From NCBI RefSeq assembly GCF_001488575.1, contig NZ_LN831302.1, forward strand, positions 310,001-374,000: a DNA stretch of 64,000 nt. Reading direction: 5' to 3'. The notes under the pieces are model-generated. The model worked only from the letters and a program-made list of their open reading frames with translations, ran no database searches and was not told the origin of the DNA. This document shows positions 1-64,000 of the stretch, in pieces (the first letter of the stretch is position 1; each line of letters begins with the position of its first letter). The DNA comes from Halobacterium hubeiense. GTDB taxonomy: Archaea > Halobacteriota > Halobacteria > Halobacteriales > Halobacteriaceae. The position numbers and the translations under genes are program-made.

Positions 1-252
1 GAAGGCGTCCGCGCGCTCGCCCACGACGAAAGCCTTCTTCGCGTCCCGGAGGTGGGCTTCGACGTCCTCGACGTCCAGCGCGGAGCGCAGCGCGTTCAAC
101 ACGCCGAGCGTGTTGTCCGCCTCGACGTCCCACACGTCGTCGGCGTCCGGTAACTCCGCGCGAGCGGCGTCGAGCGCTTCCTCGACGTCCGCGCGCATCT
201 CCTCGGCGGCCTCGCCGAACAGCTCGTCGTCGTCCAGGGATGACTGGCTCAT
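1..252 (-). CDS. Small acidic haloarchaeal protein (DUF5790-like), 3' end outside window
   Basis: The first 84 codons of a minus-strand gene are visible, and the frame stays open past base 1. The start is the ATG at 252. The protein begins MSQSSLDDDELFGEAAEEM and is acidic and mostly helical, with no signal peptide or membrane segment. It resembles the small haloarchaeal family DUF5790, whose function is unknown. The family assignment is from memory of its N-terminal pattern. Its divergent or upstream neighbour is mptD, on the same strand. Confidence 0.6.
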   Translation of the reverse strand, partial: MSQSSLDDDELFGEAAEEMRADVEEALDAARAELPDADDVWDVEADNTLGVLNALRSALDVEDVEAHLRDAKKAFVVGERADAF

Positions 253-321
253 GTCCCGTGATTCGCCCGCGTCCGGCTTAAAAGCCCGCCCCGCAGTGGA
301 CGTGAACGCGGCGCACTCGCC

Positions 322-648
322 TCACTCCACGCTCGCCAGCTCCATCAGCGGGTAGCCGTCCTGCATCGCCATCTCCGCGACGACCTCGCGGCCCTCGTAG
401 TCCACGACGACTTCGACCTCCATGTACTCGCCCGTGAGTTCGGTGTAGCCGTGGTCGGTGTCCAGTTTCTCCGTGAGGATGTCCACGGTCACTGACTCGC
501 AGAACGGCTGGTTCTCGATGGACTTCTCGATTGCGGTCTCCAGACTCGCCGCGCTGTCGGGGCTCACTGGCGTCCCCGCGAACTGGTGGTAGAGCGCGCC
601 GAACTTGATGCCCGCCTCGAAACACGCCTGCTGGGCGTCGGATGCCAT
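322..648 (-). CDS. mptD: Archaeal dihydroneopterin aldolase MptD
   Basis: This 108-residue cytosolic enzyme of the archaeal MptD family (DUF381) would cleave 7,8-dihydroneopterin to 6-hydroxymethyl-dihydropterin and glycolaldehyde in pterin/folate-type cofactor synthesis. The start chosen is the ATG at 648 (MASDAQQACFEAG), because the frame upstream to 720 is a basic, unconserved extension. Family-typical features are visible: CFEAGIKFGALYHQF near residues 9-23, with the conserved Glu11 and His21, the following GTPVSP, and a C-terminal YPLMELASVE. The length matches the family. It is transcribed divergently from azf. Confidence 0.85.
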   Translation of the reverse strand: MASDAQQACFEAGIKFGALYHQFAGTPVSPDSAASLETAIEKSIENQPFCESVTVDILTEKLDTDHGYTELTGEYMEVEVVVDYEGREVVAEMAMQDGYPLMELASVE

Positions 649-755
649 ACCGGACGCTCGGCCGGCCGCGGCTAATCGTTGTCGCCTCTCGGCCGGCCGC
701 GGCCGCCGCCGGAACCGCACCTTTCATTGCGGCGCTCGTCCAGACTCTCAATCGA

Positions 756-1514
756 ATGGACGAGCCGGTTCTCCTCACGGGTGCCGCGGGGCGCGTCGGG
801 CAGGCCATCCTCGACGGCATCGGCGACGACTACGACTGGCGGCTGTTCGACCGCGAACCCCCGACCGGGGACACCGACCACGAGGTCGTCGTCGGCGACG
901 TCACCGACGAGGACGCCGTCCGCGAAGCCGTCGCCGGCGCCGGCGCCGTCATCCACCTCGCTGGCGACCCGCGCCCCGAAGCCCCGTGGGAGAGCGTGCT
1001 CCGGAACAACATCGACGGCGCGCAGACCATCCTCGACGTCGCCGTCGAGGAGGATGTCGAGAAGTTCGTGTTCGCGTCCTCGAATCACGCCGTCGGCCAC
1101 TACGAGCCCGAGCGCAAGCCCGACCTCTACCGCGAGCACGACGACTTCCACCTCGACGGCACGGAACTCCCGCGGCCCGGCAACCTCTACGGCGTCTCGA
1201 AGGCCGCCGGCGAGACGCTCGGCCGGTACTACCACGACGAACACGACCTCTCGTTCGTCGCCGTCCGCATTGGCAACCTCACCGTCGGCCACCCGCCCAT
1301 CGACTACGAGCGCGGGCAGGCGATGTGGCTCTCCCAGCACGACTGCGCGCACCTTTTCGACTGCTGTCTCTCCGCCGACTACGGCTACGAAATCGTCTTC
1401 GGAATCTCCGACAACGACCGGAAGTACTACAGTCTGGAGCGCGCCCGCGAGGTCTTGGGCTACGACCCGCAGGACAACTCCGCGGAGTGGGACGGAGACG
1501 AGAAGGTCGTCTGA
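756..1514 (+). CDS. azf: NAD-dependent glucose-6-phosphate dehydrogenase, Azf type (extended SDR)
   Basis: This 252-residue extended short-chain dehydrogenase/reductase has the Rossmann motif TGAAGRVGQ at residues 8-16. The catalytic Ser (FASSNHAVG) and a Tyr-xxx-Lys pair (LYGVSKAAG) lie in the middle. It resembles haloarchaeal Azf, the NAD-dependent glucose-6-phosphate dehydrogenase of the oxidative pentose phosphate pathway, and bacterial uronate dehydrogenases. The start is the ATG at 756 (MDEPVLLTG); the in-frame upstream extension lacks conservation. Gene order relative to rpa2, histone and UbaA fits the haloarchaeal azf locus. Other NAD-dependent epimerase/dehydratase activities cannot be excluded from sequence. 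Confidence 0.75.
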   Translation: MDEPVLLTGAAGRVGQAILDGIGDDYDWRLFDREPPTGDTDHEVVVGDVTDEDAVREAVAGAGAVIHLAGDPRPEAPWESVLRNNIDGAQTILDVAVEEDVEKFVFASSNHAVGHYEPERKPDLYREHDDFHLDGTELPRPGNLYGVSKAAGETLGRYYHDEHDLSFVAVRIGNLTVGHPPIDYERGQAMWLSQHDCAHLFDCCLSADYGYEIVFGISDNDRKYYSLERAREVLGYDPQDNSAEWDGDEKVV

Positions 1515-1595
1515 CCGCGCCGCCGCGGCGCGTCGCGGGATTGTCGCGTAATCGCCGGAAAGCAGTAGCTTCGCGGCGTGACACGTTGAGGTGGA

Positions 1596-1601
1596 TTTAT
1601 A
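1596..1601 (+). promoter_or_regulatory. TATA box of htpX
   Basis: TTTATA lies with its centre about 27 nt before the ATG at 1626. This spacing puts the expected transcription start at or next to the start codon, so the htpX mRNA is probably leaderless. It also argues for ATG 1626 over the GTG at 1605. Confidence 0.6.
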
Positions 1602-1625
1602 CGTGTGAGTGAACAAATCTCCCGT

Positions 1626-2462
1626 ATGCGACACATCGGCCTCAAAGTCCGGATGGCGATTGTTGGCGCCATCCTCTTCGCGTTCTACTCGGTGGCAGTG
1701 GCTGCCGCGTGGTTTTTCTTCGGTCAGAGCCAGAGCATCCTCGCGCTCGCAATCGTGGGCAGCGTCCTGCTCGTCGGCGTCCAGTACAAGATCGGGAAGT
1801 GGGCGGCCCTGCGGAGCGTGGGGGCCGAAGACATGGACGAGCGGGAGTACCAGCAGATTCACCAGTTCGTCGAGAAGGTCTGCCGCGACCGGAATCTGAA
1901 GAAGCCGAACCTGAAGATTGCGAGCATGGGCGTCCCGAACGCGTTCGCGGTCGGCCGCCGCGGCAACGGCACGGTCGTCGTCTCCCGCGAACTCATTCAG
2001 TTGCTGGACCGCGACGAACTCGAAGGCGTGATCGCCCACGAGTTGGCTCACATCGACAACCGCGATGTCGTCACGATGCAGTTGGGGCAGGGCATCGCGT
2101 CGATCGTCGGCATCGTCGCGCAGTATATTGTTCTGTTCACGGGTGACAACGACCTCGCGGACTTCTTCCTCGCGATTGTGGTCGGGAACATCGTGCAGTT
2201 CTTCGTGATGCTGTTCGTGCTCGCCATCTCGCGGTACCGAGAGTACGTCGCCGACGCCGACGCCAAGCGCATCATCAACGGCGGCGACCCGCTCGCCCGC
2301 GCCCTCGAGAAGATTTCCGAGGGCAACAAGCGCGCTCAGGACTCGAAAATCGACGAGAACGTGAACGCGCTGTGCATCTTCGGCGAGGACCGCGGGCTCC
2401 TCCAGAAGCTCGTCTCCACGCACCCGCCGACGGAGAAGCGCATCGAGCGCCTCCGCTCGTAG
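1626..2462 (+). CDS. htpX: HtpX-like membrane zinc metalloprotease (M48)
   Basis: This 278-residue membrane protease of the M48/HtpX family acts in membrane-protein quality control. Two hydrophobic segments lie at residues about 11-32 and 38-54. The zinc motif HELAH is at residues 138-142, with a further hydrophobic pair around 155-200 and the downstream EYVADADA giving the third zinc ligand (Glu). The start was set at ATG 1626 because the TATA box at 1596-1601 is correctly spaced for a leaderless transcript; a GTG at 1605 would add seven residues. The stop codon is followed directly by the ATG of the next small membrane gene, so the two are probably co-transcribed. Confidence 0.92.
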   Translation: MRHIGLKVRMAIVGAILFAFYSVAVAAAWFFFGQSQSILALAIVGSVLLVGVQYKIGKWAALRSVGAEDMDEREYQQIHQFVEKVCRDRNLKKPNLKIASMGVPNAFAVGRRGNGTVVVSRELIQLLDRDELEGVIAHELAHIDNRDVVTMQLGQGIASIVGIVAQYIVLFTGDNDLADFFLAIVVGNIVQFFVMLFVLAISRYREYVADADAKRIINGGDPLARALEKISEGNKRAQDSKIDENVNALCIFGEDRGLLQKLVSTHPPTEKRIERLRS

Positions 2463-2699
2463 ATGGCCGGGTTTCGCGAACTCCTCGCGGTCGTGCTTGG
2501 CGCCGCGCTCGGGCTCGCGATGATTCTCGCGCCGCGAGCGGCGCTCCGGCTCTCCATCTTCATGGGGCCGAACCGCCGCCGCCGCGGCGACTACGGCACT
2601 GACGAACCCATCCCCGACTGGTGGGCGTGGCTGGTGCGCGCGCTCGGCGTCGCCTGTCTCGGCGTCGCCGGCCTCATCGCCTACCAGACGTACGCCTAA
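2463..2699 (+). CDS. Small two-TM membrane protein of unknown function
   Basis: This 78-residue protein begins on the base after the htpX stop codon. It has an N-terminal hydrophobic helix (about residues 5-23), a basic loop (GPNRRRRGDYG), a tryptophan pair and a second hydrophobic helix (about 57-76). The absence of a gap suggests translational coupling with htpX and perhaps a membrane role beside the protease. I do not recognise a named family. The last four bases overlap the convergent DUF309 gene. Confidence 0.75.
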   Translation: MAGFRELLAVVLGAALGLAMILAPRAALRLSIFMGPNRRRRGDYGTDEPIPDWWAWLVRALGVACLGVAGLIAYQTYA

Positions 2700-3307
2700 T
2701 CGAACAGTCCTGCCACGTCTTCTTCGCGTCGCTGCCGCCGCTGCACGTGCTGGCGCAGCCGCGTCGCCACGAGCGCGCGCTGCTCGGTCTCGGTGACGAA
2801 GTCACAGAGCAACACGCCGAACTCGTTCAACTCCCCCTCTGCGAGCCCGTCCCGAGCGTACTCCGCGCTCTTCTCCACGAACGCCTCGTCGTAGCCGAGG
2901 TCCTCGGCGAGCGCGACCGCGGCCTCGACGCCAGCCGGCGCGTCCAAGTCGTCCAGCGCGAGCGCCCGCCCCTCGTAGGTCAGCGTTACCGGCGCCGCGC
3001 GCTCGATTCGCTCCGGGTCGCTCCCGAGCGCCTTCACGTACGCCCGAACGGTATCGACGTTCACGCCCCGGTAGTCTGCGGGGAGGTCCGCGAGGTACTC
3101 GCTCGCGCTCTCGCAGAGCCCGACCGCGCCCGTCCAGTTCCGGTCGCGGGCGTGATGAATGGCCGCTGAGAACTGGATGAGGCCGTGGAGCAGTCGCTCG
3201 TCGCGTCCGTCGTCGAGCGCCAGCCACTCACGCTCCCACGCGTCGTGGGCGGCGTGGTAGCGGCCGGCGTTGTGAATTGCGATTCCCGCGCGCAGCGCCG
3301 CGTCCAT
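2696..3307 (-). CDS. DUF309 family protein
   Basis: This 203-residue soluble protein has the DUF309 signature near the N-terminus: NAGRYHAAHDAWEREW, with the characteristic His and Trp-Glu residues, followed by a helical LLHGLIQFSAAIHH. The family is found in bacteria and archaea and has no established biochemical role. The C-terminal 60 residues are helical and end in a basic, glutamine-rich stretch. The gene converges on the small membrane gene with a 4-bp overlap and is preceded on the same strand by the PHP-domain gene. Confidence 0.8.
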   Translation of the reverse strand: MDAALRAGIAIHNAGRYHAAHDAWEREWLALDDGRDERLLHGLIQFSAAIHHARDRNWTGAVGLCESASEYLADLPADYRGVNVDTVRAYVKALGSDPERIERAAPVTLTYEGRALALDDLDAPAGVEAAVALAEDLGYDEAFVEKSAEYARDGLAEGELNEFGVLLCDFVTETEQRALVATRLRQHVQRRQRREEDVAGLFD

Positions 3308-3343
3308 ACCACGGGTTCGGCCGCGGGACGCAAACGCGTTTCG

Positions 3344-4099
3344 TCAGGCGCTGTCCATCGACGCCGGCCACGGGCTGACGTACGGCAGGCGCTTCGTCAA
3401 CAGGTACGCGCTCTTCCGCACCGCGCCCTTCGCGTACTGGCGCGTGCTCCGGTGAATTGGCGTGCGCTTCCCCCGGATGTCCGTCTCGCCAGCGCGCAGC
3501 GCCGCCAGCACAGTCTCGGTCGGAATCTCGCTGGCCGGCGTCCCCGGGTCGATCTCGGGGAGCGCGACCTCCGTGTACGCCCGCCCGACGTTCCGAATCG
3601 AGTGCGCGTCGCTGGCGCCGAACCGCGGGTACTCGTGGCGCTGTGCGAACTTCCGCGCGCGCCGGTTCCGGTAGCCCGTGAACACCATCGAGTTGTACAC
3701 CTCGATGCCGTCGCACTCCCCGAGGTTCCGCCGCCGCACCCCGTGGCGGCTCCGCTGGAACGGATGCGGGACGACCGCCACCCCGCCCTGCTCGCGGATG
3801 CCGCGCACCGTCGCCTCGAACGACTGCCCGCGCTCCGGGCGCTCCGTGACGCCGATGGCGAGCACGTGCCCCGCCGCCGTCGACACCTCCACGCCCGGAA
3901 TCCCCACCAGCCCGTACTCCGGCGCCAGCTCCGCCGCCCGCAGCGACTCCTCGATCTCGTCGTGGTCCGTTATCACGACCCCGTCCAGCTCGATGTCGCT
4001 GGCGTGCTCCAGGATGAGCTCCACGGGCTCGTTGGCGTCGTACGACCCCTCCGAGTGGACGTGCGGGTCGATTGCCAGCACCGGCCGGTCCTCGCTCAT
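3344..4099 (-). CDS. PHP-domain metal-dependent phosphoesterase
   Basis: This 251-residue protein has the PHP motifs in order: DPHVHSEGSYD at about residue 11, ITDHDEIEE at about 43, GIPGVEVSTAAGHVLAIG at about 65, VVPHPFQR at about 107 and GASDAHS at about 162. They supply the His/Asp/Glu ligands of a trinuclear metal site. Relatives hydrolyse phosphoesters such as nucleoside 3',5'-bisphosphate or histidinol phosphate; the substrate here is not evident. The C-terminal 50 residues are basic and lack PHP motifs. The gene lies downstream of tRNA-Arg on the same strand. Confidence 0.85.
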   Translation of the reverse strand: MSEDRPVLAIDPHVHSEGSYDANEPVELILEHASDIELDGVVITDHDEIEESLRAAELAPEYGLVGIPGVEVSTAAGHVLAIGVTERPERGQSFEATVRGIREQGGVAVVPHPFQRSRHGVRRRNLGECDGIEVYNSMVFTGYRNRRARKFAQRHEYPRFGASDAHSIRNVGRAYTEVALPEIDPGTPASEIPTETVLAALRAGETDIRGKRTPIHRSTRQYAKGAVRKSAYLLTKRLPYVSPWPASMDSA

Positions 4100-4144
4100 A
4101 CCACCCCCGTACTCGGTCCACCGCTAAGAACTTCGTGCCCGGAA

Positions 4145-4165
4145 CGTCCGGACGGCGATTCGAAC
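4145..4165 (-). repeat. Direct copy of the tRNA-Arg 3' end (possible att remnant)
   Basis: Bases 4145-4160 are identical to 4305-4320, the 3' end of tRNA-Arg. The match continues to 4165 with one mismatch (C for T), giving 20 of 21. It covers the T-loop, the 3' T-stem strand and the acceptor strand but not the 5' half. It lies 160 bp downstream of the tRNA 3' end in the same orientation, as an integrase attachment site would. Confidence 0.55.
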
Positions 4166-4257
4166 CGGGAGAGTCGTTCCGGTTCGCCTCGCGTCGCACG
4201 GCTGTACGGGCTGCGACTCTCCTGCTCAAATCGCCTTGACGTTATCACGCGGTTACG

Positions 4258-4285
4258 CCGTGAGCGACACGGGCGTCGCTCACGG
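4258..4285. repeat. Perfect 11-bp inverted repeat (hairpin)
   Basis: CCGTGAGCGAC at 4258-4268 is the exact reverse complement of 4275-4285, with a 6-nt loop (ACGGGC). It sits 20 bp past the 3' end of tRNA-Arg. It could be a terminator-like structure or part of a small mobile remnant between the two tRNA 3' copies. Confidence 0.5.
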
Positions 4286-4304
4286 GCGTAGTGTGAAGAG
4301 AGAG

Positions 4305-4377
4305 CGTCCGGACGGCGATTTGAACGCCGGTCCCTGGCTCCGCAAGCCAAGAGGATAGTCCACTACCCTATCCGGAC
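4305..4377 (-). tRNA. tRNA-Arg (anticodon GCG)
   Basis: On the minus strand, bases 4377-4305 fold as a 73-nt tRNA. The acceptor GTCCGGA pairs with TCCGGAC and the discriminator is G. The anticodon stem TTGGC/GCCAG carries the loop TTGCGGA (anticodon GCG). The T-stem CGGCG/CGCCG has the loop TTCAAAT. CCA is not encoded. It would decode CGC/CGU arginine codons. Its 3' end is partly duplicated at 4145-4165. Confidence 0.9.
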
Positions 4378-4560
4378 TCACTCTGTCGTAGCCCGGACTT
4401 ACGTAAAGCGGTTACGATTCGGGGTGCGCGCGGAGTCCGTAGATTCAAACCGGAGCGGGCGCCACCCCGTCGCGTGCCATCGATGACCGACAGACGGAGA
4501 CGGCGTAATTCGGCAAGGACAACGCTTATGCGCGGCTCGCGTCTGGAGTGAACTACGATT

Positions 4561-5973
4561 ATGGGCGACGACATCGAGGACGTCTACGGGGACCTCGACA
4601 CCGACGTGTCCCTCGAGGAGTTCCGGGACGCCGTCGAGTCGAAGGTCGAACAGATGGGCGGACTGGCCGACGAGGAGACGGCCGCTATGCTCATCGCCCA
4701 CGAGCTCGAGGACGGCGAGGTCAACGGCGTCGCCGACGTCGAACCGGAGATGGACGAGGTGAAGTTCATCGCGAAGGTGACCAGCATCGGCGACGTCCGC
4801 ACGTTCGAGCGCGAGGACGACGACGAGAACCCGGAGGGCCGCGTGGTGAACGTCGACGTCGCCGACGAGACCGGCAGCGTCCGGCTGTCGCTGTGGGACG
4901 AGCAGGCCGAGGGCGCCAAAGAGGAACTGGAGGTCGGCGACGTGCTCCGCGTGAAGGGCCGGCCGAAGGACGGCTACAACGGCATCGAGGTCAGCGCCGA
5001 CCAGGTCGAGGTGGACAACGAGGAGGACGTCGACGTGCAGGTGCAGGACGAGTACCGCGTCGAGGACCTCTCGCTGGGCATCTCGGACGTGAACCTCACG
5101 GGCGAAGTGCTGGGCACGGAGGACGTGCGGACGTTCGACCGCGACGACGGCAGCGAGGGGCAGGTGTCGAACGTCGTGCTCGGCGACGAGACCGGGCGCG
5201 TGCGCGTCACGCTCTGGGACGAGCAGGCCGAGACCGCGACCGAACTCTCGCAGGGCGAGGTCGTCGAAGTCGTGGACGGCTACGTGCGCGAGCGCGACGG
5301 CAGCCTCGAACTCCACGTCGGCGACCGCGGCGCGGTCGAACCCGTGGACGCGGATGTCGCGTTTGTGCCGGACACCACGGCCATCGAGGACCTCGAACTC
5401 GACGACGTGGCGGACATCGCGGGCGTGATTCGCTCCGCGGACCCCAAGCGGACGTTCGACCGCGACGACGGCAGCGAGGGCCAAGTCCGGAACGTGCGCG
5501 TGCAGGACGACACGGGCGACATCCGCGTGGCGCTGTGGGGCGACAAGGCCGACCTCGACGTCGGGCCGGGCGACGAGGTGGCGTTCGTGGACGTCGAGAT
5601 TCAGGACGGCTGGCAGGACGACATCGAGGCCTCCGCGGGCTGGCAGTCGTCGGTCATCCCGCTCGCCGACGGTGCGACCACCGGCGAGGACGGCGACGAT
5701 TCGGGCAGCGGCCCGACCGGGCTGTCGGCGTTCGAGGACGGCAACGACCCGAGCAGCGACACCGACGACAGTTCGCCGAGCGACGACGACGCGGACGACG
5801 GCGAGGAAGTCGAGTTCACGGGCGTCGTCGTGCAGGCCCAGAACCCCGTGATTCTGGACGACGGCGAGGAGACCGTGAGCGTCGAGACGGACGCGGACGT
5901 CACGCTCGGCCAGGAAGTGACCGTCCGGGGGCTGCTCCGGGACGGTCGCCTCCGCGCCAAGGAACTGCACTGA
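4561..5973 (+). CDS. rpa2: Replication protein A, multi-OB-fold ssDNA-binding protein (Rpa2 type)
   Basis: This 470-residue acidic ssDNA-binding protein would act in replication and repair. After an N-terminal helical region (residues 1-60), three OB folds follow (about 70-160, 175-270 and 275-360), each with a strand pattern ending in V-x-LWD. A Ser/Asp-rich linker (about 380-415) leads to a short OB-like C-terminus starting VEFTGVVVQAQNP. OB2 and OB3 share the almost identical segment RTFDRDDGSEGQV, also near-identical in DNA, which points to internal duplication. The start is the ATG at 4561, with an AT-rich CTTATG about 33 nt before it. The neighbouring histone and deacetylase genes match the haloarchaeal rpa2 locus as I remember it. 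Confidence 0.82.
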   Translation: MGDDIEDVYGDLDTDVSLEEFRDAVESKVEQMGGLADEETAAMLIAHELEDGEVNGVADVEPEMDEVKFIAKVTSIGDVRTFEREDDDENPEGRVVNVDVADETGSVRLSLWDEQAEGAKEELEVGDVLRVKGRPKDGYNGIEVSADQVEVDNEEDVDVQVQDEYRVEDLSLGISDVNLTGEVLGTEDVRTFDRDDGSEGQVSNVVLGDETGRVRVTLWDEQAETATELSQGEVVEVVDGYVRERDGSLELHVGDRGAVEPVDADVAFVPDTTAIEDLELDDVADIAGVIRSADPKRTFDRDDGSEGQVRNVRVQDDTGDIRVALWGDKADLDVGPGDEVAFVDVEIQDGWQDDIEASAGWQSSVIPLADGATTGEDGDDSGSGPTGLSAFEDGNDPSSDTDDSSPSDDDADDGEEVEFTGVVVQAQNPVILDDGEETVSVETDADVTLGQEVTVRGLLRDGRLRAKELH

Positions 5974-6089
5974 CTCGGTTTCGCCGCCTGCCGGCCGCGT
6001 TCGCGTTTCATCCCCGACTTCTCGCCGTCGTGGTGGCGGATTCCGTCCCAACGGAAACAGTTAAGCGTGCAACAGCCACGCATTGACGC

Positions 6090-6521
6090 ATGAGCGTCGA
6101 ACTCCCGTTCGCGCCGGTCGACACCATCATCCGGCGACACGCGGGTGACTTGCGGGTGAGCGCTGACGCGGCCGAGGAACTCGCGCGGCGCATCCAGCGC
6201 CGCGGCGCGTCGCTCGCGCAGGACGCCGCCGAACGAGCCGCCGCCGACGGCCGGAAGACCCTGATGGCGGCAGACTTCGGCGTCGAGACGGTGCCCGACG
6301 CCGACGACCTCACGCTGCCGGTCGCGCCCGTCGACCGCATCGCGCGCCTCGACCTCGACGACCGGTTCCGCGTCTCCAAGGACGCCCGCGTCGCGCTTGC
6401 GGACCTCCTGGAGTCGTACGCCTCCGACGCCGCCGAGGGCGCCGCCGTGCTCGCCGAGCACGCGGGACGACGCACCGTACAGGCCGAGGACGTCCAGACG
6501 TACTTCCAGCTCGTGGAATGA
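6090..6521 (+). CDS. hpyA: Haloarchaeal histone, two fused histone folds
   Basis: This 143-residue protein contains two histone folds in one chain (about residues 1-65 and 72-143), the doublet form typical of haloarchaea. Each half begins with the pattern LPFAPVDTIIRRHAG / LPVAPVDRIARLDLD, and the folds end in ADFGVE and AEDVQTYFQ. It is acidic, unlike eukaryotic histones, and in Halobacterium the homologue has been described more as a regulator than as a bulk packer. TTAAGC about 27 nt upstream fits a leaderless promoter. The gene overlaps the deacetylase gene by 4 bp (ATGA), so they are one transcription unit. Confidence 0.93.
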   Translation: MSVELPFAPVDTIIRRHAGDLRVSADAAEELARRIQRRGASLAQDAAERAAADGRKTLMAADFGVETVPDADDLTLPVAPVDRIARLDLDDRFRVSKDARVALADLLESYASDAAEGAAVLAEHAGRRTVQAEDVQTYFQLVE

Positions 6522-7525
6522 GATTCGGGTTCAGCGAGACGTGTCTCGCGCACGACCCGGGGCCGCGCCACCCCGAGAGCCCGGACCGCCTGCGCGCCAT
6601 CAAGCGCGGGCTCGCGAAGCGCCACAGCGTCTCCTACGAGGGCGCGACGCCCGCCACCGAGGCCGACGCCGCGGCGGTCCACGACCCCGACTACGTCGCC
6701 GAGATTCGGGAGTTCTGCGAGTCCGGCGGCGGCGACTGGGACCCCGACACGACCGCCTCCGAGGAGACGTGGCCCGCCGCGCTCGCCAGCGCGGGCCTCG
6801 CGAAGGACGCCACGCGCGCGGCAGTCAACGGCGCGGCCGGCCGGAACACGCCGTTCGCGCTCGGCCGGCCGCCGGGCCACCACGCCGTCTACGACGACGC
6901 GATGGGGTTCTGTTTCCTGAACAACGCCGCCGTCGCCGCCCAGTACGCCCTCGACGACCTCGGCGCGGACCGCGTCGCCATCTTCGACTGGGACGTCCAC
7001 CACGGCAACGGCACGCAGGACATCTTCTACGACCGCGGCGACGTCTTCTACGCCTCGATTCACGAGGACGGCCTCTACCCGGGCACGGGCGACGCAGACG
7101 AGCACGGCGAGGGCGACGGCGCCGGAGCGACGCTGAACGCGCCGTTCCCCGCCGGCTCCGGGGACGCGGACTTCTGTGCGGCGTTCGACGAACTGCTCGA
7201 ACCCGCCATCACCGACTTCGACCCCGACGTGTTCCTCGTGAGCGCGGGCTTCGACGCCCACCGTCACGACCCCATCTCGCGGATGCACGTCACCACCGAA
7301 GGCTACGGCCTGCTCGCCGATCGCGTCCGGACGCTGGCGGACGCGACGGACGCGGCGCTGGCGTTCATTCTGGAGGGCGGCTACAGCCTCGACACGCTCG
7401 CCGACGGCATCGGCATGGTCCACGAGACGTTCGACGGCCGCGAGCCCGTCGGCCCCGACGACGACGTCAGCGACGACGTCCGCGACCTGCTCGACGGCAT
7501 TCGCGCCTCCCACCCCGCGTTCTGA
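6518..7525 (+). CDS. hdaI: Histone deacetylase / acetylpolyamine amidohydrolase family enzyme
   Basis: This 335-residue zinc hydrolase belongs to the class II HDAC/acetylpolyamine amidohydrolase fold. It has the active-site RPPGHHA (His121, His122), the zinc ligands in DWDVHHGNGTQ (Asp159, His161) and a third Asp in SAGFDAHRHDP. LEGGYSLDTL marks the catalytic Tyr region near the C-terminus. The ATG overlaps the last codons of the histone gene, so the two are translationally coupled. The haloarchaeal homologue (HdaI) is reported to be essential or important in Haloferax. The acetylated substrate, whether histone, other protein or polyamine, cannot be read from sequence. Confidence 0.88.
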   Translation: MRFGFSETCLAHDPGPRHPESPDRLRAIKRGLAKRHSVSYEGATPATEADAAAVHDPDYVAEIREFCESGGGDWDPDTTASEETWPAALASAGLAKDATRAAVNGAAGRNTPFALGRPPGHHAVYDDAMGFCFLNNAAVAAQYALDDLGADRVAIFDWDVHHGNGTQDIFYDRGDVFYASIHEDGLYPGTGDADEHGEGDGAGATLNAPFPAGSGDADFCAAFDELLEPAITDFDPDVFLVSAGFDAHRHDPISRMHVTTEGYGLLADRVRTLADATDAALAFILEGGYSLDTLADGIGMVHETFDGREPVGPDDDVSDDVRDLLDGIRASHPAF

Positions 7526-7543
7526 CTCGGCCGAACCCCGGCC

Positions 7544-8893
7544 TCAGACGGTCGGTTCGAAGTATTCTGCGAGTTCCGTCCCGAAGCCGTCGGCGAGCGC
7601 CGCGACCTCGTCGCCGGCGAGCACGTCGTAGTCGCCGGCTTCCACGATGGACTCGACGTGCGCGCCGAGCGCGACTTCCCCCAGTTGGTCCCGGACGAAC
7701 TCCTCGGCGGTCGTGACCTCGCGCTCGCGCTCGACGACGTACCGGTCGCCGTCGAGGAACGGGCCGGCGGCGTCCCCGTCCGCGTACTTCTCGTAGAACC
7801 CCTGCGCGTGCCCGCCGACGTGGACCGGCGGCCCCTCGTGGCGTTCGACCGCCGGGAGTTCGCTCACTGACAGCTCCGCGAACAGGACCGCGCGGTCGTC
7901 GGCCCACGTCGCCGCGCGCAACACCTCGAACCCCTCGATTTCGAGGCCGCGCACGAGCCCGTCACGGGACCGATACAACTGCGGGTAGAGTTGGTCCTCC
8001 ACGAGATCCGGAGCCTCGAAGACGACTGCTAGCGGCGTCGTTCCGCGCGCTTCGACGTGCTCGCGGACGGCTTCCTCGCTCAGTGGTTCGGGGGTCGTCG
8101 GCTCGAACACCGACTCGTCGGGGTCGGCGAGGAACTCGCGGGCGTGGTGCTGGACGCGCGCGACGTTCTCCGCGGAGACGACCGCGGCGACGTTGCGCTC
8201 GGGGTCTGTCGGGTCCACGACCACGAGCGGGTCGTCGAACTCCGCTTCGGCGTGGTCCTCGGGGTCGAGGACGACCGGCGGCGCCCAGTCCCGGATGGCT
8301 TCCAGCGTCTCGCGGAACCCGCCGTACTCCAGCACGAGTAGTTCCGTGAGGTAGCCCGAGAACCCCTGCGTCCGGAGGTCGCTGCCGTACGCGCCGATAC
8401 CTTTCAGGAACTGCTTGAACAGCCGCACGTCGCCGGCGTCCGCGTCACTCAGGCGCTGTTCGAGGTACGCGTTGTGGAACGGCGTGCGGTCGACCGCCGA
8501 CTGGATGTCGGTGGCGTCCTCCAGCCGGTAACAGGGCACGAGGTCAACGTCGTACCCCTCGAAGGACCCCTTCACGTAGGGGTGTTCGGCGTACTCCTCG
8601 CGGCCCGCCGGCAGCACCTCGTTGCCGACTTCGAGCCCGTACTCCTGCAGTTGCTCGCGCGGCAGGTCCGCGGGGAACCGCACGAACAGGTCGATGTCGC
8701 GGTCGCCCGCCACCCACGTTCCCCGGGCCGTGCTCCCGACCTGCAGCACGTCCGCCTCGACCGGCAACTCCGCGATGGCCTCGCGCGCGCGGTCGGCCAG
8801 CCGTTCCGCGGCCTCGGCGAGCGCGCGCCGCTCGTCGGGCGTCGGGTCAACGCGCTCGCGGACGGCGTCGAGAACCCCCTCGAAGTCGCTCAT
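7544..8893 (-). CDS. cca: Archaeal (class I) CCA-adding tRNA nucleotidyltransferase
   Basis: This 449-residue enzyme adds or repairs the 3' CCA of tRNAs. The nucleotidyltransferase signature GSTARGTWVAGDRDIDLF has GST at 53-55 and the catalytic Asp66 and Asp68. YDVDLVPCY supplies the third carboxylate. The archaeal central and tail domains follow, with typical KQFLKGIGAYGSDLRTQGFSGYLTE split across about residues 180-205. The length is normal for class I enzymes. The tRNAs in this window carry no encoded CCA, so the enzyme is needed for them. It converges on the deacetylase gene. Confidence 0.95.
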   Translation of the reverse strand: MSDFEGVLDAVRERVDPTPDERRALAEAAERLADRAREAIAELPVEADVLQVGSTARGTWVAGDRDIDLFVRFPADLPREQLQEYGLEVGNEVLPAGREEYAEHPYVKGSFEGYDVDLVPCYRLEDATDIQSAVDRTPFHNAYLEQRLSDADAGDVRLFKQFLKGIGAYGSDLRTQGFSGYLTELLVLEYGGFRETLEAIRDWAPPVVLDPEDHAEAEFDDPLVVVDPTDPERNVAAVVSAENVARVQHHAREFLADPDESVFEPTTPEPLSEEAVREHVEARGTTPLAVVFEAPDLVEDQLYPQLYRSRDGLVRGLEIEGFEVLRAATWADDRAVLFAELSVSELPAVERHEGPPVHVGGHAQGFYEKYADGDAAGPFLDGDRYVVEREREVTTAEEFVRDQLGEVALGAHVESIVEAGDYDVLAGDEVAALADGFGTELAEYFEPTV

Positions 8894-8993
8894 GCGGTCG
8901 AATTCGCGCGGCCGCGCCTAAGCCGTGTCGATGCCCGAGCCTGCTGGCGAAACGAAAGCCATTTCAAAACGCACCGGGTAGAAACGGGTGCGA

Positions 8994-9066
8994 GCCGCCA
9001 TAGCTCAGTTGGTAGAGCACCTGGTTGTTACCCAGGTTGTCCCAGGTTCGAGCCCTGGTGGCGGCG
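8994..9066 (+). tRNA. tRNA-Asn (anticodon GTT)
   Basis: A 73-nt cloverleaf: acceptor GCCGCCA/TGGCGGC with discriminator G, D-stem GCTC/GAGC, anticodon stem CCTGG/CCAGG around TTGTTAC (anticodon GTT), and T-loop TTCGAGC. CCA is not encoded. It is followed 90 bp later by tRNA-Met. Confidence 0.95.
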
Positions 9067-9156
9067 TCCTTCTACTGTACTTACTCTCGTAGTCTTGGCT
9101 TCGCTGTCGTGGAATCCCGACAGGCTAAAGGTTCGGCCACGGGAAGCGGTGTGCGA

Positions 9157-9266
9157 GGGGCCTTAGCTTAGTCTGGTTCAAAGCCCCCGGCTCATATCGG
9201 CGTCCGTCCGCGTGGCGGGTGTCGTGGGACACCGGGTGAGCGGTGGTTCAAATCCGCCAGGCCCCA
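9157..9266 (+). tRNA. Intron-containing tRNA-Met (anticodon CAT), elongator type
   Basis: The acceptor strands GGGGCCT (9157-9163) and AGGCCCC (9259-9265) pair, with discriminator A. The D-stem is GCTT/AAGC, the anticodon stem CCCGG (9186-9190) / CCGGG (9232-9236), and the T-stem GGTGG/CCGCC with loop TTCAAAT. The anticodon CAT is at 9193-9195. Between positions 37 and 38 lies an extra 34 nt (9197-9230), the canonical archaeal intron site. Haloarchaeal elongator tRNA-Met is known to carry an intron there. A tRNA-Ile2 with CAT is the alternative. Confidence 0.85.
9197..9230 (+). other. 34-nt tRNA-Met intron
   Basis: These bases lie between tRNA positions 37 and 38 and are needed out for a normal 7-nt anticodon loop. 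They would be removed by the archaeal splicing endonuclease at a bulge-helix-bulge. I did not verify that structure by folding. At 34 nt the intron is much shorter than the roughly 75-nt one recalled for Haloferax tRNA-Met. Confidence 0.7.
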
Positions 9267-9376
9267 CTTCTCTGTAACGCCGACCGCCGAGCGCTGTCTG
9301 CGCGAGGCGTCGGCAGGAAGTGAATGCGGGCAGCGGATTTGAACCCGGGAGCGCGAGCGTCAGCGAGCGCTCACAC

Positions 9377-9398
9377 GGTTCAAATCCGCCAGGCCCTA
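9377..9398 (+). repeat. Direct copy of the tRNA-Met 3' end, with an inverted T-loop copy beside it
   Basis: Bases 9377-9396 are identical over 20 bp to 9245-9264, the T-loop and acceptor end of tRNA-Met, and lie 132 bp downstream in the same orientation. The match extends to 9398 with one mismatch. Bases 9334-9345 hold the same T-loop sequence inverted (12 bp). Together they look like a collapsed integration site. The rest of 9267-9430 contains no gene that I can support. Confidence 0.55.
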
Positions 9399-9430
9399 CG
9401 TCGCGAGAGACGGCGAATCCGCCAGCCGCT

Positions 9431-10906
9431 CTAGAGGTCGCTCTCCCGCATGATGCGGCGGCCGGATGCTTCGAGGCGGTCGAGGTGGTTCTGCGCGGTG
9501 GGGTTGTGAATCAGCCCGTTGCGCTTGACGACGTTGCCGTCCACGAGGACGGTGTCGACGTTCTCGATGCCGGACTGGAAGACGACCGTCTCGACGGGGT
9601 TGTGGGAGGCGGCGGTGTTGAGGTCGTCCGTGTCGATGACGGTGATGTCCGCGCGCTTGCCGGGCGTGAGACTCCCGATTTCGTCGTCGAGGCCGAGCGC
9701 TCGCGCGCCCTCGATGGTCGCGAATTCGAGCGCGCGGTGGGCGGTCAGCGAGACGTCCTGAATCTGTTCGTTCGCCTCGACGGTGGGCTGGTTGTCGAGG
9801 CCGCGCTGGACCTGCAGCGCCATCCGGTTCTGCGTGAACATGTCGTCGCTGACGTTCGAGACGATGTCCACGCCGACGGAGGGAATCGCGCCGGCGTCGA
9901 TGGCGTCGCCGAGCGCGGGCATCCCCATGCCCATCTGGAGTTCGACTTCGGGCGTCGTGGAGACGGAGCCGCCGGACTCGCCGATGAGCTGGAACTCCTC
10001 TTCGGTGAGGCGGTTGGCGTGGACGTAGTTGAGGTCGTCGCCGAGCAGGCCGAGTTCGTCGAGCTTGCTGACGCCGCCCGGGCCGAGGGACCCGATGTGC
10101 ATGGAGGCGGGAATCCCGATTTCGCGCGCGAGTTCGATGTCCTGCGTGACGACTTCGTCCGTCGAGTAGTCGGGGCCGCGAATCCCCATGCCGAGCGTGA
10201 GCAGGCCGTCCTCGCTGGGGAAGCGCTCCTCGTGGAGCCGGCGGATGTCGTCGGGGTGGGGTTCGTCGCTGTTGCTCCACCACGTCGCGCTGTCGTCGCC
10301 GGGCGGCCCGTGGACGAACAGCGAGCGGATGCCGGCGTCCGCGAGGCCGTCGATGGCGCGGTCGGTGTGGTCGGGCGTGTTCGCGATGTGGAACCAGTCC
10401 AGGACGGTCGTCGTCCCGGCGTTGAGCTGCTGGACGGCGCCGAAGAGGTTGCCGAGGTAGGCGTCCTCGGGCCGGTAGTGGCTGCTGATTTCGCCGAGCA
10501 TCTTCTCGAGGTACTCGAGGAACGTCCAGTTGCCGGCGACGCCGCGGACGCCGGACTCCCACGTGTGGAGGTGGGCGTTGACGAACCCGGGGACGACGAT
10601 GGAGTCGCTGGCGTCCACGACGTCCGCCGCGGGCGCGTCGATGTCGCTCCCGATGGCGTCGATTTCGCCGTCCCGCACGAGGATGTCCGCCTCGTCGAGG
10701 ACGCCGCGCTCGGGGTCCACGGTGACGACCGTGCCGTCCTGAATGAGGACCGTGTTGCTCGCCTGCGCGCCCTCGTCGCCGTCGTCGCTGCCGCGGTCCA
10801 TCACGGCGCTCCCGACGGACGCGAACGAGACGCCCGCGAGCGTCGCGCCGCCGAGCTTGAGGTAGTTGCGTCGCGAGACTTCCGTGCCGTCTGCGTCGTT
10901 CGCCAT
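9431..10906 (-). CDS. Tat-exported amidohydrolase family enzyme
   Basis: This 491-residue metallo-hydrolase begins with a twin-arginine signal (SRRNYLKLGGATLAGVSF, about residues 12-30). The amidohydrolase domain follows, with VPGFVNAHLHTWE carrying the HxH metal pair (about residue 85), MHIGS, YVHANRL, VGVDIVS with the terminal Asp, and a final beta region PGKRADITVID. It resembles the cytosine/guanine deaminase, SAH deaminase and triazine hydrolase branch. The start was set at ATG 10906 because the Tat motif then sits at the right distance. Export is unusual for this branch. It lies downstream of an HTH_10 regulator and the phnDCEE operon, hinting at extracellular processing of a substrate for that transporter. 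The substrate is unknown. Confidence 0.85.
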   Translation of the reverse strand: MANDADGTEVSRRNYLKLGGATLAGVSFASVGSAVMDRGSDDGDEGAQASNTVLIQDGTVVTVDPERGVLDEADILVRDGEIDAIGSDIDAPAADVVDASDSIVVPGFVNAHLHTWESGVRGVAGNWTFLEYLEKMLGEISSHYRPEDAYLGNLFGAVQQLNAGTTTVLDWFHIANTPDHTDRAIDGLADAGIRSLFVHGPPGDDSATWWSNSDEPHPDDIRRLHEERFPSEDGLLTLGMGIRGPDYSTDEVVTQDIELAREIGIPASMHIGSLGPGGVSKLDELGLLGDDLNYVHANRLTEEEFQLIGESGGSVSTTPEVELQMGMGMPALGDAIDAGAIPSVGVDIVSNVSDDMFTQNRMALQVQRGLDNQPTVEANEQIQDVSLTAHRALEFATIEGARALGLDDEIGSLTPGKRADITVIDTDDLNTAASHNPVETVVFQSGIENVDTVLVDGNVVKRNGLIHNPTAQNHLDRLEASGRRIMRESDL

Positions 10907-10984
10907 TACGGTGTCTCGTAGCGGCCGGACGCGCAAAGCGCCTCGTTCGGTACATTCCGAACGCGTCCCCGCGCTCGCGCCTGA

Positions 10985-11743
10985 TTAGTCGGAGCTACTC
11001 ACCAGCGGCGCGGGGTTCGACGGCGGCGTGCCGTCCCGGAGGTACGCCTTCGCGAGCCACGCCTCGGCCTGCGTGATGCGGTACTGCAGCGTGGACGTTG
11101 GGATGTCCTCGGCGCTCGCAATCTCCTGGAGGGACGCCTGCCGGGGCTGCTCGTAGTAGCCGTACTCGACGGCGAGCTCGACGGCTTCGCGCTGCTCGGC
11201 CGGCAGGTCGGTCGGGGTCGGGTCGCGGTCGGGCCACTCGGGGGCGTGCTCGACGCGGTCGAGTTCGAGCGTGAGGCCGTCGCGGAGGTTGCGTTCGAGC
11301 TCCTCGTAGACCTCGCTCATCGCGGCGTCGTCGGCGGCGAGAATCTGCCAGCGGTACGCGTCCCCGCGCTGTTTCGCGTGCAACAGGAGGCCGTCGCCGA
11401 GGTACTCCGCGGCGAGGTAGGGGATGGAGCGACACCCCTCGCCCTCGGATTGCCGGGAGTAGATGACGCGGCCGTTCGGCTGGGACTCCAGCGTCTCGTA
11501 CTCGAAGTCCATCTCGCAGCCGCCGATGCCCCGCAGGCTCGAACACCGCGAGAGCCGGTCGAGCGCGCGGTCGTACTCCGCCAGCGCCTCCTGCGGCCCC
11601 GAGACGTTGTCCACGCGCCACATCGTGTTCCCGGTCACGTGACACGACCGCGTGTACGATGACAGCCCCGGATTCCGGATGAACACGTCGACGAGGTCGT
11701 CGACGTCCTCCTCGTAGGTGACGGTGAACGCGAACTCGCGCAT
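10985..11743 (-). CDS. HTH_10 (bat-type) transcription regulator
   Basis: This 252-residue haloarchaeal regulator has an N-terminal sensory or unknown domain (about residues 1-160) with cysteines at CSSLRGIGGCEM and a C-terminal HTH_10 domain (about 185-240). The HTH shows the usual QREAVELAVEYGYYEQPRQASLQEIA pattern in two parts and ends in the recognition helix SEDIPTSTLQYRI-type region. It lies between phnE and the amidohydrolase gene, all on the minus strand, so it probably regulates this cluster. The ligand is not evident. Confidence 0.85.
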   Translation of the reverse strand: MREFAFTVTYEEDVDDLVDVFIRNPGLSSYTRSCHVTGNTMWRVDNVSGPQEALAEYDRALDRLSRCSSLRGIGGCEMDFEYETLESQPNGRVIYSRQSEGEGCRSIPYLAAEYLGDGLLLHAKQRGDAYRWQILAADDAAMSEVYEELERNLRDGLTLELDRVEHAPEWPDRDPTPTDLPAEQREAVELAVEYGYYEQPRQASLQEIASAEDIPTSTLQYRITQAEAWLAKAYLRDGTPPSNPAPLVSSSD

Positions 11744-11840
11744 ACGTCGCCTCCGGTCGCGGGCGGGATGAGTGCTCGGTTGTAATGTGCCAACTCCGCG
11801 GGGCGGCGGTCCCGCCGGGAGTGGCGTCTCCAGGTTTGGA

Positions 11841-12635
11841 TCACCGTATCAGCCGTCGGGCGTACGCGGAGATGCCCTCGCTGGCGAGCACGACGGCGAG
11901 GATGACCAGCAGTATCGTGGAGACGGACTGCCACGCGAAGGCGTTGACGGCGCGGAAGAGCTGGACGCCGATGCCGCCCGCGCCGACGAACCCGAGGATG
12001 GTGGAGTCGCGGACGTTGATGTCCCAGCGGTACACCGACAGCCCGACGAGCGCGGGCTTGACCTGCGGGAGGATGCCGTAGAGCAGGACCTGCGCGGCGG
12101 AGGCGCCGCTGGCCCGCACGGCGTCGACCTGCCCGAGGTCGATCTCCTCGATCTCCTCGCCGAGCAGCTTCCCGAGGAAGCCGACCGACCGGAACGCGAT
12201 GGCGACGGCGCCGGCCAGCGGCCCGCTCCCGAAGACGACGACGAAAATCAGCGCCCAGACGATGGTGTTCACCGACCGGCTCGTCGTCACGACGATCTTC
12301 CCCAGCCAGTAGGTCGCCCGGTTCGGCGTGGTGTTCTCGGCGGCGAGCAGCGCGACCGGCACCGCGAGCACGAGCGCGCCGGCGGTGCCGAGCCCGGCGA
12401 TGTGCAGCGTCTCGACGAGTGGGTCCACGATCTCGGGCGCGTACGCGACGTCCGGCGGGTACATCCGCGAGAGCAGGTCGTTGACCTCCCGCGGCACCGT
12501 CTCCGCGGCGACGAGGTCCACGTCGAGGAACCGCCACGAGCCGACGAGCACGACCAGCGCGAGCAGCCAGCCGGCGAACCGGCCGAGGCGTCGGCGACGG
12601 TCGAACCGCCGCCACGCCCGGGTCTCGCTGGACAT
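11841..12635 (-). CDS. phnE: Phosphonate-type ABC transporter permease PhnE (second copy)
   Basis: This 264-residue inner-membrane permease has about six hydrophobic segments and the cytoplasmic EAA loop typical of PhnE (DAVRASGASAAQVLLYGILP, about residues 160-180). The start is the ATG at 12635, whose first base is the last base of the upstream permease stop codon (TGATG overlap); this makes the long upstream frame irrelevant. It is paralogous to the upstream permease, and the two likely form a heterodimeric channel served by PhnC. It is the last gene of phnD-C-E-E. Confidence 0.9.
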   Translation of the reverse strand: MSSETRAWRRFDRRRRLGRFAGWLLALVVLVGSWRFLDVDLVAAETVPREVNDLLSRMYPPDVAYAPEIVDPLVETLHIAGLGTAGALVLAVPVALLAAENTTPNRATYWLGKIVVTTSRSVNTIVWALIFVVVFGSGPLAGAVAIAFRSVGFLGKLLGEEIEEIDLGQVDAVRASGASAAQVLLYGILPQVKPALVGLSVYRWDINVRDSTILGFVGAGGIGVQLFRAVNAFAWQSVSTILLVILAVVLASEGISAYARRLIR

Positions 12636-13435
12636 CACTGGTACCTCCGTCGGACGACCGCGCTCGTCCCCTCCGCGACGAGCACGACCGCGATTATCGC
12701 GACCAGAATCGCTGCGACGTACTGGTAGTCGTAGCGGTTGAACGCCGTCAGCAGGACAGAGCCGATGCCGCCGGCGCCGACGATGCCGACGATGGTCGAC
12801 GTGCGGATGTTGATGTCCCAGCGGTACACCGACAGGCCGGCGAACCGCGGGATAATCTGGGGGACGACGCCGTACAGCAGCGTCTGGACCGGACCGGCGC
12901 CGCTCGCGCGGACGGCGTCGACGCTGCCCATGTCGATGTCCTCTAAGTCCTCGGCGAGCAGCTTCGAGAAGAACCCGACGGTCTTGAACGTGATCGTGAT
13001 GATGCCGGCCAGCGGCCCGAGGCCGACCGCCTTCACCACGAGGATGGCGACGATGATGGCGTTGAACGCCCGCGAGACGGAGATGAACCCGCGGTTGAGG
13101 TAGTACAGCGGCTTCGGCGAGAGGTTCTCGGCGGCCATGAACGCGATGGGGACGCTGAGCGCGATGCCGGTCGCCGTCGAGACCATCGCCATCGCGACGC
13201 TCTCGAACATCTTGTCGACGATTCGCCGGGTCTGACGGGGCGTGGCGTCCGGCGGGAAGAAGTCCCCGAGCAGGGTCGCGCCGCGGCCGACGCCGTCGAC
13301 GACTCGCGGGACGTTCAGGCCGACGCCCCACGCGGACCACGCGAAGAAGGCGACGACGGCGACGTAGACGCTCCACTTGACTTCGCGGCGACCGAACACG
13401 GTCGGCCGCTCCCACGTTCGCTCGCTGGCCGCCAT
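12635..13435 (-). CDS. phnE: Phosphonate-type ABC transporter permease PhnE (first copy)
   Basis: This 266-residue permease has a hydrophobic segment at about residues 20-40 and further segments to the C-terminus. The EAA loop reads DAVRASGAGPVQTLLYG, followed by SVYRWDINIRTSTIVG, nearly the same as in its neighbour. The start is the ATG at 13435, one base after the phnC stop. The frame upstream of it is an antisense-like extension and was excluded. The tight spacing in the operon supports a shared transport function for phosphonate, phosphite or a related anion. Confidence 0.9.
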   Translation of the reverse strand: MAASERTWERPTVFGRREVKWSVYVAVVAFFAWSAWGVGLNVPRVVDGVGRGATLLGDFFPPDATPRQTRRIVDKMFESVAMAMVSTATGIALSVPIAFMAAENLSPKPLYYLNRGFISVSRAFNAIIVAILVVKAVGLGPLAGIITITFKTVGFFSKLLAEDLEDIDMGSVDAVRASGAGPVQTLLYGVVPQIIPRFAGLSVYRWDINIRTSTIVGIVGAGGIGSVLLTAFNRYDYQYVAAILVAIIAVVLVAEGTSAVVRRRYQ

Positions 13436-13436
13436 C

Positions 13437-14269
<833 letters not shown>

Positions 14270-14273
<4 letters not shown>

Positions 14274-15436
14274 TCGCTCAGTGCGGTCTCCGTGTACTCG
14301 ACCCCGTTGTACCGCTGGATGACCATGATGTTGTACCAGTGCTTGCGGTACTCGATGGGGACGTACTCGCTGTAGCCGGTGCGCTCGGCGTACGCGGTGT
14401 CCGAGAAGTCGCTGTCCAGCCACGCGGCCTCGATGCCCTCGACGATGTCGGGGTGGAGGTTGTACCGGTAGGCGACGGGGCCGTTCGGGAACGGGTCCGA
14501 CGCCCAGACGACCTTGAAGTCCTCGAAGCTGAGGTTGCTGTCGCCCTCGACGGTGTCCTTGAAGCAGGTCGAACAGATGGGGCCGGCGTCGTAGTCGCCG
14601 GCGGCGATGCCACGGGTCGTCTGGGAGTGGCCGCCGGAGAAGTTCACCTCGTAGTCCTCGCCGGCGGTCACGTCGAACTGCTGGTCGAACAGCGCCGACG
14701 GCGCCTGGTGGCCGGAGTTCGACGCGGGTTCGGCGTGCGCGATTCTCACGTCGTCGTCGGCGAAGTCCTCGATGCTCTGGACGTCGCCGGCGTCCGCGCG
14801 GGTCGTCGCGAACAGCCGGTAGCCGAACGCGCCGTCGGGCGCGATGCCGGCGGTGAACGGGACGGCGCCGGCGAGGTTGACCGCGAACGCCGTCGTCCCC
14901 GTCGAGAAGTTCGCGATGTGCGCGCGCTCCGAGCGCATCGCCTCGACGGACGCCGCGTAGCTGTTCACGCGGTTGTACTCGACGGGCTTGCCGGTCTCCT
15001 CCTCGATGCGGTCGAACACCGCTCGGAAGTCCTCCTCGTAGCGCCCCTCGACGTCCTCGCTGGGGCTCTCCGTGAACACGAGCGTGTCCGGGTCGAGGTA
15101 CTCGCTGTCGTCCTCCGGGGGCTCCCGGACGGGGTCGCCGTGCGGGACCTCCTCGACGTCCCGGTTCCCCATCCGCTCGAGGTCCGCCTGCGTGCCGCGC
15201 TCGAACCCCGACTCGATGAGCGGCGCCGACAGGTAGTTGTTCTCGCTCCAGTTCGGCGCCTCGGGGTCGAAGGCGCTGTCGTCGGCCAGCAGCGGGTCCT
15301 CCCCCGAACTGCCGCCACCGCCCCCGCCGCCGGTGATGTCGTTCGTGATTCCCGTGCAGCCGGCCAGTCCGGCCGCGAGCGCGGTCGCAGACCCTTTCAG
15401 GAAAATCCGTCGACTGCCGTTGGTGTCCTCGGGCAT
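14270..15436 (-). CDS. phnD: Phosphonate-type substrate-binding lipoprotein PhnD
   Basis: This 388-residue periplasmic-type binding protein has a Tat-like/lipoprotein signal: [20 protein letters not shown] with the lipobox LAGC. A glycine-rich tether precedes the two-lobe binding domain, which includes the PhnD-family stretch [13 protein letters not shown] (binding-site Ser/Gly) and [15 protein letters not shown]. The start is the ATG at 15436, downstream of a strong TATA box. It is the first gene of phnD-C-E-E. The family binds phosphonates, phosphite or similar oxyanions; the exact ligand is not readable. An export signal with lipid anchoring fits haloarchaeal binding proteins. Confidence 0.9.
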
Positions 15437-15470
15437 CGCGTAGTGCGAGGCCGAACCACCACTTGTACTA

Positions 15471-15476
15471 TTATAA
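15471..15476 (-). promoter_or_regulatory. TATA box of the phn operon
   Basis: TTATAA lies within a very AT-rich island (15466-15486) unlike its surroundings. Its centre is about 37 nt upstream of the phnD ATG, giving a short leader of about 10 nt. It is the most AT-rich promoter in this part of the window. Confidence 0.55.
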
Positions 15477-15625
15477 TATTGATATTTCCGCGGTCGTTCG
15501 CCTCTACACCGGGGCCGTGGGGAACTGACCGCTCGATAGGGCTCGTAGCGGTACGGTCGCCTATGTAGCCGCACCGAGCGCTCATAGCGAACGGTTTCCG
15601 CGGGCCGTCCGTTCCCGACGCCAGC

Positions 15626-16459
15626 ATGGGTCGCTCGCTCTCGGCCGCCGTCGACGCGCTCCGGGCGCCGGCGTACACCGGACGGAACCGCTGTCGCCCC
15701 TGCACTGCCCTCAATCTCGCGCTCGTGGCCGCTGCGGCGGGACTGGCCGCGTTGCGAACGCTCGCCGCCGGCGTCCTCGTCGCTGCCGTCGGCGTCGCTG
15801 CCGTCTGGCTCCGTGGCTACGTCGTCCCCGGGACGCCGCGGCTCACGCGGCGCTACCTTCCCGACAGCGTGCTGGCAGTGCTCGGGAAGCGCCAGCGCGA
15901 CCGCGGCCTCGAGAGCGCAGCGGGCGCCGCCGCCCTTGACGCGACCGACCCGACGGCGTCGCTCGTCGAACTCGGCGTCCTCGAAGACGCCGACCCGCCG
16001 TCACTCGCGCCGTCGTTCCGCTCGCGGTGGGCGGCGACCGCCGCGTCGCTGTCGGCGTCCCCCGCGGCGGTGCGGCGCGCCGTCGCCGACACGCTGTCGG
16101 CCAGCGCCGACTCGGTCGCGGTGTCGTCCCGCGAGCGCGGTGTCGCCGTCACCGTCGACGGCGACTGGGCCGGCGAGTTGCCGTCCCGGACGGCGCTCGT
16201 CGCGGACCTCGCGACCGAGCGCGTGCTCGCGGCGACGGCGTGGACCGAACTCGACCGCGTGCAGCGGGCGAGCCTAGCCGCGAGGGTCCGGGCGGTCGCC
16301 GAGCGTTGCCCCGTCTGCGGCGGCGCGACGAAGGTCGCCGAGGACACCGTCGAGTCGTGCTGCCGCGAGGCCGACGTCGTCGCCGTCACGTGTCCCGCCT
16401 GCGAGGCGCGGCTCGCGGAGTTCGAACCGTCGCGGGACGCGTTCGCCCCGGGGCGGTGA
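15626..16459 (+). CDS. Membrane protein with C-terminal zinc-ribbon-like domain, unknown function
   Basis: This 277-residue protein has a short N-terminal segment with GRNRCRPCTALN, then two adjacent hydrophobic helices (about residues 28-65), then a soluble alanine-rich domain. Near the C-terminus two cysteine pairs (CPVCGG and CPAC, with CC between) resemble a zinc ribbon. I do not recognise a named family, though the NRC-x-PCT-x-LN start recurs in haloarchaeal membrane proteins. It is divergent from phnD, so the 190-bp gap holds both promoters. Confidence 0.7.
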   Translation: MGRSLSAAVDALRAPAYTGRNRCRPCTALNLALVAAAAGLAALRTLAAGVLVAAVGVAAVWLRGYVVPGTPRLTRRYLPDSVLAVLGKRQRDRGLESAAGAAALDATDPTASLVELGVLEDADPPSLAPSFRSRWAATAASLSASPAAVRRAVADTLSASADSVAVSSRERGVAVTVDGDWAGELPSRTALVADLATERVLAATAWTELDRVQRASLAARVRAVAERCPVCGGATKVAEDTVESCCREADVVAVTCPACEARLAEFEPSRDAFAPGR

Positions 16460-16541
16460 CGCGGCGAGACTCCCGACCACCACGAAGACCAATATAGCAC
16501 TCCTAGCAGACTTCTATACGAGCGGCGTCGAAACCGCGCTC

Positions 16542-17393
16542 ATGCCACAGTCTGTCTCTCGGGGGCACGGGACCGCCGCGACCACCGGCTTCGAGGAGTG
16601 TATTCCCGACGCGCGCCGCGCGCTCCGCCGCGAACGCCGTATCCTCCGCGCGGAAGCGGACGCGCTCGGGACGTTCTGCCGCCGCCTCGACGCCATCGAC
16701 CCGGACGCCGCGGCCGCCGAGTCGGCGCCCGCCCGGAACGCCGCCGGGACGCTCGCCGACCGCGGGCGCGCCGAGCGAGCGGAGAGCCCCGCCAGCGCCG
16801 CGATTCGGGACGCGTACGTCGAGACGGTCATGGACACGCCCCACTACGACAGCGAGTACGGGGACGGCTACTGGGAGAGCGTCGCGTCGGAGTTCGGCGC
16901 GGAGCTGGCGGTGGCGCTCCGGCAGGCCGCGCGCGTCACGCCGCTGCTGCGCGACCAACTGCTGGCCGCGGCCCGCGAGTCCAAGCGCAGCCGCAAGCAC
17001 CTGCTCGCGGACCTCGCCGACGAGGCCGACGCGCTCGACGACGGCGAGCGCGCGCTGTCCGCCGTCCACGAGGACCTCGCGGCGATTCGGTCGCGGCCGT
17101 TCTACGGCTGTCCGCCGCGCGAACTCCGCCGGCTGCTCGCGGACCTGGACGCCCTCGAAGCAGAGTGCAAGGACCTCGCGGTCCGCCGGCAGGCCGGCGA
17201 CCTCGAACCGGAGACCGTCCGCGTCCCCGGCGGGTCGGCCGCCCCGGTCAACGAGTACCTCTACCAGTCGCTGTCCTCCTCGCACCCGCTGTTGAGCGCA
17301 GTCGGGCGCGTCAGCGACGACGTCGTCACCACGGCCCGGCGAATCCGTCGCGTGCTCTCCGCAAACTCGGAAACAGCCGAATACGACGGATAG
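16542..17393 (+). CDS. Haloarchaeal hypothetical protein (DUF7260-like)
   Basis: This 283-residue soluble, highly charged helical protein has an N-terminal coiled-coil-like region with many Arg, Ala and Glu residues (ARRALRRERRILRAEADAL). A central YVETVMDTPHYDSEYGDGY segment and a helical C-terminus follow. It resembles the haloarchaeal family DUF7260, recalled from the VMDTPHYD-type motif; no function is established. A TATA-like TATAGC lies about 40 nt upstream. The preceding membrane gene is on the same strand, 82 bp away. Confidence 0.65.
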   Translation: MPQSVSRGHGTAATTGFEECIPDARRALRRERRILRAEADALGTFCRRLDAIDPDAAAAESAPARNAAGTLADRGRAERAESPASAAIRDAYVETVMDTPHYDSEYGDGYWESVASEFGAELAVALRQAARVTPLLRDQLLAAARESKRSRKHLLADLADEADALDDGERALSAVHEDLAAIRSRPFYGCPPRELRRLLADLDALEAECKDLAVRRQAGDLEPETVRVPGGSAAPVNEYLYQSLSSSHPLLSAVGRVSDDVVTTARRIRRVLSANSETAEYDG

Positions 17394-17580
17394 GGAAACG
17401 CTCCCGGGAGTTAGGCCGTCCCTACCGCCCGCGCTCCGACCTGACAAGACATTTACCGAGGGAGTCGGTATGAGCCACTGCCGGGTAGGGGTACCCGTAG
17501 TTCTTTCGTCGCCGCGCCCGCCAGCGGCAGCGCCGTCCGACGAGTAAACGCTTACCCGCGCGCGCGCCGTCACCTCCGGT

Positions 17581-18396
17581 ATGACCGGGCTGAATCTCGA
17601 TCCGGTGCAGCTCGACCGCTACTCGCGGCACATCATCATGGACGACGTCGGCGCCGAGGGGCAGAAGCGCCTGCTCGACGGCGACGTGCTCGTGGTGGGC
17701 GCGGGCGGTCTGGGCGCGCCGGTCATCCAGTATCTCGCGGCGGCGGGCGTCGGCCGGCTCCGCATCGTCGACCACGACGACGTCGAGCGGTCGAACCTCC
17801 AGCGCCAAATCATCCACGCGGACGCCGACGTCGGCCGCGCGAAGGCCGAGAGCGCCCGCGAGTACGTCGAGGACCTCAACCCCGACGTGGACGTAGACGC
17901 ACACGTCACCCGGCTCGACCAGGACAACGTCGCGGAGTTCCTCGACGGCGTCGACTACGTGGTGGACTGTTCGGACAACTTCGCGACGCGCTACCTCGTC
18001 AACGACGCCTGCGTGCTCCGCGGGATTCCGTTCAGTCACGCCGCCATCTATCGCTTCGAGGGACAGGCCATCACGTACGAACCCGGGAGCGCGTGCTACC
18101 GGTGTCTGTTCCCGGAAGCCCCGCCCGAGGGGACGATTCCGGACTGCGCGACCGCGGGCGTCCTCGGCATCCTGCCCGGGACGATGGGCTGCATTCAGGC
18201 GATCGAGTGCGTGAAGGGCCTGCTCGACTACGGCGAGCGCCTGACCGGCCGCCTGCTGTTCTACGACGCCGGCGACATGTCCTTCGAGACGGTGCCGGTC
18301 GCGAAGAACCCCGACTGCCCCGTCTGCGGCGACGACCCTGCCATCGACTCCGTCGCGGACGTCGAGTACGTCGAGGGCTGTACCGTCCCGTCGTAA
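17581..18396 (+). CDS. ubaA: E1-like SAMP-activating enzyme UbaA (MoeB/ThiF family)
   Basis: This 271-residue adenylyltransferase activates ubiquitin-like SAMP proteins for protein sampylation and for sulfur transfer to tRNA and molybdopterin. The nucleotide-binding GAGGLGAPV is at 40-48, and the DNLQRQ-like SNLQRQIIH is at 71-79. Zinc cysteines are CYRC (172, 175) and CPVC (246, 249). The probable catalytic cysteine is Cys189 in IPDCATAGVLG, equivalent to that of Haloferax UbaA. NcsA, which uses this pathway for tRNA thiolation, is also in this window. The length matches the family. Confidence 0.92.
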   Translation: MTGLNLDPVQLDRYSRHIIMDDVGAEGQKRLLDGDVLVVGAGGLGAPVIQYLAAAGVGRLRIVDHDDVERSNLQRQIIHADADVGRAKAESAREYVEDLNPDVDVDAHVTRLDQDNVAEFLDGVDYVVDCSDNFATRYLVNDACVLRGIPFSHAAIYRFEGQAITYEPGSACYRCLFPEAPPEGTIPDCATAGVLGILPGTMGCIQAIECVKGLLDYGERLTGRLLFYDAGDMSFETVPVAKNPDCPVCGDDPAIDSVADVEYVEGCTVPS

Positions 18397-18408
18397 CTCA
18401 GTCGCCGC

Positions 18409-19287
18409 TCACGCCTCGGTTTCGGCCGCCCAGCCGTAGACGTCGCGCGCCTCCTCGACGATTGGCCGGAAGTGGCCGGCGTTTTCGTAGACCGCGAGGT
18501 CGGCGTCCGGCACCGCGCTGGCGACGCGCTCGCCGGCCGCCAGCGGGACGTTCGCGTCCTCGCGGCCGTGGAACACGCGCGTCGGCACGGTGACGTCCGC
18601 GAGGTCGAAGTCCCAGTCGCCGTAGAGCACGCTGTAGTCGGTCGCCAGCGGCGTCGTCCCCTGACGCAGTCCCTCGCGGAAGTCCGCCAAGAGGACGCGC
18701 CCGCTCTCGCCGCGCCGCGGGTCCGCGAGGTCGGCGTCGGCGTCACCGACCACGTCCGTGAACGAGTCCGCGCTCGCGACGGCGCGCGCCATCAGCCAGA
18801 CGAGCGGCCGTCCGAACTGCGGGGACACTTTGGATGCGGACGCCAGCGCGCGCCCGAACCCGAGGTCGCCGCGCTCGCTGCCGGGCGGCCCGACCCCGGA
18901 GACGACCGCGCACCGCGACACGCGCCCGGGCGTGTGGGCGGCGCACGCTAGCGCGTACGGCCCGCCGCCGGAGAAGCCGACGACGCCGTACTCCTCGACG
19001 CCGAGTTCGTCGGTCAGCGCCGCCACGTCGCCCGCCCAGTCCGCGAACGTCCGGCCGGGCTGGCGGTCCGACGCGCCGAAGCCCGGGCGGTCCGGCGCGA
19101 TTACTCGCACGCCCGCCTCGGCGGTCGCGTCCGCTCCGAGTTGGCCGGAGATTCGGGACCCCGGCGTGCCGTGGCAGAAGACGACCGGCGCGCCGTCGGG
19201 GTCGCCGTACGTCGCGTACGCCAGCGTGCGGCCGTCGGGCAACTCTACCTCGTCGGTCGGCGCGTCCTCGCGGGAGTCGGGGACCAT
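18409..19287 (-). CDS. Alpha/beta hydrolase
   Basis: This 292-residue alpha/beta-fold hydrolase has an oxyanion-hole HGTPGSR (about residue 40), the nucleophile elbow GFSGGGP (about 104-110), an acid in HGREDANVP and the His in NAGHFRP near the C-terminus. The substrate is unknown; relatives include esterases and haloperoxidase-like enzymes. It converges on ubaA with a 12-bp gap and follows the actin-like gene on the same strand, with about 40 bp between them. Confidence 0.85.
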   Translation of the reverse strand: MVPDSREDAPTDEVELPDGRTLAYATYGDPDGAPVVFCHGTPGSRISGQLGADATAEAGVRVIAPDRPGFGASDRQPGRTFADWAGDVAALTDELGVEEYGVVGFSGGGPYALACAAHTPGRVSRCAVVSGVGPPGSERGDLGFGRALASASKVSPQFGRPLVWLMARAVASADSFTDVVGDADADLADPRRGESGRVLLADFREGLRQGTTPLATDYSVLYGDWDFDLADVTVPTRVFHGREDANVPLAAGERVASAVPDADLAVYENAGHFRPIVEEARDVYGWAAETEA

Positions 19288-19327
19288 CCCGTTCGGGTGG
19301 TTCTCGCCCGCCGAGAAAAGCGTTGTC

Positions 19328-20392
19328 TCAGTACTCGTTGAGCTCCACGAGCCGGCCGGCGATGCGGTGGGCGCCCCGGGCGGCTGCGGTCGCCGGGTCG
19401 TCGGCCGTCGTCGCGGTCACGTCGCGTTCGAGCTCCTCGCTGAGGCGCTGCTCGAACTCGTCGACGACGCCCGGGATGCAGGCCATCCCGCCCGTGAGCA
19501 CCACGGGGTTGTCGAGGGCCTGCTGGTAGATTTTCATGTAGTCGTTGGCGAGTTCGGGCATGAAGACGTTCGCCACCTCGTCGACGGCGTCGTCGACGTA
19601 CTCGTCGACGGCGTCCATCACGCTCTCCTCGATGGTGAACTCGTAGGTGCCGCCGCCGGGCTGCTGGATGATGTCGCTGAACGGCTCGTAGTCCAGGAAG
19701 TCGGCGTGCTCCTCCTTGTACTCGCGGGCGGTCGTGAGGTCGATGTTCACGCGGCCCTGCGTCTCCTCCTCGACGTAGTTCGCGATGCGGCGGTCTACCT
19801 CGGTGCCCGTGATGGCGCCCGTCGAGAACGGCGCGAGCTGCTCGCCGCGGCGGTACGCGCACGCTTCGAGGTTCGTCGAACCCATGTTCACAGCGACGAA
19901 CGTCTCCTCGATTGCTTCGAGGCCGTCGCCGAGCGCGGGCACCGCGCCACAGAGCGACTCGGGGTACGACCGCACCAGCCGCTCGCCGATGGGGCCGTCC
20001 TCGATGATTTCCGAGAGTCGCTCCAGCCCGACGTCGTTGTCGATGGTCGGGATGGCGTACACGACCACGGAGTCCTCGGGGAGGCCGTTCGAGCGCGCGA
20101 ACTCCTCGAGGAAGGTCTTCGCGAGGTCGGTGGTCTCCTCGTCCTCGGGGAGCCCCGACCGGAGCATATAGCGCACGCGGTCGGGGTACTCCGTGGCGGC
20201 TTCCTCGCCGTAGAGGACGTGTTCCTCGCCGGTGAGCGCGTCCTCGTAGGTCGCCAGGCACGTCAGCGTGCGGACGACGTTCGGGTCGTTGGCGTCCCCC
20301 GCGGAGACGACCGTGCGGGTGCTGCCGACCTTCACCCCGAGGGCGGCGGGCTGTTCGTCGAACTCGGCGCCATCGCTCTCTGACTCGGACAT
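19328..20392 (-). CDS. Actin-fold ATPase, salactin-like
   Basis: This 354-residue protein of the actin/Hsp70/MreB ATPase superfamily has the phosphate-1-like LGVKVGSTRT near residue 18, VAVNMGSTNLEA as phosphate-2 (about 165), and VVLTGGMACIPGV as the adenosine motif (about 295). The C-terminus carries helices. By position between the hpyA histone locus and mutL it corresponds, in my recollection, to salactin, the dynamically unstable actin homologue of Halobacterium salinarum. It may form filaments; sequence alone does not prove this. It is divergent from the gene at 20497 with 104 bp between the starts, so the two may share regulation. Confidence 0.75.
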   Translation of the reverse strand: MSESESDGAEFDEQPAALGVKVGSTRTVVSAGDANDPNVVRTLTCLATYEDALTGEEHVLYGEEAATEYPDRVRYMLRSGLPEDEETTDLAKTFLEEFARSNGLPEDSVVVYAIPTIDNDVGLERLSEIIEDGPIGERLVRSYPESLCGAVPALGDGLEAIEETFVAVNMGSTNLEACAYRRGEQLAPFSTGAITGTEVDRRIANYVEEETQGRVNIDLTTAREYKEEHADFLDYEPFSDIIQQPGGGTYEFTIEESVMDAVDEYVDDAVDEVANVFMPELANDYMKIYQQALDNPVVLTGGMACIPGVVDEFEQRLSEELERDVTATTADDPATAAARGAHRIAGRLVELNEY

Positions 20393-20466
20393 GTGTCACC
20401 GTTCCAACGGAGCACCTATAACTCTTGTAGGCCCGTCCTCCCGGGAGGTGGGAACGCCGCCCGTAA

Positions 20467-20473
20467 CTTTTTG
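20467..20473 (+). promoter_or_regulatory. CTTTTTG core promoter
   Basis: CTTTTTGCCGGTCG begins 30 nt before the ATG at 20497. The same CTTTTTGCCGG core is found 30-31 nt before nadE and the lipoate ligase, which supports a leaderless start at each. Confidence 0.5.
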
Positions 20474-20496
20474 CCGGTCGTGGCGACACCTCACGT

Positions 20497-20901
20497 ATGG
20501 GCAACGAAAGCGACCTCGACGAGGAGTTCGTCAACGAGCTCGTCAGCGTCTGCCGGACCGCGGTCGGCGACCGCCTCCGCAGCATCACGTACTTCGACAC
20601 CGCCCACGAGGAACAGCTGTACCTCCGTGACGACCTCGAATCCGGCGCGAACATCGTCGGGTTCGCGAACGCCGAGCGCAACGGCTTCACCTCCAAGCGC
20701 GTCTACGAGGACACCGAACTCGGCGACTACCAGTTCACGATTCGCGCCTTCGAGGACGGCTACCTCACGCGGGTCATCCACGGCTACCACGGCGCGTTCG
20801 TCACCACGGACCGCCTGCCGACCGAGCGCTTCGAGGACCTCGCCAGCGCCGTCGACAGCGTGCTCGCGGAGTACGACACCGCGTGGTTGCGCCCCGACTG
20901 A
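20497..20901 (+). CDS. Small haloarchaeal hypothetical protein (DUF7522-like)
   Basis: This 134-residue soluble acidic protein starts at ATG 20497, 30 nt after a CTTTTTG promoter core. Typical segments are RLRSITYFDTAHEEQLYLRDDL and a C-terminal HGAFVTTDRLPTERFE. It is the kind of haloarchaeal protein placed in DUF7522; I assign this with moderate confidence, and no function is known. It is divergent from the salactin-like gene and converges on the disulfide oxidoreductase gene without a gap. Confidence 0.65.
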   Translation: MGNESDLDEEFVNELVSVCRTAVGDRLRSITYFDTAHEEQLYLRDDLESGANIVGFANAERNGFTSKRVYEDTELGDYQFTIRAFEDGYLTRVIHGYHGAFVTTDRLPTERFEDLASAVDSVLAEYDTAWLRPD

Positions 20902-22287
20902 CTACAACTGGCCGGCGGTCTCCCGGAACAGCCCGTCGAGAATCTCGGGGGTCGTCGGGTGGTACGCGCGGTCCGGGAGCTCCCGGACGTCCATCTCCGC
21001 CTCCAGCACCACCTGCATCGTCTTCGCCATCGCGTCCGCGTCGTAGTGGAGGCCGTGGTAGCCGAGCACGGTGCCGTCGTCGGCGTCCACGACCAGCCGC
21101 GCGGTGCCGCGGGAGGCGACTTTCGCCCTGAACACGCCGTCGTCGCTGGCGTCCCGCTGGGCGGTCACGATCTCGTGGCCCTTGGCGCGCGCCTGTTCGG
21201 CGGTCAGGCCGAGTGACGCGAACGGGTAGACGCCCGCGCCCGAGAACATCACCTTGTGCGCGAGCGGGTCGTACTCCTCCAGCGGCTCGCCGGTTTCGCG
21301 GTGGGAAATATTCCGGCCCGCGAGGTATCCCTCCTCTTTGGCCGTGTGGAGGAGCATTCGGTCGCCGACGGCGTCCCCGACGACGAACACGCGGTCGTCG
21401 TCGACGGCCTGCATCGTGTCGCCGACCCAGCCCTGCTCCGTGGAGAGCGCGGTTCGCTCGACGCCATCGGGGAACGACGGCTCGCGCCCCGTGAACAGGA
21501 ACAACTGGTCGCCCTCCGCGACGGAGCCGTCGTCGAGGTGGACGCGCACGCCATTCTCCGCGGATTCGACGCGCTCCTCGCGGACCTCCGTGCGGACCTC
21601 GACGCCGAACTCCTCGCGGTACATCTCTAGGAGTTCCTCGCCGAACGACGGGTGGTAGTCGTCCAGCGGCCGGTCGTCGTGCTCGACGACTGTGATGTCC
21701 ATCCCCGCCGCCTCCGTGAGGTACGGGACGAGTTCGAGGCCGACGTAGCCGAAGCCCATCACCACGCCGGAGTCCGGGAACTCGGTTGCGTCCAGCACGT
21801 CCCGGCTGCCCATCCAGTCCACGTCGCTGATGCCCGGGAGGTCGGGAACGTTTAGCCGCGACCCGGTCGCCAGCACGACGTAGTCGGCCTCGATGCGCTC
21901 GCCGCCGACGTCCAGCACGCGGTCGCCGACGAACTCCGCGGTCTCGTGGTGGAAGGTGACGTTGTCGCGCTCCGCGAGGTCGTGGACCGCGCCCCGGCGG
22001 TGCTCGGCGTACCCGAGGACGTTGTCGTCTTTCCGCTCGACGACCCTCGACAGGTCCACGTCCGGGAGCTCGCCGACCAGCCGGTCGTCGTGGCGGGCCT
22101 GATAGCGGTGCGCGGCCGCCGACAGCACCTCCTTCGACGGCATGCAGCCGCGGAGGATGCAGAGCCCGCCGCCCGGCTCGCCGTCGTCGACGAGTGTCAG
22201 TTCCACGTCCGCCGCGGCCAACTGCTCGGCAGCCGCGACGCCCGCGCTCCCGTACGCCCCGACGACGACTACGTGTGGTCGCGCCAT
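20902..22287 (-). CDS. FAD-dependent pyridine nucleotide-disulfide oxidoreductase (dihydrolipoyl dehydrogenase-like)
   Basis: This 461-residue flavoenzyme has an N-terminal FAD-binding motif (VVVGAYGSAGVAAAE, slightly off consensus) and the redox-active disulfide in GGLCILRGCMPSKE. A second Rossmann motif (VVMGFGYVGLEL) would bind NAD(P)H. The C-terminal His-Glu pair is in HPTTPEIL. These are the features of dihydrolipoyl dehydrogenase/mercuric reductase relatives. The start is the ATG at 22287. Its physiological disulfide substrate is unclear, since no 2-oxoacid dehydrogenase genes are nearby. It could serve lipoyl, bis-gamma-glutamylcysteine or coenzyme A disulfide. Confidence 0.82.
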   Translation of the reverse strand: MARPHVVVVGAYGSAGVAAAEQLAAADVELTLVDDGEPGGGLCILRGCMPSKEVLSAAAHRYQARHDDRLVGELPDVDLSRVVERKDDNVLGYAEHRRGAVHDLAERDNVTFHHETAEFVGDRVLDVGGERIEADYVVLATGSRLNVPDLPGISDVDWMGSRDVLDATEFPDSGVVMGFGYVGLELVPYLTEAAGMDITVVEHDDRPLDDYHPSFGEELLEMYREEFGVEVRTEVREERVESAENGVRVHLDDGSVAEGDQLFLFTGREPSFPDGVERTALSTEQGWVGDTMQAVDDDRVFVVGDAVGDRMLLHTAKEEGYLAGRNISHRETGEPLEEYDPLAHKVMFSGAGVYPFASLGLTAEQARAKGHEIVTAQRDASDDGVFRAKVASRGTARLVVDADDGTVLGYHGLHYDADAMAKTMQVVLEAEMDVRELPDRAYHPTTPEILDGLFRETAGQL

Positions 22288-22345
22288 GGTCGAGTCGTCG
22301 TGCGCCCGCGAGAAAGAGCTTCGGCCCGCCGCGGCGCGTGCCGCG

Positions 22346-22917
22346 TTACTCGTACTCGCCGGTCGCCTCCACGTCCATGCTGTTGGGGACGTACTGCTCG
22401 TTGCCCTCGTCGTCGGTCTCGGTCTCGTGGACGACACCCAGCGTGTCGAGGATAGACTGCGTGTTCCGGGAGTTCGAGGACGCGGCGACGCGCTCGAAGC
22501 TGTAGACGACGTCCGCCGCGGTCACCTCCTGACCGTCGTTGTACGTCACGCCCTCCTTCAGCTGGAACGTCAGCACGCGGCCGTCCTCCGAGGTCTCGTA
22601 GTCGGTCGCGAGCTGGGTCTCGGCGTTCGTCTGCCCGTTCGGGTACGTCACCAGCCCGTCGAAGACGTTCGTGATGTACGTGCCCGAGGCCGTGTCGGTC
22701 GCCGCCACGGGGTCGAAGGTAGTCGCCGTCCCCACCATCACGCCGCGGTAGCGCTTCCCGCCGTCCTGCTCGGTGCCGTCGCCGGTCGTTTCGGTGTCGT
22801 CGCTCGTGTTGCCGTCGTTCCCGCTGCCGGTGCAGCCCGCCGTCGCGGCCGCGACCGCGGCGGCGCCGGTGCCTTCGAGGAACTGGCGACGAGAGAGAGA
22901 CTGTCAGTTTCTGTCAC
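22346..22917 (-). pseudogene. Truncated, frameshifted peptide-type ABC substrate-binding lipoprotein
   Basis: The frame ending at 22346 reads LSRRQFLEGTGAAA...TAGC, a Tat/lipoprotein signal, then TATTFDPVAATDTASG typical of dipeptide/oligopeptide-binding SBP_bac_5 proteins. No start codon is in frame. The GTG at 22917 is in another frame, and removing one CT from the CTCTCT tract near 22895-22901 would join MTETDSLS to RRQFLEG. The protein also stops after about 175 residues where the family has 500-600, ending ...VEATGEYE. Both the 5' frameshift and the missing two-thirds indicate a decayed gene. Confidence 0.75.
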
Positions 22918-23065
22918 GGTAGTGTGTCCCCACGTATCCGACGGTCCGGTTTTAGGATGCCACCGAGTATATCCGGGTTGCGGTCTGTTCCCGGCGCTCT
23001 CGCAAGCGTTGCCGGTTGCGGCAAAGTGCTCAAACGTAAATTCCCCGGCGCCCTTCGACGGCGTG

Positions 23066-23761
23066 ATGCGAGAAATCACGCTCCGGGTGCGGCACCGCGG
23101 CGAGCCCGAGAGCGACGTCAGCGCCGACTACCCCGACGTGACGGTGCGCAGCGTCTCCTCGCTGTCCGGCAGCGCCGCCGAGCGCAAGCGCATCGTCGAA
23201 CTCAGCGGTCCGAGAGCGGCCATCGAGGGCTTCCTCGACGACTTCGCCGCCGCCGACCCCGTCCTCGACGTGGAGGCCCTGTCGTCGCTGGACAGCGACC
23301 GCGTGTTCGTCGCGGTCACCTACGACAGCTACCAGTGGGACAGCATCGCCCAGCGGCTCACCGACCACGGCGTCCACTACCGCGCGGGCACCACCATCCG
23401 CGCCGGCTGGGAGCACTGGACGCTGTACCTCGACGGCGACGACGACCTCGCGGCCATCGTGGACTCGCTGGAGAGCGCCGGCAACGACACCGAACTCGTG
23501 CGGGATGTCGCCCTCGACGAGCTGGACGACGAGGAACACCTCGCGTTCTCCCGCATCGTGGAGTCGCTGACAGAGCGCCAACTGGAGGTGTTGTCGCTGG
23601 CGACCGACGCCGGCTACTACGACGAGGGCTCCGACGTCCGCGTCGAGGACATCGCCGACGAACTCGGGCTCGCGCAGACGACGACGTGGGAGCACCTCTC
23701 GCGGGCCGAGGAGAAGGTGATGGCCGAGGTCGGCGAGTACATCGGCGCGCGCGGCCGGTAG
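23066..23761 (+). CDS. HTH_10 (bat-type) transcription regulator
   Basis: This 231-residue regulator has an N-terminal domain of unknown sensory role and a C-terminal HTH_10 (about residues 165-225) with LTERQLEVLSLATDAGYYD and an LGLAQTTTWEHL-type recognition helix. The start is the ATG at 23066; the 23 kb-side frame extends far upstream only because it lies antisense to other genes. It is divergent from the broken peptide-binding gene, which may have been its target. The next gene, ggt, is 57 bp downstream on the same strand. Confidence 0.88.
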   Translation: MREITLRVRHRGEPESDVSADYPDVTVRSVSSLSGSAAERKRIVELSGPRAAIEGFLDDFAAADPVLDVEALSSLDSDRVFVAVTYDSYQWDSIAQRLTDHGVHYRAGTTIRAGWEHWTLYLDGDDDLAAIVDSLESAGNDTELVRDVALDELDDEEHLAFSRIVESLTERQLEVLSLATDAGYYDEGSDVRVEDIADELGLAQTTTWEHLSRAEEKVMAEVGEYIGARGR

Positions 23762-23818
23762 CGCGGGGCGGACATATTCGGTCCCACCCTTTCCCGTGGG
23801 TGCGGCCAGCCTACGTGC

Positions 23819-25441
23819 ATGGACTCACCGGACCTCGACCGGTTCTCGTCGCGGCGCTCGACCGTCTACGGGCAGCGCGGCGTCGTCGCCACGAGCCAGC
23901 CGCTCGCGGCGCAGGCCGGCGTCTCCGTGCTCGAAGACGGCGGGAACGCCTTCGACGCGGCGGTCGCCACCGCGGCCGCGCTGAACGTCGTCGAACCCAC
24001 CTCCACGGGGCTGGGCGGCGACGTGTTCGCGTGCTACCGGACCGCCGACGGCGACGTCGGCGCGATGCGCTCGTGCGGCCCCGCGCCCGCGGACGCCACC
24101 ATCGAGAACGTCCGCGAGGCCGTCGCCGACGAGCAGGACGTCGCGCCCGAGGACGCCGAGATGCCGATGACTGGCGCGCACACCGTCACCGTCCCCGGCA
24201 CCGCCCGCGGCTGGGAGGCGACCGCCGAGAAGTTCGGTCGGAAGGACCTCGGCGACCTCCTCCAGCCCGCCATCCGGTACGCCACGGAGGGCTACCCGGT
24301 CTCGGAGGGCATCGCGTCGGCGTGGACGCACGGCGAACAGCTCTTCGAGGACGACAACGCCCGCGACGCCTACCTCTTCGACGGCGAGTCACCGGACGTC
24401 GGTCAGACGGTGACGCTCCCGGAACTCGGACAGACCCTCCAGCGCATCGCCGACGAGGGCGCGGACGTCGTCTACGAGGGCGACATCGGGGAAGCCATCG
24501 CCGCGGAAGTCCAGTCCCACGGCTGCTTCCTCACCATGGAGGACCTCGCGGCCTTCGTGCCCGAGTTCCCCGAGCCGGTCTCTACGACGTACAACGGCGC
24601 CGAGGTCTACGAGCTCCCGCCGAACAATCAGGGGCTGGTGGCGCTGGAAGCGCTCAACATCGCCGAAGAGTTGGGCGCCGGCGACTACCCGCTTGACTCC
24701 CCGGAGCGCGCGCACTACTTCGCGGAGGCGACGAAGCTCGCGTTCCACGACGGCCACCACTACATCACCGACCCCGAGTACGAGGACCACCCGCCGCTCG
24801 CCTCGAAGGAGTGGGCCGCAAAGCGCGCCGCGGAAGTCGGGGAGACGTGCAACGACGACGTGTCGTTCGGCGTTCCCGACGCGAACGCCGAGGACGCCGA
24901 CACCGTGTTGCTCTGCGTCGCCGACGACGAGGGCAACGTCGTCTCGTTCATCAACTCCCGGTTCGCGGGCTTCGGCTCCGGGCTGGTCGCCGGCGACACC
25001 GGCATCGCGCTCCAGAACCGCGGGTCGTCGTTCTCGCTGGACCCCGAGCACCCGAACCGCCTCGAACCCGGCAAGCGGCCGTTCCACACGCTGATTCCCG
25101 CCGCCGCGAAGCTCGACGAGGACGACTGGGCGGCGTTCGGCGTGATGGGCGGCTACATGCAGCCGCAGGGCCACGTACAGGTAATCTCGAATCTCGTGGA
25201 CTACGACCTCCCGCTGCAGGCCGCGCTCGACCGGCCGCGCTGGCGCTACCGCGAGAACGGCTCGCTCGCGGTCGAACCGCACTTCGATTCGGGGGTCGCC
25301 GCGAAGCTCTCCCGGAAGGAACACGACGTCGAACTGCTCACCAGCGAGCTGTTCGGCGGCGCGCAAATCGTCAGAAACGACGGCGGCACGCTGTCGGCCG
25401 CCACGGAACCGCGCAAGGACGGCAATGCGCAGGGCTACTAG
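23819..25441 (+). CDS. ggt: Gamma-glutamyltransferase family enzyme
   Basis: This 540-residue Ntn hydrolase is autoprocessed into two chains. The large-subunit features include GGNAFDAAVATAAALNVVEP (about residues 42-60) and the GLGGD segment. The nucleophile Thr starts the small chain in DTVLLCVADDEGN (about residue 360), followed by GSGLVAG and the GG-x-MQPQGHVQV region. No signal peptide is seen, so it is probably cytosolic, unlike bacterial periplasmic GGTs. It may degrade gamma-glutamyl peptides such as the haloarchaeal thiol gamma-glutamylcysteine. Its last 4 bp overlap the convergent KDG kinase gene. Confidence 0.88.
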   Translation: MDSPDLDRFSSRRSTVYGQRGVVATSQPLAAQAGVSVLEDGGNAFDAAVATAAALNVVEPTSTGLGGDVFACYRTADGDVGAMRSCGPAPADATIENVREAVADEQDVAPEDAEMPMTGAHTVTVPGTARGWEATAEKFGRKDLGDLLQPAIRYATEGYPVSEGIASAWTHGEQLFEDDNARDAYLFDGESPDVGQTVTLPELGQTLQRIADEGADVVYEGDIGEAIAAEVQSHGCFLTMEDLAAFVPEFPEPVSTTYNGAEVYELPPNNQGLVALEALNIAEELGAGDYPLDSPERAHYFAEATKLAFHDGHHYITDPEYEDHPPLASKEWAAKRAAEVGETCNDDVSFGVPDANAEDADTVLLCVADDEGNVVSFINSRFAGFGSGLVAGDTGIALQNRGSSFSLDPEHPNRLEPGKRPFHTLIPAAAKLDEDDWAAFGVMGGYMQPQGHVQVISNLVDYDLPLQAALDRPRWRYRENGSLAVEPHFDSGVAAKLSRKEHDVELLTSELFGGAQIVRNDGGTLSAATEPRKDGNAQGY

Positions 25442-26388
25442 CGGTTGATGGCGGCGCCGTCGCCCGCCAGCACGTCCTCGACTTCTTCGCGGGTGACCAG
25501 CGCCGTGTCGCCGGGCATCGTGCGCTTCAGCGCCGCGGTCGCCGCGCCCCACGCGAGGGCGTCGGGCACGTCGCCGCCCTCGACGCGGCGCGCGAGGAAC
25601 CCGCCGACGAACGCGTCCCCGGTCCCGATTGCGTCGTGCGTGTCGGCCTCGAACGCCGGCTGCTCGTAGACCTCCTCGTCGTGGACCGCGAGCGCGCCCT
25701 CCGCGCCGCGCGTCACGACGACCGTCTCGAAGCCGAACTCCGCCGCGAGGTCGCGCCCGATTTCGCCGGCGCTCCCTTCGCGGGCGAGCACGTGTTCGGC
25801 GTCGCGCTCCGCGGTCACGAGCACGTCCACGTCCGGGAACAGCGTCTCCAGCACGTCGCGGGCCTCCTCGTGCTCCCAGAGCTTCGCGCGGTAGTTCACG
25901 TCCAGCGCCGTCGTCGTCCCCGCCTCGGTCGCGCGCTCCAGCAGTTCGGCGGTCGTCGCCGCGAGCGTCTCCGAGAGCGCGGGCGTGATGCCGCTCGTGT
26001 AGAAGTAGTCGGCTTCGTCGATTCGGCCGGTCGCAAGCTCGTCGGGCGTCGCGGTCGTCACCGCGGCGTCCGCGCGGTCGTAGACGACGTTCGTCCCGCG
26101 GGGCTCGCCTGCGTGTTCGAGGTAGTACGTGCCCTGTCGCCCGGCCTCGCTCCACGCCACGTCGGGCTCCGTGCCCTGCGCGCGTAGCGTCGCGGTCACC
26201 TTCCGCCCGAGCGGCGAGTCGGGGAGCTTCGACAGCCACGCGGTGTCGGCGCCGAGCCGGCCGGCGTTCACCGCGACGTTGCTCTCCGCGCCCGCCGCGC
26301 GGAACTCTAACTCGGTCGCGCGCTCCAGTCGCTCCTGTCCGGGCGGCGAGAGCCGGAGCAGGGTCTCGCCGAACGTCACGAGGTCCAT
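25438..26388 (-). CDS. kdgK: 2-keto-3-deoxygluconate kinase-like PfkB sugar kinase
   Basis: This 316-residue PfkB-family kinase starts DLVTFGETLLRLSPPG, has AGAESNVAVNAGRLG (about residue 31), and ends with the catalytic DAIGTGDAFVGGFLARR (about 248), where Asp is the base. Sequence and length fit bacterial-type KDG kinases, which phosphorylate 2-keto-3-deoxygluconate in the semi-phosphorylative Entner-Doudoroff pathway of haloarchaea. Substrate assignment is by similarity only. The stop overlaps ggt convergently. A second PfkB kinase is at 40448. Confidence 0.78.
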   Translation of the reverse strand: MDLVTFGETLLRLSPPGQERLERATELEFRAAGAESNVAVNAGRLGADTAWLSKLPDSPLGRKVTATLRAQGTEPDVAWSEAGRQGTYYLEHAGEPRGTNVVYDRADAAVTTATPDELATGRIDEADYFYTSGITPALSETLAATTAELLERATEAGTTTALDVNYRAKLWEHEEARDVLETLFPDVDVLVTAERDAEHVLAREGSAGEIGRDLAAEFGFETVVVTRGAEGALAVHDEEVYEQPAFEADTHDAIGTGDAFVGGFLARRVEGGDVPDALAWGAATAALKRTMPGDTALVTREEVEDVLAGDGAAINR

Positions 26389-26412
26389 ACCCCGCGGTAC
26401 GACGCCCGGGGT

Positions 26413-28416
26413 TTAGTTCCCGCCGTCTTCGCGGCGCCGCCCGCCGTGCCCGGGGTAGTCCCGTTCGAAGCGCTCGGCGAGCTCGTCGGCGTCCACGCGA
26501 ATCAGCGTCGGCCGGCCGTGCGGGCACGCGTAGGGATTCTCGCAGCCATCCAGCGCGTCCAGCAGCGCCACTACCGACCCCTCCGTCAGCGACGTGTTCC
26601 CCGTCACCGCGGGCCGGCACGCAAGGTCCGCCAGCAGGTCGTCAGCGGCGTCGCTCACGGGGTCGCCGCCCGCGTCCGCGAGGAAGTCCGCGAGCACGTC
26701 CCGCGCCAACTCGGGGTCGAGGGCGTCCGCCAGCACCGCCGGCACCGCCGTCATGCGCGCCGTCCGCCCCGAAAGCTCCGCGTCGAATCCGAGCGCGCGC
26801 AAGTCGTCGATTGCCGCGTCGAACACCGCCGCCTCGCCCGCCGTCAACTCCAGTTCCACCGGCGAGACCAGCGCCTGCGACGCGCCGCCGACCTGCTCCT
26901 GCAGGCGCTCGTAGTGGACGCGCTCGTCCGCAGCGTGCTGGTCGACGAGCACGAGGCCGTCGTCGGTCTCCGCGACCACGTACGTCTCCGCCAACTGGCC
27001 GAGCACGCGCATCTCGGGCAGCGAGTCGAAGCCATCGCCCTCGTCGGCTCCGTCGCCGGCCGGCGCCGCGAGCCGCGCGTTCTCCGTCGGCGCGTCGAAC
27101 GACGAACTGGTGCTCGCGCGCTCGCCGGCGCTGTCGCTCGTCGTCGTGTCCGCGGCCGGCTCACTCGTGCTCGGCTCCCGCTCCGCGCCGCTCGGCTTCC
27201 GCTCGGTCGACTCGGATTCGGTGTCCGCCAGCGAGTCCGTCACGCGGCTCTGACGCTCCGCGCTCTCCACGGCGACGTCCGCGGACGCGCTGGACGTGTC
27301 GGCCTCGCGCGTCGCTCCTTCTGCGGAAGCCTCGTTCTCGCCGCGCTCGCCCGCCGGCGAAATCGTCGCGTCCCCGGGCTTGGACGCGCCCCGCGGCGCC
27401 TGCGAGCGCACGATACCGGCGTCCAACAGCGCGTCTCGCACGGCGTCCTCGACGGCCGCCTGCACGCGGTCCTCCTGCTCGAAGCGGACCTCCATTTTCC
27501 GCGGGTGGACGTTGGCGTCCACGCCCTCTGTCTCCACGAACAGCACCGTGAACGGGTAGCGGTCGCTCGCGAGCTGGCCGCCGTAGGCGTCGAGGACGGC
27601 CTCGCGGAGCACCGAGTCGCGGACCGACCGGCCGTTCACGTACGTCGCGAGGTACTCGCGGGTCGAGCGCGTCGTCTCCGGCTCCGAGACGTAGCCGTGG
27701 ACGCGCTCCACCGGGCCGTCGGGCGTCGCGTCCACCGGGACGAGCGACTGCGCGACCTCGCGGCCGTACACCGACAGCGCCGCGTCCCGCACGTCCCCGG
27801 TTCCGGTCGTCGCGAACACCTCGCGGCCGTCGTGGGTCAGCGAGACGGCGACTTCGGGGTTCGCCAGCGCGTACCGCGTCACCGCGCGGTTGACGTGCGC
27901 GAACTCCGTCGCCGGGCGCTTGAGGTACTTCCGGCGCGCCGGCGTCTCCGCGAACAGGTCCGCGACCTCCACCGTGGTTCCGGCCGGCCGGCCAGCCGGC
28001 CGCACGTCCCCGACGTCGCCGTGTTCGACGGTCAGCGTCGCCCCGGAGTCGCCCGCGTCCCGGGCGCGCGTCGTCACCGTCATCCGCGAGACGGAGCCGA
28101 TGGTGTAGAGGGCTTCGCCCCGGAAGCCCAGCGTCGCCACCGCGTCCAGCTCGCTGGCGTCGCTGAGCTTGCTCGTCGTGTGCTGGCGGACCGCCGCCTG
28201 CAGGTCCTCGCCGGTCATCCCGTGGCCGTCGTCGGCGACCACGATTCGGTCGCGGCCGCCGCTCTCTACGGTGACGTCGATGCTCGCGGCGCCCGCGTCG
28301 AGGCTGTTCTCCACGAGCTCCTTGACCACGCTCGCGGGCCGCTCGACGACCTCGCCCGCCGCAATCTGGGCCACCGTCGCGTCGTCCAGCTCCCGCACGC
28401 GGTCGCCGTCGGTCAT
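26413..28416 (-). CDS. mutL: DNA mismatch repair protein MutL
   Basis: This 667-residue GHKL ATPase has the N-terminal motif AAGEVVERPASVVKELVEN, then DDGHGM and GFRGEALYTI. A long Ser/Thr/Glu-rich linker (about residues 330-470) leads to the C-terminal dimerisation domain. The C-terminus contains DQHAADERVHYE, matching the DQHA-x2-E-x4-E metal motif of MutL proteins with latent nicking endonuclease activity. The start is ATG 28416 (MTDGDRVREL). It lies 40 bp downstream of mutS on the same strand, so the pair form an operon with matched function. Confidence 0.95.
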   Translation of the reverse strand: MTDGDRVRELDDATVAQIAAGEVVERPASVVKELVENSLDAGAASIDVTVESGGRDRIVVADDGHGMTGEDLQAAVRQHTTSKLSDASELDAVATLGFRGEALYTIGSVSRMTVTTRARDAGDSGATLTVEHGDVGDVRPAGRPAGTTVEVADLFAETPARRKYLKRPATEFAHVNRAVTRYALANPEVAVSLTHDGREVFATTGTGDVRDAALSVYGREVAQSLVPVDATPDGPVERVHGYVSEPETTRSTREYLATYVNGRSVRDSVLREAVLDAYGGQLASDRYPFTVLFVETEGVDANVHPRKMEVRFEQEDRVQAAVEDAVRDALLDAGIVRSQAPRGASKPGDATISPAGERGENEASAEGATREADTSSASADVAVESAERQSRVTDSLADTESESTERKPSGAEREPSTSEPAADTTTSDSAGERASTSSSFDAPTENARLAAPAGDGADEGDGFDSLPEMRVLGQLAETYVVAETDDGLVLVDQHAADERVHYERLQEQVGGASQALVSPVELELTAGEAAVFDAAIDDLRALGFDAELSGRTARMTAVPAVLADALDPELARDVLADFLADAGGDPVSDAADDLLADLACRPAVTGNTSLTEGSVVALLDALDGCENPYACPHGRPTLIRVDADELAERFERDYPGHGGRRREDGGN

Positions 28417-28456
28417 ACTCGCCGGCAGGCGGCCCGCGCGTATCAATCCCGCGCTG

Positions 28457-31093
28457 CTACTCGTCCAGCCGCCGCTGCCACTCCTGCACGCGCGAGAGCA
28501 GTTCCACCGGCGGCGTCTCGTTCACGTCCACGTCCCGGAGGTCGTCCAGCACCTCGCGGGCCTCGGAACCGAGGCCGTCTGCCTCGCCGCCGTCGGCCGC
28601 GCTCTCCGTCCCGGTCGCCGGCTGCGATTCCGCGCCCGTCTTGACTTCGCCCGATTCGAGGTCGAACACCGCCTGCACCGGCTCGCTTGCGGAACCCCGG
28701 GCTTCGACGGCTTTCTCGTCTCGGAGGCGGTCCAGCACCTCCCGCGAGCGGTCCACCACGGGGTCGGGGACGCCCGCGAGGTCCGCGACGTGGACGCCGT
28801 ACGAGCGGTCGGTCGCGCCGTCTCTGACGGTTCGCAGGAACGTCACGTCCCCATCCCGTTCTTCCGCCGCTACGTGGACGTTCGCGACGTCGGCGAGGTG
28901 GTCCGCGAGCGCCGTGAGTTCGTGGTAGTGGGTCGCGAACAGGGTCTTCGCGCGCACCTCGTTGTGCAGGTACTCTGTGGCTGCCCACGCAATCGAGATG
29001 CCGTCGTAGGTCGCGGTCCCGCGCCCGACCTCGTCCAGAATCACCAGCGAGCGCTCGGTCGCGGCGTGGAGGATGCGGCTCAGTTCCTGCATCTCCACCA
29101 TGAACGTCGAGCGGCCCTGCGCGAGTTCGTCCAGCGCGCCGACGCGGGTGTAGATGCCGTCTACGACCCCGATTCGGGCGCTGTCTGCGGGCACGTAGCT
29201 CCCGACCTGCGCGAGCAGGACGATGAGCGCGACCTGTCGCATGTACGTGGACTTCCCGCTCATGTTCGGCCCCGTGACGACGAGGAACCGCCGGCCGTCG
29301 CCGAATCGGGCGTCGTTGGGCACGAACTCGGTGGTCTGCTCGACCACGGGGTGGCGCCCGCCCTCGATTTCGAGGTCGTCGCCGTCCACGAGGTCCGGGC
29401 GCACCCAGCGGTTCGCGGCGGCGTGCTCGGCGAGGCTCGCGAGCGCGTCCAGTTCCGCGAGCGCGCGGCCGACGCGCTGGAGGGCTTCCGCGCGCTCGCC
29501 GACCCACTCGCGGAGGTCGTCGAACAGTTCGTACTCCAAGTCGCCGCGCTCCTCCTCGACGCGCAGAATCCGACGCTCGCGCTCCTCTAACTCCTCGGTG
29601 GTGTACCGTGTGGAGTTCTTCAGCGACTTCACCTCCCGATACTCGTCGGGCACCGCGTCGGTCTCTGACTTCCCGACCTGTACGTAGTAGCCGTCGGTCT
29701 TGTTCCGGTCGACCTGCAGGTGCGTGATGCCGAGTCGGTCCTTCTCGCGGGACGCCAGCCCGTCCAGCCACTCCTCGTGCTCGCGGGCTTCTCGGAGCAG
29801 TTCGTCCAGTTCGTCGTCGTAGCCCTCGCGCAGGAGGCCGCCCTCGCGGAGCGTCTTCGGCGGGTCCGCCGCGAGCGCGGCGTCCAACTCGGCGCGCACC
29901 CCCTCGGCCGCCTCGCGGTCCACGCCGTCCAGTACCTCGCTCACGGGCGAGGCCGCGAGGTCCGGGTCGGATTCGAGCGCGTCCGCGGCCTCCGGGAGCG
30001 TCGCCAGCGTCTCCCGGATTCGGAGCAGGTCAGTCGCGTCCGCGCGGCCGCCGGCCGCCCGGCTCGCGAGCCGTTCGAGGTCGTAGACGTCGCCGAGCAC
30101 GTCTCGGAGCGCGTCCCGCGCGAGCGGCGCGTCAGCGAGCGCGCCCACGGCGGCTTGCCGACGTTCCAGTTCCGCGCGGTCCCGGAGTGGACGCGTCAGC
30201 CACGCCTGCAGCCGCCGACCGCCAGCAGCGGACACTGTGTGGTCGAGCGTCGCGAACAGCGAGCCCTCTCCATCTCCGCCCATCGTCGCCGTGAGTTCGA
30301 GGTTGCGCTGGGTCGTTGCGTCCAACTCCACGTGGTCGTCCGCGCGGTACGGCTGGAGCCGCGTCAGCGACGCCAGCACGCCCGCGTCCGTCGCCGCGAC
30401 GTAGTCGATTGCCGCGCCCGCTGCTCGCGCTGCCGGACTGTCACTCGCGACGCCGAGGCTGTCGAGCGCTCCGTCGCCGAACTGCTCGCGCACGCTGTGG
30501 GCGGCCTTCCCGGGCGCGAACGACGCCGCCTCGTGGAGCGTCAGCGTCGCGTCCGCGCGCTCCCGGAGTGCCCCGAGGAAGTCGTCGTCGCTGCGCAACT
30601 CGGGACCGGGAAGCACTTCCTCGGGGCTGAAGCGGTGCAGTTCCGTCAGCGCGTCCGTCTCCGTCTCGGCGTCCGCGACGTGGAACTGGCCGGTCGTCAC
30701 GTCCACGAACGCCAGCCCCCACGTCTCGTCGCGCACGACCGCCGCGAGGTAGCGGGCGTCCGCACCGGTCACGTCAACGAACGTTCCCGGGGTCGCGACC
30801 CGGGTGATTTCGCGCTCGATGTCGTCGGCGCCGTCCTCGATTTGGTCGGCGACGGCGACCCGGTAGCCGCGCTCGACGAGTGTCGCGACGTACGGCGTCA
30901 GGTCGTCGACAGGCACGCCCGCCATCGGGTACGACGACCCGTGCGCGGACTTCTCGGAGACCTGCAGGTCGAGGACGTCCGCGACCGTGCGCGCGTCCTC
31001 CGCGAAGAACTCGTAGAAGTCCCCGACCTGCATCGCCAGCAGGTCGGCGTCCGTCTCCTCCTTGAGGTCGAGGAACTCCTCGACTATGCCCAT
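28457..31093 (-). CDS. mutS: DNA mismatch repair protein MutS
   Basis: This 878-residue MutS1-family mismatch recognition ATPase has the N-terminal mismatch-binding motif GDFYEFF (Phe-x-Glu type), a connector and lever region, and the C-terminal ATPase. The Walker A is [13 protein letters not shown], and the Walker B is followed by [17 protein letters not shown] Glu/Ser-rich tail precedes the last helix. It would act with MutL encoded 40 bp downstream. A second full MutS is encoded at 37267-39852, so the organism has two MutS1-type proteins. Confidence 0.95.
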   Translation of the reverse strand: MGIVEEFLDLKEETDADLLAMQVGDFYEFFAEDARTVADVLDLQVSEKSAHGSSYPMAGVPVDDLTPYVATLVERGYRVAVADQIEDGADDIEREITRVATPGTFVDVTGADARYLAAVVRDETWGLAFVDVTTGQFHVADAETETDALTELHRFSPEEVLPGPELRSDDDFLGALRERADATLTLHEAASFAPGKAAHSVREQFGDGALDSLGVASDSPAARAAGAAIDYVAATDAGVLASLTRLQPYRADDHVELDATTQRNLELTATMGGDGEGSLFATLDHTVSAAGGRRLQAWLTRPLRDRAELERRQAAVGALADAPLARDALRDVLGDVYDLERLASRAAGGRADATDLLRIRETLATLPEAADALESDPDLAASPVSEVLDGVDREAAEGVRAELDAALAADPPKTLREGGLLREGYDDELDELLREAREHEEWLDGLASREKDRLGITHLQVDRNKTDGYYVQVGKSETDAVPDEYREVKSLKNSTRYTTEELEERERRILRVEEERGDLEYELFDDLREWVGERAEALQRVGRALAELDALASLAEHAAANRWVRPDLVDGDDLEIEGGRHPVVEQTTEFVPNDARFGDGRRFLVVTGPNMSGKSTYMRQVALIVLLAQVGSYVPADSARIGVVDGIYTRVGALDELAQGRSTFMVEMQELSRILHAATERSLVILDEVGRGTATYDGISIAWAATEYLHNEVRAKTLFATHYHELTALADHLADVANVHVAAEERDGDVTFLRTVRDGATDRSYGVHVADLAGVPDPVVDRSREVLDRLRDEKAVEARGSASEPVQAVFDLESGEVKTGAESQPATGTESAADGGEADGLGSEAREVLDDLRDVDVNETPPVELLSRVQEWQRRLDE

Positions 31094-31162
31094 GGCTGGT
31101 TCCTCGCTCGCATCGTCGGAACCTCGCCGCGCGCCGCAAAGAACCCTCCGGACGCCGCCCGC

Positions 31163-32185
31163 CTACTCACCCCAGAATCGCTCGCGGCCGGTCTCGTAGG
31201 CGCCCCACAGCGGGTCGGATTCGGGTTCCGCGAGCGGGGCGCCGTCCACGGTGACGCGCTCGTTGTCCGCCGCCCCGACTTCCCCGACCTCCGCGGCCGG
31301 AATGCCCTCGCTTTCGAGCGCCGCCAGCACCGCGTCCACGCTGTCGGGCGCGACGGTCGCGACGACGGTGCCCTCGCTGGAGGTCGTCCACGGGTCGATG
31401 CCGAAGTAGTCGCAGACCTCGCGCACGCCCGGGATCACGGGGACGCGCTCGCGCTCGACTGCCAGCGAGACGCCGCTGGCGGCCGCGAGCTCGTGGAACG
31501 CGTTCGCAAGCCCGCGCTCGGTCGCGTCGTGCATCGCCGTCACCTCGCCGGCGGCCGCCGCGGTGAGCGCGTCCCGGACGGGGCTGACGTCCTCGAAGCG
31601 CTCGCGGGCGGCCGCCGCGGCGTCGGCGTCGATTGGGAGGTCGTCGCCGAACAGCACGCCGAGCACGCCCGTCGATTCGATTGCCGGCCCCTTCGTGACG
31701 ACGACGCGGTCGCCGGGTCGTGCGCCCGTCGGCACCACGAGGTCGTCGGGGTCGCCGATAGAGAGCGCGGTTGCGCCGCCGACCGTCGGGAACGAACACC
31801 CCTCGTAGGTGCCCGTGTGGCCGGTCGTCAGGCTCGCGCCCAGCTTCTCGGCTTCCCGGTCGAAGACGTCCCAGATGGCGTCGAACGTCTCCGTGCTCGT
31901 GTCCGGCGGGAGGTTGAAGTCCACCGCGAGGTGCGCGGGCGGCAGGCCGGAGAGTGCGACGTCGCTGACGCAGATGTGGAACGCGAACCACGCCGCCCGC
32001 TCGATGCCGAGGTCGCGCAGCACGAACACGGGGTCGGTCGCCATCGCGACGACGCGGTCGCCGACGTCTACGACGCCGAAGTCCGCGCCGTACGTCGGGC
32101 CGAGCCGCACGTCCTCGCGCTCGGCGCCCGTCCGCCCCGCGACGTGCTCCTCGAAGAACCGCCGGCTCGCCTTCCCGGAGTCCAT
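31163..32185 (-). CDS. AIR synthase-related (PurM/HypE-fold) protein
   Basis: This 340-residue protein of the PurM/AIR synthase superfamily is of the HypE-like or thiamine-monophosphate-kinase-like type. Typical segments are DVALSGLPPAHLAVDFNLP, the nucleotide-loop GRPGDRVVVTKGPAIESTG and the Ala-rich MHDATERGLANAFHEL. The start is the ATG at 32185 (MDSGKASRRFF); the 19 upstream residues are not family-like. No hydrogenase genes are nearby, so HypE function is unlikely. It is divergent from psmA. Confidence 0.75.
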   Translation of the reverse strand: MDSGKASRRFFEEHVAGRTGAEREDVRLGPTYGADFGVVDVGDRVVAMATDPVFVLRDLGIERAAWFAFHICVSDVALSGLPPAHLAVDFNLPPDTSTETFDAIWDVFDREAEKLGASLTTGHTGTYEGCSFPTVGGATALSIGDPDDLVVPTGARPGDRVVVTKGPAIESTGVLGVLFGDDLPIDADAAAAARERFEDVSPVRDALTAAAAGEVTAMHDATERGLANAFHELAAASGVSLAVERERVPVIPGVREVCDYFGIDPWTTSSEGTVVATVAPDSVDAVLAALESEGIPAAEVGEVGAADNERVTVDGAPLAEPESDPLWGAYETGRERFWGE

Positions 32186-32302
32186 ACTCGTTGCTCGCCG
32201 CCCCGCCACAAGTACCCCGGCGGTTCTGGTGCCGCTCGGCACCCCCTGCCGAAAGTCAAAGCCCTTTACGTGAGCGCGGCTTACATTTGGTCAACGAAGA
32301 CA

Positions 32303-33025
32303 ATGCAGGGTCAGAACCAACAGCAGGCCTACGACCGCGGTATCACGATCTTCTCGCCGGACGGCCGCCTCTACCAGGTGGAGTACGCGCGGGAAGCGGT
32401 CAAGCGAGGCACCGCCAGCATCGGCGTCCGCACCGAGGACGGCGTCGTCCTCGTCGTGGACAAGCGCACCCGCTCGCCGCTCCTGGAGGGCTCCAGCGTC
32501 GAGAAGCTCCACAAGGTCGACGACCACGTCGGCGCGGCCAGCGCCGGCCACGTCGCCGACGCGCGGAAGCTCGTCGACCACGCGCGCCAGCAGTCCCAGG
32601 TCGAGCGCGTGCGCTACGACGAACCCATCGGCGTCCGCACGCTGACGAAGGAGGTCACCGACCACATCCAGCAGTACACGCAGGTCGGGGGCGCGCGCCC
32701 GTTCGGCGTCGCCCTCCTCGTCGCGGGCGTCTCCGACGGCGAACCCCGCCTCTTCGAGACGGACCCCTCCGGCACCTCCAACGAGTGGAAGGCCGTCGCC
32801 ATCGGCTCGGACCGCTCCGCGATTCAGGAGTTCCTCGAAGACGAGTACGCCGAGGACCTCACGCTCGACGAGGGCGTGGACCTCGCGCTCCGCGCGCTCA
32901 GCGAGGGCCGCGACGACGAACTCTCCGCGGAGGGCGTCGGCGTCGCCACCGTGGACGCCGACTCCGCGCTGTTCCGCGAACTCGAGACCGAGGAGACCGC
33001 CGAGTACCTCGACGCCCTCGAATAA
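32303..33025 (+). CDS. psmA: 20S proteasome alpha subunit
   Basis: This 240-residue proteasome alpha subunit forms the outer rings of the 20S core. The N-terminal RGITIFSPDGRLYQVEYARE (about residues 12-31) is the alpha-subunit signature, and KRGTASIGVRTEDGVVL follows. The start is the ATG at 32303, which fits the family N-terminus MQGQNQQQAYDRG; the enormous upstream frame is antisense to mutS. The acidic C-terminus ends EYLDALE. It is divergent from the AIR synthase-like gene. Confidence 0.95.
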   Translation: MQGQNQQQAYDRGITIFSPDGRLYQVEYAREAVKRGTASIGVRTEDGVVLVVDKRTRSPLLEGSSVEKLHKVDDHVGAASAGHVADARKLVDHARQQSQVERVRYDEPIGVRTLTKEVTDHIQQYTQVGGARPFGVALLVAGVSDGEPRLFETDPSGTSNEWKAVAIGSDRSAIQEFLEDEYAEDLTLDEGVDLALRALSEGRDDELSAEGVGVATVDADSALFRELETEETAEYLDALE

Positions 33026-33097
33026 GCTGCCCGGCGGGCGTCGGCGAACGGCGCCCCCGCAGCAGTCCTTTTCCGCGCTCGCACCCTACATTTCTGC

Positions 33098-33445
33098 ATG
33101 AGCACACAGTCACGACCGAACGCACAGAAGCCGATTCGCGTCGTGGACGGCGAACAACTCCGCGACGTCCTCGACAGCCACGACCGCGTGCTCGTGGACT
33201 TCTACACGAAGGGCTGCTCGCTCTGTCAAGCCATCGAGCCAGTGCTGGGCAACGTCGCGAAAGCCACGGGCATCACGGTCGCGATGGTCAACCCCGGCGA
33301 CGACATCTCGCTCGTGGAGGAGTGGGACATCACGAGCGCGCCGACACTCGTGCTCGTCGAGGACGGAGAAGAAGTCGGGCGGCTCGCAGAGGGATTCAAG
33401 GGTGGCGACGACATCGAGGCGTTCCTCGACGAGCACCTCGACTAG
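33098..33445 (+). CDS. Thioredoxin-family protein with CSLC active site
   Basis: This 115-residue thioredoxin-fold protein has the redox motif FYTKGCSLCQAIEP at about residue 42, with CSLC in place of CGPC. The cis-proline is in SAPTLVLVEDG. The altered middle residues should change its redox potential compared with classical thioredoxin. A TATA-like ACATTT lies about 10 nt upstream and TTTTCC about 28 nt upstream. It converges on the RNAP epsilon gene with a 4-bp overlap. Confidence 0.88.
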   Translation: MSTQSRPNAQKPIRVVDGEQLRDVLDSHDRVLVDFYTKGCSLCQAIEPVLGNVAKATGITVAMVNPGDDISLVEEWDITSAPTLVLVEDGEEVGRLAEGFKGGDDIEAFLDEHLD

Positions 33446-34161
33446 TCGTCGCTGGCTGCCTCCTCGGGGACGTCGCGTTCGGTGACGTCCGGGAGGTGGG
33501 GGTCGCGGTTCGGGTTCCGGCCGAACGCCGGCAGCCCGTCGTCTAACTGTTCTTTCAGCACGCGGCGCAGCCGATTCAGGCTCGTCTTGTCGAGGCCGTG
33601 GCGCTCGGCGAGCGCCGCGAACGCGGGCTCGTCGGTGACGTCGTGGCTGCGGTACCGCTCGTAGAGGTCGTTCATGCGCTCCTGGGAGAGGTCCGCGGGG
33701 TCGAGGTCGTCGATGCCGAAGTACCGGCGCCGGTCGACGTCGACGACGTGGCGGATGACCACGAGCGCGACCTTCTCGATGGCGCGCTGGCTGCCGAACT
33801 CCGTGAGGTCGATTTCCCCCATCACGCCGAGCGCGACGTCGCGCTGCCACGGCGTCACGTCCACGGCGTTACACAGCGCCTGCGTGGTGCGCAGGCGGTC
33901 GAGGTAGTGGGTGCGGCGGCTGTGGCCCTCGGTCGCGGTGTGGCGCTCCTCGTGGAGCCGCCGGACGCTCTCCGAGAGGTCCGCGTCCGGGGACTCCGCG
34001 CGCCCGATGACGGTCGCGCTCGGGGAGACGACGCCCCACTTGCGGACCGTCGTGTCGCGCTGGGCTTCCGCCCGCGAGAGCGCGCCCGAGCCCGGCCGGT
34101 GTTCGACGCGGCGCTCCTCGCGCGTCTCCCAGCGAATCTGGTCGCCGCCGTCGGCACTCAT
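33442..34161 (-). CDS. DNA-directed RNA polymerase subunit epsilon (haloarchaeal)
   Basis: This 239-residue haloarchaea-specific protein is annotated in related genomes as RNA polymerase subunit epsilon. It carries the conserved RDTTVRKWGVVSPSATVIGR (about residues 34-53) and RTTQALCNAVDVTPWQRD, with a helical cyclin-like middle resembling TFB folds. The start is the ATG at 34161; TTTAAA at 34187-34192 is centred 28 nt before it, which supports a leaderless start and excludes the longer frame to 34272. Three copies of a 44-bp promoter-like repeat also lie upstream on the same strand. Confidence 0.82.
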   Translation of the reverse strand: MSADGGDQIRWETREERRVEHRPGSGALSRAEAQRDTTVRKWGVVSPSATVIGRAESPDADLSESVRRLHEERHTATEGHSRRTHYLDRLRTTQALCNAVDVTPWQRDVALGVMGEIDLTEFGSQRAIEKVALVVIRHVVDVDRRRYFGIDDLDPADLSQERMNDLYERYRSHDVTDEPAFAALAERHGLDKTSLNRLRRVLKEQLDDGLPAFGRNPNRDPHLPDVTERDVPEEAASDD

Positions 34162-34186
34162 TAGCGGTACCTGTGGCCTCCCGCGG

Positions 34187-34192
34187 TTTAAA
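34187..34192 (-). promoter_or_regulatory. TATA box of RNAP epsilon gene
   Basis: TTTAAA centred 28 nt upstream of ATG 34161 gives a transcription start at the start codon. It is independent of the 44-bp repeat at 34234-34277. Confidence 0.55.
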
Positions 34193-34233
34193 CTCTCGGC
34201 TGGCGGCGCCGTCGCTGTCGAACGTAACTCCCC

Positions 34234-34277
34234 GAGAAGTCCTTCGTATCTAGCTCTTGTCGCCAGAAGCACTTAAA
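34234..34277 (-). repeat. 44-bp promoter-like repeat, copy 1
   Basis: In the minus sense it begins TTTAAGTG, continues TCTGGCGACAAG and AGATACGAA, and ends CTTCTC. The TATA-like TTTAAG lies about 26 nt before the invariant ATACGAA, where transcription would start. It heads towards the RNAP epsilon gene. The gene-free stretch 34162-34559 holds copies 1-3. Confidence 0.7.
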
Positions 34278-34318
34278 CGAACGACGCGCTGGTCGCTCGG
34301 CGGAGTGTCGAGCAGTCA

Positions 34319-34351
34319 CGACGGCGCCGCGGCTACGAGGCGTAGCGCGCT
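34319..34351 (-). repeat. 33-bp flank shared by 44-bp repeats 2 and 5 (with hairpin)
   Basis: This 33-bp sequence is identical, except for one base, to 35374-35406. Both lie directly next to a 44-bp repeat, just downstream of it in the minus sense. Bases 34332-34346 form a perfect 6-bp stem with a 3-nt loop (GCTACG-AGG-CGTAGC). Confidence 0.6.
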
Positions 34352-34395
34352 GAGAAGCTGTTCGTATCTACGCCTTGTCGCCAGAGACACTTAAA
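34352..34395 (-). repeat. 44-bp promoter-like repeat, copy 2
   Basis: Same invariant blocks as copy 1 (TTTAAGT, TCTGGCGACAAG, AGATACGAA, CTTCTC), with changes limited to a few positions. It lies 118 bp from copy 1. Confidence 0.7.
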
Positions 34396-34473
34396 GAGAA
34401 TCTGCACGGCTCGCCGCTCGCGAGTCGGAGTTGGACTCCGCAGACAGCCGCGACTGGTCGGCGAAGTGCTCGG

Positions 34474-34517
34474 GAGAAGTCCTTCGTATCTATCCCTTGT
34501 CGCCAGAGATACTTAAA
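34474..34517 (-). repeat. 44-bp promoter-like repeat, copy 3
   Basis: Differs from copy 4 at a single base (A for G at the eighth minus-strand position). It lies 122 bp from copy 2 and 43 bp past the end of the DsbA-like gene. Confidence 0.7.
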
Positions 34518-34559
34518 TCAGGTTCGCGCGTCGGCTGACTGCCGACAGCCCGCTCGCGC

Positions 34560-35186
34560 TTACGTGCCTTCGACGAGCCGGCGGAGCTGGGACGGCGGGA
34601 CGGCGCCGCGCGCGCCGTAGCCGTCGTACGCGAACGTCGGCACGCCGCTGATGCCCTGCTGTTGGGCCTCGCGGAACTTCGCGCGGAGTTCGTCGTGGTA
34701 CTGCTCGGTTTCGACGACCTCCCGAATCTCGTCGGGGTCGAGGCCGACGTCCTCGGCGAGGTCCGCGAGCACGTCCACGTCGCCGATGTCGCGACCCTCC
34801 TCCCAGAGTGCCTCGAAGATGGCGACGTCGAAGTCCAGCCACTGCTCGGGGTGCTCGTCGCTGACGTACAGGGAGGCGGCCTGCGCGTCCAGCGAGTCGA
34901 CCTCCCCCGAGAAGTCCATCTGCATCTCGTCGGCGCCGTACTCCTCCTTGAGGCGCTGGACGTTCTCGCGGGCCTTCTCGAAGTACTCGTCGTCCTTGCC
35001 GTCGTCGACGCTGTGGTCGATTTCGCCGTCCGGCCCGCGCTTCTGCGCGCGCAGGTCGAAGGGCTGCCAGTCGATGTCGAGTTCCTCCTCGCGCTCTGCC
35101 TGGTACTCCGACAGCGACTGCCGCCCGAGGTAGCAGAACGGGCAGACGTAGTCGGAGTACACCGTGATTTCGTCGGCGTCGCTCAT
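34560..35186 (-). CDS. DsbA/FrnE-family thiol-disulfide oxidoreductase
   Basis: This 208-residue thioredoxin-fold protein of the DsbA-like FrnE family has the redox motif VCPFCYLG near residue 14, a helical insertion, and the cis-proline loop SGVPTFAYDGYGARGAVPP at about 180. No signal peptide is present, so it acts in the cytoplasm. The start is ATG 35186. The gene lies in the middle of an array of five 44-bp repeats (copies 4 and 5 upstream, copies 1-3 downstream), all in its own orientation, which may control it. Base composition is like its neighbours. Confidence 0.85.
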   Translation of the reverse strand: MSDADEITVYSDYVCPFCYLGRQSLSEYQAEREEELDIDWQPFDLRAQKRGPDGEIDHSVDDGKDDEYFEKARENVQRLKEEYGADEMQMDFSGEVDSLDAQAASLYVSDEHPEQWLDFDVAIFEALWEEGRDIGDVDVLADLAEDVGLDPDEIREVVETEQYHDELRAKFREAQQQGISGVPTFAYDGYGARGAVPPSQLRRLVEGT

Positions 35187-35289
35187 CGCCGTCCGGTAGG
35201 ACGCGCACGCCGAAAAGACCCCTGCTGGCGGGGGTTCCCGCTGGGGCCGCGACGACTGACGAGCCGTCGGCTCCGCGGTCGGTGTCGCC

Positions 35290-35333
35290 GAGAAGTCCTT
35301 CGTATCTATCCCTTGTCGCCAGAGACACTTAAA
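35290..35333 (-). repeat. 44-bp promoter-like repeat, copy 4
   Basis: Closest to the consensus. It lies 103 bp upstream of the DsbA-like start on the same strand, so a transcript from it would carry a leader of about 120 nt with a 5-bp triloop hairpin at 35261-35273. Confidence 0.7.
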
Positions 35334-35373
35334 CGAGGTCCGCGCTCGCCGCGCCGCCGACCGCTCGCGGGAA

Positions 35374-35406
35374 CGACGGCGCCACGGCTACGAGGCGTAG
35401 CGCGCT
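35374..35406 (-). repeat. 33-bp flank shared with 34319-34351
   Basis: Identical to 34319-34351 except A for G at 35384. It includes the GCTACG-AGG-CGTAGC hairpin at 35387-35401 and adjoins repeat copy 5. Confidence 0.6.
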
Positions 35407-35450
35407 GAGAAGCGCTTCGTATCTGTCCCTTGTCGCCAGAGGCACTTAAA
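35407..35450 (-). repeat. 44-bp promoter-like repeat, copy 5
   Basis: Outermost copy, 117 bp from copy 4. In it the last block is a perfect palindrome, GAAGCGCTTC; the other copies have near-palindromic versions. Confidence 0.7.
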
Positions 35451-35609
35451 GCGAGAGCGCGCTGCCGCCCGCGGAGAAGATGTTCGGCGAAACGGCTTCC
35501 GTTCACCGCCAGCACCGACTACGTGCGCGGCTGGTGTCCCCTCGTGGCGGGTCCGCCGCGACGGCCAGCCCGCAGTGGTCTAACGTCCGATGGCGAGTCT
35601 TCGATTCTC

Positions 35610-35640
35610 GCGCGCCGGCCGGTGGTGCCGGTCGGCGCGC
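35610..35640. other. Strong 13-bp hairpin in a gene-free stretch
   Basis: GCGCGCCGGCCGG and CCGGTCGGCGCGC pair (one G-T), with a 5-nt loop TGGTG. The gene-free region 35451-35742 that contains it also holds a repeated GGCCAGCCCGC (around 35562 and 35651). It may be part of a structured RNA or a terminator; no known RNA family was recognised. Confidence 0.4.
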
Positions 35641-35711
35641 TTCTCCGACGCGGCCAGCCCGCGTGACACGCTCGTCCTCGCCGGCGAGCGCGGGTGACAG
35701 GCAGCCACGTG

Positions 35712-35718
35712 CTTTTTG
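35712..35718 (+). promoter_or_regulatory. CTTTTTG core promoter of nadE
   Basis: CTTTTTGCCGGTGG begins 31 nt before GTG 35743, the same arrangement as before the genes at 20497 and 49450. It selects GTG 35743 as the nadE start. Confidence 0.5.
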
Positions 35719-35742
35719 CCGGTGGCGGTCGCGGGTTCGCCC

Positions 35743-36519
35743 GTGACGGACTTCGACCTCGACCTCGCGGCGGCCGGCGACGAGATTCGGTCGTTCCTCG
35801 CGAGCTACCTCGACGCCGCGCCCGCGGACGGCTACGTCGTCGGCGTCAGCGGCGGGCTCGACTCCGTGCTCGCCGCGCACCTGCTCGCGGACGCCGTCGG
35901 CCCCGAGCGCGTCACGGGCCTCCTGCTGCCTGCCGACCCCAGCGACCCCGAGAACGTCGAAGACGCCCGTGCGGTCTGCGAGCGACTCGGGGTGGCCTAC
36001 CGCGAACACGACATCCAGCCCGTCGTGGACGACGTCACCGCCGCGCGCGACGACCTCTCGAAGACCGCTGTGGGGAACGTGCAGGCGCGCGTCCGGATGG
36101 TCCTGCTCTATCAGGCCGCCAACGACGCGAACGCGCTCGTCGTCGGCCCGAACAACCGCTCGGAACTCCTGCTGGGTTACTTCACGAAGTACGGCGACGG
36201 CGCCGCCGACGTCGCGCCGCTCGCTGACGTCTACAAGACCGAGGCGTACGACCTCGCCCGCGAGGTCGGCGTCAGCGATGACGTCGTCGCGAAGACGCCC
36301 ACGGCGGAACTCTGGGAGGGGCAGACCGACCCCGACGAACTCGGCGCACCTTACGAGGTCATCGACCCGATTCTGCACGCGTACGTCGACGAGGACCGAA
36401 CAATCGAGGAGACCGTGGAGGCGACCGGCGCGGACCGCGAGACGGTCACCGAATTCGTCGAGCGCTACGAGGCCTCCACGCACAAGCGCGAGCGCCCGCC
36501 CTCGCCCGGCGTCCGGTAG
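35743..36519 (+). CDS. nadE: NAD+ synthetase (NH3-dependent)
   Basis: This 258-residue amidotransferase-type ATP pyrophosphatase converts nicotinate adenine dinucleotide to NAD+. It has the PP-loop VVGVSGGLDSVLAAHL (about residues 32-47), the RVRMVLLYQAANDANALVVG segment and the NRSELLLGYFTKYGDGA region that binds the substrate. No glutaminase domain is present, so it uses ammonia. The GTG start was chosen because of the promoter at 35712-35718; the family N-terminus fits. The C-terminal THKRERPPSPGVR tail is typical. Confidence 0.93.
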   Translation: MTDFDLDLAAAGDEIRSFLASYLDAAPADGYVVGVSGGLDSVLAAHLLADAVGPERVTGLLLPADPSDPENVEDARAVCERLGVAYREHDIQPVVDDVTAARDDLSKTAVGNVQARVRMVLLYQAANDANALVVGPNNRSELLLGYFTKYGDGAADVAPLADVYKTEAYDLAREVGVSDDVVAKTPTAELWEGQTDPDELGAPYEVIDPILHAYVDEDRTIEETVEATGADRETVTEFVERYEASTHKRERPPSPGVR

Positions 36520-36564
36520 CGTCGCATCCGCGCGCTTTTTCCCGTCCGTTGCCTACTCGCTGCC

Positions 36565-37266
36565 GTGACCCGCGCGCTCTCAGCCCCCGACGCCGACCGC
36601 GCCGCCGCCTTCGCCGCGGACGCCCGCGGCGACGGCCTCGCGGTCTCGCTCGTCGGCGAGTGCGCCACCGAGTTCGAGGGGCGCGCCGAGCGCAGCCTCC
36701 CTGCGGGCGTTCGGAGCGTCCTCTGGAAGCCCGACGACACCGTGCTCGTCCACGGCGCGACCGGCCGCGACCCCGACGCGTGGGCGACCGGCGGTAGTGT
36801 CGCCGTCGAAGCAACTGACGGTCGTCTCGAACTCCGCTGCGGCGACGGCGACGCCGCGGACGCGCTCACCGTCCGGTTCGACTCGGTTCAGCACGCCGCC
36901 GCATTCGACCCCGCGGATGCCGACGCCGAGGTTTCCGGCACCGAGTCCGACCTCAAGGAGCGCGTGCTCGCCGACCCCGACCTCGTCGAACCCGGCTTCC
37001 AGCCGCGCAGCACGGAGCGCGAGACGCCCGCCGGCCCCGTGGACGTCTACGGCCGCGGCCGCGACGGCGCCGTGGTCGCCGTCGAACTCAAGGCCCGCCG
37101 CGTCGGCCCTGCCGCGGCCTCACAGCTGGAACGCTACGTGAACGCGCTCCGCCGCGACCTCCACGCCGACGCCGACGTGCGCGGCGTGCTCGTCGCACCC
37201 GAAATCACGGAGAAGGCTCGCCGCCTGCTCGCGGAGAACGGGCTCTCCTTCTCGCCCGTCGAGTAG
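36565..37266 (+). CDS. nucS: Endonuclease NucS (EndoMS)
   Basis: This 233-residue NucS/EndoMS homologue has an N-terminal beta-rich DNA-binding and dimerisation domain and a C-terminal RecB-like nuclease domain. The metal motif is seen as VDVYGRGRDGAVVAVELKARR: Asp, then E-x-K. NucS nicks mismatched or branched DNA and runs a MutS-independent mismatch repair in some archaea and actinobacteria. The start is GTG 36565. The stop abuts the convergent mutS stop. Having nucS, two mutS and mutL in one locus is notable. Confidence 0.88.
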   Translation: MTRALSAPDADRAAAFAADARGDGLAVSLVGECATEFEGRAERSLPAGVRSVLWKPDDTVLVHGATGRDPDAWATGGSVAVEATDGRLELRCGDGDAADALTVRFDSVQHAAAFDPADADAEVSGTESDLKERVLADPDLVEPGFQPRSTERETPAGPVDVYGRGRDGAVVAVELKARRVGPAAASQLERYVNALRRDLHADADVRGVLVAPEITEKARRLLAENGLSFSPVE

Positions 37267-39852
37267 TCAGTCGAGGTCGCGCTTGAGGTCGTTCAGGACG
37301 TTCAGCGCCTCCACGGGCGTGAGTTCCGCGACGTTCACGTCACGCAGCGTCTCTTCGACGGCCGACTCGTCGTGGTCGCCGCTGTCTGCCGTCCGCGCCG
37401 GCTCCGTCTGCTCCTCGCTCGCGTCCGCGTCCACGTCTGCCGCGTCGAGGAGTTCGCGGGCGCGCTCGACGACTGCCTCGGGGACGCCCGCAGTTTGGGC
37501 GACCTCGACGCCGTAGGAGGCCGTCGCCGGCCCCTCCCGCACTTCGTGTTGGAAGGTCACGCCCTCCTCGTTCCGGGTTGCGCCGAAGTGGAGGTTCACG
37601 GCGTCCGCGAGGCGCTCTGCGTCCGCCGTGAGTTCGTGGTGATGGGTCGCGAACAGCGTTGTCGCGCCGAGTTCGTCGTGGACGTACTCGGTGACGGCGC
37701 GCGCGATGGCCAGGCCGTCCGTCGTGGAAGTCCCTCTGCCGACCTCGTCCAGCAACACCAGCGAGTCCTCGGTCGCGGCGCGCAGAATCGAGGAGAGTTC
37801 GGTCATCTCCACCATGAACGTCGAGCGCCCGCCCGCGATGTCGTCGCTGGCGCCGACGCGCGTGAAGATGCGGTCGACCACGCGGAGGCGCGCGCGCTCG
37901 GCGGGGACGAAGCTCCCCGCCTGCGCGAGCAACACGATCAGGGCGACCTGGCGCATGTACGTGGACTTCCCGCTCATGTTCGGGCCCGTGACGACCGCGA
38001 CCCGGCGTTCGGGCGTGAGGTCGGTGTCGTTCGGCACGAACCCGGCCTCCGTGCGCTCCACGACGGGATGGCGGCCGCCCTCGACGTGGATGCCGTCGCC
38101 GCCCACCTCGGGGCGCGCGTAGTCGTGGCTCGCGGCGACTGTCGCGAACGACGCCAGCGCGTCCACGGCCGCGACTGCTGCCGCGGTCGCCTGCACGCGC
38201 TCGGCCTCCTCGGCGACCCGATTGCGGACCTCGCGGAACAGCTCGTACTCGAGGTCCTGGGAGCGCTGTTCGGCGCGCACGATGTCGTCCTCGCGCTCCT
38301 TCAGCTCGGGCGTGACGAACCGCTCGGAGTTCTTCAGCGTCTGCCGGCGCTGGTAGTTCGCCGGCACCGAGTCGAGGTTCGGGTTCGTCACCTCGATGTA
38401 GTAGCCGTGGACCGCGTTGTGCCCGACCTTCAGCGAGTCGATGCCCGTGCGCTCGCGCTCCTGTTCCTCCAAGTCATCTATCCACCGCTTCCCGGAGCGC
38501 TCGGTCTCCCGGAGGTCGTCCAGCGTCTCGTCGTAGCCGTCGCGGATGACCCCGCCCTCCGTGAGTTCCTGGGGCGGGTCCGGGACGATGGCCCGCGAGA
38601 GCAGGTCCCGAATCTCGGGGAGGTCGTCGAGACTCGCGCGCAGGTCGCGGAGCTTCTTGCTGTCCGCGTCCGCCAGCAGGCCGCGAATTTCGGGCACCAC
38701 GTCGAGCGTGTCCTTCAGCGCGCGTAGGTCCCGGGCGTTCGCGCGGCCCCGCGACACCCGCGAAATCAGGCGCTCGACGTCGTAGACGTCCCGCAGGTGC
38801 TCGTGCAGTTCCTCCCGCGTCAGCGGGTCCGCGAGCAGTTCGCCGACCGCCTCGTGGCGCGCCTCGATTTCCTCGGCGTCGGTCAGCGGCCGGCGCAGCC
38901 AGTCCGTGAGCGTCCGCCGGCCGAGCGCGCACGCCGTCTCGTCGAGCACGTCCACGAGCGCGGTGCCTTCCGCGCCGTGGACGCTGCGCTGCTCGAACAC
39001 CTCCAGACTCCGCAGCGCCACGGCGTCCATCTGGAGGTACTCGCGGGGGTCGTACCGCGTCAGGTGGTTCAGGTAGTCCAACCGGTCGCCGTCCTCCCCA
39101 CCTCGGGTGTACTCGGCGTAATCGAGGAGCGCGCCACACGCCGCGACTTCGGCGTCGCCGGCGAGCGCGTCCACGCTCCCGAAGTACGCCGCCACGGTCT
39201 CCGCGGCGCGCTCGCCGTCGAACGCCGCGTCCTCGTACTCCGCGACGAACGTGCCATCCTCGAAGCGCTCCGCCGCCACGCCCGGTCCGGTGACAAGTTC
39301 TGCGGGCGCGAACCGCCCCAGTTCGTCCCGTACGCGCGCCGCGTTCGGGAGGCTCGTCGCGTAGAAGTCGCCGGTCGAGACGTCCAACAGCGCGAGGCCG
39401 AAGCCGCCGTCGTCGTCGGCCGCGACCGCCGCGACGAAGTTGTTGTCGTCGCCCCCGAGCAGTTCGTCCTCGGTCAGCGTCCCGGGCGTGACGACCCGGG
39501 TGACAGCGCGCTCGACGACCCCGGTGACCTCGTCTGGGTCCTCGACTTGGTCGGCGACCGCGACCCGGTAGCCCGCGTCAAGCAGGTCGTCGATGTACGG
39601 CTCCGCGTTGTCGATTGGCACGCCCGCCATCGGGTACTCGCCCGTGGAGTCCTCGCGGGCGGTCAGCGTAATCTCGCAGATGCGGGCGGCCGCCTCCGCG
39701 GCCTCGCAGAACAGCTCGTAGAAGTCCCCGACCTGGAAGAGCACGAGCGCGTCCTCGTAGCGCCGCGTGAGCTCGAAGTACTGGCTCATCATCGGCGTCA
39801 GGTCACCCTCGCTTTCGGCCATCTTCTCGGGTGGGCCGAGCGCCGCGTCCAT
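37267..39852 (-). CDS. mutS: DNA mismatch repair protein MutS (second copy)
   Basis: This 861-residue MutS1-family protein has the mismatch-binding GDFYELF near the N-terminus and the ATPase motifs [13 protein letters not shown] and [16 protein letters not shown]. It is clearly paralogous to the 878-residue MutS at 28457. The start chosen is ATG 39852, since a CATAAC promoter core centred near 39880 is placed for a leaderless transcript there; ATG 39822 ([10 protein letters not shown]) is the alternative. It converges on nucS with no gap. Confidence 0.94.
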
Positions 39853-39909
39853 GCACGAAGGCAACGGGGTGGCGGCTGTTATGCTCGTCGGTCAGCGCTC
39901 CGCTTTCGG

Positions 39910-40341
39910 TCAGAGCAGGCCGGCGAGCACGAGCAGTGCGACGCTTACGACGGCCGCGGCACCGAACCACGGCGTCGCGTCGTCGGCTGCCGACTGGACG
40001 TCGTGGCCGGCGGTGAGGCGACTCGTCGCGACGTGCGCCAGCCCTGCCAGCACCAACCAGAGCCCGGTCATCCCCACGACGAGATGGCCCCGCGAGGAGT
40101 TCGCGAGCGCCTCGAACGTGTAGAGGTTGCCGGCGAGGTGGCCGCCGGTCAACAGCATCGCGGCGACGCTGGCGACGCTGAGCTTCGTGAATCGGTCGGC
40201 AATCCACTCCACGGGCGCGGCGTCCAGCACGCCGCGGCGCGCGGCGGGCACGACGAACAGTGCGACGGCGAGCGTGCTCCCGGTCCACGCCGCGCCGAAG
40301 ACGACGTGGACGACGCGGGCGGCGGCGATGTCGAAGTCCAT
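39910..40341 (-). CDS. Four-TM membrane protein (CopD-like)
   Basis: This 143-residue integral membrane protein has four hydrophobic helices (about residues 8-30, 52-72, 85-105 and 120-142) and conserved-looking histidines at VVHVVF and TGGHLAG, as in CopD/DUF2269-like proteins. Such proteins may handle copper or haem. It lies upstream of mutS on the same strand with a 57-bp gap. The start is ATG 40341. Confidence 0.65.
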   Translation of the reverse strand: MDFDIAAARVVHVVFGAAWTGSTLAVALFVVPAARRGVLDAAPVEWIADRFTKLSVASVAAMLLTGGHLAGNLYTFEALANSSRGHLVVGMTGLWLVLAGLAHVATSRLTAGHDVQSAADDATPWFGAAAVVSVALLVLAGLL

Positions 40342-40447
40342 CGTCTACGGGTTCGCACACGACCGGAAATAACGCGTCGGTCTCCTGACGGCACCGTCCC
40401 GACCGAGTCTGCCGGGGCCTAAGTGCCAGTAGCGCGTCGGCGGACGC

Positions 40448-41431
40448 GTGCGCACTGACCGCATCCTCGTCGCCGGCGAGACGCTCGTCGACCTGTTCCC
40501 CTCGGGTGCCGGCGACCTCGCGACCGTGGAGGGCTTCGTCCACCGCGCGGGCGGCGCACCAGCGAACGTCGCGGCCGGGCTCGCGCGCCTCGACAGCCCG
40601 CCCGAACTCTGGACGCGCCTCGGTGACGACGCGTTCGGCGCGTACCTCCGGGATGCGCTCGCCGACCGCGGCCTCGACGGCGAGTTCGTCGTCGCAGGCG
40701 ACGCCGCCACCGCGCTCGCGGTCGTCAGCCCGACGCCCGACGGCGACCGCTCGTTCACCTTCTACGAGAGCGACACCGCCACGCTCGCGTTCGAGGCCGG
40801 GACTGTCTCCGACAGCGCACTCGCCGACTTCGGCTGCGTCCACGCCGGCGGCGTCGCGCTCGCGAACGACGCGGGCTGCACCGCCACGCTCGACTTGCTG
40901 GAGCGCGCCCGCGACGCGGATTGTCTGGTCTCGTTCGACCCGAACGCGCGCCCCGACCTCTGGGACGAGCCGGACGCCGCCGGCGACGCCGTCCGCGAGG
41001 CGCTCGACCTCGCAGACCTCCTGTTCTGTAGCCCCGACGACCTCCGGCCGCTCGGCCTCGCTGAGCGCGTTCGGAGCGAGCCAGCGGCCGTCGCCGCCGA
41101 CCTGCTCGACTACGGCCCCGAGACGGTGTTCCTCACGCGCGGCGGCGACGGCGCGACGGCTGTCGCCGAGTCGGCGGACGGCGAGCAAGTGACGCGCTCC
41201 GCTCCCGCGTTCGACGTGGACGTCGTGGACACGACGGGCGCCGGCGACGCGTTCACGGCCGGCGCGCTCGCGGCGTACGAGCCCGGAATGGGCGGCGACG
41301 CGCTCGGCGACGCGCTCCGGTACGCGAACGCGACCGCGGCGCTCACGACCACCGAGACCGGCGGGATGGCCGCGCTCCCCGACGACGCCGCGGTCCGTGC
41401 GTTGGTCGAGTGTGCGTCGGAATCCACGTAA
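40448..41431 (+). CDS. PfkB-family carbohydrate kinase (fructokinase-like)
   Basis: This 327-residue ribokinase-family kinase starts ILVAGETLVDLFPSG and has the sugar-binding RAGGAPANVAAGLARL (about residue 33). It ends with the catalytic DTTGAGDAFTAGALAAYE (about 262), the Asp being the base. The overall pattern fits fructokinases. The start is GTG 40448. Divergent from the CopD-like gene, it is followed 32 bp later by the MutS2-like gene. The substrate is inferred only by family resemblance. Confidence 0.82.
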   Translation: MRTDRILVAGETLVDLFPSGAGDLATVEGFVHRAGGAPANVAAGLARLDSPPELWTRLGDDAFGAYLRDALADRGLDGEFVVAGDAATALAVVSPTPDGDRSFTFYESDTATLAFEAGTVSDSALADFGCVHAGGVALANDAGCTATLDLLERARDADCLVSFDPNARPDLWDEPDAAGDAVREALDLADLLFCSPDDLRPLGLAERVRSEPAAVAADLLDYGPETVFLTRGGDGATAVAESADGEQVTRSAPAFDVDVVDTTGAGDAFTAGALAAYEPGMGGDALGDALRYANATAALTTTETGGMAALPDDAAVRALVECASEST

Positions 41432-41463
41432 CGCTTTACCCACGCGGTCGCCCACTCGCAGGT

Positions 41464-43203
41464 ATGCGATTAGAGGAGTTCTGGGGGGTCGGCCCGAAGA
41501 CCGCCGACAAGCTGGAGACCGAGCTCGGCGTCCCCGACGCAATCGACGCCATCGAATCCGCGAACGTCCGCGCGCTCGTGGACGCCGGCATCTCGCGGGG
41601 ACGGGCGACGCGCATCCTGCGCCGGGCGAACGGCGGCGAGGGGATGGACGCGCTCGCGACCGACGACGCCCGCGCCGTCTACAAGGAACTGGTCGCGCTC
41701 GCCGCCGACTACGCCGTCACGCCCGGCGCCGCGGACCGGATCCGCGTGCGGACGCCGCTGACCGACCGGGACGCGATGCGCGAGCGCCTCGACGACGTGG
41801 AGGCCGCGCGGGAGACGTGGGCGCGCCTCGACGGCGAGACCCAGCAGGCCGTTCTCGACACGTTCGACGCGCACGACGACGCCGGGGACACCCAGCGCGC
41901 GGCCGTCGAGACGGCGCTCGCCCTGCAGGACGCCGTCAGCGAGGACTCGGGCGTGTTCGCGTCGGTCACGACGCTCGACCGCGACGCGCTCGAAGACGCC
42001 GCAGAGGCGCTGCGCTACCTCACCGGCGACGGCGTGGCGGCGGGCGCGGACGCCAAACTCGACCGGCTCCGGGAGCGCGCCGGCGACCTCGAACGCCTCG
42101 AACGCGACACCTTCGACGTGCTCGAAGACGTGCGCTCGCAGGGCGTCGAGGGCACCGACGAGTTCCGGGAGGCGTTCGTCCAGTACGTCGCCAGCGAGGC
42201 CGGCGTCGAACCGCGCCGCGTGCGGTCGGCGATGGCCGCCGACGCCGCCGACGCCGCGGACTTCGTGAGCACGACGCTGCGCGCGCTCGCCGACGACGTC
42301 CGCGAGGACGAACAGGACCGCGAGGACGAGGTGGCCGCCGACCTCCGCGGCGCTATCTCGACCGCCCGCGAGGAAGTGGACGCCGCAGTCACAGCCGTCA
42401 GCGACCTCGCGGTCGACGTCTCGCTGGCGCGGTTCGCGGAGGCCCACGACCTCACGCGCCCCGAGTTCGTGGACGCGGACGCCATCGCCGTCGAGAACGC
42501 GCGCAACCTCTCGCTGGCCGCCGAGGCCGGCGACGTCCAGCCGGTGACGTACGCGGTCGGCGACCACTCGCTGGACCCGCCGAACGGCGACCGCGTCGCC
42601 GTGCTCACGGGCGCGAACTCCGGCGGGAAGACGACGCTGCTGGAGACGCTCTGTCAGGTCGCCGTGCTCGCCGCGATGGGGCTGCCCGTCCCCGCCGACC
42701 GCGCCGAACTCGGGCCCGTGGACGCCATCGTCTTCCACCGGCGGCACGCGTCGTTCAACGCGGGCGTCCTCGAAGCCACGCTGAACTCCGTCGTGCCGCC
42801 GCTGGCCGAGGGCGACCGCACGCTGATGCTCGTCGACGAGTTCGAAGCCATCACCGAGCCCGGGAGCGCCGCCGACCTCCTCCACGGTCTCGTCACGCTC
42901 ACGGTCGACGAGCAGGCGCTGGGCGTGTTCGTCACCCACCTCGCCGAGGACCTCGAACCCCTGCCGGACGTCGCGCGCACCGACGGCATCTTCGCGGAGG
43001 GCCTCAGTCAGGACCTCGACCTGCTCGTGGACTACCAGCCGCGCTTCGGCACCGTCGGGAAGTCCACGCCGGAGTTCATCGTCTCCCGGCTGGTCGCGGA
43101 CGCCGGGGACCGCGCCGAGCGCGCCGGCTACGAGACGCTCGCGCGCGCCGTCGGCGAGGAGGCCGTCCAGCGCACGCTCGCGGACGCCGAGTGGTCCGAG
43201 TAG
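41464..43203 (+). CDS. Archaeal MutS2-like ATPase with N-terminal HhH domain
   Basis: This 579-residue protein has an N-terminal helix-hairpin-helix (EEFWGVGPKTADKLETELGV), a long helical middle and a C-terminal MutS-type ABC ATPase. The Walker A is TGANSGGKTTLLE and the Walker B is LMLVDEFEAITEPGS. It lacks the mismatch-recognition F-x-E domain and any obvious Smr nuclease domain. It is therefore a MutS2/MutS5-like ATPase for branched DNA or recombination control, not canonical mismatch repair. The ATG at 41464 was chosen as the family start. It is the fourth mismatch-repair-family gene in the 26-43 kb stretch. Confidence 0.85.
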   Translation: MRLEEFWGVGPKTADKLETELGVPDAIDAIESANVRALVDAGISRGRATRILRRANGGEGMDALATDDARAVYKELVALAADYAVTPGAADRIRVRTPLTDRDAMRERLDDVEAARETWARLDGETQQAVLDTFDAHDDAGDTQRAAVETALALQDAVSEDSGVFASVTTLDRDALEDAAEALRYLTGDGVAAGADAKLDRLRERAGDLERLERDTFDVLEDVRSQGVEGTDEFREAFVQYVASEAGVEPRRVRSAMAADAADAADFVSTTLRALADDVREDEQDREDEVAADLRGAISTAREEVDAAVTAVSDLAVDVSLARFAEAHDLTRPEFVDADAIAVENARNLSLAAEAGDVQPVTYAVGDHSLDPPNGDRVAVLTGANSGGKTTLLETLCQVAVLAAMGLPVPADRAELGPVDAIVFHRRHASFNAGVLEATLNSVVPPLAEGDRTLMLVDEFEAITEPGSAADLLHGLVTLTVDEQALGVFVTHLAEDLEPLPDVARTDGIFAEGLSQDLDLLVDYQPRFGTVGKSTPEFIVSRLVADAGDRAERAGYETLARAVGEEAVQRTLADAEWSE

Positions 43204-43860
43204 TCAGACTCTGCCGGCCAGCGGCCCCACGTCGGCGTACTCGGCCTGCCAGTACCAGATGAGCGGGACGCCGACCGCCGTCGGCCACAGCCACGCGACG
43301 ACGTCGGGGACCATCCCGAGGTTGACCACCGAGACCGCGGTGACCGTCGCGATGTACCCGCCGACCATCCGCGAGAGGTGGCCGACCAGCCACGAGCGGT
43401 CCGCGCCCCGCCAGTACGCCCGCAGGTCGCTGGCGCCGAGCGCGCCGCCGATGCCGCCGAATACGGCCATCACGACGCCCAGCGAGTCCCCGGCAGCGAC
43501 GAGCGTGACGCCCCACGCGCCGAGCGCGACGCACGCAGCGACGACCGCGACTGCCGCCGCCCAGTCCACCGCCGCGGGGTCGTCGCTCGGCCGTTTGCGA
43601 GCGAGCTCGCGGTACCCCGAGAACGCGAAGTAGCCGCTGAACACCGCGACCAGCAGGAGGAACGCGCGGAAGAACGTCGGGTCGAGCGCGAACAGCGGGA
43701 GCACCGTCGCGACGACCACTGCCATCGCCGCGACGTAGACGCGGCCCGCCTGCCGGTGGCGGCGCCCGCCCTTCTCGGTCGCGAGCGCGACGCCGCCGGC
43801 GACCAGCGCAGCGACGCCCGCGGCGACGTGCGTCCAGAGCGCCGCCGTCTCGACTGTCAT
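43204..43860 (-). CDS. Membrane protein, DUF2306-like
   Basis: This 218-residue integral membrane protein has about seven hydrophobic helices beginning at residues 8-27. The histidines in WTHVAAG and KGGRRHRQAGRVY resemble DUF2306/haem-copper-type membrane proteins. The start is ATG 43860 (MTVETAALWTHVAAG). It converges on the MutS2-like gene with no gap. The function is unknown. Confidence 0.7.
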   Translation of the reverse strand: MTVETAALWTHVAAGVAALVAGGVALATEKGGRRHRQAGRVYVAAMAVVVATVLPLFALDPTFFRAFLLLVAVFSGYFAFSGYRELARKRPSDDPAAVDWAAAVAVVAACVALGAWGVTLVAAGDSLGVVMAVFGGIGGALGASDLRAYWRGADRSWLVGHLSRMVGGYIATVTAVSVVNLGMVPDVVAWLWPTAVGVPLIWYWQAEYADVGPLAGRV

Positions 43861-43937
43861 CGCGTAGACCGTTCTCCCGCCGGTGCATAAGCGTTCCCGC
43901 ACCAACGCCTTAGTGGCTGGTCGCCCTCGCCGGTCTC

Positions 43938-44456
43938 ATGGCACTGGACCTCTCCGTACTCCCGTCGCTGGCCGCGGTCGCCGTCCTGCTGGCGGTGTCG
44001 GCGTACTTCTCCAGCACGGAAATCGCGCTGTTCTCGCTCACCGACGAACGAATCGCCGCCCTCGCGGGCGAGGACGAACGCGGGCCCGAGCTGAAGCGGC
44101 TCCGCGACGACCCACACCGGCTGCTCGTGACGATTCTCGTCGGGAACAACGTCGTCAACATCGCCGTCTCCAGCATCCTCACCGTGCTGCTCGTGACCTA
44201 CCTCCCGCCCGAGCTGGCGGTCGTCGGGACGACGCTGGTCGCCACGTCGCTGGTGCTCGTCTGCGGGGAGATTCTCCCCAAGTCCTGGGGGCTGGCCAAC
44301 GCCGAGTCGTGGGCGCTCACCACCGCCCGCCCGCTGAAGTACATCGCGCTCGCGCTGTGGCCGCTGGTCGCGTTCTTCGACGCGATTACGCGGCGGCTCG
44401 CCGGCGCGACCGGCGGCAGCCCCCACATCGAGCAGGAACTGTTAGAGGAGGAGTGA
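43938..44456 (+). CDS. DUF21/CNNM transmembrane domain protein lacking CBS and CorC domains
   Basis: This 172-residue protein consists of the DUF21 (CNNM) membrane domain: FSSTEIALFSLTDER near residue 24, LLVTILVGNNVVNI at about 63, and CGEILPKSWGLANAE. Full-length relatives have CBS pairs and a CorC_HlyC domain and are linked to magnesium transport. This one ends after the third or fourth membrane helix with the acidic tail EQELLEEE, so it is a short form. Such stand-alone DUF21 proteins occur in haloarchaea. A TATA-like TTAGTG is about 30 nt upstream. Confidence 0.82.
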   Translation: MALDLSVLPSLAAVAVLLAVSAYFSSTEIALFSLTDERIAALAGEDERGPELKRLRDDPHRLLVTILVGNNVVNIAVSSILTVLLVTYLPPELAVVGTTLVATSLVLVCGEILPKSWGLANAESWALTTARPLKYIALALWPLVAFFDAITRRLAGATGGSPHIEQELLEEE

Positions 44457-44501
44457 CGGCGCCGCCGCTGGGCACCGAGAAAGAACGGAAAAGTTGCGAC
44501 G

Positions 44502-45092
44502 TTACGACTTCCGGCGCTTGCCGGCGTTCGTGCTCGGGCGGAGGTGTTCCGCGCCCTTGCCGCGGGTCTGCAGGCCGCGAGCGCGCTGCCCGGCGCTGGT
44601 CTTCCCGTGGAAGACGCGACCCTGCTGGCTCTCGTCGCAGATCCAGTTGAGGTCGTCGTCGTTCTCGATTGCGCCGTGCTCGGGGTCCAGCAGAATCACT
44701 TCGAACCACTTCTGCGAGCCGTCCTCGCCGACCCAGTAGGAGTTCAGCACGCGGAGGTTGACGTACTTCTTGGAGGCACGCTCCTCGGCGATGCTCTGGA
44801 GGTTCTTCGCGCGACCGATGCGGTTGACGCCCTGCCGCTTCGTGCGGCGCCCAGCCTTGAACCGGGACTTCCGGGCGGTACCCTTCCGGACGCTGACCCG
44901 CGCCACGACGACGCCCTGCTTGGCCTTGTAGCCGAGTTCGCGGGCCTTGTCGAGGCGGGTCGGGTGATCAACGCGGACGATGGCGCCCTGCTTGCGCCAG
45001 TCCTGCTTGCGCTGCCACTGGAGCTCGGCGAGCTTCCCGTCGTCGGGGTCCCGCCAGGCTTCCTTGATGTGGGAGTAGAAGCTTCGTGTCAT
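44502..45092 (-). CDS. rpl15e: 50S ribosomal protein L15e
   Basis: This 196-residue ribosomal protein has the typical start TRSFYSHIKEAWRDP, the basic SVRKGTARKSRFKAGRRTKRQG stretch in two parts (about residues 80-105) and the C-terminal HGKTSAGQRARGLQTRG with a lysine/arginine-rich end. The start is ATG 45092; the upstream residues to 45143 are not family-like. The protein is basic in contrast to its acidic neighbours, as expected for rRNA binding. Confidence 0.95.
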   Translation of the reverse strand: MTRSFYSHIKEAWRDPDDGKLAELQWQRKQDWRKQGAIVRVDHPTRLDKARELGYKAKQGVVVARVSVRKGTARKSRFKAGRRTKRQGVNRIGRAKNLQSIAEERASKKYVNLRVLNSYWVGEDGSQKWFEVILLDPEHGAIENDDDLNWICDESQQGRVFHGKTSAGQRARGLQTRGKGAEHLRPSTNAGKRRKS

Positions 45093-45236
45093 GTGTTGTC
45101 CGCGGGCGTTGGGTGGTTCAACTCTCGGTCGCCCGAGAATCACATTCCGTCCCGACTCGCGTCAGGAGCCCGCTGGAGCCCGCTCGCCAGCGAGTTACCC
45201 GACGTTCGTCGCGGCGGGGGTTAAGAACTTCGAATC

Positions 45237-46214
45237 CTACTCCACGTCGAAGTCGAGGTCCGCGCGTTGGAAGCGCAGCCCGGGGCCGTCAGCGCGCTCG
45301 ACGAGCGTCGCCCCGTCGAACTCCGCCGGCACCGAGAACACCACGACTAGCCGGCCGGACTCCCCGGGCGCTGCGGTCACCGCCGCGCGCTGCTGCTGGA
45401 ACTGCTGGCTCGCGTTCTCGAAGCGCTGGTAGCCGTAGTTCGTCCCGTTCACCACCAGCGCGAAGTTCTGCTGCCTGACGACGACCTGCGAGTCGCCCGC
45501 GGTCACGTTCAACTGCACGACGACGAACGTCTCGCCCTCCGGCGGCTCGTAGGTATTGGCGTCCGTCTGAATCTCGTCCTGCACGCTGACGTCCCACTCC
45601 GCGCTCGCGGTCGTGTTCTCGTCGGCGGCCATCGAGAACGCCGTGAACGCGGGCCCGGCGTCGCCCCCGCCACCGCCGCCGACGAACGGCACGAACCCCA
45701 ACAGCGTGGGGCCCGCGAACACGGCCGCGAGCACGACGACGACCGCGACCACGATGGGGACGACCGGGACGCCGCTGGGCACGCCGCCCGGAATCGGCGG
45801 GCTCGGGACGTTGTCCAGCAGGGACCCGCCGTCGCCGTCCGTGAACTGCTCGACGAGGCCCTCGGCGCCCTCGTCGCGGACCGACGACGCCAGCTCGTTC
45901 GGGTCGAGGAGGTGGACGTCGCCCGCGTCCGCGGCGCTCCGCGCGCCGGTCGTGAACCGGCCGCGGGTCGCCATCACGCGCACGTCCACGCCCTTCTTGT
46001 CGCAGAACGCCGCGAAGTCCTCGACTTCGGAGGCGCCGATCTCGGTGTCCTCGCTCGGCCGGACGCCGATGAGCCCGCGCTTGCCGTTGTCCTTGTCGCC
46101 GCCGACGAGGTACGTGCCGTCGTCGTTCTCCGTTACGGACGTCGACCAGCCCTTCTCCTCCCAGAACGCCGCGAGGAACCGCGGGAACTCCGACGCCGGC
46201 ATCTCCTCGAACAT
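45237..46214 (-). CDS. Membrane-anchored Mrr-like protein with external DUF4352-type domain
   Basis: This 325-residue protein has an unusual arrangement. Residues 1-110 resemble an Mrr/restriction-endonuclease-like domain (FLAAFWEEKGWSTSV; GKRGLIGVRPSED; FAAFCDKKGVDVRVMATRG) without a clear complete PD-ExK set. A Pro/Gly-rich linker leads to one membrane helix (about 148-170), and a C-terminal beta domain (about 200-325) resembles DUF4352 immunoglobulin-like domains. By the positive-inside rule the nuclease-like part would be cytoplasmic and the beta domain outside. The start is ATG 46214; a GTG codon at 46217 lies just before it. Confidence 0.72.
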   Translation of the reverse strand: MFEEMPASEFPRFLAAFWEEKGWSTSVTENDDGTYLVGGDKDNGKRGLIGVRPSEDTEIGASEVEDFAAFCDKKGVDVRVMATRGRFTTGARSAADAGDVHLLDPNELASSVRDEGAEGLVEQFTDGDGGSLLDNVPSPPIPGGVPSGVPVVPIVVAVVVVLAAVFAGPTLLGFVPFVGGGGGGDAGPAFTAFSMAADENTTASAEWDVSVQDEIQTDANTYEPPEGETFVVVQLNVTAGDSQVVVRQQNFALVVNGTNYGYQRFENASQQFQQQRAAVTAAPGESGRLVVVFSVPAEFDGATLVERADGPGLRFQRADLDFDVE

Positions 46215-46293
46215 CACGCACCCCTCGCGGTCGGACGCGTACTCTGTCTCGTCATGCAGTCCCCAGGTGTATCGTAATCACCACGGCGCCCCC

Positions 46294-48007
46294 TCATAAA
46301 CGGTCGGGTCCGCGGCGCGCCGCCAACAGCAATCCCGCGACGACCGCGAGCAGCGTCGTCGCCGGCGACAGCGGCACGAAGCCGCCCGACGACCCGTTGT
46401 TGTTCGCGACCGGCGCCAGCGGCTCCTCGTCGTTCACGCGCAACTCGGGCTGTGTCGTTGCCGCCGTCGTCGCGACGGTCGTCGTGTTGTTCTCCGGCGG
46501 CTCTGTCGTGGTCGCCGTCACGGCGGGCGAGATGACCGCGGTGTCCGCGACGGGCGACGACTCGTTCCCGTAGTTGGGGTCGGTGTCGTCCAGCACGCCG
46601 TTGCCGTTGGCGTCCGCAATCGCGGTCGCGGTCACGTTCGTCGGCCCGTCCAGCGACCCGTTCAGCGCGACGTCCACGCTCCCGTTGGTCGTCTGCGGGA
46701 ACGGCCCCGCGGTGCCGACGGTCGTGTCGTTCGCGGTCAGCCGCAGGAACCCGCCCCGCGAGAGCGTCACGTGCTCGACCGTCACCGAGCCGTTGGACAC
46801 CGTCTGCGAGGGGAACAGCAGTGACGCGTTCGCCGCGGTCAATCGCACTATGTGGCTGCTCTGATCTTCGTAGTTGCGCACCCACAGCGGGAACTCCGTC
46901 GGTCGGTCGGCGTCCGAGAAGTTCAGCGTCGTCCCGAAGGTTCCGTTCTGTGCGACCTCGACGTTGTTCTGCCAGAGCCGGGGTTCCGGGGGCTCTTGGA
47001 GCGCGCGCACGTTCAACGTCGTCCCCGGAAGTAGGTTCGTTCGCCCCGAAATCTGAATCTCGTCGCCGTCCCACGGCGCGAGCGTGTACCCCGGCTCGGC
47101 GTCGAGCGTGAACGACGGCTCCACGATTGTCACCTGTTCGGCCGCTAACGTTCGGTCCTCAGAGAACAGCGCGTTGTCGCTTGCGTCGACGCGCAACTCG
47201 AACCCGTACGTGTGGTTCGACCCGACGCCGAGCTCCACCCTGCTGGTGTCCCAGAGCAGGGCGAATTTTCCGGTCCCCTCTCCGAACTGTGCGGCGACAC
47301 GCAGTTCCGACCCGGTGTACGTCTCCGCGTCCGTGTTCGGCTCGGGATCGAGTTCCCCGACGCGTACCTCGACCCCCTCCTCGGCCAGCCCGTCGACAGT
47401 CACGTTGCTCTCGAACGGGGCGTCGTACCCGGTCCCGTTCGTCTCGAGGACGAGTGCCGCGTAGTCGCCGACGACGATGTCTTGGTTCCCGCGCCCGATC
47501 TCCTCGTGAGTCTGGACGTCGCCGAGGGCGTTATCGGTATCGTTGCCCCCGAAGTAGTCCCCGGGAAGCCCGCCGGTCTCGGCTGCGAGTTCGGTGTTCT
47601 CCCTGACGACGAGTTCGCCGTACGCCCACGTATCGCCCTCGATGGAGACCTCCAGCGTGTACGTCCCCGGTTGGATGGCTTCCTCAAGCGGGGGGTCGTT
47701 CATTCTTGCCGCTCCACCGGAGATAAACTCGCCTGCCCGTCGATTAGTGGGTGCGTGTCGAGCTCGACCGTACTCGACCCGCTGCCGTTCAGGGCAACAT
47801 CGACTTCGAAGCCACCCCCGGAGATGGTGGGGTTCGCGGGCGACGAATGCTCGACCGCTATCGAGGCTGTTTCCCCTCTTGTTATCGTGTAATCCCCGAC
47901 GGACGCCGACTCCTGTGTGTGGTTGCCGAGACTGCTGTCGCTCCCGCGAGTGCAGTGGCGAGGACAACGAGGGTGGTGACGACGGGGGCGAGGCGTGTGC
48001 GGTCCAT
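46294..48007 (-). pseudogene. Surface/cell-envelope glycoprotein-like gene with two frameshifts
   Basis: ATG 48007, downstream of a good TATA box, encodes a signal peptide (APVVTTLVVLATALAGATA) that runs into a stop after 41 residues. The next frame continues it (NHTQESASVGDYTITRG... to VERQE), and a third frame from about 47703 gives about 470 residues with many N-glycosylation sites (NGT, NVT, NNT). It ends in a Thr/Pro-rich stalk and a hydrophobic helix followed by AARRG, like the C-terminal sorting signals of haloarchaeal surface proteins. Two single-base deletions would explain the break. Domains near residues 420-500 resemble DUF7282. Sequencing error is possible. Confidence 0.7.
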
Positions 48008-48043
48008 GCCGATTGCAGTTCGCTCAACCCTTTCCCGCGGTCG

Positions 48044-48049
48044 TATAAA
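48044..48049 (-). promoter_or_regulatory. TATA box of the surface-protein gene
   Basis: TTTATA (minus sense) is centred about 39 nt before ATG 48007 in an AT-rich stretch. It supports the signal-peptide start and a leader of about 14 nt. Confidence 0.55.
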
Positions 48050-48206
48050 TACCGTTGGATGTAGAGTTAGATACCGGACACGTTCGTGCGCCGCGAGGAA
48101 CTTTCGCCGCGCTAGAACAGGATTCTATATCGCCAAATAAGATTTACTGGCGTCACGCGGGGAAGTACAGCCGCTGGGGAATCTGTGCGCGAGCGACGCG
48201 AACGCG

Positions 48207-49109
48207 TCAGAATTCGGTGACGGAGCCGAACGAGCCGTCCGCGACCGCGTCCGCGACCGCTGACTCCTCGACTTCGGGGACGTCGCTGGGGTACTTCTGC
48301 TGGAAGTAGCCGACGATGTTTCCGACGTCGCGGTCGAGGAGTTCGCGCGCGTTCTCGTGGTCGCTCGGGGTGGCCTGCGGCCAGTCGAACAGCGTCACGC
48401 CGTCCTCGCTGACGAAGACGTTGTACTCGCTGATGTCCGCGTGCACGTAGCCCGCCTCGTAGGCGGTCGCCATCTCCCGGAGCACCAGGTCGAGGACGCC
48501 GCTGGCCTGCTCGGGCTCCAGTTCCGCGCGCGAGAGCTCCACGCCGTCGATGCGTTCCATCACGATGGCGTGGCGGTTCTGGTCGACCGGCCGCGGGACG
48601 TTCACGTCCGGGTACAGCGTCTCCAGGGCGTCGTACTCGCGCTCGGCGGCCTTCCGTGCGGTGTACTGCCAGGACGTGTGCTCCTTGTCGCTGGTGTAGT
48701 CGCGACCGCGGTGGACTTCCCGGAACTGCGTGTAGCCCTCGCGGTGGAACTTCAGCGCCATCGGGCGGAACGACTGCACCTCGTAGACGTCGCTCTCCTT
48801 GCCGACGCCCAGCGGCGACCCGAACCCCTCGACGGTGTCTCGCTCCGCGAACGCGTGCAACGCGAGGGCGTCGTAGCCCGCGAACGTGAGCTGGACGCCC
48901 TCGTACTGGATGGTCTTCCGTTCGAGGAACTCCAGATCGAGCATGCGGTCCAGCCGGTAGTCGACCTCCTCCTGTGTCAGCCGGGAGAACTCCGGGAGCT
49001 TCTCGCGGCTGACCCACTCGGAGAACCGCATTCCGTGTTCGACCCCGGAGAGCAGGTGGAAGTCCTCCGGGTCGAGGTCCGCCATCTCGGCGGCGACGTT
49101 CCGAACCAT
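48207..49109 (-). CDS. rio2: RIO-type atypical protein kinase Rio2
   Basis: This 300-residue Rio2 kinase, a factor in small-subunit ribosome maturation, has an N-terminal winged-helix domain (about residues 1-85). The kinase domain has the loop GVGKESDVYEV, the Lys in MALKFHREG, the catalytic YVHADISEYNVFV and a metal Asp in LFDWPQA. The start is ATG 49109; a CTTTTAC promoter element lies about 27 nt upstream. The length matches the archaeal family. The next gene upstream is on the other strand. Confidence 0.94.
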   Translation of the reverse strand: MVRNVAAEMADLDPEDFHLLSGVEHGMRFSEWVSREKLPEFSRLTQEEVDYRLDRMLDLEFLERKTIQYEGVQLTFAGYDALALHAFAERDTVEGFGSPLGVGKESDVYEVQSFRPMALKFHREGYTQFREVHRGRDYTSDKEHTSWQYTARKAAEREYDALETLYPDVNVPRPVDQNRHAIVMERIDGVELSRAELEPEQASGVLDLVLREMATAYEAGYVHADISEYNVFVSEDGVTLFDWPQATPSDHENARELLDRDVGNIVGYFQQKYPSDVPEVEESAVADAVADGSFGSVTEF

Positions 49110-49149
49110 TCACCGGAGATAGCGGGCCGGCAGGTAAAAGCTACGCGCC

Positions 49150-49419
49150 GTGCGGCGAACGCCGCTTCACCGGAGTTGTCGTCCCAGTAGCGTGGTGCGT
49201 CCCGCGAGAATTTTGGTGGAAAGAAGCGATTCGGCGACTCTGTGGCCTTCTCTGGATGGTATTCTGTGTTCTGCGAAAATGCAGTCATACGCACGATAAA
49301 TCATATACCACGATATAGAAGATTCCCGGTGCGGCCGTTCGCGCCACGAGTTCGGCCACAGATTGCCGCGTCGCTCGGTGCGCTCGATGGACACACCGGG
49401 CGACCTCCCAGACGCACGG
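49150..49419. other. Gene-free intergenic stretch
   Basis: The gap between rio2 and the lipoate ligase gene is 340 bp (49110-49449). Apart from the two promoters at its ends, it holds an AT-rich patch around 49283-49322. I see no supported gene or RNA in it. Confidence 0.4.
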
Positions 49420-49426
49420 CTTTTTG
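49420..49426 (+). promoter_or_regulatory. CTTTTTG core promoter of the lipoate ligase gene
   Basis: CTTTTTGCCGGCGG begins 30 nt before ATG 49450, matching the arrangement at 20467 and 35712. It indicates a leaderless start at 49450. Confidence 0.5.
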
Positions 49427-49449
49427 CCGGCGGCCGCGAACCGCGTGGT

Positions 49450-50310
49450 ATGACGCTGGCCGACCGCGAGTGGCGACTGATTCCCGAGGAGGCCCGCGAC
49501 GGCCCGATGCAGATGGCCTTAGAGGAGGTCGCCGCGGAGACGGCCGCCGACGGCGGGCCGCGCACGGTCCGCGCGTACCAGTGGTCGCCGTCCACGCTGT
49601 CGATGGGGTACCGGCAGGACGCCGCTTCCGTCGATTGGGACTTCGCCGATCGGGAGGGAATCACCGTGACGCGTCGGCAGACCGGCGGCGGCGGCATCTA
49701 CCACGACGAGTTCGCGGACATCTCTTACAGCATCGTCGCGCCCGCGGACGAACTCCCCGGCGACCTGATGGACTGCTACGAGGTGCTCTGCGAGCCGATT
49801 CTGTCGGCGTTCCACGCGATGGGCGTCGACGCCGCGTTCGTCCCCGAGGAACACCCCGCGATTCACGAGCCGGCGTGCTACCTGCGCGCGCTCCACCCCG
49901 CCCACGACATCGCCGTGGACGGCCGGAAAATCAGCGGGAACGCCCAGTACCGCACCCGGGACGCGGTCATCCAGCACGGGTCGCTGTCCTACGACCTCGC
50001 GCCCGACGCCCACCTCGGCGTGTTCGCCGACCCGGGCGTTGGGAAGACGACAGCGTCGTCTTCCCCAGCCCATCAGAACACGGAGTATTCTGAGGACATC
50101 GACGCCGACCGGTTCCGCGAGCGCGTGACGAGTATCCGCGAGGAAGCCGGCATCAGCCGCGAGGAAGCGGTGTCGGCGCTAGAGGACGCGCTCGCCGAGT
50201 GGTGCGATGCGGCAGTCGGCGAGTGGACCGACGACGAACTCGAAGCGGCGCGCGAACTCGCCGACGAGAAGTACGCGACCGACGAGTGGACGCGCGAGCG
50301 GACCGCTTAG
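49450..50310 (+). CDS. Lipoate-protein ligase A family protein
   Basis: This 286-residue LplA/LipM-family acyltransferase or ligase has WRLIPEEARDGPMQMALEE at the start, the substrate-binding VTRRQTGGGGIYHD (about residue 77) and the lysine motif DGRKISGNAQYRTRDAV (about 160). It would attach lipoate to lipoyl domains of 2-oxoacid dehydrogenases or the glycine cleavage H protein. The start is ATG 49450, supported by the promoter. Codons around 50041-50093 form two hairpins and encode an atypical KTTASSSPAHQNTEYSED insert. The stop overlaps the peroxiredoxin gene convergently by 4 bp. Confidence 0.85.
   Translation: MTLADREWRLIPEEARDGPMQMALEEVAAETAADGGPRTVRAYQWSPSTLSMGYRQDAASVDWDFADREGITVTRRQTGGGGIYHDEFADISYSIVAPADELPGDLMDCYEVLCEPILSAFHAMGVDAAFVPEEHPAIHEPACYLRALHPAHDIAVDGRKISGNAQYRTRDAVIQHGSLSYDLAPDAHLGVFADPGVGKTTASSSPAHQNTEYSEDIDADRFRERVTSIREEAGISREEAVSALEDALAEWCDAAVGEWTDDELEAARELADEKYATDEWTRERTA
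50041..50093. repeat. Two-hairpin palindromic insert inside the lipoate ligase gene
   Basis: GGGAAGACGAC at 50041-50051 pairs perfectly with 50055-50065 (loop AGC). Next to it, TCAGAA at 50073-50078 pairs with TTCTGA at 50088-50093. The segment is in frame and encodes residues unlike the rest of the family. It resembles the terminal structure of a small palindrome-type mobile element. Confidence 0.5.
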
Positions 50311-50840
50311 CTGAACCCGAACGTCTCTGTCTCGCCGCCGACGTGTTCCTCGACGGCCTCCCGAATCTCGGCCAGCGGCGGCTGGTCGCGGGTCGGGTCC
50401 AGCGGGTGCTCGCCGATCCAGCGGTACCGGACGACGCCGTCGGTGTCCACGAGGAACACCGAGCGCTTCGAGCGCGGCAGCAGCTTCAGCGCGCGGTACG
50501 TGACGCCGAACGCGTCCGAGACGGCGAGGTCGGTGTCGGCGTACAGCGGGAAGTCGATGTCGAGGTAGTCGATGAACCGCCGGTGGGTCGCCACGCGGGA
50601 CTTGCTCGCGCCGACCACGCGCACGTCCTCCGTGGACGTGAACCAGCCGTAGTCGCGGAACGAACACCACTCGTTCACGCAGTCCGGGCTGAAGTCGTTC
50701 GTGTAGAAGACGACTAGCACGGGCCGGTCGGCGTAGAGTTCCGACAGCGCTGTCTGTTCGACGCTGTCGTCCGGCTGAACGAGTGGTGCCGCCACGTCGG
50801 GCACCTCGTCCCCGACGCCGAGCGCGTCCCCCCGAGTCAT
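50307..50840 (-). CDS. Peroxiredoxin (AhpC/TSA family)
   Basis: This 177-residue redoxin-fold protein starts ALGVGDEVPDVAAPLV and has VLVVFYTNDFSPDCVNEWC (about residue 44), containing two cysteines four apart. SVFLVDTDGVVRYRWIGEHP is a typical peroxiredoxin C-terminal segment. The T-x-x-C peroxidatic motif is altered (SPDC), so peroxidase activity is likely but not certain. The start is ATG 50840 (MTRGDALG). It converges on the lipoate ligase gene. Confidence 0.82.
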   Translation of the reverse strand: MTRGDALGVGDEVPDVAAPLVQPDDSVEQTALSELYADRPVLVVFYTNDFSPDCVNEWCSFRDYGWFTSTEDVRVVGASKSRVATHRRFIDYLDIDFPLYADTDLAVSDAFGVTYRALKLLPRSKRSVFLVDTDGVVRYRWIGEHPLDPTRDQPPLAEIREAVEEHVGGETETFGFS

Positions 50841-50919
50841 ACGGTGACAGGAGCGCTCCCGCAGCAAAGGTGTTGCGACGCTTCGAAGCCTCTTTGCCTC
50901 CCGGCGCGAACGACAGCGT

Positions 50920-51750
50920 ATGCGAGTAGGCGCACACGTCTCTATCGCGGGCGGCGTCGACAACGCCGTCGAGAACGAACTGGACGTCGGCGGGAACTGC
51001 GGGCAAATCTTCACGCACTCGCCGCAGGTCTGGCAGGACCCGAACGTCGGCGACGACGAAGCCGCCGCGTTCCGGGAGGGCACTGACGAACACCTCGACA
51101 GCCCGTGGGTCATCCACTCGTCGTACCTCGTGAACCTCTGCACGCCCAAGGACGACCTCCGCGAGAAGTCCGTGGACAGCATGCAGAAGGAGGTCGACGC
51201 CGCCGCCAAGCTCGACATCGAGTACGTCAACGTCCACCTCGGCGCGCACACTGGCGCGGGCGTCCAGCAGGGCCTGGACAACGCCGTCAGCGCGCTCGAC
51301 GAACTCGATATTCCCGACGGGGTCACCGTGCTCGTGGAGAGCGACGCGGGCTCGGGCACGAAGCTCGGCGGCGACTTCGAGCACCTCGCGTACGTGCTGG
51401 AGGAGTCCGCCCATGACCTCGGCGTCTGCGTCGACACCGCGCACGCGTTCGCCGCAGGCTACGACCTCTCGACGCCCGAGGCGGTCGCGGAGACGCTCGC
51501 GGAGTTCGACGACGTCGTCGGCTTCGAGCACCTCCACTGCGTCCACCTCAACGACTCGAAACACGACTGCGGCACGAACAAGGACGAACACGCCCACATC
51601 GGCGAAGGCCTCATCGGCGAGGAAGGGATGGACGCATTCGTCAACCACGACGCCATCACCGACGTGCCGCTCGTGCTGGAGACGCCCCACGAGGACGGCC
51701 GCGGGTTCGCGTGGAACATCGAGAAGGTCAGAGAGCTGCGGAACAACTGA
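50920..51750 (+). CDS. nfo: Endonuclease IV (AP endonuclease)
   Basis: This 276-residue TIM-barrel AP endonuclease of base excision repair has the start [15 protein letters not shown], the metal-binding His and Glu in [34 protein letters not shown] and [22 protein letters not shown]. These are the ligands of the three-zinc site. The start is ATG 50920 and the length is normal. It follows the divergent peroxiredoxin gene; the methyltransferase gene lies 56 bp downstream. Confidence 0.94.
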
Positions 51751-51806
51751 GTTCGGCTTGCAGGAGGACCCCGCCGCTTTTGCCGACCCCGGTTTTCAGT
51801 GGAGGT

Positions 51807-52601
51807 GTGCGCCGATTCAGCGCCGACTACCTCGAGGAGACGCGCCGCGGGATGTGGGCCGAGCGCGACGCGCTGGACGCGCTCCGGCTGGGCAGCCGCG
51901 AGCGGATTCTCGACGTGGGCTGTGGGACGGGCGAACTCACGGCCGTGTTCCGCGAGGAGTCCGACGCCGAGGTGCTCGCGCTGGACGCTGACGCCGACCT
52001 AATCGGGCACGTCGCCGCCGACGAACGCCTCCTCGGGGACGCGACGCGGCTGCCGCTCAGCGGGGGCGTCTGCGACCTCGTCGCGTGTCAGGCGCTGCTC
52101 ATCAACCTCTCGGACCCCGTGGCCGCGGTGCGGGAGTTCGCGCGCGTCTCCTCGGACCTCGTGGCGGCCGTCGAACCGAACAACGCCGCCGTCACCGTCG
52201 AGTCCACGGTCGCGAGCGAGCCGCCGCTGGCGGCGCGCGCCCGCGACGCGTATATCGAGGGCGTGGACACGAACGTCTCGCTGGGCGCGGACGCCGCGGA
52301 CTGCTTCGAGGAAGCGGGACTGGTGGACGTCTCCACGACGCAGTACGAGCACGTGCAGGCCGTCCAGCCCCCGTACGGCGAGGCTGCGCTGGAGGCCGCC
52401 GCGCGCAAGGCGACCGGCGAGCGGCTCGCCGAGCAGCAGCCGACGCTCGCCGCGGGTGGACTCTCCTCGGACGCCTACGACGCGCTGCGCGCGGAGTGGC
52501 GCGAGATGGGGCGGGAGGTCGTCGCACAGATGCGCGAGAACGACTACGAGCGCGTCGAGACCGTGCCGTTCTACGTGACCGTCGGCCGCGTCCCCGAGTA
52601 A
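51807..52601 (+). CDS. Class I SAM-dependent methyltransferase
   Basis: This 264-residue methyltransferase has the SAM motif ILDVGCGTGELT (about residue 30), an acidic motif II (VLALDADADLI) and motif III (GVCDLVACQALLIN). The acceptor is unknown; the GCG-type Rossmann core resembles UbiE/Tam-like small-molecule methyltransferases. The start is GTG 51807, preceded 31 nt upstream by CTTTTGCC, a variant of the promoter core seen at 20467, 35712 and 49420. It follows nfo on the same strand. Confidence 0.82.
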   Translation: MRRFSADYLEETRRGMWAERDALDALRLGSRERILDVGCGTGELTAVFREESDAEVLALDADADLIGHVAADERLLGDATRLPLSGGVCDLVACQALLINLSDPVAAVREFARVSSDLVAAVEPNNAAVTVESTVASEPPLAARARDAYIEGVDTNVSLGADAADCFEEAGLVDVSTTQYEHVQAVQPPYGEAALEAAARKATGERLAEQQPTLAAGGLSSDAYDALRAEWREMGREVVAQMRENDYERVETVPFYVTVGRVPE

Positions 52602-52657
52602 CTGCGGTGGGTTTCCGGTTCTCCGAGCTTTATTCGCGTCGGGGATGATTTCGCCGT

Positions 52658-53749
52658 ATGGACGACAGAGTCCGCCGCCACGCCGAGATTCTCGTCGACG
52701 ACTGCGCCGACGTCCAGCCCGGCGACATGGTCCAGATTCGCGCGTCGAAGGAAGCCGAAGACCTCGTCGTCGCGCTCTACGAGCGGCTCGGCGAGGTCGG
52801 CGCGCGCCCCACCCTGACGTGGGGGCTGGCGCGCGCCGCTCGCGCGTACAACCGCGCGATGGACGTCGACGATTACGAGACGAAGGCCCACGAGCTCGCC
52901 GCGATGGAGGAGACGGACGTCGTCTTCCTGATTGGCGGGAGCGGGAACGCCTTCGAGAGCAGCGACGTGCCGCCGGAGAAGTCACAGGCCGCGAGTCGCG
53001 CGCGCGGCCCGATTCTCGAAGAGCGACTGGGGAAGCGCTGGGTCATCACTCAGCACCCGACGCCCGCGGCCGCCCAGAAGGCCGAGATGAGCACGGCGGC
53101 CTACGAGGAATTCGTCTACGACGCAATCAACAAGGACTGGGACGAACAGCGCGAGTTCCAGTCCCAGCTCGTGGAGCTCCTCGACCCCGCCGACGAGGTT
53201 CGCGTCGTCTCCGGGGACACCACGGACGTCACGATGAGCGTCGCCGGAATGGACGCCGCCAACGACTGGGGCACGAAGAACATGCCCGCGGGCGAGGTGT
53301 TCACGTGCCCGGTGCCGGACAGCGTGGAGGGCGAGGTGCTGTTCGACAAGCCGCTCATCCGGGCTGGCAAGGAGATTCAGGGCGCGTGGCTGGAGTTCGA
53401 GGACGGCGAGGTCGTGGACTTCGCCGCCGACCAGAACGAGGACGCGCTGGAAGGCATTCTGAACACCGACGAGGGGTCGCGCCGGCTCGGGGAGCTGGGA
53501 ATCGGGATGAACCGAGACATCGACCGGTTCACGTACAACATGCTGTTCGACGAAAAGATGGGCGACACCGTCCACATGGCCGTCGGCGGCGCCATCGAGG
53601 AGTGTGTCCCCGAAGGCCAGCCGCTCAACGAGTCCGCCACCCACGTCGACATGATCGTGGACATGAGCGAGGACTCCTACATCGAAATTGACGGCGAAAT
53701 CGTCCAGCGCAACGGGACGTTCAAGTTCGAGGACGGGTTCGAGGAATAG
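52658..53749 (+). CDS. M29-family aminopeptidase
   Basis: This 363-residue metallo-aminopeptidase of the M29 (AmpS/thermophilic) family has CADVQPGDMVQIRAS at the N-terminus and the metal-binding TKNMPAGEVFTCPV with Glu (about residue 211). Others are RFTYNMLFDEKMGDTVHMAVG (Glu, His; about 290-310) and THVDMIVDM with the last His/Asp ligands. The enzyme removes N-terminal residues from peptides in the cytosol and could act downstream of the proteasome. A pair of hairpins follows the stop. Confidence 0.9.
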   Translation: MDDRVRRHAEILVDDCADVQPGDMVQIRASKEAEDLVVALYERLGEVGARPTLTWGLARAARAYNRAMDVDDYETKAHELAAMEETDVVFLIGGSGNAFESSDVPPEKSQAASRARGPILEERLGKRWVITQHPTPAAAQKAEMSTAAYEEFVYDAINKDWDEQREFQSQLVELLDPADEVRVVSGDTTDVTMSVAGMDAANDWGTKNMPAGEVFTCPVPDSVEGEVLFDKPLIRAGKEIQGAWLEFEDGEVVDFAADQNEDALEGILNTDEGSRRLGELGIGMNRDIDRFTYNMLFDEKMGDTVHMAVGGAIEECVPEGQPLNESATHVDMIVDMSEDSYIEIDGEIVQRNGTFKFEDGFEE

Positions 53750-53815
53750 CGTGGTTCGGAACGAACGAAGTGAGTGAGAACCACGGCCAACCGAACGGCG
53801 AACGAAGTGAGCCGT
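53750..53815. terminator. Two tandem hairpins sharing the loop GAACGAAGTGA
   Basis: CGTGGTTC (53750-53757) pairs with GAACCACG (53778-53785), and ACGGC (53795-53799) pairs with GCCGT (53811-53815). Both loops contain GAACGAAGTGA. The structures start directly after the M29 stop codon and could act as a terminator or be a haloarchaeal extragenic repeat. Confidence 0.45.
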
Positions 53816-53971
53816 GAGGACGGTTTCGTGGACCAGTAATCGCCTACTGCAGTTTCTCTTCGGGTCCGGGGCTAACAGGCGGCACTGAATCCGGCTGGGA
53901 CTGCCGCACTCCCGCCTCCCCCAGCCGGCGAGTCGTCAGGTCACGCGCCGGGGTGGTCCCGGCTTCGCACT

Positions 53972-54619
53972 TCAAACTACGTCGCCGCGGACGGTCGCGC
54001 CCTCTGCGCGCTCGCGGCGCGCTTCCACGGCGTCGGCGGCGACTTCGGCTTCCTCCTCGTCGGCGCCGAGCATCTCCAGCGCGCCCGCGAGCGTCGGGAA
54101 GACGAGTTCGCCGTCCCGGAGCTTCTGGAAGGCGTCGTCGCTTCGCTCGCCGTCCGCCCACAGGCAGACGCCGCGGGGGTCGAGGACGTTCTCGTAGGTT
54201 TCGGTCGCTCGCGCGCCTTCGAGGCGCTGGGTGACGTTATCCTCGAAGCCCGCGTTACACACTTCGAGGTGAATCGGCTCGTCGTCGTCCACGAGGTGCG
54301 CGCCGAGGCAGCGCTCGGGCGCGACGTGGCCGCTCTCGTTCGCGCGCAGGAACTCGGGGTGGTCGTCGGCCCACGACGCGCGCACGGTCTTCCCGACACC
54401 TTTCACGCCGTACTCGCGCTCGAACTCCGCGGCGCGGTCGGCGTCGTCCCCGCGCATCAGAATGTCCTTCGTGAGGTAGACGTCCAGTCGCTCGACGGGG
54501 TCGAGGCCGAGCGCGACGTCGCCGTACACCCAGATTTCGCGCACGGGGACCGGCATCTCCTCGCTCGCGACCGTCTCCACGAGCGCCTCCACCCGGTCGA
54601 CGGCGGCAGTCCTGTCCAT
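53972..54619 (-). CDS. Haloarchaeal hypothetical protein (DUF7095-like)
   Basis: This 215-residue acidic cytosolic protein has an N-terminal half with VREIWVYGDVALGLDPVERLDVYLTKD-type sequence (about residues 27-55), which looks like a degenerate nucleotidyltransferase-like fold. A cysteine at HVAPERCLGAHL follows. It resembles the haloarchaeal family DUF7095, recalled from the VYGDVALGLDP segment; the function is unknown. The start is ATG 54619, with the longer frame upstream excluded as antisense to the HD gene. Gene-free DNA of about 150 bp follows its stop. Confidence 0.68.
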   Translation of the reverse strand: MDRTAAVDRVEALVETVASEEMPVPVREIWVYGDVALGLDPVERLDVYLTKDILMRGDDADRAAEFEREYGVKGVGKTVRASWADDHPEFLRANESGHVAPERCLGAHLVDDDEPIHLEVCNAGFEDNVTQRLEGARATETYENVLDPRGVCLWADGERSDDAFQKLRDGELVFPTLAGALEMLGADEEEAEVAADAVEARRERAEGATVRGDVV

Positions 54620-54748
54620 CGCGTGTCCGTAGCCCGCGAACGCCGAAAACGGTTCCGCACGCGCCCGTGTCGGGAATCGAAAGACCGACCCGCACCGAGC
54701 CCCTACGACGGGTAATTCGGGTCGGTCCGCTCGGACCGACGGTACACC

Positions 54749-56134
54749 ATGCCAGCTACGCAAATCAAAGACCCCGTCCACGGCTACGTCGAACTCGAGC
54801 AGCCGCTCGTCGACAACGTCCTCGACCACCGCGCGTTCCAGCGACTCCGCCACGTCCGCCAGCTCTCGGCGACCTACCTCGTCTACCCGGGCGCGAACCA
54901 CACGCGCTTCGAGCACTCGCTGGGCGTCTATCACCTCGCGCGCACCGTCTTCGAGAACCTCCGCGAGCAGTCGTACTTCTACCGCGACGCCACCACCGCG
55001 GAACTCGACGATATCCAGCGCACGCTGGAGTGCGCGGCGCTCCTCCACGACGTCGGCCACCCGCCGTTCAGCCACCTGGGCGAGCGCTTCATCGACACCG
55101 ACGACCTCCAGCAGCGGCTCGCCGACCGCGGGCTCCACGACGCGTTCGCGGACGCCGGCGTCGGCGACGCGCCGATTCGGGAGGCATCCGCGCACGAACT
55201 CCTCGGTTGTCTCATCGTCCTGAAGGAGTTCGCCGACGGCCTCCGCGAGATGGGCGTCGACCCCCACGACGTCTGCGCGCACATCCTCGGATACAGCCTC
55301 GAATACGAGCGCGGCGGCCGCTGGCAGCACGGCGTCGCCGCCCAGATTCTGCACTCGCCCATCGACGTCGATCGCCTCGACTACATCACGCGGGACAACC
55401 AGATGACGGGCGCGGACGTGCTCAGTTTCGACACCGACCGCATGGTCGGCTCCTACACCGCCCACCCCGAGGAAGGGCTCGCGCTCTCGGACAAGGCGCT
55501 CTCGACCATCGGCAACTACCTCGAAGGCCGCATCGCGGTGTACATGTGGGTGACCCAGCACCACAAGTCCGTCTACGCCCACGTCCTCCTCAGCGAACTC
55601 CTCGACGAACTCGCCGCGCTCGCCGACGAACCGCCAGTCACCGCCGACGCCGTACTGGACGACGAAATCGACGACAACACGCTCATGGAGCGGTTGCGCG
55701 TCGCCGCCAGCGAGCACCCCGACTCCACGCTCGCCGCGCTCTACGACCGCTTCCGGGCGCGCCGCTTCCCCGAGACCTGCTGGAAGCACCGCATCGCGTA
55801 CGCCGACCGCGTGGACGCGGACTTGGACGCGTTCAGCGACTGGCTGGTCGCCCACGCCGACCGCCTCGAAGCCGACCTCGCCGCCGAACTCGGCGTCCCC
55901 GACCACGAGGTCTGGGTCGAGCAGTCCTACGTCCCCGAGTACGAGCCACAGGACCTCGAAGACATCCCAATCGCGTACGGCGGCACCACCCGCTCGGTCG
56001 GCGACTGGGGCCTCTACGGCGAGCGCGCGTTCGACCGCCCCATCCCGTTCGTCTACGTCCCCCACGGCGTCGAGACGGAAGCCACCGGCACGCTCGTCGA
56101 CTGGTTCCACGCCAAGCAGTACGAGCAGGCGTAA
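54749..56134 (+). CDS. HD-domain phosphohydrolase (dNTPase/SAMHD1-like)
   Basis: This 461-residue HD hydrolase has the start IKDPVHGYVELEQPLVD, the first metal His in FEHSLGVYHLA and the HD pair in ALLHDVGHPPFSH (about residue 96). The terminal Asp is in DVDRLDYITRD (about 210). This layout matches the dGTPase/SAMHD1-like branch of HD proteins, which hydrolyse dNTPs to nucleoside and triphosphate. The start is ATG 54749. It would help balance nucleotide pools, and the flanking genes do not define a pathway. Confidence 0.85.
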   Translation: MPATQIKDPVHGYVELEQPLVDNVLDHRAFQRLRHVRQLSATYLVYPGANHTRFEHSLGVYHLARTVFENLREQSYFYRDATTAELDDIQRTLECAALLHDVGHPPFSHLGERFIDTDDLQQRLADRGLHDAFADAGVGDAPIREASAHELLGCLIVLKEFADGLREMGVDPHDVCAHILGYSLEYERGGRWQHGVAAQILHSPIDVDRLDYITRDNQMTGADVLSFDTDRMVGSYTAHPEEGLALSDKALSTIGNYLEGRIAVYMWVTQHHKSVYAHVLLSELLDELAALADEPPVTADAVLDDEIDDNTLMERLRVAASEHPDSTLAALYDRFRARRFPETCWKHRIAYADRVDADLDAFSDWLVAHADRLEADLAAELGVPDHEVWVEQSYVPEYEPQDLEDIPIAYGGTTRSVGDWGLYGERAFDRPIPFVYVPHGVETEATGTLVDWFHAKQYEQA

Positions 56135-56336
56135 CGCGGCCGTCCCGCTGCGTTTCCCGTCGAACGCGCTTCTGACGCTGAATCAGGCTAAGTCACCGCT
56201 CGCGCTTCTCCGCGACCGATTCCGTGTCCCAGATTCTCGCACAGCAGCCGATTTGCTATCCCGAAATAGGATTTACGCGCCGCGGTGGTTCGGTGAGACG
56301 TAACGGTGAAACGCCGGCGCTGCCAACGCGTACGTA

Positions 56337-57299
56337 ATGGATTGCACCAAGTGCGACCGCGAGGCCGTGATGCACGCGGCGTACTCCGGCGCGCACCTCT
56401 GCGAGCGCCACCTCTTCGAGAGCGTCGAGCGCCGCGTGCGGCGGCGCATCCGCGAGGACGACATGCTACCCGACGACGCGACGCCCGAAGACCCCGAGAC
56501 GTGGGTCATCGGGCTCTCCGGCGGGAAGGACAGCGTCGTCCTCACGGACATCATCGAGGAGACGTTCGCCGAAGACCCCCGCGTGGAGTTGGTCGCGCTC
56601 ACCATCCACGAGGGCATCGAGGGCTACCGCGACGAAAGCCTCGCGGCCTGCGAACAGCTCACCGCGGACCGCGACGTCCGCCACGAGGTCGTCACGTACG
56701 CCGACGAGTTCGACGTCGAGATGGACGACGTCGTCGAGGACGACCCGATGGACATGGCCGCCTGCGCGTACTGCGGGGTGTTCCGCCGCGACCTCCTCGC
56801 GAAGTACGCCGAGGCCTACGACGCGGACAAGCTCCTCACCGGCCACAACCTCGACGACGAGGCCGAGACCGCGCTGATGAACATCCTCGAGGGGAACGTC
56901 GAGCAGGTCGCCAAGCACTTCGACGCCAGCCTCGGGCCGTTCGACGAGCGCACGCCCAAAGACGAGATGATTCCGCGCGCGAAGCCGCTCCGGGACGTCC
57001 CCGAGAAGGAGGTCGCGCTGTACGCCCAGCTCCGGGACCTCCCGGTCCACATGGAGGAGTGCCCCCACTCCAGCGAGGCGTTCCGCGGCGAGATTCAGGA
57101 CCTCCTGCTGAAGTTAGAGGAGAACCACCCGGGCACGCGGCACTCGATTATGGCCGGCTACGAGGAGCTCGCCGGGCTCGCTGCCGACCAGTACAGCGAC
57201 GAGGACGCGGACGTCGGCGAGTGCGAGGAGTGTGGTGCGCCGACGACCCGAGACCGGTGTCGGAAGTGCGCGCTGGTCGAAGCGGTAAACGCAGTCTGA
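56337..57299 (+). CDS. ncsA: tRNA 2-thiolation enzyme NcsA (TtuA/Ncs6 family)
   Basis: This 320-residue PP-loop ATPase thiolates tRNA (wobble U34 of tRNA-Lys in Haloferax) using a ubiquitin-like sulfur carrier. Features are an N-terminal zinc finger (CTKCDRE... CERH), the PP-loop GLSGGKDSVV (about residues 60-69), the catalytic-site CAYCGVFRRDLL (about 143), HNLDDEAETALMN, and a C-terminal zinc finger (CEECGAP... CRKC). It depends on SAMP2 and UbaA, also encoded here. The start is ATG 56337. The position next to ftsZ2 matches Haloferax (from memory). Confidence 0.92.
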   Translation: MDCTKCDREAVMHAAYSGAHLCERHLFESVERRVRRRIREDDMLPDDATPEDPETWVIGLSGGKDSVVLTDIIEETFAEDPRVELVALTIHEGIEGYRDESLAACEQLTADRDVRHEVVTYADEFDVEMDDVVEDDPMDMAACAYCGVFRRDLLAKYAEAYDADKLLTGHNLDDEAETALMNILEGNVEQVAKHFDASLGPFDERTPKDEMIPRAKPLRDVPEKEVALYAQLRDLPVHMEECPHSSEAFRGEIQDLLLKLEENHPGTRHSIMAGYEELAGLAADQYSDEDADVGECEECGAPTTRDRCRKCALVEAVNAV

Positions 57300-57356
57300 G
57301 AGCGTGCGACACCGCGGCTCCGCGGGCGAACGCTGACTGCAAAAGAACCGGGACGG

Positions 57357-58547
57357 TTACCGGATGACGTCGAGGCCGTTGTTCTTCTCGACCTCTTCTT
57401 TCCCGCCGTCGGAGTGCGCGCCGAACTCGCCGGTCGAGCCACCGCTGTCGTCGACGGCGCGCTGCTTCGCGTCGGCGTCGACGTCCTTGAGCTCCTGCCG
57501 GGACTTGTCGGCCTGCTTCTGCGTGCTCGGGCCGAGCACCTGCGCGGACTGCACGCCGGTCATGATGGCCATGACGCGGACCTTGCCCTTGTAGTTCTCC
57601 TGGATGCGCGCGCCCCAGATGACGTTCGCGCTCGCGTCCAGCCGCTCGGTGATGTTGTCCGCGATACCCTCGGCCTCCTTCAGCGTGAGGTCCGGGCCAC
57701 CCGTGATGTGGACGAGGCCGCCGCTCGCGCCGCGGTAGTCGACGTCCAGCAGCGGGTGGTTCATCGCGTCCTTGACCACTTCGTTGGTCTTGTTCTTGTC
57801 CTGGGTCTCGCCCACCAGCATCACCGCGACGCCGCCCTGGTTCATGATGGCGGTCATGTCGGCGTAGTCGAGGTTGATGAGGCTGGGCTGGGTGATGGTC
57901 TCGCTGATGCCCTTGACGGTCTCGGCGATGATCTGGTCCATCACGGAGAACGCCTTCCCGATGGGGAGGTTGGGCACGTAGTCGAGCAGCCGGTTGTTGT
58001 CGAGGACGATGATGGAGTCCGCCTCGTCGCGGAGCTTCTCCAGTCCTTCCTCGGCCTTGACCGTGCGGGCGCGCTCGACGTTGAACGGCGTCGACACCAT
58101 GCCGACGACGATTGCGCCCTGTTCTTTCGCGATTTTGGAGACGACGGGCGCGGCGCCTGTACCGGTGCCGCCGCCCATCCCGGCGGTCACGAACACGAGG
58201 TCCGCGTCGCCGAGCACCTCCTTGATGGTGCCCTGTGCCATCTCGGTAGCGCGCTCGCCCATCGAGGGGTCGCCGCCCGCGCCGAGGCCGTTCGTCAGGG
58301 ACTTCCCGACGAGAATCTTCGTGTCGGCCTCGATCATCTTGAGGTGCTGCTTGTCGGTGTTGATGGCGACCGTGTCGGCGCCCTCGACGCCGATGTTGTA
58401 CAGCCGGTTGACGGTGTTGTTGCCCGCGCCGCCCGCGCCCACGATGACGATTCGCGGGTCGCCGAACTCGTCGCCGTCGCCGCTGGCGTCCATCTCGCGT
58501 TGCTCGGCTTCGGCGTTGTCGAGGGCGTCCTGAACGATGTCCTGCAT
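57357..58547 (-). CDS. ftsZ2: Cell division protein FtsZ2
   Basis: This 396-residue tubulin-family GTPase forms the division ring with FtsZ1. The GTP-binding tubulin signature GMGGGTGTG is at about 125-133, and the T7 loop is in [12 protein letters not shown]- and C-terminal tails are acidic, and the C-terminus ends [12 protein letters not shown], characteristic of FtsZ2. The N-terminus [19 protein letters not shown] also fits FtsZ2. The start is ATG 58547, two bases after the cdrS stop, so cdrS and ftsZ2 are one operon. In haloarchaea FtsZ2 drives constriction. Confidence 0.95.
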
Positions 58548-58549
58548 CG

Positions 58550-58717
58550 TTACACCTTCGCCCAGCTGTTCGTGCTGGTCTGCTCGGTTTGTTCGTCTAT
58601 CATCTCACGGACGGCAGACCGGATCGCCTCGCTGCGATTCGGGAACTTGCCCCGTTCGACCATCTGTTCGACCTCGTCGATCTGCTGTTTCGGAATGCGG
58701 AGTGTCACACGCTCCAT
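58550..58717 (-). CDS. cdrS: Ribbon-helix-helix regulator CdrS
   Basis: This 55-residue gene, too short for an ordinary ORF cut-off, encodes [12 protein letters not shown] followed by a helix-turn-helix-type pair ([29 protein letters not shown]), a compact ribbon-helix-helix domain. In Halobacterium salinarum the small RHH protein CdrS regulates ftsZ2, and the cdrS-ftsZ2 order is the same. The start is ATG 58717. Its stop at 58550 is separated by two bases from the ftsZ2 ATG. The upstream 174 bp hold several GTAAGAC/GTCTTAC half-sites, one at the TATA position. Confidence 0.92.
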
Positions 58718-58736
58718 ATTTGGTATCCCCGTTGTG

Positions 58737-58769
58737 GTAAGACGGCGTTCGACCGCGAGTGTGTCTTAC
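58737..58769. promoter_or_regulatory. Inverted GTAAGAC...GTCTTAC half-sites at the cdrS promoter
   Basis: GTAAGAC at 58737-58743 and GTCTTAC at 58763-58769 face each other with 19 bp between. The first overlaps the position, 20-26 nt before the cdrS ATG, where TBP would bind. Binding of an RHH protein there would block transcription. Confidence 0.6.
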
Positions 58770-58815
58770 AGAATCGTTCGGCGGGTCATAATCCCGCGCC
58801 GTCGTGCGATTCGGT

Positions 58816-58833
58816 GTAAGACAACCGTCTTAC
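58816..58833. promoter_or_regulatory. Perfect operator palindrome GTAAGAC-AACC-GTCTTAC
   Basis: Seven-base arms with a 4-bp spacer at 58816-58833. A fifth half-site, GTCTTAC, is at 58889-58895 at the cdrL stop codon. The same sequence occurs five times in 160 bp, far above chance in GC-rich DNA, and fits a symmetric RHH dimer operator for CdrL or CdrS. Confidence 0.65.
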
Positions 58834-58891
58834 GTACCACTACCCACAGCGTGGCAACGTATATAATTAACGGCGGATGTAAACAAGTGTC

Positions 58892-59407
58892 TTACCGGTC
58901 GAGCGCGTCCGCCGACGCGGTCCGCCGGCCGCAGTGCGGACAGAACGACCAGTCCGCGCGCACCTCGTCGCCGCACTCGCAGAACACGCGGCGGGTCGCC
59001 TTCTCGCCGCAGTTCGGGCAGAACACGTGGTCGTCGGACAGCGACTCTCCGCACTGGGCGCAGCTCTGCTCGCGGCTGCGGTCGCCCGCACGTCCACCGC
59101 CTTCGCCGTGCGCCGGCTCGCGACCCGGCGCGCGCTGGTCGTCGCGGCGCGGCTCCGCGCGCAGCCCGTCGGCGGTATCAACCGTGATGCGCACGTTTAC
59201 GTCGCGCTCGCGGCTCCGCACGCCGAGTCGCCGCTCGACGAGTTCGTCGACGCGCTCGGCGACGACGTCGTCGATGCTGTCGTCCGCGTCGGACGCCCCG
59301 TCGAGGTGCGCGCGCAGCGCCTCGCGCATGACCTCGCTCTTGGACTCGTCGAGGTCGTCGACGGCGTCCACGAGGTCGTCGTCCGCGCGGAAGGTAATCT
59401 TCGACAT
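58892..59407 (-). CDS. cdrL: RHH plus double zinc-ribbon regulator CdrL
   Basis: This 171-residue regulator has an N-terminal ribbon-helix-helix (MSKITFRADDDLVDAVDDL, then ESKSEVMREALRAHL). A charged linker with RITVDTADGLR leads to two zinc ribbons at the C-terminus (CAQCGES... CPNCG and CECGDEV... CPHCG). It matches CdrL, the long partner of CdrS in Halobacterium, which acts on the cdrS-ftsZ2 promoter. The start is ATG 59407; the longer frame to 59527 overlaps the tRNA-Tyr region and is not conserved. It lies 174 bp upstream of cdrS on the same strand. Confidence 0.9.
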   Translation of the reverse strand: MSKITFRADDDLVDAVDDLDESKSEVMREALRAHLDGASDADDSIDDVVAERVDELVERRLGVRSRERDVNVRITVDTADGLRAEPRRDDQRAPGREPAHGEGGGRAGDRSREQSCAQCGESLSDDHVFCPNCGEKATRRVFCECGDEVRADWSFCPHCGRRTASADALDR

Positions 59408-59527
59408 CTCCGTTCGGTAGTACGTACCACCGCCGGGGACTTCAACCCACCTCATGCGTCTGACGCGCGTCGTCCGTTCCCGAATGGTAACCCTTAAATC
59501 CGAACCACGGCCTACGAACGAGTGCAT

Positions 59528-59601
59528 CCGCCCTTAGCTCAGACTGGTAGAGCAGTCGACTGTAGATCGACTTGCCCCCCGTTCAAATCGGGGAGGGCGG
59601 A
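59528..59601 (+). tRNA. tRNA-Tyr (anticodon GTA)
   Basis: A 74-nt cloverleaf: acceptor CCGCCCT/AGGGCGG with discriminator A, D-stem GCTC/GAGC, anticodon stem GTCGA/TCGAC around CTGTAGA (anticodon GTA), and T-stem with loop TTCAAAT. CCA is not encoded. It is divergent from cdrL. Confidence 0.94.
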
Positions 59602-59709
59602 CTTCCTCTCGTCGTCTACTCCACGAGACTCGAACGCGTCGTCGCGCGGTCGCGGGTGACGGGTCCTCAGTTCTCGTTTACACTAGCCCACCACAGCTCG
59701 GGGACCGCG

Positions 59710-59904
59710 TCAGCCGCCCGCGCTGGGCGTGGCGCCGCGTGCGCGCAGGCCGGTGTGGATGGCCGGCGTCGCGAAGAAGGCGGAGGTGACGCCAAGCAGG
59801 GAGGGGACGACGACGCCTCGAACGGGCGGGAAGAGAGCGGTCAGGGCGAACGTGGCGAGGAAGACGACCCACCCGCCACAGATGACACACGCTTCGTGAC
59901 GCAT
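59710..59904 (-). CDS. Small two-TM membrane protein
   Basis: This 64-residue protein starts at ATG 59904 with CVICGGW and has hydrophobic helices at about residues 11-28 and 30-48. TTTATG at 59930-59935 (minus sense) is centred 28 nt upstream, giving a leaderless start; the GTG at 59916 is therefore less likely. I do not recognise a family. It lies downstream of the sugar porter gene on the same strand, with 78 bp between them. Confidence 0.6.
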   Translation of the reverse strand: MRHEACVICGGWVVFLATFALTALFPPVRGVVVPSLLGVTSAFFATPAIHTGLRARGATPSAGG

Positions 59905-59982
59905 ACACGCAGTCACATCATGGAGAACACATAAATAGGCCGTCGTGTTCTCACGCCTTGCGACGGGGCTGGCGGTCCGCGC

Positions 59983-61398
59983 TCAGTCGTCGCCGACGTC
60001 CGGCGGCTGGTGGGGCGTGCTGCCCGTGGAGCCGGCGACGTTCTCGCGGAGGTCGGCTTCGATGGCTTCCAGCGTGCGGCCCTTCGTCTCGGGGACCAGC
60101 GAGTACGTGAACACGAGCGCGACGGCGCTGAAGACGCCGAACAGCCAGAACGTCGCGGAGGGACCGACGCTCGCGGTGAGAATCGGGAACGACAGCGATA
60201 CCGCGAGGTTGGCGGCCCAGTTGGCGACCGTCGCCAGTCCTTCCGCGGAGCCGCGGACGGACAGCGGGTAGATTTCGGAGATGAGCAGCCAGAAGACGGG
60301 GCCGAGCCCGACCGCGAAGAAGGAGATGTACAGCATCAGGCAGACCGTCGCCGCGATGCCGAGCACGCCGGAGAGCCCGGGGAGGTAGAAGATCACGCCG
60401 AGCCCGGCGAGCGTGACGGTCATGCCGCCGGTGCCGACGAGCAGCAGCGGGCGGCGGCCGACGCGGTCCACGAGGCTGATGGCGACGACCGTGATGGCGA
60501 CGTTGACGGCGCCGATGCCGACCGTCGCGAGGATGGACGCCGTGCTGCCGAAGCCGGTGGACTCCAGAATCGTCGGCGCGTAGTACATCACCGCGTTGAT
60601 GCCCGTAATCTGCTGGAGGACCGCGAGCCCGACGCCGACGACGAGCGCGGGTCGGAGCCACGGCGCGAGGAGGTCGCGGAGGCTGGTGCCGGACTCGCGT
60701 TCGACGGTCTCCTCGATCTCCGCGAGTTCGTCGTCGACGCTCCCCTCGCGGGTGCGTTCGAGGACGCGGCGGGCGTCGTCGGGGCGCCCGTGGCTGAACA
60801 GCCAGCGCGGGCTCTCGGGCATCTTGAGCACGCCGACCGCGAGCACGACGGCGGGCACCATGCCGGCGCCGAGCATCCACCGCCACGCGCCGCCGTCCGC
60901 GAACGCGTAGTTCACGAAGTACGACGAGAGGATGCCGATGGTGACCATCAGCTGGTGCAGCGAGGTGAGGCCGCCGCGAATCTTCGGCGGCGCGATCTCG
61001 GAGATGTACAGCGGGCCGACGACGGAGGCGAAGCCGATGGCGACGCCGTCGACGAGCCGGCCGGCGACGAGCACGGGGACGTTGGGCGCGACCGCCATCA
61101 GGAACGACCCCGCGAAGAAGACGACCGCGGACAGCAGGATGAGCTTTCGGCGGCCGATTCGGTCTGCGAGCCGTCCGCCGAGCATCGCGCCGGCGGCGGC
61201 GCCCGCCATGGCGCCGCTGACGACGATGCCCTCGACGAGCGGCGAGAGGCTGAACGTGTCGTTGATGAACAGGATGGCCCCGGAGATGATGCCCGTGTCG
61301 AAGCCGAACAGCAGGCCGTTGAGCGCCGCCATCGCGGCGACGACGTAGACGAAGCGGGATTCCCCTCCGAGGGTCTCGATGGAGTCTGTGAGTCCCAT
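59983..61398 (-). CDS. Sugar porter family MFS transporter
   Basis: This 471-residue 12-helix transporter of the major facilitator superfamily, sugar porter branch, has GFDTGIISGA in helix 1 and GRLADRIGRRKLIL between helices 2 and 3. Also visible are PESPRWLFSHGR after helix 6, QQITGINAVMYYAP in helix 7 and PETKGRTLEAIE at the C-terminus. It probably imports hexose or another sugar with a proton or sodium ion. The start is ATG 61398, downstream of a TATAAA core and an inverted repeat that may be an operator. Confidence 0.9.
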   Translation of the reverse strand: MGLTDSIETLGGESRFVYVVAAMAALNGLLFGFDTGIISGAILFINDTFSLSPLVEGIVVSGAMAGAAAGAMLGGRLADRIGRRKLILLSAVVFFAGSFLMAVAPNVPVLVAGRLVDGVAIGFASVVGPLYISEIAPPKIRGGLTSLHQLMVTIGILSSYFVNYAFADGGAWRWMLGAGMVPAVVLAVGVLKMPESPRWLFSHGRPDDARRVLERTREGSVDDELAEIEETVERESGTSLRDLLAPWLRPALVVGVGLAVLQQITGINAVMYYAPTILESTGFGSTASILATVGIGAVNVAITVVAISLVDRVGRRPLLLVGTGGMTVTLAGLGVIFYLPGLSGVLGIAATVCLMLYISFFAVGLGPVFWLLISEIYPLSVRGSAEGLATVANWAANLAVSLSFPILTASVGPSATFWLFGVFSAVALVFTYSLVPETKGRTLEAIEADLRENVAGSTGSTPHQPPDVGDD

Positions 61399-61402
61399 CG
61401 TT

Positions 61403-61424
61403 GTGTAATGGATTTTTACTACAC
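61403..61424. promoter_or_regulatory. Inverted repeat at the sugar porter promoter
   Basis: GTGTA (61403-61407) and TACAC (61420-61424) are 5-bp arms 12 bp apart, lying between the TATA box (61426-61431) and the ATG at 61398. Regulatory proteins such as GlpR- or TrmB-type sugar regulators often bind here, but none is identified. Confidence 0.4.
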
Positions 61425-61425
61425 C

Positions 61426-61431
61426 TATAAA
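61426..61431 (-). promoter_or_regulatory. TATA box of the sugar porter gene
   Basis: TTTATA in the minus sense, centred 30 nt before ATG 61398, in an AT-rich tract (TTTTTTATAGG). The transcript is nearly leaderless. Confidence 0.6.
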
Positions 61432-61567
61432 AAATTCTTCGGGATTTTCTGCGTGCCGGCAACGTCCGAGACCGCCCCCGACGACTACCTGTATTCGGAG
61501 TTAGCTGAGCGGAATTTTCGACGAATCTCCCGAAAATATTTGGCCGGGTAGCGCGGAAACACCGCAC

Positions 61568-62041
61568 GTGACACACGTAGTCGCGGGCGACCTCTGGCGG
61601 CCACTCGCCGACGCGCTGCCGGACGACGTGGTGACAGTCGACGCCGCGGCAGTCCGCGACAGCGTCGCCAGCGACGACCCGGCCGTCGTCGTCGTGGACG
61701 CAGCCACACTCGCCGACCCCGCCGCCGCCGCCGTGGACGACGTCCGCTCGACCACCGACGCCGCGGTCGTCGCCGTCGGCGCGACGACCCTCGACGCCGA
61801 CGTCGCGTGCGCGGCGACCGACGAAGCGGCCGTCGCGGTCGCCGTCGAGCGCGCCCGCCACATCGCCGCCTACCGGCGCTCGGTGTCGGACCTCTACGAG
61901 GCGTGTCGCGAGCGCGCACTCGGCCGGCCCGACGAGGACGTCCGCGAGCGCCGACAGTCCGCCGACGACCAGTTCGCGTCGCTGCCCGACGACCGCGAGG
62001 CGTTCGCGGCTGCGCTCCGCACGGAGGCCGACGATGGTTGA
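61568..62041 (+). CDS. Hypothetical acidic protein coupled to the MinD-like gene
   Basis: This 157-residue protein is rich in Ala, Asp and Val, with a receiver-like alternating strand/helix start (VVAGDLWRPLADALPDD; DPAVVVVDAATLADP). The helical C-terminus (HIAAYRRSVSDLYEACRERAL) recalls HalX-type tails, but no phosphoacceptor is clear. GTG 61568 starts the gene; AAATATTT about 30 nt upstream supports it. The last 8 bp overlap the MinD-like gene, so the two are translationally coupled and may work together. I do not recognise a named family. Confidence 0.6.
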   Translation: MTHVVAGDLWRPLADALPDDVVTVDAAAVRDSVASDDPAVVVVDAATLADPAAAAVDDVRSTTDAAVVAVGATTLDADVACAATDEAAVAVAVERARHIAAYRRSVSDLYEACRERALGRPDEDVRERRQSADDQFASLPDDREAFAAALRTEADDG

Positions 62042-62810
62042 GGCGTTCGCCGTCGCCTCCGGGAAGGGAGGCACCGGGAAGACGACGAACACGCTCGCGC
62101 TCGGGATGGCGCTCGCCGAGGACTACGACGTGACGGTCGTGGACGCCGACACCGGGATGGCGAATCTCCTCTTCCACGCCGGACTCGCGGACGTGGACGT
62201 GACCCTCCACGACCTCCTCGTCGCGGACACCGACGCCGCGGTCTCGGACGCCGTCTACGAGCGCTACGGGATGCGCGTCGTCCCCTGCGGCACGGGCCTG
62301 GGCGACTTCCGCGCGGCGGACCCGGCCCGACTCCGCGACGTCGTCGCCGTCCTCGCCGCCGACACGGACGTCCTCCTCTTGGATTCGCCGGCGACGCTGG
62401 CGAGCCGCAGCGCCGTCCTCCCCATCGTCCTCGCGGACCGCGCGGTGCTGGTCGTCCAGCCGACGATTCCCGCCATCTCGGACGCGCTCAAGGTCCAGGA
62501 GTACGCGACGTCGTACGGCACGGGCGTCGCGGGCACGCTCTACAACAAGGTCCAGGGCCCCGAGGCGGTCGAGCGCGTCGCCGCGAAGTCCGGCCGGTAC
62601 TTCGAGGGCGAGACGCTGGGAACCGTCCCCGAGGCCGAGGCGGTCCGGGCCGCGCGCCCCTCGGCGTCGCCGAGCCGGCCTTCGACGTTGGCCTCCCAGA
62701 TGCGGGACTTGCACTCGTCGATGAGTTCGTCGTCGCCGGGGAGGCGGTCGGGTTCGCGGACCGCGTACTTGGTGTCGAAGGCGTCCCGGCCGAGCACGCG
62801 CTCGCGGTAG
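62034..62810 (+). pseudogene. MinD/ParA-like ATPase, truncated at base 62660
   Basis: Residues 1-209 are a MinD/ParA-type ATPase: the deviant Walker A GKGGTGKTTNT at 10-20, VVDADTGMANLLFHAGL (Walker A' Asp), DVLLLDSPAT and VVQPTIPAISDALK. At Pro209 (base 62660) the match ends, and the remaining 49 codons are antisense to the next gene, which itself breaks at the same point. Family members are longer and end in another helix. It is therefore a 3'-truncated gene joined to foreign sequence. Confidence 0.78.
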
Positions 62811-63388
62811 ACGACCACCGGGACGTCGAAGTCCCTGAAGGGGACGGTGTAGCGGGCGACGCGCTCGGAGAGGAAGCGGTCGAGGTGCGGCGGGTCGGTG
62901 GGCAGGTCGGTGACGGCGGGCGCGTACTCGCTGGTGTGCACCACGAGGGAGTCGGCCGCGGCGTCCGCGACTTCGACGCCGTCGTCGAGCGCGAGCGGCG
63001 TGAGGTCGCCGAGCCCCCGGAGGTCGCAGAGCACGTGGAACTCGACGCGGCGGCGGGCGGCCCGCGAGCAGTCGGTGAGGCGCGCGACCACGCGGCGGTG
63101 TTTCTCCCCGAGGCCGGCGGCGACCCGTTCTCGCGTCCCCTCCCGGGTGCGCGGCCGGGCGAGGTGGGCGTCCGCGAAGTAGTCGGTGACGCGGGCGAGC
63201 GCGGTCTCGTCGCCGGTCCCGAGCGGCGGCGTGCGGACGTCGTAGGTGAACTCGACGTCCCGCTCGGCGACGGTGACGACGACGCCGGGGTGGACTTCGT
63301 ACTGGCTGCGGACTTCGGGTGCGTACCACGCGTCCGTGTCGTCCGGTGGCACCGGCGACGGCACCGCGTGGTCGGCGCGTGCGGACAT
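62540..63388 (-). pseudogene. Type II/IV secretion (PilB/TadA-like) ATPase, N-terminal half only
   Basis: Residues 1-244 match the N-terminal part of haloarchaeal type II secretion/type IV pilus ATPases: AWYAPEVRSQYEVHPGV, PRTREGTRERVAAGLGEKHR, and FDTKYAVREPDRLPGDDELI. The conserved sequence stops at Gly244 (about base 62659), exactly where the convergent MinD-like gene loses its match. The nucleotide-binding half with Walker A is absent, and the last 38 codons are antisense to minD. A TTTAAATTTAG promoter 20-32 nt upstream is intact. The protein cannot be a working ATPase. Confidence 0.78.
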
Positions 63389-63500
63389 TACGAGCTACTG
63401 GTTCGTTACTAAATTTAAACTTTCACGATTCACACCAAATACGGGTGAGTCGAGTGAACTGTTCGCAAGACCTATACTCCGGACTTCGTAAACGCCGCCA

Positions 63501-64000
63501 GTGGACCGTAATCGACGCGCCCTCGTCGTCGCCCTCCTCTGCGTGGTCGCGGTGTCGTTGGCGGCCGCGACGCTCGCGAACCCCCAACAGCCCGCCGGTG
63601 GCACCGGGTTCGGCGACGGCGGCTCGGACCCCAGCGGCACCGCCACGCAGTCCGGGGACGGCGGCGACGGACTCGACAATCCGACGCCGGCCGACGGTAC
63701 GGGGCCGCTCGCCCTCCAGCCAGCCTGTGTCCCCGCGCTCGCGTCGCCGGGCGTCGGTTTCGCGCTCCTCGGGTTGGCGCTGTTGCTCGGCTTCGTCGCG
63801 TACCGCCGCGACGGCATCGTGCCCGCGGTCATCGTCGTGTTCGTCACGTCTACGGTGCTGTTCCCGGCGTGGTTGCTGGTCAGCGCCTGTGGCGACTTCG
63901 GGACCGACTCGCCCACCGACAGCGGTCTCATCCCCGAACTCCCGTCCGGGCCGTCCGCCGGCGGCCAAGCCGGTAGCGGGGGCGGCAGCGAACTGCTGTT
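63501..64000 (+). CDS. Membrane protein, start of an exported-region gene, runs off the window
   Basis: The frame opens with GTG 63501 and stays open to the end of the window (166 codons). It encodes a signal or anchor helix (RALVVALLCVVAVSLAAATLA), a Gly/Ser/Asp/Thr-rich linker and two further hydrophobic helices (about residues 85-105 and 110-130). A Pro/Gly/Ser tail follows. The layout resembles the start of haloarchaeal DUF4129-containing membrane proteins, often next to transglutaminase genes. CCTATAC about 30 nt upstream is a likely promoter. It is divergent from the truncated secretion ATPase. Confidence 0.6.
   Translation, partial: MDRNRRALVVALLCVVAVSLAAATLANPQQPAGGTGFGDGGSDPSGTATQSGDGGDGLDNPTPADGTGPLALQPACVPALASPGVGFALLGLALLLGFVAYRRDGIVPAVIVVFVTSTVLFPAWLLVSACGDFGTDSPTDSGLIPELPSGPSAGGQAGSGGGSELL

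Follow-up and report, generated by a model that had tools for sequence, protein, structure and literature searches.

A promoter-like element that accompanies the gene for RNA polymerase subunit epsilon across Halobacteria

The locus examined here raises the question of what a 44-bp element is doing when it is repeated five times beside the gene for RNA polymerase subunit epsilon. The window analysed was a stretch of 64,000 nucleotides from Halobacterium hubeiense (contig NZ_LN831302.1, positions 310,001 to 374,000). The copies are located on the minus strand at 34234–34277 (copy 1, nearest rpoEps), 34352–34395 (copy 2), 34474–34517 (copy 3), 35290–35333 (copy 4) and 35407–35450 (copy 5), with start-to-start distances of 118, 122, 816 and 117 bp, so that all five were found exactly where the original prediction had placed them. 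The predicted layout was also correct: three copies lie upstream of rpoEps (33442–34161, minus strand, 'DNA-directed RNA polymerase subunit epsilon'), which is the gene whose presence the element follows throughout Halobacteria, and two lie upstream of a DsbA-like thioredoxin-fold gene (34560–35186, minus strand, PF01323, E 8.8e-36) situated between the two groups of copies. In copy 1 the parts are TTTAAGT at 34277–34271, TCTGGCGACAAG at 34267–34256, the initiator AGATACGAA at 34251–34243 and CTTCTC at 34239–34234. Two minus-strand units of 82 nt, 34318–34399 containing copy 2 and 35373–35454 containing copy 5, are 90% identical, indicating that the array has partly grown by duplication of whole units. 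On either side of the rpoEps/DsbA/NAD-synthase region is a MutS-like gene (window 28457–31093 and 37267–39864); the two lie on the same strand with about 6 kb between them. Elsewhere in the window Rfam reported a tRNA of 110 nt (52 bits) at 9157–9266 (+), 90 bp past tRNA-Asn; it is missing from the ARAGORN list and is probably an intron-containing tRNA gene.

The pattern TCTGGCGACAAGNNNNAGATACGAA gave 5 matches in the window against 0.00 expected from 100 shuffles. When the 3.13-Mb genome was searched with TTTAAGTNNNTCTGGCGACAAG, allowing up to 3 mismatches, the five array copies alone were matched, and these are also the only exact copies on the chromosome. The looser core TTTAAGTNNNTCTSGNNACAAS recovered the five array copies and one exact copy on contig C4, together with two genome matches carrying 3 mismatches, which is the level of the reversed-pattern control. 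The sixth copy is a variant upstream of a distant second rpoEps-like gene, so that all six copies in the genome adjoin one of its two rpoEps-like genes. This paralog is located at C4:100251–100652 (locus L172, 2764–3318), about 280 bp downstream of the variant element TTTAAGTaacTCTCGTTACAAC, on a contig of 112 kb that is probably a plasmid; gene and element may form an independent epsilon-promoter pair. Each of the 13 Halobacterium genomes searched contained two to six copies clustered in one place. A dispersed repeat, which had been offered as an alternative, is not supported because every copy in this genome has an rpoEps-like neighbour, five flanking rpoEps itself and one preceding the plasmid-borne paralog; a mobile repeat with many gene-free copies was found neither in the genome nor in the class-wide searches.

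The anatomy of the element was profiled over 216 copies from many genera, with positions counted from the first T of TTTAAGT. The profile revealed one conserved block, consisting of C/G at −10 to −8, pyrimidines and C at −3 to −1, TTTAAGT at 0–6, TCTSGNNACAAS at 10–21 and an initiator at 26–33, with conservation fading by +37, about 10 nt past the proposed start. Transcription would begin at approximately +28 to +30, a position that we infer and that sets the GC box at about −37, the TATA box at about −27 and the near-invariant 12-bp TCTSGNNACAAS at about −18 to −7. Promoters of H. salinarum have GC at −36 and TATA at −26 (PMC6523106), and the GC box, TTTAAGT and lineage-conserved initiator of the element at these published distances favour the promoter-like character originally claimed for it. 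The initiator is lineage-specific, being ATACGA in Halobacterium; element variants upstream of rpoEps start with CATAGTGAG or CGTAGTGAG in family f7 and genus g27 and with ATATAGAC in g31, and AGATACGA and CGTAGTGAG represent two different element types. Further downstream TTCT is enriched at +39 or +45–52, and in many copies an AGYN4RCT dyad follows 23 ± 2 nt past TTCT wherever TTCT sits, as with AGTCGCGGCT at 34446–34455 (minus strand) 3' of copy 3. Of 118 copies, 100 agreed in the third pair of the dyad, compared with 78 after permutation. Across all element copies the mutual distance of 23 nt is fixed while the pair slides by about 9–10 nt relative to the start, within +39 to +80 from the TATA start. 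No clear T-run terminators were seen at a fixed distance after the element.

A nearly invariant motif of 12 bp that lies between TATA and start, occurs in tandem copies and is associated throughout the class with one protein-coding gene could also be the operator of a repressor or activator, either epsilon or another rpoEps-linked protein, that overlaps a promoter and acts at the DNA level alone. The motif, however, is not an inverted repeat, and about 20% of copies front no gene. The TATA box, GC box and initiator are conserved together with it at fixed spacing, as would be expected of a promoter rather than of a lone operator, and we regard the operator as an improbable explanation.

The original prediction had proposed a search of related genomes, and this showed the element and rpoEps together across Halobacteria. 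Neighbour clustering in the fetched loci identified one gene adjoining the elements in 28 loci from four families, the epsilon gene. Among 392 Halobacteria genomes the exact core was present in 146 and rpoEps in 160, with both in 145, rpoEps alone in 15, the element alone in 1 and neither in 231; the reversed-pattern control gave at most 1. The totals entered into the co-occurrence table, 146 and 177, equalled the search tallies. The Fisher test gave p ~1e-88 with no correction for relatedness, and as the genomes are kin these counts are not independent events. Gains and losses are scattered inside families, the genera of f1 including some with both and others with neither. At least five of the rpoEps-only genomes (G019, G159, G174, G207 and G260) hold variants of the core differing by one or two bases. 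The link is not obligatory, since genera g41, g74 and g49 have rpoEps orthologues with no recognisable element nearby and the element was found in none of the 17 genomes with only weak rpoEps homologues. The sole element-only genome, G009, is a fragmented assembly in which no rpoEps reading frame was found on the 5.9-kb contig, which ends about 300 bp past the array. At locus L182 (Halobacterium sp. CBA1126, 5700–5937) the contig stops about 300 bp beyond the array, at the expected place of rpoEps, in a reading frame that looks like a transposase. In the listed genomes 77 of 147 listed elements were within 1.5 kb of rpoEps, against approximately 0.1% expected by chance, and 47 were more than 50 kb away or on a different contig. 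Viral contigs gave 16 exact core matches, nearly all in contigs of low GC; these lacked both initiator and rpoEps and were taken as chance. The few genes examined near unlinked copies were too mixed for a coherent regulon: a GNAT acetyltransferase, an HTH_10 regulator, a glyoxalase, an M48 peptidase, a Na/Ca exchanger, UbiA, RlaP and GTP cyclohydrolase. In family f6 (L120, L124, L126, L075 and L086) rpoEps lies between elements that point towards it from both sides, and the copy on its 3' side would thus be antisense to the gene.

Mapping onto the epsilon protein tree required 4 changes for initiator type and 12 for taxonomic family; initiator type tracks the epsilon protein clade and not the taxonomic family. 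The conflict between protein tree and taxonomy means that transfer occurs, and some epsilon genes and element copies are plasmid-borne. Epsilon and the element could on these grounds be passengers in one mobile or inherited block, with no functional contact between them. For linked copies, co-transfer of DNA could produce the match between initiator and clade, and therefore unlinked copies, defined as those on another contig or more than 100 kb away, were compared. These nearly always had the same initiator type as the copies beside rpoEps of their genome: the unlinked copies of G236 are of GTAAG type like its linked copy, those of G134 have ATACGA, those of G104, G094 and G066 have ATATAGAC, and in three genomes of genus g67 they are of the ATATAGAC type seen near epsilon in a fourth genome. 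Both initiator types occur in one genome, G387, where they are found together on a plasmid replicon. The agreement at unlinked copies is most simply read as a sign of one shared reader acting in trans, with a preference that changes along with epsilon. This agreement counts against mere passengers, as do a near-invariant core retained over highly diverged lineages, which signifies continuing selection, the low copy number per genome and an element in which neither terminal repeats nor a transposase gene were seen. We consider the passenger explanation very improbable.

The context of the element was examined for 190 copies using gene calls from a simple script. The next feature was a same-strand gene for 82 copies, another copy for 69 and the end of a convergent gene for 39, the last being odd for mRNA promoters. 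Each start is followed by about 60–110 nt of room up to the next element (median 94) or gene. Most lineages examined have a separate TATA-like box for rpoEps, about 30 nt before the ATG; in the window this is the putative start-proximal TATA GTTTAAAC of a leaderless promoter (34186–34193, minus strand), about 28 nt before the ATG, and a similar TATA-like box, TCTTTTCGG / GTCTTTTCGG, is proposed from the sequence at about 35210–35219 (minus strand), approximately 28 nt before the ATG of the DsbA-like gene. From the copy contexts and the separate TATA of rpoEps, the copies are therefore not simply mRNA promoters and look like short transcription units.

Such units might be tandem small-RNA genes, in which the element is retained as a family promoter and the functional product is an RNA of about 65–110 nt, which might act on the epsilon polymerase or together with it. 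The regular room after each start, the fifth or so of copies that face convergent genes and the TTCT and dyad motifs at their constant distance are in keeping with this explanation. Arm-matched hairpins of 8–11 bp directly after the initiator also agree with it in three lineages (f1g3, z −4.7; G387, z −3.1; G134, z −2.1). Perfect hairpins of 9–11 bp with differing sequences were observed directly after the initiator at L226 (G387, Halorussus vallis plasmid, 1554–2100) and L125. Against it, the predicted transcripts showed no general RNA structure, with a mean folding z of −0.22 compared with −0.19 for upstream DNA, and arm-swap and half-swap tests detected no matched arms in Halobacterium, f3 or f6. 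The putative transcribed side is not conserved beyond the short motifs, and Rfam returned no match above gathering score and two chance-level matches at a permissive threshold. The structure found was confined to three lineages and did not amount to a small-RNA family with covariation in all of them, and an early guess that a hairpin with a TTCT loop was a general feature was dropped. As general structure is lacking and hairpins are confined to three lineages, the promoter class is ranked first and small-RNA genes, which we judge unlikely, second; the two explanations overlap.

The epsilon protein of the window is a member of the archaeal RpoEps family (H. salinarum OE_1279R, PMC8305020), sharing 53–61% identity with annotated plasmid homologues named 'DNA-directed RNA polymerase subunit epsilon', and rpoEps orthologues were found class-wide. 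According to the older papers cited by PMC8305020, epsilon was found decades ago in purified halophile RNA polymerase. The polymerase containing epsilon is reported to transcribe native templates efficiently, unlike the polymerase lacking it, and the same review terms its biological relevance enigmatic (PMC8305020). At the thresholds used epsilon received no Pfam or NCBIfam assignment and no Pfam TFIIB, and sequence searches of Pfam and the PDB gave nothing convincing. An AlphaFold2 model built with 42 sequences was helical, with a mean pLDDT of 76 and a core of about 90. In a Foldseek search of the PDB most of the top 20 matches were TFIIB, Brf2, archaeal TFB and cyclins, with probabilities of up to 0.95 and a best E of 0.4; as the E-values are not significant, the resemblance of the model to the TFIIB/cyclin fold is to be taken as a lead. 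Epsilon as a TFB homologue was rejected after hhalign against the seven TFBs of its own genome gave a probability of 0.3%.

The joint presence and absence of element and rpoEps in 392 genomes suggests that epsilon serves a promoter class of its own. The explanation we consider probable, judged from sequence comparison, is a dedicated core-promoter class that is read by the epsilon-carrying RNA polymerase, drives short tandem noncoding units and includes the regulation of rpoEps. Each copy would be a complete core promoter, composed of the GC box, TTTAAGT, TCTSGNNACAAS and the lineage-specific initiator, and would drive a noncoding unit of about 65–110 bp, stopping short of the next copy or gene. 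The reader would be epsilon, a protein predicted to be helical and with a model similar to the TFIIB/cyclin fold, and the polymerase bearing it would recognise TCTSGNNACAAS and the initiator within the region to be melted. Through the copies preceding rpoEps, where the start-proximal TATA lies just downstream of the last copy, epsilon may control its own gene. A tentative extension, which we hold with less confidence, is that epsilon is a TFB-like or sigma-like promoter-specificity factor for a class defined by a motif between TATA and start, with autoregulation and with arrays of noncoding RNA that feed back on the polymerase. If epsilon does read the class, promoter choice in an archaeal polymerase would involve a subunit that is neither TFB nor TBP. 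The link between element and epsilon is visible only class-wide and not from a single window. An element nearly confined to epsilon genomes, with a start region that tracks the epsilon clade, is a concrete target. Such a promoter class lends itself to assays in the presence and absence of epsilon, which makes the relevance of this enigmatic subunit testable.

When the element was compared with known systems, it shared both boxes of the canonical Halobacterium promoter at the distances given in PMC6523106, but differed in the addition of the near-invariant 12-bp motif and a conserved initiator and in its narrow distribution, at 1–9 exact copies per genome. The original prediction had likened the array to the tandem promoters of haloarchaeal rRNA operons, and this held for the TATA box, spacing and tandem layout but not for the start sequence or TCTSGNNACAAS. 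The rrn upstream region of the same genome contained TTAAGT, a 21-nt spacer and tandem repeats of about 133 bp, but had a ATGCGAACGAC start and lacked TCTSGNNACAAS. In general the rrn promoters (P1–P4 upstream of 16S) resemble the element in having (C/T)TTAAGT and N21 before an ATRCGAA-type start, in tandem repetition at 117–133 bp and, in some lineages, in hairpins past the start. They differ in that the element array has no rRNA downstream, the 16S gene of H. hubeiense being about 310 kb away at C1:34218, and in that the rrn start is ATGCGAACG while the element start is ATACGAA in H. hubeiense and other initiators occur in other lineages. Lineages f7 and g27 have an element start changed to CGTAGTGAG but have kept an rrn start of ATGCG/ATGCAA type, and the initiator and spacer motif together rule out the rrn promoters as members of the same class. 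For RpoEps itself, the papers searched connect epsilon neither with a DNA element nor with TFIIB-like folds. The last comparison is with promoter-specificity factors, the alternative sigma factors of bacteria and the TFB paralogues of archaea. The epsilon sequence is not recognisable as TFB or sigma, and its proposed motif is downstream of TATA rather than at the BRE. The proposed logic is nevertheless that of these factors, a dissociable initiation factor that co-occurs with its own promoter class and would control it, its own gene included.
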